The translations under genes were made by a program, and so were the position numbers. Below, in pieces: positions 1-22,436 of a stretch of 22,436 nt of DNA (positions are counted from its first letter, which is position 1; every line of letters starts with the position of its first letter). The DNA comes from a virus, in IMG/VR virus record IMGVR_UViG_3300017768_000101, positions 1-22,436 of that record; one strand, written 5' to 3'. The notes under the pieces are model-generated. The model saw only the letters and a program-made list of their open reading frames with translations, was not told the origin of the DNA and did not search any database.

Positions 1-1732
1 CAGCACCATTAAATGTTGCACTATTACCACCAGTGCCAGAAAATTGGCTAATAGTATTTATAAAGAAACTACCAATAGTTTGTGTTTCTTCCCATGCACT
101 AGTTGTTCCGTTATAAACAAGTAATTTTTGTAAAGAGGTATTAAAGAATAAATCACCTGCATCAAGATCACTTGTAGGATTACTAGAACCAATTCTATAT
201 CTAGCAGCAAAAGCATTAACACCACTAAGGTTAGATGCAACAGTATTAACATTTGCAATGCTGCCACCTACGTTGTTTACGTTTGTTATTGACCCTGCAA
301 CTAAATTAACATTTGCTGCGTTACCTGCTACTGAAGTTACATTGCTTGAAATCCCTGCAACAGTATTGACGTTGGCAATATTACCTCCAACATTATCTAC
401 GTTAGTTATTGCATTTGCAACTGTATCTATTTCAGAAGTTGCTTCATTTAAATCGTTTGCTGCTGTTACTACTTTTGCAATATCACTTGCTACCGCATTA
501 ACATTTGATATGTTAGTCGCTACTGTATTAACATTTGTTATAGCTCCACCTACAGTATTGACGTTTGCTATAGATCCACCAACATTGTTAACATTAGCTA
601 TTGCCCCGGCTACAGTATTGACGTTTGTTAAATTTGTTCCTGTTATATTTAAATCTAACCAAGTAGTATTACCAAGGTCATAAACCCTCATAATATTAGA
701 AGTTGTATTAAAGTATAACGCTCCGTCTAGCAACGCATTACCATCATTATCAAGTGTAGGGTTACTGTTTTTAGCTCCTAAATACCTATCATCAAAAGAA
801 TCTAATGCAGTTTCCGCTGCGGTCTTAGCTGTTTCTGCTGCTGTTTGTGCTGTTTCTGCTGCCGTCTTAGCAGTTGTTGCTTCACTAGCTTTTGTAGTTG
901 CAGTAGTAGCAGAACTAGCTGCTGATGTGGCACTAGAAGCTGCTGCGGTTTGAGATGACGCTGCTGCTGTTGCAGAACTTGCTGCTGCCGTAGCTGATGA
1001 TGCTGCGTTGTTAGATGCTGTAGTAGCTGATGCTGCGTCTACAATAAGATCCCAGTTGGCAGAGTTAGTATTGGTTGTTAATGGTTGTGATCCAGAAGAT
1101 GTATGTGCTGTATTACAAAAGAAAATATTATTAGTAGAAGTATCTTTTACAAGATCTCTTACAGCATAACTAGTACTAGCAGCCCAGTTACCACGGTATG
1201 TTCCTAGTTCTTTTAATACTTCAAACTCACCTAAGTTATCAAAACCTAATACTCTGTTTTTACGAGCAGCAGCATTTTCATTAATTTCTAAACTACCAAT
1301 AGTATTAGTAAGTGAAAATTTAATTGATCTATCTAATTCGTCTTGTTGTTGCTGATGTAATATTGCTGATTTATCTAATGCATCATTAATAACTTCTGGG
1401 TAAAATCCACCTTGGTTTGTAAGGTCTGTTCCTTGCAATGATTGAACAGCAGAAGTAATAACAATTTGAAATCCATTAGGTAAATTAAAATTATTACCAC
1501 CTGATTTTAAAGTTATGCTTCCACCGGGAGTACCGTTTTGGTCTTGGTTTAAAGTAACTATATAATCATTGTTAGCACCAAGAGTTAATGTTGTTTCTAT
1601 ACTTGTTGCTACTTCTAGTTTTTTTACAACTATTTCAGAATCTGCAAATACTTTGAAGGGAAACGGATATTGATGAGTATTGCCATTCCCAACTAAATTA
1701 TTTGTTTTTCGTGTAGTCGAATTTATTGTCAT
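1..1732 (-). CDS. Tail fibre protein, T7 gp17-like N-terminus (3' end outside window)
   Basis: This is the host-recognition fibre that attaches to the short tail. Reading starts at ATG 1732 (MTINSTTRKT) and stays open for 577 codons to the left edge, so the C-terminal receptor-binding tip is not seen. The first 130 residues or so (nGNThQYPFPFKVFADSEI, then VTLNQDQNG) fit the T7 tail-fibre N-terminal domain that docks onto the tail. Residues about 178-231 (W..STSY.V.DLV...NW) look like a small carbohydrate-binding module. An Ala/Ser/Thr-rich stalk follows (about 805-1040), then FDDRYLGAKNSNPTLDNDGN, a segment common in marine podophage fibres. After it come roughly fourteen decapeptide repeats of the form xNVNtVxxxI (about 214-636). 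A candidate late promoter lies 49 bases upstream. The Shine-Dalgarno is weak (GAAGATG, 12 bases away). No terminator separates it from the preceding gene. Confidence 0.85.
   Translation of the reverse strand, partial: MTINSTTRKTNNLVGNGNTHQYPFPFKVFADSEIVVKKLEVATSIETTLTLGANNDYIVTLNQDQNGTPGGSITLKSGGNNFNLPNGFQIVITSAVQSLQGTDLTNQGGFYPEVINDALDKSAILHQQQQDELDRSIKFSLTNTIGSLEINENAAARKNRVLGFDNLGEFEVLKELGTYRGNWAASTSYAVRDLVKDTSTNNIFFCNTAHTSSGSQPLTTNTNSANWDLIVDAASATTASNNAASSATAAASSATAAASSQTAAASSATSAASSATTATTKASEATTAKTAAETAQTAAETAKTAAETALDSFDDRYLGAKNSNPTLDNDGNALLDGALYFNTTSNIMRVYDLGNTTWLDLNITGTNLTNVNTVAGAIANVNNVGGSIANVNTVGGAITNVNTVATNISNVNAVASDIAKVVTAANDLNEATSEIDTVANAITNVDNVGGNIANVNTVAGISSNVTSVAGNAANVNLVAGSITNVNNVGGSIANVNTVASNLSGVNAFAARYRIGSSNPTSDLDAGDLFFNTSLQKLLVYNGTTSAWEETQTIGSFFINTISQFSGTGGNSATFNGA
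214..636 (-). repeat. Decapeptide-encoding repeat array in the tail fibre
   Basis: About fourteen consecutive 30-base units encode variants of xNVNtVAxxI. Several blocks are nearly identical at the DNA level, for example the copies reading GCAAACGTCAATACTGT or AACGTCAATACTGTT. Regular Asn/Val spacing suggests a trimeric beta or coiled shaft. Unequal recombination between units could change fibre length. The open antisense frame over this region is a by-product of the repeats. Confidence 0.75.
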
Positions 1733-1781
1733 TAATTAGACATCTTCACTATCTTATTAAGGTTAGCTTTAGATCTTTGTA

Positions 1782-1793
1782 TTACGGTCACAC
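1782..1793 (-). promoter_or_regulatory. Candidate late promoter motif, copy 1 (tail fibre)
   Basis: Perfect copy of the 12-mer GTGTGACCGTAA, read on the minus strand. It begins 3 bases after the stop codon of the 1174-aa protein and lies 49 bases before the tail-fibre ATG. It is one of four identical copies in the window. Its position matches phi-17 of T7, upstream of gene 17. The start site and polymerase are unknown. Confidence 0.6.
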
Positions 1794-1795
1794 CT

Positions 1796-4700
1796 TTATC
1801 TTTTCCTACCTTCACCTTTTATACCAAATAGATATGCTCTTATTCGATCTATAGGTCCTCTTGGTTTCCACTTACCGGCTTCTTCATCAACGTATATACC
1901 AATTGGTTTAGCTATAAAGTATGTTGGTACTCTTGTAAATAAAGATGATAATGTTAATATGCTTCGTACTTCGTGACCTGAGATATCATCATCAGGGTCA
2001 AATAAACTCATTACAAATCTTGTTGAACCTTGAACAGTACTATTAATTAAAGATACTGAAGGACTTACTGTAATACGATCATTGTATGCTTTATCGTCAA
2101 ATTGATTTATAGGCATCATTAACATATTACCAAGAGGTACAAATGACGTGCCATATCTTAATGCTGACATATAACCAAATTCAAAAAAATCATCAATGTA
2201 GCCATCTTCGTCATCATCAACTAATCCACCACCTGCTAATTCTTGTATAGCTTCAGAAACAAGAGCAGGTAACATAAATCCAAACATAAATGTATAGATC
2301 AATTGACCACTAAACCGTTTAGAAGTAAATCCTAATTCTTTAATTAATGATTTATATGCTGTTGCATTAAGATTTGCCTGTCCATTAAAATAACTAGAAA
2401 ATTGAAACATTGCATTAAAAAATGGACTTGTAGTTTGATACGCTGCTCTATCTTCTGGTAACAAACTATCTTGTGTCATACGCACAGCACCATCTGCTTG
2501 TTGTATAGCTTCTTTTTGTACATCTGCTTCAAGCATAGTTTTAGGTGCATTTGCTAAAACTTGATTGTATTTAGCTATCCACACAACACTATCTACATAA
2601 TTCTGAAAAGCTTGTTGTACAAAATATGCGTGTTTAGCTACCCATCTTTGCATTTTTTCGTATTTTTCTGGGTTTAATGTCAACTCATTCATTAAATTTT
2701 GTACGTCAAACATTTGATTTACTTGACGATCAGCCATAAATGGTGACATCTGTGCTATTTCTTTTGATATTTTATGCGGTTCTCTTGTATATCTTTTAAA
2801 AGCATCATTTAAATATTTACCTTCTACTTTTATTTTTGCAGGTAACAAACCTGTAACCTGTTGCATACCATTTTTTAAACTTAAGAACATATAGTTTAAG
2901 CTTGTTGATCTTGTCATATAATTAATGCCATCGTTGTACCATGCTTTCTTTCCAAGCGTAGATTTTTGAGAAGCAGAATTTCTTAGCCAAGGTATAAGCA
3001 TATCTTTAATTGCTCTATCATCAACTCTGTTTAATTCTGTAGAAAATTCTTTGTTATTAAATAATTTAACTAAATCTGTAACAGCAGGTTGAATGTAAGC
3101 AAAACGTAAGGCGTTATCCATATGTGTTGCTTGTAAACCTAAATTAAGACTTAATGCTCTATTAACTTGTGTTCTAGGTTTTGTAAATCCTCTCTCTACT
3201 GCCGGAACTGAATATTGCATTTCTTGTCTAATATTTCTCAAAGTCTCATCTAAACTTAGATTTTTTGTTACTAAATCTGGGTCAGCCACAGCAGGTACAT
3301 AACCACCTGCATATGTACCAAATTGATTAACAATAGGTGTTGCTTCTACTTCCTTAAAATAATATCCAAATATATCTTTATGTGCCTGTTGTATTATTGG
3401 CAACATTTCTTTATTTAAATTAAAAACTCCTTGTATAAAATCAAAATCTTTACCTGTGAGAAATCCTTCTTGTATCATGCGGTCAACAAACGCATCCCAT
3501 TTAGAAGTATCTAATACACCATCTTTAATTTCTCCCCATCCTCTACCTACAAGTAACTTTGTTAAATTACTTTTATTTCCTGTGTGTAACATTGCTGCAA
3601 GCAATTCAGCCTTGCCCATTCCTCTTTGTCTGCCAAATGTAAATATGTTTCCATTTTTACTTACTAACTCAGGTGCTCTAATTTTGCCTTTACTAAAATC
3701 TGCTTGTGCCAACAAATCAACATAACGCCCTGTCCATTTAGGTCTTTCTTCTCTCCATTTAGTAATTGGATCTTTTAAAGTTCGCCAAATATATTTTGTA
3801 AAAGGACCTGCAACGTCACCTTCTTTTTTCATAAACACGCCATCTTTTAAAACTCTTGCATATGACTTGTCACCTGCAAGTCTTGCAACTTCACCGTCTT
3901 TACTGTCGCACCAATGTTCAACACGCCTTAACATTGCCTTTAAACCTTCAAGTGCATTTACTACCCTTTCCCACGGTGACAATGCACCTTGTTCTCCAAA
4001 TTCAATAGATGGCCTTGCATCCATATTTTTTAAAGGTGTAACCAAATCATCTACTACTTTTTGTTGTGCAACTAATCCTTCTGCTGTTCTAAATTGCTTA
4101 TCACGTTTTGATTGATAATCTAAAGATTGAATCAATTCATATAAAGTATCAAAATCTTGTGCAGTTAAATCTTTTATTTCACGACCTTCTAAATCTCTAC
4201 CTTCATCAACAATTGGAGATAATTCATCGTACATAGCTTGATCATAATTTTTTAAATCTTTTAAATAATTAACGCCATCTTCAACAGTAGGTCCTTCTCC
4301 ATAAAAAGATAATATTTGTTTAGCAGCATTTACATAATTCATTTCCCTAGTTTTTTGGTTTTTTGGATTGTATTTAAACAACACATCAAATAATTTTCTA
4401 GCTCTATCAACTTCTTTATGTATCTCTACAGCTTCACGAGCTAATTGACTATTAATTAATTCTGATTGCTTTGCTTCTATAACACCTTGATCATCGCCAT
4501 CTCTCATAGCTTTCTCTAAAAGTTTTCTTGCTCTTCTTTCGTTTTGTGCATATTTAGTTGGTCTTATATCACGCAATCTTGTTTTTCTTAAAATTCTTTG
4601 GGCTGCTTGCCTAGCTGCTGCAACTTGAAAACGTACTGGTTGTGTAGTCTTAGTTATAAACCGTAATTCTATTGCTAAAAATCTTGCTCTAGCTTCATTA

Positions 4701-5320
4701 TGTAATGCTTCTTGCAATGCTAATTCTTGCTGTCTTGGATCATTCATATCGCTATATTCATCTAATATACGCTTGTCTGTACGTTCTTTAATAACATCTT
4801 CTATTTTTTCTAGATCTACTAATGCATTAATCATTTCTACTGGATCTTCAAATCCAAATTGCTCTGCAACCATATCAACAGGTAAACCACCATTTTTAGT
4901 TACCATGCTATTACTGCCACCTTTAGATAATTGTTTAATTTCAGTTTGAAAATCATAAAAAGGTAATAAATTTTTAATTGTCTCTACATTTATTTTTGTA
5001 GTACCTAATGCTTGAAAAGGATTGTTATTTTTATCTTTCCATTCACCTTTCTTTAAAAACTTTTGCAATTTATATATAGTTTCTTGTTCGGCTTTAGCGG
5101 TTTCTTCTGCTTCTATTTGTTTGCGTATTTCTTTTGCTTCTTTTTTTTGTAATTTTTTAAATGTTTCACTTTTATTTTTTAACCATTTCATTTGACCCAT
5201 ACTAGCTTTTGTCAAAATATCTATGGCAGCTTCTTGTGTTTCTTGTATAGCATCTGTATATTCTTGCCATGTTTTATTGTCCATACCGCTTTGCTCTTGT
5301 GTTAAGAACATTGGTTGCAT
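1796..5320 (-). CDS. Internal virion (polyvalent) protein, C-terminal portion, 1174 aa
   Basis: Large protein likely ejected with the genome, corresponding to the distal part of the giant polyvalent proteins of marine podophages. Residues about 20-110 are helical and rich in Lys/Glu (MKWLKNK, KKLQKKEAKEIRKQ). The middle is helical and mostly unassignable, with pieces such as HWCDSKDG and DFDFIQGVFNL. Residues about 1000-1030 are hydrophobic (LIYTFMFGFMLPALV), a possible membrane-penetrating segment, after an aromatic stretch (SPFFNAMFQFSSYFN). It ends with a basic tail, GEGRKR. It is in the same reading frame as the upstream 1477-aa ORF, separated only by TAA and 11 sense codons, so it is probably the second half of one ancestral protein. 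The ATG at 5320 has a modest AAAGAG eight bases upstream and could be used independently. No catalytic motif was recognised. Confidence 0.75.
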   Translation of the reverse strand: MQPMFLTQEQSGMDNKTWQEYTDAIQETQEAAIDILTKASMGQMKWLKNKSETFKKLQKKEAKEIRKQIEAEETAKAEQETIYKLQKFLKKGEWKDKNNNPFQALGTTKINVETIKNLLPFYDFQTEIKQLSKGGSNSMVTKNGGLPVDMVAEQFGFEDPVEMINALVDLEKIEDVIKERTDKRILDEYSDMNDPRQQELALQEALHNEARARFLAIELRFITKTTQPVRFQVAAARQAAQRILRKTRLRDIRPTKYAQNERRARKLLEKAMRDGDDQGVIEAKQSELINSQLAREAVEIHKEVDRARKLFDVLFKYNPKNQKTREMNYVNAAKQILSFYGEGPTVEDGVNYLKDLKNYDQAMYDELSPIVDEGRDLEGREIKDLTAQDFDTLYELIQSLDYQSKRDKQFRTAEGLVAQQKVVDDLVTPLKNMDARPSIEFGEQGALSPWERVVNALEGLKAMLRRVEHWCDSKDGEVARLAGDKSYARVLKDGVFMKKEGDVAGPFTKYIWRTLKDPITKWREERPKWTGRYVDLLAQADFSKGKIRAPELVSKNGNIFTFGRQRGMGKAELLAAMLHTGNKSNLTKLLVGRGWGEIKDGVLDTSKWDAFVDRMIQEGFLTGKDFDFIQGVFNLNKEMLPIIQQAHKDIFGYYFKEVEATPIVNQFGTYAGGYVPAVADPDLVTKNLSLDETLRNIRQEMQYSVPAVERGFTKPRTQVNRALSLNLGLQATHMDNALRFAYIQPAVTDLVKLFNNKEFSTELNRVDDRAIKDMLIPWLRNSASQKSTLGKKAWYNDGINYMTRSTSLNYMFLSLKNGMQQVTGLLPAKIKVEGKYLNDAFKRYTREPHKISKEIAQMSPFMADRQVNQMFDVQNLMNELTLNPEKYEKMQRWVAKHAYFVQQAFQNYVDSVVWIAKYNQVLANAPKTMLEADVQKEAIQQADGAVRMTQDSLLPEDRAAYQTTSPFFNAMFQFSSYFNGQANLNATAYKSLIKELGFTSKRFSGQLIYTFMFGFMLPALVSEAIQELAGGGLVDDDEDGYIDDFFEFGYMSALRYGTSFVPLGNMLMMPINQFDDKAYNDRITVSPSVSLINSTVQGSTRFVMSLFDPDDDISGHEVRSILTLSSLFTRVPTYFIAKPIGIYVDEEAGKWKPRGPIDRIRAYLFGIKGEGRKR

Positions 5321-5353
5321 ACCATATACTCTTTGTGAAAATTGTATTTGTTC

Positions 5354-8300
5354 TTAACTAGCCAACATACGATCCATTACTGCTTTAACTTCTTCTGTCA
5401 ATACAGGTAATTCTTTTCCATTTTCTTTTTTATAAATTGCATTTAATTCATCTCGAATTGACTTATATATATTTCTTACATACTCACCAAATCTCATAAA
5501 TATATTTTGCATATCTATATTTGGTGCAGCTTTTTCTTCTGCTATATAGATTTCATAATTGTATGCAAATGATTCATGGTATTGTCTTTTTTGATTAAGA
5601 TCAAATTTGCTCCATGTTTCTACGTCTTTAACTCCCCAGAAATTCAAAAGCACATCAAAATCTTTTTGTATATCTGGAGGTGCTTGTCCTGATAAAACTA
5701 AATCTTCCATAACACTTAACATAAAGTGTGCTGTTTCATGGAAAAAAGTAGATATATCAGCTTCTTGATTTAAAAATATAGTTAAAGTTTTAGGATCAAA
5801 TCCACCTCTTGAATCTTCAAATTTATCTTGTTGTAAAAATTCTCCTGTTTCTACTTGAATAGATCCTCTAGGCTTTCCAACTGAGAGTCTGAAATCTCTT
5901 CGTCCGTTAGGGAATTCATCATCGAGACTAAGTCTAGTAGGGTCGATTCTGATGGCAACTGCTGTATTGCCATAGCCAGTATCTGCGATAGCTCTGGTGG
6001 TAACGTAGACATCAGGTTCTGCAACACTTCTGAGTTCACCTGTAGCTTTGATTCGTTCTGCGTTTGCTCTATTGGTGTGGTGGTAGACGGTAACTGTTCC
6101 GTCTGCATTAAGGGGGAGTCCTGTAGTCTCGTCAATGTTTGTTCCTTCTGATTCGAGTCCTTGTTGTTGGAAAGTATCAGTTCCTCGTACAATTCCAGAT
6201 TCTCCAACATCTCGTTGTGTGTCTCCTGATTGCTCCTCGGATTGTATTGATAACTCATTGTCTACCTCCTGTAATGTAGATTGAATTTCTGTTTCTGATA
6301 TACCCATTGTAGCAACTAAAGATGCAGCAGCATTGGCATAGTCGGGTGCTGAGTTATCTTCGTAGCCTGTTTCTACTACTGCTTCTTTTAATTTTGCAGA
6401 ATCATATAATTTTTTTTCTGGATACCAAACAAGTGCTTGTAAATCTGCCATTGTTAAGTTTGGATTTTGTTGTTGCATTACTGGCAATACTTGACTAAAA
6501 ACTTTTTCTATAAACCTTCTTTCTGGTGGTCCTTTAGGTTGTTCTTTTTGACCATCTAAATACCCTGCTAATGAATTACCTGCTTTGCGTATTTCATCTC
6601 CAATACCTATTCTAAGTTCACCTTTTATAGGTTTACCTTTAATACTTGTTATTGTGTTTGCAACATCATTATTTGGGTCAACTAGTGATATTGCTGCCAT
6701 TAATTTACGATTAGCAGGTAAAGCTGTTTTAGTTTCTATTCTTTTTGCAACTGCATCTATATCACCTAAAGTAAGTTTTCTATTTATTATTTTTTCAAAT
6801 TCTTTTTTTTGTTCTTTACTTAAAGCTTTTATATATTGTTTTAATTGGTTACGTTTAGTTTTAGCTTGCTTTGTATAATCAGTAACTAGCGTACCTGTCA
6901 TTCGACCCCATGTACGCATAGCCCATCTGTCTAAAGTTAATTGTTCATAATTGCCGTATAGATTTGCAAAAAACCCATTACCAATTTTAGGGCCTATAAC
7001 AGCAGCACCATACACTATTTCAGTTTTACCAAAATCTTTTATTTCTACTCCTGTATATGTTTCTACTTCTTTAACTGTATGAGTTGTTTTCATAAATTGT
7101 TCAACATCTTCTATACCTTTTTCTTCTATTAATCTATTTATTATTTTAAAACTTTTTGTCATTGCACGACCTGCTTTACCTGTTCCAAAAGGTATTGGAA
7201 ATGTGCCATTTTCTTTCCAATAACTATATACTTCATTAGCTAGTTCAAAGTTTTTATCTACTTTAATACCGTTAGAAGTGGTTGCTAATGCCCAAGTAAA
7301 AGCAAAATTTGATGCTGTATCAGTAGTTAATTCTGGATGTATTTTTGCTAATAATGCTTTAGCTTTTGTAACTTTTTCGTTATACCAACCTATTGCGTTT
7401 GGATTTTCTATTAATGCGTATTGTGCATCTGCTAATAATGTTTGCACAAGATATTTTTCTACTTCAACTGTAGGTTGTGATAAATCTATCCCTGCTTTTT
7501 TTGCTTCTTTTAATACACGATTTTGTATTTCTATTTTAAAGTCACGATTAGTTGCAAAAGGTTTGCTACTTGCAAAATTAAAATTTTCTACAATTCTTGC
7601 TATTTGAAATACAGCTTGCGGTACTAATTTACCTTGTTCTTGTGGTTTTGCTTGTTGTGAAAATATTTCACGTTCATTTTCAAGATCACTAATTTGATCA
7701 TTAATTGCATCTGTTTTAGTCTTCCAATTTTGTAGTTCTGCTTCTTCAGTTGGTTCTGGCCCTAGTTCTTTTAACTGCTGTCTTAACTGTCCTATTTGAT
7801 TATTAGTACCGTCTAATAATTTAGCAACTTCTATTTGATTAGGTCCAATAATTCTTATTGGGTATTTTTTAAAAACTTCATCAGGTAATATTCCTAATCT
7901 ATTTCCTAATGTAATTGCAAGATTTTGATAAAAAGTAGCACCTTCTAATTGACCTCTTCTAGTAGGAAATTTACCAGAACTTTTTAACATTGCAGCCATA
8001 TCTTTTTTTACTTTGGTTGCACTAGCTCTATATTTTTTTGTTTGGTTTGCATCTCTATTTGCTATTTCAGTAGCTTCTTTTTCTAACTTATCTTTATTGG
8101 CTTGAAAATATGTTTTTTCTGCTTGGCTAAAACTTTTGTCTTTATCAAATCTTCTATGCTGTTTTAATATACCGTCTAAGTTTGTACCTACAAGTTTTGT
8201 AGAGTATTCACCAATAGGAACTACAATATCATTTCCCGATATTGTACCTGTATTGTTAAACACTTCTAATTGTCTAGCTATTGTTGGCGATACTTTTTTT

Positions 8301-9787
8301 ATGTCATTTATATCTAGACCTAGTTCTTTCATTGATTGAGCAAATGCTTGTGCATCAAAATACACATCAGTTATTCCTTTTTCATTTCCAATTGCTTGAG
8401 TTACACTTTGAAAATCAACTGGGTTTCTTTCCTTTAACTTACTTTCATTTGCTTGTTTTTCTAACGCTTCAAAAAAGACCTCTTGTCTTCTAGCATTTTT
8501 CATTTTATTAACATCTGCTATATATGTAGGACCACCACCAACTAAACCTACTACAGACATACCTTGTATAGTTCTGTAAAAAGTCATTGCTAGTTGTTTT
8601 CCAACTTCAGATATTCCTTCCCAACTTGTAAATTGTGATTCTACGTCTTCTCTACTGTCATACATTACAGCTATTTCACGACCTATTATTTGTGTAAGTT
8701 CTTGCAATGTTTCAGTAGCTGATTCTCCTAAACCTGCCTTGGCATAATTCATAGCAAAGTTTTTTAAAGCATATCTTCCACCCGGTTTAAGTAATTCTTT
8801 GGAAATTTGTTTAGCTGCTGCTCTAGTTAATAATTTTCTTATAGGTGCAGAAACAATACTCATTCCCCAAATTTCTAACGCTGCACTAGTTAATCCAACA
8901 CCAGTTGCAATCCATTTAGAATGATTTTTATCAAACCCTGCATCTACCAAAGAAAGATAAGAATTACCAGATTCAACTGCCCACGAGTCATAAGCAAGTG
9001 ATCCTAAAAAACCAACAACAAATCCACCTTTAGCAGTAAAAGCTGAACCCGGTCCTGTCCAAGAACCTAAAGCTCCACCAACAACTGCACCTGCTCCACC
9101 TTTTGCAAATGCGTGTGGCAAAGTTTTTGAGTATTGTCCAAATATTGCAAAACCTTCTTCAAAAGGACCAGTACCGTCTGCTTCTAATTCTTTCAACCTA
9201 GCATCTATTTCTCCTAGTTCATCTAAAGTTTCTTGGTCAGGATTAGCACTCCATTGTAGTTCAACACCAATATGACCTCTTCTAGTTTGCAATCTACCTT
9301 TTTCCCAACCTTGCATCATGTTTTCTGGGATTTCAGTAAAATCATGGAATAACTTTTCTAGCCCTTGTAAATTATCTATATTGTCATAAGCTAAAGCTGC
9401 AAATTTAGGATCAGTTAATTGTTTATGTAAAACAGGGCTATATCTGGCTAAATTTAAACTGTTTAAATAATCTTCTTGTTTCTTTCTTTTCATCAATACT
9501 ATTGCTTTATCGCTGTCTAAAGAAAGAGATTGTGGTAGTCCTAATTCATCTGCAAGTCTTAACGCTTCACCTACTCTGTTAGGATCTCTTGCCATAACAG
9601 CTTGTAAATTTTGTTTTACTTTTAAATCTGCAAGTTTTTTATCTTGATCAATAAAAGATTGATACAAGTTAGGTCCATTTTGTATGCCCGAAGCGTAATT
9701 ATTGCCAACAATTAAATTACTATTGTCTTCATCAAGACTTTCTTCTTCTTTAAAATCTTTAGCTATGTTGTCGTAAATGTTTGTCAT
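5354..9787 (-). CDS. Polyvalent internal virion protein with ART-like and HETAH zincin domains, 1477 aa
   Basis: Giant internal virion protein in the position of T7 gp16 (about 1318 aa). Gly-rich hydrophobic stretches near residues 225-265 (GGAGAVVGGALGSWTGPGS, then GFVVGFLGSLAY) suggest a membrane-insertion region. A WYPEKKLY motif at about residue 1121, after MADLQALV, is typical of phage polyvalent proteins. An ADP-ribosyltransferase-like domain covers about 1225-1330, with YHHT at 1235-1238 and VYVTT about 30 residues later. HETAH at 1350-1354 is an HExxH zincin motif, and the downstream HESFAYNYEIY could supply a further ligand. The ORF ends at DRMLAS followed by TAA, beyond which the same frame continues as the next gene. 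The start overlaps the preceding stop (ATGA) and has no clear Shine-Dalgarno, implying coupling. No lysozyme or transglycosylase signature is visible. The codons of the ART region end in C far more often than those of its neighbours. Confidence 0.8.
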   Translation of the reverse strand: MTNIYDNIAKDFKEEESLDEDNSNLIVGNNYASGIQNGPNLYQSFIDQDKKLADLKVKQNLQAVMARDPNRVGEALRLADELGLPQSLSLDSDKAIVLMKRKKQEDYLNSLNLARYSPVLHKQLTDPKFAALAYDNIDNLQGLEKLFHDFTEIPENMMQGWEKGRLQTRRGHIGVELQWSANPDQETLDELGEIDARLKELEADGTGPFEEGFAIFGQYSKTLPHAFAKGGAGAVVGGALGSWTGPGSAFTAKGGFVVGFLGSLAYDSWAVESGNSYLSLVDAGFDKNHSKWIATGVGLTSAALEIWGMSIVSAPIRKLLTRAAAKQISKELLKPGGRYALKNFAMNYAKAGLGESATETLQELTQIIGREIAVMYDSREDVESQFTSWEGISEVGKQLAMTFYRTIQGMSVVGLVGGGPTYIADVNKMKNARRQEVFFEALEKQANESKLKERNPVDFQSVTQAIGNEKGITDVYFDAQAFAQSMKELGLDINDIKKVSPTIARQLEVFNNTGTISGNDIVVPIGEYSTKLVGTNLDGILKQHRRFDKDKSFSQAEKTYFQANKDKLEKEATEIANRDANQTKKYRASATKVKKDMAAMLKSSGKFPTRRGQLEGATFYQNLAITLGNRLGILPDEVFKKYPIRIIGPNQIEVAKLLDGTNNQIGQLRQQLKELGPEPTEEAELQNWKTKTDAINDQISDLENEREIFSQQAKPQEQGKLVPQAVFQIARIVENFNFASSKPFATNRDFKIEIQNRVLKEAKKAGIDLSQPTVEVEKYLVQTLLADAQYALIENPNAIGWYNEKVTKAKALLAKIHPELTTDTASNFAFTWALATTSNGIKVDKNFELANEVYSYWKENGTFPIPFGTGKAGRAMTKSFKIINRLIEEKGIEDVEQFMKTTHTVKEVETYTGVEIKDFGKTEIVYGAAVIGPKIGNGFFANLYGNYEQLTLDRWAMRTWGRMTGTLVTDYTKQAKTKRNQLKQYIKALSKEQKKEFEKIINRKLTLGDIDAVAKRIETKTALPANRKLMAAISLVDPNNDVANTITSIKGKPIKGELRIGIGDEIRKAGNSLAGYLDGQKEQPKGPPERRFIEKVFSQVLPVMQQQNPNLTMADLQALVWYPEKKLYDSAKLKEAVVETGYEDNSAPDYANAAASLVATMGISETEIQSTLQEVDNELSIQSEEQSGDTQRDVGESGIVRGTDTFQQQGLESEGTNIDETTGLPLNADGTVTVYHHTNRANAERIKATGELRSVAEPDVYVTTRAIADTGYGNTAVAIRIDPTRLSLDDEFPNGRRDFRLSVGKPRGSIQVETGEFLQQDKFEDSRGGFDPKTLTIFLNQEADISTFFHETAHFMLSVMEDLVLSGQAPPDIQKDFDVLLNFWGVKDVETWSKFDLNQKRQYHESFAYNYEIYIAEEKAAPNIDMQNIFMRFGEYVRNIYKSIRDELNAIYKKENGKELPVLTEEVKAVMDRMLAS
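5851..6258 (-). CDS. Candidate overlapping ORF in the +1 frame inside the polyvalent gene, 135 aa
   Basis: This ORF lies entirely inside the 1477-aa gene, shifted by one base, and spans main-frame residues about 1177-1312. Its ATG at 6258 is preceded by a perfect ribosome binding site, CAGGAGGTAGACAATG, stronger than that of most accepted genes here. The product begins MSYQYNPRSNQETHNE, is acidic and Gln/Ser/Leu-rich, and the C-terminal half (LPPELSQILAMAIQQL, then EEISDSQLESLEDLFK) reads as plausible amphipathic helices. It has no recognised family. The region has much higher G+C than its flanks, which lowers the chance of stops in every frame, so the open length alone is not proof. The main frame here encodes a recognisable ART-like fold, so this would be an overprinted gene or a chance ORF. 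Confidence 0.35.
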   Translation of the reverse strand: MSYQYNPRSNQETHNEMLENLELYEELILSNNKDSNQKEQTLTRLQDSPLMQTEQLPSTTTPIEQTQNESKLQVNSEVLQNLMSTLPPELSQILAMAIQQLPSESTLLDLVSMMNSLTDEEISDSQLESLEDLFK

Positions 9788-12213
9788 TTCATATTACTTT
9801 GTAAAAAATCAGCTGAATACGCATTCATGTCTAAATCATTATCAGCCGTTGGCCTTCCACCACGATCCCAAAATATGGCTATATTTTGTGCTGTTACTGG
9901 TATGCCATTGTCTAATAATATTTGTACTATATTTTCTCTTTGATATTTATTTATATCTTTTATCCACACAGTTTTGCCATTTGCTTTGACGTATATATCA
10001 TCAAATTGATCTTCATCTATTGATGCAAGAGGTAACGCAAAATCATCGCCACCCATATTCCATGCCCAAGTCCATTCTTTTGGATCAAGTATTACTTTGT
10101 CATTTAATATTTCAACTAACAATTCTCTTTTTCTTTCACGACCTACTTTGTTACCAGTTTTTCGTTCTTCTTCTGCTATTGAATTTCTCCATGCATCTTG
10201 TATTTGTATGTAATCATCTTTAAGTGTATCATCAGCATCTGTTCTATATAAATCAGCAAACCCTGCTTTTTTTAACTCATTTTTAAGCATAATGTTATCA
10301 GTACCTACAGCACTTACATCTTCACTAGTTTTTAATGAGTCTGCATAAGCAGTTAATTTTGCGTAATCAACTTTGTTTAAACTAGTACGATACATTTCTA
10401 AATTATTTTTTAATTCTCCGGGATTATCAATAAGCTGTATTACTGCGTTTTTATCTGACTCTAGTGGCTGTCCTTTTTTTAATCTTTCTTGATCTTTTAG
10501 CGTAAACATACTTATATCTATACCATTAGCTTCAAGATCTCTCCACCCACCGTCTTTAGACAAGGCTATTTCTTGTGCTTTTAAATATGTTTCATTATAT
10601 TGATTTGTTCTTTGATCATTTAACTGGTTGTATTTTAATTTTAAATCTTCTTTTGCATAAGCTAATTGTTTAGGATCATCTATTGTATTTTCTAAATGTT
10701 TTTCGTATACACTTAATGGTTGTAAACCTGTTACACCATTAACGTCTTTGTATCTAACACCTTCTTGTAAAATTTTTATATCTTTAATTACTTGATTAGT
10801 ATATTTTTTATTATTAGTTTCCCACTCTGCTGTGGCATTTTCGTATTGTTTTGAACCTGATTTTGTATTTGGGTAATCATCGCGGTTTGGTTTTGCTACA
10901 TTATTTGTAAATTTTTTATCAACTTCTTTAATAAATAATTTATTAAACTCATTTAAAACTTTTGCATCAATTTCTCTTTTATATCCTTCATCAGTTTCAT
11001 ATTTATCTTTATCAATTTTTACATTTTTAAGTGCTTTTGTATAAAACTTGTCAGCTTTTTCTACACCTATTGTCTGTATAGCAAACAAATGTGATGGTTG
11101 ATTTACTTCACTTATTAATATAGTAGAATCTGCTTGGAAAAATTTTGATTCATTTCTTTTTTGTTCTAATATATTAACCCTTTCATCTCTAGTAAAATCT
11201 TCTACGTTTAATTCATTTGAATGAAATCCATCAATACATATTCCGTCATTATTATTATCTTCATTATTATTAGATGCTAAACACAATGTAAGATTTGCTT
11301 GGTTTGAAAAACTTGTATCTGTTGGATTATTGTTATTTAATATATGATTTACTATTTCACCGGCATTATAATCTTTATGTTTTTCTTTAACTGATTGCAC
11401 TAAAACTGCTGCACTATCTTGATCTATATCACCTGCCTGATAATGTGCAGTAATGTATTCAGTTATTTGCCCCCATTTTTCTTGTTTTGCTAAAGTATTT
11501 ATTACACCTTCATGGATTTTCATATTATATTCACTAACTCTTCTTAGCCACTCTTGACTTGTTTTTTCGCCCCTAGTTATTAGTCCATCATTTATTGCTT
11601 GTTCTTCTAATAATTGTAAACCTGCTACACGACTTGTATTGTGTTCACTTGTAGGATCTTTCCATGCTTCTGCATCAACAATAGAAGCATTTTGATAATT
11701 ACCAATTGTTACTTTACGTTCATTATCTGCATAATCACGTTGTGCTTTTATTGAATGTGTAGTCATGCTTGATTGTGCTGACTTAATAGACACCTGTGCC
11801 AGATTTTCAAACATATATTTAACAACACCGTTACTTGCTTTACCTGTGTAATTTTCTAATAAATCTTTTATTTTGCCGTTATATACATCGTATTGTCTTT
11901 TTGGTTCGCCACCTTCTGTATCTGAAGGAACTGTGGCAACAGCAAGTGCTCCTTCTAAATCTAAATAATCTCGTCTTATAGTATCTAAATCAGAATAAAA
12001 ATTATTAAATAGTTGCTTAGATTCCGCATCATTTATTTCGTCATCTATTTTATTTAATACTTGCCCAAACTCTTGTTGAGCTTTACCCATGCGGATTATA
12101 TCGTCAGATACTACATCTTGTTGTGGTTTTACATCAGTAGCACCAAACTGCACTTCAGAACCTGTGTCTACCTGTTGAGTTAAGTTGTAGTTTTGAAAAG
12201 GTACTTTTGCCAT
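9784..12213 (-). CDS. Internal virion core protein, T7 gp15-like, 809 aa
   Basis: Its size (T7 gp15 is about 747 aa) and its position between a gp14-like gene and the giant last internal protein support a gp15-type core or ejection protein. It would form part of the internal core and then the conduit through which DNA enters the cell. The chain is hydrophilic and largely helical. It starts with a disordered Gln-rich leader (MAKVPFQNYNLTQQV) and continues with helical segments such as MGKAQQEFGQVLNKIDDEIN. A short Asn/Asp-rich loop (EDNNNDGICIDG) sits near residue 315, and the C-terminal part includes IFWDRGGRPT. No enzymatic motif was recognised. There is no Shine-Dalgarno: the upstream gene ends TAA, two bases, ATG (TAATTATG), so translation is probably coupled. 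Its own stop overlaps the next start as ATGA. Confidence 0.78.
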   Translation of the reverse strand: MAKVPFQNYNLTQQVDTGSEVQFGATDVKPQQDVVSDDIIRMGKAQQEFGQVLNKIDDEINDAESKQLFNNFYSDLDTIRRDYLDLEGALAVATVPSDTEGGEPKRQYDVYNGKIKDLLENYTGKASNGVVKYMFENLAQVSIKSAQSSMTTHSIKAQRDYADNERKVTIGNYQNASIVDAEAWKDPTSEHNTSRVAGLQLLEEQAINDGLITRGEKTSQEWLRRVSEYNMKIHEGVINTLAKQEKWGQITEYITAHYQAGDIDQDSAAVLVQSVKEKHKDYNAGEIVNHILNNNNPTDTSFSNQANLTLCLASNNNEDNNNDGICIDGFHSNELNVEDFTRDERVNILEQKRNESKFFQADSTILISEVNQPSHLFAIQTIGVEKADKFYTKALKNVKIDKDKYETDEGYKREIDAKVLNEFNKLFIKEVDKKFTNNVAKPNRDDYPNTKSGSKQYENATAEWETNNKKYTNQVIKDIKILQEGVRYKDVNGVTGLQPLSVYEKHLENTIDDPKQLAYAKEDLKLKYNQLNDQRTNQYNETYLKAQEIALSKDGGWRDLEANGIDISMFTLKDQERLKKGQPLESDKNAVIQLIDNPGELKNNLEMYRTSLNKVDYAKLTAYADSLKTSEDVSAVGTDNIMLKNELKKAGFADLYRTDADDTLKDDYIQIQDAWRNSIAEEERKTGNKVGRERKRELLVEILNDKVILDPKEWTWAWNMGGDDFALPLASIDEDQFDDIYVKANGKTVWIKDINKYQRENIVQILLDNGIPVTAQNIAIFWDRGGRPTADNDLDMNAYSADFLQSNMK

Positions 12214-12215
12214 AA

Positions 12216-12830
12216 TTATGTAACGGTTGGTGTTGCTGTTGTTGCTGTTGTATTTGTCAACATTCCAGATGGCAAACTACCAAGAACATTACCTGTGCCT
12301 GTTAGCAAACTACTACTCATATTCATAAACGGACTAATAGAAGATGCTGTAGCAAACATATTGCTTGCACTCATTCCATACATACTTCCTTGTATTCCTA
12401 AACCTACAGCTTCTAATCGTTTGTTTTCTGCTGCTCTAACTTTATTAGAATTCATTGTCATTTTATCTATTTCTGCCAAAATATCATTACTAATTATCGA
12501 CTCTAAATTACTACCTACACCTCTTACACCACCTCTAGATGCTATAGATACTATGTTTTTAGATTTTGCCTTTCCCTGTTTTAAAGTCAATATTTGATAT
12601 TGTTTATTAAACGATCTCATTATGTGTTGTGCTTGACTTTCTTTTTGACGCATATTAAAAAGAGACATATCTTTTTTATGCTGCAAACTTAAAGCTAAAC
12701 CTTTTGTTTTATATTTTTCTGCACTTGCTGCGTAAAAAGAACCAACAGCACCACTTACTGCACCAAAACCTTGTGTAATTATCCCTGCTTGACCTAAAGG
12801 ACTTAAATCACTCCAACCTATTTTAGCCAT
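12216..12830 (-). CDS. Internal virion protein, T7 gp14-like, 204 aa
   Basis: Its length (T7 gp14 is 196 aa) and its place as first gene of the internal-protein block, right after tail tubular protein B, fit a gp14-like protein, which in T7 forms the outer-membrane part of the ejection channel. Residues about 12-38 are Gly/Ala-rich and weakly hydrophobic (GQAGIITQGFGAVSGAVGSF). A long charged helix follows (KDMSLFNMRQKESQAQHI), then a Gly/Arg turn and a Ser/Met/Gly-rich tail ending in Thr repeats. The start at 12830 has AGGA eight bases upstream. A candidate late promoter lies 66 bases upstream, making this the leader gene of the internal-protein unit. Sequence identity to gp14 is not obvious by eye, so the assignment rests on size, order and composition. 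Confidence 0.7.
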   Translation of the reverse strand: MAKIGWSDLSPLGQAGIITQGFGAVSGAVGSFYAASAEKYKTKGLALSLQHKKDMSLFNMRQKESQAQHIMRSFNKQYQILTLKQGKAKSKNIVSIASRGGVRGVGSNLESIISNDILAEIDKMTMNSNKVRAAENKRLEAVGLGIQGSMYGMSASNMFATASSISPFMNMSSSLLTGTGNVLGSLPSGMLTNTTATTATPTVT

Positions 12831-12896
12831 TTTTTTATCCTCGTTGTCATAAGTTCAACACTTCCTTATTTTTTAGTATAACTACATAATATCTGC

Positions 12897-12908
12897 TTAC
12901 GGTCACAC
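12897..12908 (-). promoter_or_regulatory. Candidate late promoter motif, copy 2 (internal virion proteins)
   Basis: Perfect GTGTGACCGTAA on the minus strand. Its first G is the last base of the TAG stop of tail tubular protein B, so it starts exactly at the gene boundary. The 66 bases to the next ATG are AT-rich. The location corresponds to phi-13 of T7, upstream of the internal-core genes. Confidence 0.6.
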
Positions 12909-15376
12909 TATCCACCCATAGCTACTTCTAATGTTAAACCTACAATAGTTAATGGTAATGGGTCAGTTTGTCGTACAAATAATTGTCCATTATCTTGCCA
13001 TTGAGGTGTAAGCATAATTTTTATATCTTGTGTTTTTAAATCTGGTGGCGATCCATATGGTTCTGTTGTACGTTGTTTTGCTTCGACCAATTTATCCGCA
13101 GAAGGACCAGCAAAAATACCAGATGATTCTAATACCCGTAGGAATACATGGTTTAAATTTTTAACACGGCCTTGTCCAAATGCTTCTATTTGTAATGCTA
13201 ATGGTAAAGTCTGCAAATCACTTTCATAAGGTAAACCTACATGAACAACACTAGATGCTCGATCTAATGTAATAGAACCGCTAGAAACTACTTTTTGTGG
13301 ATGTACAGCACCATCAGCTAAGATGCTTACTGTTTTGCCTTCTAAATGTGATAATCCAGCAGTAAAAACATTTCTTGCCACTTCAAAATTTGTTAGTCCT
13401 GTATTTCGTAAACTAGCAGGTAAATCTACGTCTAATTTAACTGTTGCTACGGTTGCACTACTAGTAGAAACAATATTGCATCTGTAATAAGTTGTGCCGT
13501 CTACTAAAACAATTGCATCGCCAATATCAGCAACACTAGGAGGTGCATTAAATAAATTGTAATTAGCAGTTATAGTAACGCTTTCACCTCTTGTATAATT
13601 TGTACCGCCAGATATAGTTACGTTTTGGCCTGTGTTTGTATTTGTACCATTATATGTTGCCCCTGCATCTACAAAAAAATTATCTCGTTGCGTTTCATAT
13701 AGCCTTGTACCCATCCGTTCTATATATCGTTTACTTGCACCATTAATAGTTCTTTTTACAACGCAATAAGTAACGTCATCATTACCTTCAGATACGCAAG
13801 CTACACTTTCAAACAAACCATCTGTATCATGCTGATGCCATGCACCTATTTGTTGCTCTGGTACATATGTAAGACCTAATAATTTACCACTACTACTAAC
13901 TGCCCACACAATAGGTATTGGTGATTTTGATAAACCCATATCTACAATTGTAAAATTATCAAATAAATGCGGAGCACGAAGAGATAAATCACCTGTAATA
14001 AATCCATTAGCTTGCCAGTTATAACCTAATTCTCTTACATGACCGCCACGAGCAGCACCATATACCAAACTATTATTGACAATTACTGGTTGTGAATTAT
14101 TAGCACCAACATATGATTGTGGCTTTACTGATATAGATGTAGGTGTTATGGCATCACTATTAACAGAAGTTACTCTCCATTCTGCTGATCCTGTAAGCAT
14201 AAGTAAATTTGTTAAAGGGACAATATGTCTTATAGTATTTGCTTCACGAGCAGCAACTCTAAACTCAATACGATCATCATCTCGTATTGGTAATCCAAAA
14301 GACATATTACTTTCAGTACCAGATTTAGTCATCCATATGTTTTGTGGTGCATTATTTGTACCTGCAAAAACTCTACGTTGTTCAAAATAAGATACAGCAC
14401 CGGGATAATTACCAGTACCTACAAAATCATTTTCATGTATTGGTGGTGTTCTAGAAAAGTCTGGTGAAATATTATCGTCTACAAGTGTTGTTGTAGTTGT
14501 TTCTCCAAGAAATCCATATATACCACCTTGTTGTTTATAAACTCTATATCTACTAGCATCAGTTACTGAATTCCATGTAATAGTATTTTTTGCTCCAGTA
14601 ACAAATATATTATTATTTACAGATGCAGCAGATGATTGATTACTTTCATCTACTAAATTTGCTTTTACTGCCGTAACAACATATTCATGTGCTTGATAAG
14701 TATCTGTATTTGTTGTAGTAGATGATGGTATATACATAGAAGAACTAACACCAGTAGGTGCTGCCAAAGGACTACCAAAATCAATTACACGCAATTCCCA
14801 TTGTGTTGCACCAAGTCTTCTTAATTCTCTAGGTGCATGATTAGGATGCACTATTGTTATAACGTCAGCAGATTGTACATAATGTACATCAAACAATTCT
14901 GCTTCTAAATATGGATGTGGTACTTCATACGTCATATCAGCAGGTAATGCATACCAATTTGTAGAGTTTGGTGGCTGACTATTAGAATGAACAGTTTTAG
15001 AATAATAATTTGTACCGCTATGTTTAGCTATTGAACCAACTACATAATTAGTACCGCCACTCCATGCTGATCCATCGCTATAATTTAAAGTTAGTCCTTG
15101 TGTATGAAACCTAAAATATTGATCACCAAACTCAATTACCATAGTTTGAGTTGTATTAAATGTAAAAGATAATAACCTTGTAGATTTTGCACTATATTTA
15201 ACTTCTTTTACAAAAGCAAATCCCGGTCTGTTTTGGGCAGGTCCTTGTGGTTTAGCAATAAAATTACGCATTGTTGCTGCACCTTGTTGAAACTTATTAT
15301 CAGCAATACGGCCAAACATTTCTGGTGATATTTCACCAGCAGAAAATGCTTGTTTAAAATTTCGTGTTACAGGCAT
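12908..15376 (-). CDS. Tail tubular protein B (nozzle), T7 gp12-like, 822 aa
   Basis: Forms the hexameric nozzle at the tip of the short tail, below the gp11-like ring. The N-terminus is characteristic of the family: NFKQAFSAGEISPEMFGR, then MRNFIAKPQGPAQNRPGF and RLLSFTFNTTQTMVIEFGD. A segment at about residues 100-150 (W..GTNYVVGSIAKHSGTNYY...NW) resembles a small carbohydrate-binding insert. Residues about 260-315 (ITWNSVTDASRYRVYKQQGG) look like a fibronectin-III-type insert. The core continues with RRVFAGTNNAPQNIWMTKSG, typical of this family. The start at 15376 has a very strong Shine-Dalgarno (GGGAGGT) lying in the last codons of the upstream gene, whose stop is 3 bases away. The TAG stop abuts candidate promoter copy 2. 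Confidence 0.92.
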   Translation of the reverse strand: MPVTRNFKQAFSAGEISPEMFGRIADNKFQQGAATMRNFIAKPQGPAQNRPGFAFVKEVKYSAKSTRLLSFTFNTTQTMVIEFGDQYFRFHTQGLTLNYSDGSAWSGGTNYVVGSIAKHSGTNYYSKTVHSNSQPPNSTNWYALPADMTYEVPHPYLEAELFDVHYVQSADVITIVHPNHAPRELRRLGATQWELRVIDFGSPLAAPTGVSSSMYIPSSTTTNTDTYQAHEYVVTAVKANLVDESNQSSAASVNNNIFVTGAKNTITWNSVTDASRYRVYKQQGGIYGFLGETTTTTLVDDNISPDFSRTPPIHENDFVGTGNYPGAVSYFEQRRVFAGTNNAPQNIWMTKSGTESNMSFGLPIRDDDRIEFRVAAREANTIRHIVPLTNLLMLTGSAEWRVTSVNSDAITPTSISVKPQSYVGANNSQPVIVNNSLVYGAARGGHVRELGYNWQANGFITGDLSLRAPHLFDNFTIVDMGLSKSPIPIVWAVSSSGKLLGLTYVPEQQIGAWHQHDTDGLFESVACVSEGNDDVTYCVVKRTINGASKRYIERMGTRLYETQRDNFFVDAGATYNGTNTNTGQNVTISGGTNYTRGESVTITANYNLFNAPPSVADIGDAIVLVDGTTYYRCNIVSTSSATVATVKLDVDLPASLRNTGLTNFEVARNVFTAGLSHLEGKTVSILADGAVHPQKVVSSGSITLDRASSVVHVGLPYESDLQTLPLALQIEAFGQGRVKNLNHVFLRVLESSGIFAGPSADKLVEAKQRTTEPYGSPPDLKTQDIKIMLTPQWQDNGQLFVRQTDPLPLTIVGLTLEVAMGG

Positions 15377-15379
15377 AGA

Positions 15380-16048
15380 TTACCTCCCAGATGTCCAAGG
15401 TACTATATGTTCTACTGTTATATCTCTGTGTAAATTATCAGATTGTTTTGCACTATTTAAATAATTTACCATCATTTGAGAACTACGTTTTGCTTCTGCT
15501 GCTCCTTGATCACCTTTAATTACAGGACCTGCAAGCATAGATGCCAAATGCCATGACAACGTAACAACAAATAAAGGAGAAAATAATGACGAATCAGTTA
15601 TAAACGATTGATATCGCAACATTGCATTTTCTTGATTTGTGTAAATATATTCACCTTCTACTGCAAATTGTTGTGGTGTATATTGCCCTGCCACAATTGT
15701 TGGTGCATAGTTAGATGTTATTCCTCCGGGAGTATCCCCTGCTGACATTCTTGTAGCGTAATCGTTTTGTGAAGTAGGAGATATTATTGCAACAGGAGAC
15801 ATCATATCCGCAGGTGCAACATATGCATAATCCCATTGGTCAAGGCTATTAGTAGTAAGTGCTAAATTTCCACGTTTGGCTGCAAAATTCCATGTATGCA
15901 TTTCTAATAAACTGTTTCTAGCAATTGGATAAAAACGTGCAGCTTTTTCTGCTTGTGCCGATCCCTCTGGTGGAGATAGCGATGCTATTGTTGCATCATC
16001 ACCCAAATGAGCTAGGGCAAGGTTGCAAATATCTACTTCGGTTGCCAT
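15380..16048 (-). CDS. Tail tubular protein A (gatekeeper ring), T7 gp11-like, 222 aa
   Basis: Head-tail adaptor forming the dodecameric ring between portal and nozzle. The N-terminus is strongly diagnostic (EVDICNLALAHLGD, PPEGSAQAEKAARFYPIAR, LLEMHTWNFAAKR), as is the later GEYIYTN segment. The length is close to T7 gp11 (196 aa). It starts at 16048 with AGGAG (16054-16058) six bases upstream. The intrinsic terminator at 16061-16097 lies just ahead of that ribosome binding site, so expression depends on read-through from the capsid genes or on an unseen local promoter. It is followed at once by tail tubular protein B. Confidence 0.93.
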   Translation of the reverse strand: MATEVDICNLALAHLGDDATIASLSPPEGSAQAEKAARFYPIARNSLLEMHTWNFAAKRGNLALTTNSLDQWDYAYVAPADMMSPVAIISPTSQNDYATRMSAGDTPGGITSNYAPTIVAGQYTPQQFAVEGEYIYTNQENAMLRYQSFITDSSLFSPLFVVTLSWHLASMLAGPVIKGDQGAAEAKRSSQMMVNYLNSAKQSDNLHRDITVEHIVPWTSGR

Positions 16049-16060
16049 TACATCTCCTAT

Positions 16061-16097
16061 AAAAAGAGGAGCATAGCAGTAATACTACTAGCCCCCT
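16061..16097 (-). terminator. Intrinsic terminator between head and tail genes (T-phi-like position)
   Basis: On the minus strand GGGGGC-TAGTAG, loop TATTA, CTGCTA, a bulged T, then GCTCCTC followed by TTTTT. The inner stem has six pairs with one G-U, the outer stem about five more with one G-U. A T-run follows directly. It lies after the capsid, cement and SAP-like genes and before tail tubular protein A. T7 T-phi occupies the same position between genes 10 and 11 and lowers tail-gene expression relative to capsid. Confidence 0.8.
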
Positions 16098-16121
16098 GTA
16101 AGTTAAATAAGAAGACTAAAC

Positions 16122-16415
16122 CTATTTACTAGCTGCTTCAAGTTGTTTAATCAGAGTATCTTTTGTTTGTCTTCTATCAAGTTCAAGACCGATAGTGCGA
16201 CCATAAACTTCAAGTTCTGCTTTAGTCATCAATTCTAAATTAGTAGTCTTTACTTCAGACGCTACAGGTGTAGTAGACGCTACAGGTGTCTGAGGTTCTT
16301 GACCACTAATCAATACAAGATGCTTGCAAAACTCTCCGTTATACTCAAATTCTTCGTCAGCTTCTCTCATGGATTGACCAACGAAACACTTAATTTTTGC
16401 TTTGTAAATAGGCAT
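16122..16415 (-). CDS. Small protein with C-terminal SAP/HeH-like helices, 97 aa
   Basis: The N-terminal third (MPIYKAKIKCFVGQSMREA, then EFEYNGEFCKHL) looks like a small beta-rich domain. A Thr/Val/Pro linker (TPVASTTPVAS) separates it from a C-terminal helix-loop-helix of about 35 residues (LMTKAELEVYGRTIGLEL, then RQTKDTLIKQLE). That part resembles the SAP/HeH (LEM-like) fold, often appended to small phage head proteins and usually linked to nucleic-acid or protein binding. It sits 14 bases after the cement gene and is the last gene before the terminator, so it is probably co-expressed with capsid. No clear Shine-Dalgarno precedes the ATG. The exact virion role is unknown. Confidence 0.7.
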   Translation of the reverse strand: MPIYKAKIKCFVGQSMREADEEFEYNGEFCKHLVLISGQEPQTPVASTTPVASEVKTTNLELMTKAELEVYGRTIGLELDRRQTKDTLIKQLEAASK

Positions 16416-16429
16416 AAGTCTTTTTTAGT

Positions 16430-16861
16430 TTAAGCTACGGTAAAGCCAGAAGCATAGAACTTCCTACCATCACCGATTGTTTCTACTACGTCAGCAGTAA
16501 CTTTACCAGCGTTAAAAGTACCTGCAATTGTGTATCTAGCACCTAAATATCTTTGGCCTTTGCCAGCAATATCTGGGTTAATACGAACAACTACATTTTT
16601 ACCTAGTGTTAATGCTGCTGTAAGGATAGCATCGGTGCTACCAATTACAGTAGGAGAACCTAAGTTTGCTGCTGCACTACTAATAACTTCAAACTTTACG
16701 CTTGTACCATTAGCTAGTGCTTCTGTTACTGCAAAGTTCATATACAAAGCAGTACCTTCACCTACATCTCTAGCAACACTTAAATCAATAGTGTTTGTAG
16801 AAACAGCAGTTGTAGTTAATGCTTGATCTTCGCTCACTCGGAGCAGTTTGTCTGTAATCAT
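16430..16861 (-). CDS. Capsid cement/decoration protein, Bbp16-like, 143 aa
   Basis: Resembles the Bbp16 family, which in Bordetella phage BPP-1 forms cement dimers on the capsid surface. Recognisable blocks are MITDKLLRVSEDQAL at the start, NTIDLSVARDVGEG, SPTVIGSTDAILTA, KGQRYLGARYTIAG and a C-terminal GRKFYASGFTVA. The protein is predicted nearly all beta, consistent with a jelly roll, and the length matches the family. GGAG precedes the ATG by about 11 bases. It lies directly downstream of the major capsid gene with a 45-base AT-rich gap, as expected for a protein needed in near-stoichiometric amounts. The assignment is by remembered family pattern, not by alignment. Confidence 0.8.
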   Translation of the reverse strand: MITDKLLRVSEDQALTTTAVSTNTIDLSVARDVGEGTALYMNFAVTEALANGTSVKFEVISSAAANLGSPTVIGSTDAILTAALTLGKNVVVRINPDIAGKGQRYLGARYTIAGTFNAGKVTADVVETIGDGRKFYASGFTVA

Positions 16862-16906
16862 TTTAAGAAATTCTCCAAAAAAATAGAAATAAATATCTTG
16901 TAACTA

Positions 16907-17926
16907 TTAAGTCACACGAGCTTCAGCATTGATTAGTGCATCTACTCTTCTTAGAGGAACACCCAAGAATGATAAGTAGCTTTGTGCTGATCCAAACTGA
17001 GATAAACCTTCTTGTATTGATAATACATTTTGTGATTTATCAAGTGCAGCAATACTCATGCCTGAGTGAACAGTTCTGTTCATATAGAACGCTGCTCTTC
17101 CCATAGCCATGTTTGGTATTCTGTATAATGCTCTAGCCATCAATTTAACTAAGTTAGTTGATGCAGCAGCAGTTTGTGTATTAGCACTACCAAGTAGGTC
17201 AGAAATGTCAACGTTGCAAATACGAACAACGTATCTCCAATCTTTAACAACCAAACCGTTTTTCCATTGGTAACGAGTAGCAAAAGCTTGTAACCTTGTA
17301 CCGTCACTATTGTAAACAGTTTGCTCACCAAGATCTTCGTGTGTTAAACCTGCTTTAGATCCTTTTGGAAAAGGACAATAAACAGTATTGTCACCCCAAA
17401 CAACTAGATAAACAGAAGCGTTATCAGAACCTGATCCACCTGCATCAAGAATGTTTACAGCATTATCTGCGGAAAGATCACCGTATCTTGGTGCAAGACC
17501 TAGAAACTTTTTAGGATCTGTTCCGGGATTACCGTAGAACATTGTCTCAGCTTGAGTCTGGTTCATTGCTTCCAAGAACGCAGTATCTTCAGATAAACGG
17601 AACTGTGCGGTGTTACCATTTAACATTGCTAAGTCTTTGTCTACTTCAGAACGTGCTTCTAGGATTCCGCAAGCTTCATCAATTTGTGCTGTTGTTGACT
17701 TGCTTGATGGAATACCTTGGTTTAATGCTCTCCAGTAAACACCGGGTAAACCTGTTCTGATAACTACACGTTCACCAGTAGGTAAATTACCTTCCTTAAA
17801 AACGCAGTCATCTAGTATTTCGTTGCTCTGTGATAACAGTTCTGCAACGATTGGAACTCTACCGTCTGGGTCAGATCTTTTTGCCCAATCCGCTAGTGTT
17901 AAATTTGCTGTTGAGAGTGTAGCCAT
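16907..17926 (-). CDS. Major capsid protein, BPP-1 (Bbp17)-like, 339 aa
   Basis: The main shell protein, expected to have the HK97 fold. Family features are the N-terminal arm (LTLADWAKRSDPDGRVPIVA), LPTGERVVIRTGLPGVYWR, the central FLEAMNQTQAETMFYGNPG and the C-terminal MALYRIPNMAMGRAAFY-type segment. The length is near that recalled for BPP-1-type capsid proteins. AAGGAG lies eight bases before ATG 17926, in the 11-base gap after the scaffold gene, giving tight co-expression. Codon use here is less extreme in A/T than in the internal proteins, as often seen for highly expressed capsid genes. No late-promoter motif copy lies directly in front of it, unlike T7, which has phi-10. Confidence 0.9.
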   Translation of the reverse strand: MATLSTANLTLADWAKRSDPDGRVPIVAELLSQSNEILDDCVFKEGNLPTGERVVIRTGLPGVYWRALNQGIPSSKSTTAQIDEACGILEARSEVDKDLAMLNGNTAQFRLSEDTAFLEAMNQTQAETMFYGNPGTDPKKFLGLAPRYGDLSADNAVNILDAGGSGSDNASVYLVVWGDNTVYCPFPKGSKAGLTHEDLGEQTVYNSDGTRLQAFATRYQWKNGLVVKDWRYVVRICNVDISDLLGSANTQTAAASTNLVKLMARALYRIPNMAMGRAAFYMNRTVHSGMSIAALDKSQNVLSIQEGLSQFGSAQSYLSFLGVPLRRVDALINAEARVT

Positions 17927-17937
17927 TTAATAACTCC

Positions 17938-18633
17938 TTACTTGTTTTGCTGATTAGAATATAGTGCATTTGCTATGCCGTTAAAATCTTTTGGAATACC
18001 ATTGCTTTTAGCATTAGCACCTTGAGAATTACCAACATAACTGTCTTCACTAATTGCCTTACCTGCTCGGTACATAAACCGAATTACTTCGGGATGGTTT
18101 CCCAAGCCAGATTCTGACAGCAACTGTTTAAAAGTAGAAGTACCGAAAGCATCAAGGGCTGATTTTGCAACTTCTAGATTGGCATCAAAAGTTTCGCCAC
18201 CAAATTCATCATCTGATTTTGAATTTTCTGCCCATTCTACTCGTGCCTTTTCAACCTGTTCTGCTTGTCTTGCCTGTATTACAGGTGCGACTTTGTCTAA
18301 TACTTTTTGTGCAGCTTCCTGTGGCAGGTCAAGTTCTTTAGCGACTTCACCGAATGCAGTTAATACATCGGGGTCGAGTACCTCTGGTGCGTCAGCCACC
18401 TTATCGTTGAACTCGTATTTCTCAGGAGCACCTTCTGGGGTTTCCTGTTCGCTAGTTTCACTTTCAACAGAGGATTCATCCGAATCTTGTTGATCCGCTA
18501 CAGTTTCAGCTTGTTGCTGTGTATTTTCAGTATTAGTAGTTTCAACTGATTGCTCAGTTTGTGTTCCTTCTACTGCTTGCTGTGTGCTGCCTTCATTGGT
18601 TTGGTTGGCTTCCGTCATCAGCGTTTCTGACAT
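17938..18633 (-). CDS. Capsid assembly scaffolding protein, 231 aa
   Basis: Acts inside the procapsid to direct shell assembly and is lost before or during packaging. The first 75 residues are highly acidic and Gln/Thr/Glu-rich low complexity (TEQSVETTNTENTQQQAET). A helical core follows with the usual pattern PEKYEF, LDPDVLTAFGEVAKELDLP, then EAAQKVLDKVAPVI. It ends with a Asn/Gln/Lys tail (ALYSNQQNK). T7 gp9 is longer (307 aa) but has the same layout. The start at 18633 has AAGGAG eight bases upstream, lying inside the preceding gene, so the two overlap by 41 bases in different frames. It is immediately followed by the major capsid gene, as expected. Confidence 0.87.
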   Translation of the reverse strand: MSETLMTEANQTNEGSTQQAVEGTQTEQSVETTNTENTQQQAETVADQQDSDESSVESETSEQETPEGAPEKYEFNDKVADAPEVLDPDVLTAFGEVAKELDLPQEAAQKVLDKVAPVIQARQAEQVEKARVEWAENSKSDDEFGGETFDANLEVAKSALDAFGTSTFKQLLSESGLGNHPEVIRFMYRAGKAISEDSYVGNSQGANAKSNGIPKDFNGIANALYSNQQNK

Positions 18634-18937
18634 TTTTTTGCTCCTTAATCATTGTCGGGTATAGTTCTGGGCAGAGAGTGTGGATTAAGTTTAGTATTTG
18701 CAAACCATAATTCCTGTTACCTTCGCTAAATGACATTGCCATTGCGTTAGTGTTGAACGATGATCGGAAAACACCTGCTTGCTCCAGAAGTCTCCAGATT
18801 AATCTGCGACCCCTCTTGCTGCTCATCAACCATTTGATGTCCGACTCTTCATTTTGGCGGTCAATTCTTTCTTCAGACTTTTTACTGTCTTTAGATTTCT
18901 GTTGACTTTTGAGGTCGAGAGGATTGTATTCACTCAT
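18593..18937 (-). CDS. Bbp19-like phage protein, 114 aa
   Basis: Matches the remembered Bbp19-like family found beside capsid genes in BPP-1-type phages. The core reads DIKWLMSSKRGRRLIWRLLE, then AGVFRSSFNTNAMAMSFSEG, then NYGLQILNLIHTLCPELYP. The first 30 residues are polar and charged and probably disordered. Its molecular role is not established to my knowledge; its constant place just before the scaffold suggests head assembly or packaging. It is the first gene after candidate promoter copy 3, 27 bases downstream. The ribosome binding site is poor (TTAGAG only four bases away). Its 3' end overlaps the scaffold start. Confidence 0.75.
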   Translation of the reverse strand: MSEYNPLDLKSQQKSKDSKKSEERIDRQNEESDIKWLMSSKRGRRLIWRLLEQAGVFRSSFNTNAMAMSFSEGNRNYGLQILNLIHTLCPELYPTMIKEQKNVRNADDGSQPNQ

Positions 18938-18964
18938 GCTCTAATATATCTAGTCATAACCGTG

Positions 18965-18976
18965 TTACGGTCACAC
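18965..18976 (-). promoter_or_regulatory. Candidate late promoter motif, copy 3 (scaffold/capsid unit)
   Basis: Perfect GTGTGACCGTAA on the minus strand, one base after the TAA of the last small gene and 27 bases before the Bbp19-like ATG. It heads the Bbp19-scaffold-capsid-cement-tail unit, matching phi-9 of T7, which lies upstream of the scaffold gene. Confidence 0.6.
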
Positions 18977-18977
18977 C

Positions 18978-19121
18978 TTATGCTTTTTTGCTTTGGCTAT
19001 CTTTTAATGCTTTAGCAGTTGGTGCTCCTTTTGACCCCGGCTTACGCATTTTTTCACCAGAACCTCCTTTAATTCTTTTACGTTTTGCGTGAATGTTTGC
19101 CCATAATCCTTGATTTTTCAT
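18978..19121 (-). CDS. Small basic conserved-type protein, 47 aa
   Basis: Starts MKNQGLWANIHAKRKRIKGG, continues GSGEKMRKPGSKGAPTAKAL and ends SQSKKA. It is very rich in Lys/Arg with a Gly-Ser-Gly turn. This pattern (LWANIHAKRKRI followed by G-S-G-E and KPGSKGAPT) is one I recall from many marine phage genomes as a tiny conserved ORF of unknown role. The high charge would suit nucleic-acid binding or packing with the genome, which is inference. The ATG follows the previous stop by two bases (TAATTATG) and has no Shine-Dalgarno, so it is probably translated by coupling. Its stop is one base from candidate promoter copy 3. Confidence 0.75.
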   Translation of the reverse strand: MKNQGLWANIHAKRKRIKGGSGEKMRKPGSKGAPTAKALKDSQSKKA

Positions 19122-19123
19122 AA

Positions 19124-19267
19124 TTAAAACATTGAAGGATAAAGTTTTTTAAGTTTATCTAATTCTTTTATTTGTTTATCAGATGCCATACCGCCTTCTT
19201 TCATAGCTTCTAATGTTGCTGCTTTTCTTTTTATTTTTGCAGGTATAATATTTTTTGCGTCAGCCAT
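19124..19267 (-). CDS. Small Lys-rich protein, 47 aa
   Basis: Starts MADAKNIIPAKIKRKAATLE and ends KKLYPSMF, with a central AMKEGGMASDKQIKELD stretch. It is predicted mostly helical with two basic helices split by a Gly-Gly turn. No family assigned. Its ATG overlaps the stop of the upstream gene by one base (TAATG). A GGAGGT lies about eight bases before it within the end of that gene. Strict packing between two equally tiny genes and a good ribosome binding site support it as real. Confidence 0.7.
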   Translation of the reverse strand: MADAKNIIPAKIKRKAATLEAMKEGGMASDKQIKELDKLKKLYPSMF

Positions 19268-19446
19268 TATTTATTACCTCCGTATAATTTGTCAGCAAAT
19301 TGTTCTAGTTTAGATTTTTTATTTTTCTTTTTGTTTGCTTCATTTGCATTGTGTTTTTCTATCATTTGTTTATATCTCATCCTGTAATCTCCCGGCATAT
19401 CACCGTACCCAAAGTTACCCGGTGTTTTAATGTTTTGGCTTCCCAT
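19267..19446 (-). CDS. Small Lys/Asn-rich protein, 59 aa
   Basis: Starts MGSQNIKTPGNFGYGDMPGD, then YRMRYKQMIEKHNANEANKK and a Lys-rich run, and ends FADKLYGGNK. The N-terminal third is Gly/Pro-rich and probably flexible; the rest is a basic helix. AGGAG sits nine bases before ATG 19446, close to the stop of the staple-like gene. No family is recognised. It is the first of three consecutive tiny genes between the staple-like gene and candidate promoter copy 3. Confidence 0.7.
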   Translation of the reverse strand: MGSQNIKTPGNFGYGDMPGDYRMRYKQMIEKHNANEANKKKNKKSKLEQFADKLYGGNK

Positions 19447-19455
19447 AATAAACTC

Positions 19456-19818
19456 CTATGCTAAATAAGTTGGACTTTTAGCAACAGGTGTTGCTTCTAA
19501 TGCAGGTTTGGGTTGGGTTTCGTACAAACCTTTTGCCTGATCTTTTGTTTTATCAATAGGATCAATACCCATTGCAGTTATTTGTAGCTCTACATTTTGT
19601 TCAACACCATCTTTTTCTTGACTTTCTCTAACAGTTTTTACATACGCCATAGCTTTAATCATCATTTCGCTACCTGCTTCTGGCAACTTTTCTATGCCTA
19701 GCTTTTCTAGCTCTTCTCTACCTAACGATATACACAAACCGTAGCTATACAACGGTTCGTCATACATTTCTTTGCTGTCAATAGGTTGTGGGTCTTTTTT
19801 TAGATCAATTAAATCCAT
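19456..19818 (-). CDS. Putative capsid staple-like protein, 120 aa
   Basis: Small protein just downstream of the portal. Conserved-looking blocks are EPLYSYGLCISLGREELEKL, IEKLPEAGSEM and VELQITAMGIDP. The YPYGL...L..EeLEKLGI then LQIT.M pattern resembles small proteins of epsilon15/BPP-1-type podophages annotated as capsid staple or stabilising proteins, which clamp the outside of the shell. I recall this pattern rather than having aligned it. The C-terminal 30 residues are Pro/Ala-rich and likely disordered. Its ATG directly follows the portal stop (TAAATG), with GGAGGT inside the last portal codons. An alternative is an uncharacterised head protein. Confidence 0.6.
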   Translation of the reverse strand: MDLIDLKKDPQPIDSKEMYDEPLYSYGLCISLGREELEKLGIEKLPEAGSEMMIKAMAYVKTVRESQEKDGVEQNVELQITAMGIDPIDKTKDQAKGLYETQPKPALEATPVAKSPTYLA

Positions 19819-21498
19819 TTATACCTCCAATGGTGATGGTGAATTGTAACCACTAAATTGATTCATCATGTCCATCATAGATGGATCTCCAGTTTTTGAA
19901 TCATTTAGTTTAACTGCATTTTCTACAGCACGTTGTTCTGCTTCAGCTTTTGCTGCTGCTTGCTGTGCTGCTGCTCTTTCTTGACGTATCCTAGCTACAC
20001 GTTCACCTCCAACTATTAACTTAGGATCTACTCCTAGCATATCTGCATATCCATCAGCCCATGCATCAGAATCAAATTTATCTAAAACATCAGGTTTCAT
20101 TTGGGCAACCATACCCATATTATTAACGTACCTATCAACACTATTTGTACCAATTGCACGTTGTGCTTGTGCCAACATAGAAACAAATTCTACGTTTAAT
20201 TCCATGCCTTGCAACTCTTCTGGAGCAGGTGGCACTAAATTATTTTCAATCATTCTATTAAAAGTATTATCTATTAATGGATCTAGCAATTCGTTATGTA
20301 ATCGTTCCAATACTGGACCTAACATTAATAATTTTTCTTCATGTCGTTCTGCTACTTCTGTTGCAGTCATCCTAGTATCAGTAGCATTAGCCAACATAAG
20401 AAACAAATCAGCATAAAAACTACTATTTATTCTTTGCCTTACGTCTTGTATATCTGCTAATAAATGATTTAAATTAAGGTTTACGTTAAATGCTGTCTCA
20501 ATTTTGCCTTGTTGTCCATCAATAAACGTAACTCCACCCGGAAGACTGTCCACATCACGGTTTTTCATGTAGCTAGGTACTTGTAATGGTGGTTTTGTTT
20601 GGTAATCAATGCCTTGTGCTTTGCGTAATTGTTCATGTTGTAACTGTTTTACGTCACCTAATGCTTCCATTCCCGGTGAATTGCCATAAATATCACCACC
20701 AGATATACCCCATCTAGGTATAACAGCAGGGAATTCTTTATATCCACTTTCTCTTAGTACTTGTTCGCCATCACCACCTATTTCAAAGTAACAAGATTTG
20801 TATGCCATGTTCATATTGTCCTTCTTTTTAAAATCACGCTCTCTATCATCCCTTGGTTCTATCGCATGAACTAACGTAATCCATTGGTCTAGTGAACCTC
20901 TGTCAAACAAATTCTTAACAGACGTTGAACATTTGTTATATCCAAATTCTCTTACTACTTCTCCTACTGTTTTTTGAAATTCTCTGTACAAAGTGTTAAC
21001 CCTGCCTTGATAATCCGTAGCAATTGCATATTCTCCTATGGTTACCGGGTAATGATGTATAGCTGTTTTAGGATCAGGAAGAATAATAGAACCTGCTGTA
21101 CCAAATGCTCCCAATTCTTCATATATCCCATGCAATGTTCGGTATGTATTGGACTTTTGAAACACCAATTGCATACGTTCTGTTACATCATGAAGCCATA
21201 ACTTAACAGGTGTATATTTATTTAACTCTGGGTCAGCCGTTCCAAGTCTAAACCAAGGTCTTGCAGGGCTTGTTGCACCTGCCATCATACCTGCACCTAA
21301 TGTTCTTAATGCTCTTGTACCAGTATTGTCGTATATAGAGTTATGTCTCCTATGACCTTTGTTCCTATCTTGCTGAAAATAACGTCCATTCCTTGGCAAT
21401 AGATATGTAGTGACTTCTTGCCAATGTGACCACCATGTAGCTCTTTCAGATCTAAGGTGACCCCACCTAGTTAACAGGTCTGCACGTTTTGTTTTCAT
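19819..21498 (-). CDS. Portal (head-tail connector) protein, T7 gp8-like, 559 aa
   Basis: Dodecameric portal at the capsid vertex; it is the DNA channel and the docking site for terminase and for the gp11-like ring. The N-terminus is typical of podoviral head-to-tail connectors: RWGHLRSERATWWSHWQEV, YLLPRNGRYFQ, then RALRTLGAGMMAGATSPARP and WFRLG. Later DVKQLQHEQLRKAQGIDYQ and NATDTRMTATEVAERHEEKL are also characteristic. The length matches T7 gp8 (536 aa). The C-terminus is Ala/Glu-rich (RQERAAAQQAAAKAEAEQRA) followed by a flexible tail. AGGTGG about seven bases upstream, inside the preceding gene's last codons, sets the start at 21498. Confidence 0.94.
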   Translation of the reverse strand: MKTKRADLLTRWGHLRSERATWWSHWQEVTTYLLPRNGRYFQQDRNKGHRRHNSIYDNTGTRALRTLGAGMMAGATSPARPWFRLGTADPELNKYTPVKLWLHDVTERMQLVFQKSNTYRTLHGIYEELGAFGTAGSIILPDPKTAIHHYPVTIGEYAIATDYQGRVNTLYREFQKTVGEVVREFGYNKCSTSVKNLFDRGSLDQWITLVHAIEPRDDRERDFKKKDNMNMAYKSCYFEIGGDGEQVLRESGYKEFPAVIPRWGISGGDIYGNSPGMEALGDVKQLQHEQLRKAQGIDYQTKPPLQVPSYMKNRDVDSLPGGVTFIDGQQGKIETAFNVNLNLNHLLADIQDVRQRINSSFYADLFLMLANATDTRMTATEVAERHEEKLLMLGPVLERLHNELLDPLIDNTFNRMIENNLVPPAPEELQGMELNVEFVSMLAQAQRAIGTNSVDRYVNNMGMVAQMKPDVLDKFDSDAWADGYADMLGVDPKLIVGGERVARIRQERAAAQQAAAKAEAEQRAVENAVKLNDSKTGDPSMMDMMNQFSGYNSPSPLEV

Positions 21499-21501
21499 TT
21501 T

Positions 21502-21828
21502 TTAACCACCTAATAGTGTGTTACCACCAAGATTTAAATTACCAGAATCTACACCTTGTACTCCAGTAAGTAATGTACCAGCAGGTCCTGTTAATGCTGC
21601 CTGTTCTTCTTTCTTAGTTATTGCACTTACATCTGCTCTCTTTCTATTTGCTTTATTCATTTCAATATCAGCACGGTCAGATGCTTCTTTTGCTCTTTGT
21701 TTGGCATCTCTATTAGCCTGTTCTTGCAACCTTAATTGTTTCTTTTGTTGTTGCCTTTGCTTTTCACCAGAATATATTTGATAGCCAACGCTAACCGTAC
21801 CTAGTGCAATAGCTGCTGATACTACCAT
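21502..21828 (-). CDS. Small protein with N-terminal hydrophobic segment and coiled coil, 108 aa
   Basis: Residues 1-18 (MVVSAAIALGTVSVGYQI) form a short hydrophobic stretch. About 60 residues of charged helix follow (EKQRQQQKKQLRLQEQANRD and onward), predicted coiled coil. The tail is Gly/Leu-rich (LTGPAGTLLTGVQGV, then NLGGNTLLGG). Proteins of this layout, with the G.aGTlLTg...LG...LLG ending, commonly sit just before the portal in T7/BPP-1-like podophages. Their function is not firmly known; a minor virion or internal protein is likely. AAGGAGAT eleven bases upstream, overlapping the acetyltransferase stop, sets the start. The portal begins 3 bases after its stop. Confidence 0.7.
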   Translation of the reverse strand: MVVSAAIALGTVSVGYQIYSGEKQRQQQKKQLRLQEQANRDAKQRAKEASDRADIEMNKANRKRADVSAITKKEEQAALTGPAGTLLTGVQGVDSGNLNLGGNTLLGG

Positions 21829-21831
21829 TGT

Positions 21832-22341
21832 TTAAATCTCCTTAGAATACATGATTTCTTGTACACCATATTTTAGTTTTGGTAGCAGTTTAGCTAAAGC
21901 GGTGTGTTCTTTGCCATGCCATAACATCAATTTGCAGCCTTCAGATCTGGCATGATCCTCTGTGACTTTTATTAAACGCAAACCTAATCGCCCACCCCTA
22001 AATTCTTTTTTGATAAACAAAACGTCATTTTGGCAAACTCTTAAGTCCGCATAATGCAAATGATGCATCATCAAATTCATAGAATAACCAATACAAACAT
22101 CGCCTTGCATTGCTAGATAAATAAACAACCAACCTGTTGTATTCATTGTGTCATACAAAGGCCAATTTGGTTTTAACTTCATCACTTGTTTGTTGCGAGC
22201 AATCTCTTCGTAATGCTCTTCAAACAATGGATCTGCTAAGACCTTAAATTCATCTAACGTGCAGAGTCTAATTTCTGTTTTAGGTACTCTACTTTCGTTT
22301 ACAGTAGCTGTATCATCAGTACTTACGGTCACACTCGTCAT
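21832..22341 (-). CDS. GNAT-family N-acetyltransferase, 169 aa
   Basis: Probable acetyl-CoA-dependent acyltransferase. The GNAT motif A, which binds the acetyl-CoA pyrophosphate, is visible as KKEFRGGRLGLRLIKVTEDH at about residues 112-131 after NDVLFI. The preceding strand is IYLAMQGDVCIGYSMNL, and the closing block is LKYGVQEIMYSK. Similar genes lie near packaging genes in BPP-1-like and marine podophages; the substrate is unknown. The ATG at 22341 is the only AUG before the domain, but it has no Shine-Dalgarno (ATCCCTT precedes it). The candidate late-promoter motif lies in codons 3-7, so a transcript starting at that motif would lack this start codon. An earlier or host promoter upstream, or a non-AUG start further in, would then be needed. 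Confidence 0.85.
   Translation of the reverse strand: MTSVTVSTDDTATVNESRVPKTEIRLCTLDEFKVLADPLFEEHYEEIARNKQVMKLKPNWPLYDTMNTTGWLFIYLAMQGDVCIGYSMNLMMHHLHYADLRVCQNDVLFIKKEFRGGRLGLRLIKVTEDHARSEGCKLMLWHGKEHTALAKLLPKLKYGVQEIMYSKEI
22323..22334 (-). promoter_or_regulatory. Candidate late promoter motif, copy 4 (portal unit)
   Basis: Perfect GTGTGACCGTAA on the minus strand, but lying inside codons 3-7 of the acetyltransferase rather than in an intergenic gap. If it works like the other copies, its transcript would begin inside that gene and the first complete gene would be the 108-aa gene before the portal. The position parallels phi-6.5 of T7. Confidence 0.5.
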
Positions 22342-22386
22342 AAGGGATATAATGTATATATCTATTATTGAAACTAATTTTAATTA
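22342..22386. promoter_or_regulatory. Divergent intergenic region with possible sigma-70-like elements
   Basis: This 45-base AT-rich gap separates the minus-strand acetyltransferase from the plus-strand terminase-like start. On the plus strand TATAAT at 22348-22353 is a perfect -10 box, but no matching -35 is seen. On the minus strand AATAAT at 22364-22369 is spaced 17 bases from TTGCAT at 22387-22392, a partial -10/-35 pair. In DNA this rich in A+T such matches occur readily by chance. Confidence 0.3.
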
Positions 22387-22436
22387 ATGCAAGTAAGTCT
22401 TGACTATACGGCTCGTGAATGGCAGCGACAATGTCA
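22387..22436 (+). CDS. Probable large terminase subunit, N-terminal fragment (3' end outside window)
   Basis: Only 16 complete codons are visible, reading MQVSLDYTAREWQRQC, and the frame is open to the right edge. The LDYTaReWQrqc(H) pattern is what large terminase (packaging ATPase) proteins of podophages show just before their Walker A segment, where Y-T/x-P/A-R-x-W-Q-x-x-x-H is common. If correct, this is the packaging motor and it is transcribed away from the structural genes. There is no clear Shine-Dalgarno. The opposite strand is also open across this stretch, so the call depends on the short motif alone and on the next kilobase to the right. Confidence 0.55.
   Translation, partial: MQVSLDYTAREWQRQC

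Follow-up and report, generated by a model that had tools for sequence, protein, structure and literature searches.

A private in-frame stop codon divides a giant virion gene in one metagenomic podovirus-type record and probably arose at an inverted repeat

The window, by which we mean the whole stretch of DNA analysed, is a virus record of 22,436 bases and a linear fragment. Its minus strand encodes a podovirus structural module, with genes for the portal (Head-tail_con), the major capsid protein (GP7), tail tubular and nozzle proteins and an internal virion protein. They are accompanied by an 809-codon gene, a giant gene and a gene for a tail fibre, the last of which is cut off by the end of the record. 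The gene upstream of the giant gene in the open reading frame list (positions 9784 to 12213, minus strand) shares 4 bases with the start of the giant gene. Synteny with BPP-1 bbp11, Carin1 gp33 and CP2 gp24 puts it where related phages have their lysozyme/endolysin internal virion gene. When the other conserved genes of the window were compared with those of relatives, no second frameshift or stop was seen, and the genes look intact.

The giant gene is present as two open reading frames on the minus strand, separated by a single stop codon. The N-terminal half (5354 to 9787) has 1477 codons and contains the LPD22 domain, an ART-like segment recognized by eye and a zincin-like peptidase module. 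It terminates in a TAA at 5356-5354, which is counted within the coordinates of this first frame. The C-terminal half (1796 to 5320) has 1174 codons counted from an ATG at 5320-5318, a candidate restart codon that nearly all relatives have as an ordinary Met within the gene. Between the TAA and this ATG lie 11 sense codons, EQIQFSQRVYG (5321 to 5353), which are kept as coding sequence in relatives, and the stop-free frame 3' of the TAA is therefore 1185 codons long (1174 + 11). Read on the minus strand, the junction is GATCGTATGTTGGCTAGT TAA GAACAAATACAATTTTCACAAAGAGTATATGGT ATG, or DRMLAS-stop-EQIQFSQRVYG-M in a single frame, and the TAA is the sole in-frame stop between the two long frames. 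The first-pass annotation had described this arrangement, with two frames in one register separated by a TAA and 11 sense codons, and its coordinates and sequence are correct. The motif order that it gave for such proteins, DRMLA followed by E/D-rich residues and then PMF and GM, is also borne out by the alignment.

Homology shows that the two frames are halves of one gene: they match consecutive parts of one protein family profile and relatives have a single frame. In PHROG 9880 (2231 positions), the end of the first frame covers positions 939-1087 and the second covers 1100-2226 (E 5.7e-187), so that both halves match the profile in order. Homology defines this family; an uninterrupted frame is typical of its members rather than part of the definition, and the window lacks one. 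The window gene belongs with the giant virion genes of the BPP-1 bbp10 type (Rauchvirus bbp10, Carin1 gp32, CP2 gp25 and ctQRb9 UOF81042). Like them, it lies 3' of a lysozyme-type internal virion gene and, as in most of them, before a tail fibre or spike gene. All of these genes are one uninterrupted CDS, whereas the window gene has one stop in its middle. Near its N-terminus (residues 60-152 of the N-terminal half) we found a match to Pfam LPD22, large polyvalent protein associated domain 22, above the Pfam cut-off (E 1.9e-11), which upholds the earlier label 'polyvalent'. The locus is a giant virion gene of a podovirus-type phage that is normally single, about 2,660 codons long in the window. 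The proposal that one giant gene was broken by a one-base change is supported by these matches and by the uninterrupted frames of relatives.

To place the stop codon among its homologues, loci were collected with a profile search (80 from IMG/VR) and a genome search (5 more), and 84 of them cover the stop site; a few are the same contigs as the aligned relatives L001-L012. Across these loci, from IMG/VR and GTDB genomes, none has a stop at the site and none has a split gene (0/84 in each case). The codon there is GAA in 60, GAT in 7, GAG in 4, GAC in 3, AAT in 3, CAA, CAG and AAA in 2 each and ACA in 1. The residue is accordingly Glu or Asp in most loci and Asn, Gln, Lys or Thr in the others. 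Uninterrupted frames with a sense codon at the site are seen in L017/L012, L001-L011, ctQRb9, DC33 and zth2-2. The scan of the genome collection returned only distant relatives, all with a sense codon where the site is covered. In GenBank, the annotated homologue of eleven phages is an undivided CDS, between about 2,000 and 3,210 codons long (ctQRb9, DC33, Ab9, ctEw122, Carin1, UFJF_PfDIW6, SR18, BPP-1 with bbp10, AF, Vibrio 1.185.O and CP2). One of these, Limnohabitans phage DC33 (PQ492659.1), has a podovirus-like genome of 39 kb; GenBank files it under Inoviridae, the filamentous phages, which is contradicted by its gene content. The giant gene is a mosaic: in relatives of the L001/L005 type, roughly 200-500 additional codons are inserted close to window residue 1320. 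Another relative, L019, matches residues 687-1477 at 77%, residues 48-642 at 27% and the C-terminal half at 40%.

The stop falls at the border of a putative enzyme module. Just upstream of it, at 5380 to 5770 on the minus strand, motifs point to a candidate zincin-like metallopeptidase, with HETAH at 5740-5726 and HESFAYNYE at 5578-5552. Both are invariant or nearly so in the family alignments. The pattern HETAH + HExFAxNxE is strongly conserved, the Pfam profile Tox-MPTase4 matches weakly (E 0.03, 2/27 members), PDB sequence searches found nothing, and a PDB fold search gave nothing significant. The assignment by motif agrees with the description of polyvalent proteins such as P1 DdrB and the N4 virion RNAP, whose zincin-like MPTase domains combine HExxH with a Glu in a later helix (PMC5512222). 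The window protein resembles these proteins (Iyer et al., 2017; PMC5512222) in having an LPD domain, HExxH with a conserved Glu segment and the build of a large multidomain phage protein. The DdrB chain is processed proteolytically before packaging (PMC5512222), whereas in the window a stop codon terminates the chain past its MPTase-like module, and a relation between the two is unsupported. In an AlphaFold2 model of the junction, with the TAA read as a residue, the stop lies between helices 226-236 and 239-255, in a hinge (237-242) with pLDDT under 50; confidence in the model is low (pTM 0.36). A contig from a Zoogloeaceae MAG (L115) has the same zincin-like module and then continues into a C-terminal part that is unrelated; its homology to the window stops three residues before the TAA. 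This comparison suggests that modules have been exchanged at the very border that the stop marks in the window. Based on the model hinge and the L115 border, a break at the TAA would cut between modules.

The age of the stop can be approached through the closest record, L017 (IMG/VR 3300030333_000684), which is 87% identical to the window over 9.7 kb and 80% identical in amino acids across all 1477 residues of the N-terminal half. Its codon at the site is GAA. From 5383 to 5259, a stretch of 125 bases, the single difference between the two records is the first base of the stop codon. From 5747 to 5259 there are 20 differences, 17 of them at third codon positions, and the last change before the stop outside a third position is at 5572. 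Across the last 136 codons before the stop, dN/dS is 0.03. The third-position bias and the position of the last other change indicate constraint through the junction until very recently. A degenerate scan of the junction for records of the same species, allowing any base at the first position of the stop, matched L017 only. The L017 contig ends 97 bases past the stop site, which is as far as this comparison can serve to date the stop. Two window-like contigs of sample 3300030333 (L017 and L018) break inside the giant gene; strain variation is possibly the cause of the L017 break.

We asked if the C-terminal half has decayed. In this half the window line has as many amino acid changes as its comparators; with L013 as outgroup, for example, it has 92 where L001 has 76, and 84 where L005 has 87. 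The window keeps 173 of 177 residues that are otherwise invariant in the other aligned sequences. By these relative-rate counts and invariant residues, no decay or relaxed selection was seen in comparison with relatives, and the sequence gives no sign of any prolonged period free of selection. An undecayed C-terminal half fits a very recent change, an error and continued expression alike.

The base that creates the stop also completes an inverted repeat. Folding of the junction and a repeat scan identified two arms on the minus strand, GTTAAGAACA (5358-5349), which contains the TAA, and TGTTCTTAAC (5310-5301), separated by a loop of 38 nt. In the window all 10 bp of this inverted repeat pair. 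The L017 counterparts, GTGAAGAACA and TGTTCTTAAC, pair at 9/10 positions, with the stop's base as the sole mismatch; arm 2 is identical in L017, and the other clades aligned differ there and lack the partner arm. Ten base pairs is the longest perfect inverted repeat of such spacing in the record (tied), and arms of this kind cover 0.27% of positions. Sole mismatches of such stems make up 0.77% of positions in L017, and a random substitution would therefore perfect one about 0.26% of the time. Coincidental completion of a repeat does occur, as 6 of the 1130 differences between the window and L017 fall in 10-bp arms (three repeats). The repeat was spotted after the junction had been folded, so the argument is post hoc and provides good, not conclusive, evidence.

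Mutations that perfect quasi-palindromes via template switching are well established; yeast CYC1 and phage T4 rIIB gave the first cases, and E. coli thyA is a later-documented hotspot (PMC7202029). The change from 9/10 pairs in L017 to 10/10 in the window has the mark of such an event, a derived base that improves an imperfect inverted repeat. As in the T4 rIIB and E. coli thyA cases, one change would have perfected the repeat by copying of the other arm. The window differs from them in that its arms are only 10 bp long with a 38-nt loop, and here the event is deduced from one comparison. Taken together, these sequence comparisons suggest that the stop base probably originated by template switching. 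DNA synthesis crossing the imperfect repeat would have jumped to the nascent strand as its template and continued along the partner arm; the copy so made would have replaced the sense codon by TAA and perfected the 10-bp repeat. The setting could have been the phage population, in which the allele would be defective or mildly impaired, or library amplification or assembly. We therefore favor, with somewhat better than even confidence, a private and recent one-base nonsense change made in this way, in the phage or in vitro. A nonsense mutation and a sequence error both remain as origins of the TAA. If the stop is real, the product would break off directly behind the zincin-like peptidase module, with the C-terminal part of 1174 codons lost or weakly made by restart; we infer the loss of the C-terminal product as a consequence. 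Against this explanation stands the position of the stop between modules, since a split would most plausibly be viable at such a boundary.

That position raises the question whether the split is functional. The stop would then be a true allele, with ribosomes restarting at ATG 5320, 33 bases downstream, and the two proteins co-assembling in the virion as a nascent fission. We regard this as unlikely, and its more specific form, in which a template-switch stop at the peptidase-module border is followed by a C-terminal part made from the internal Met and assembled into the virion, as quite unlikely. The idea gains from the location of the stop, with the zincin-like module on one side and a helical C-terminal part on the other, and from L115, where the same module is joined to an unrelated C-terminal part at nearly the same residue. 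The Met at 5320 is also in frame, both halves are undecayed, and the genes starting at 12213 and 9787 lack an SD, so weak start signals do exist in this genome. However, undecayed halves are equally expected of a very recent change or an error, the junction model is weak, the stop and the ATG do not overlap, and none of the 84 homologous loci is split. The upstream sequence of ATG 5320 offers little either. The first-pass annotation had pointed to AAAGAG, a supposed ribosome-binding site, as a signal for reinitiation, but the SD there is worth -2.4 kcal/mol, a value equalled by 48% of the 108 internal in-frame ATGs and thus average for internal Met codons; many genes of the window have -6 to -11 kcal/mol. 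A dedicated re-initiation signal was therefore rejected. Restart at ATG 5320 is possible, and nothing in the sequence looks shaped for it.

A plain sequencing or assembly miscall at low coverage, unconnected with the inverted repeat, would also explain a stop that is private to one record, with neither half decayed and the remaining genes intact against relatives, in a metagenomic virus record that is a linear fragment. We consider it rather improbable, as a random error would so seldom perfect the repeat and private changes at invariant residues of the C-terminal half show no obvious excess (4/177). Read-through of the TAA, programmed or driven by a suppressor, with low-level synthesis of the full-length product, is very unlikely. 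The frame is open and conserved on both sides of the stop, which forms part of a hairpin arm whose perfectly matching partner follows after 38 nt, but the hairpin is not unusually stable (z -1.4) and is particular to the lineage of the window and L017, and a conserved RNA structure at the stop was rejected on these grounds. A search across the window for tRNA genes found none, which dismisses a suppressor tRNA encoded there. TAA is the commonest terminator in the window and the normal stop of other genes, and no relative has any stop at the site; the read-through option raised at first thus found no support. Least credible, to the point of being negligible, is the idea that the clade as a whole has a stably split gene or a recoded TAA. 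Real fission had been among the options at first, and relatives with two genes and diverged linkers were sought, but all relatives examined have single frames and the SD at the restart codon is only average, so stable fission was ruled out. Reassignment of TAA was likewise set aside: it ends most window genes and stands in frame inside no other long conserved gene, this being the one case. As far as these data go, fission and recoding at the level of the clade are excluded.

The best reading of the locus is a private allele or a copying error, which makes it a caution about giant phage genes seen split in a single metagenomic record. The inverted repeat suggests a simple candidate cause of isolated nonsense codons in virus contigs. 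If the split is real and viable, it would show that large virion proteins of the PHROG 9880 family are divisible at a module border, and the phage would allow a natural test of the need to keep both parts in a single chain.
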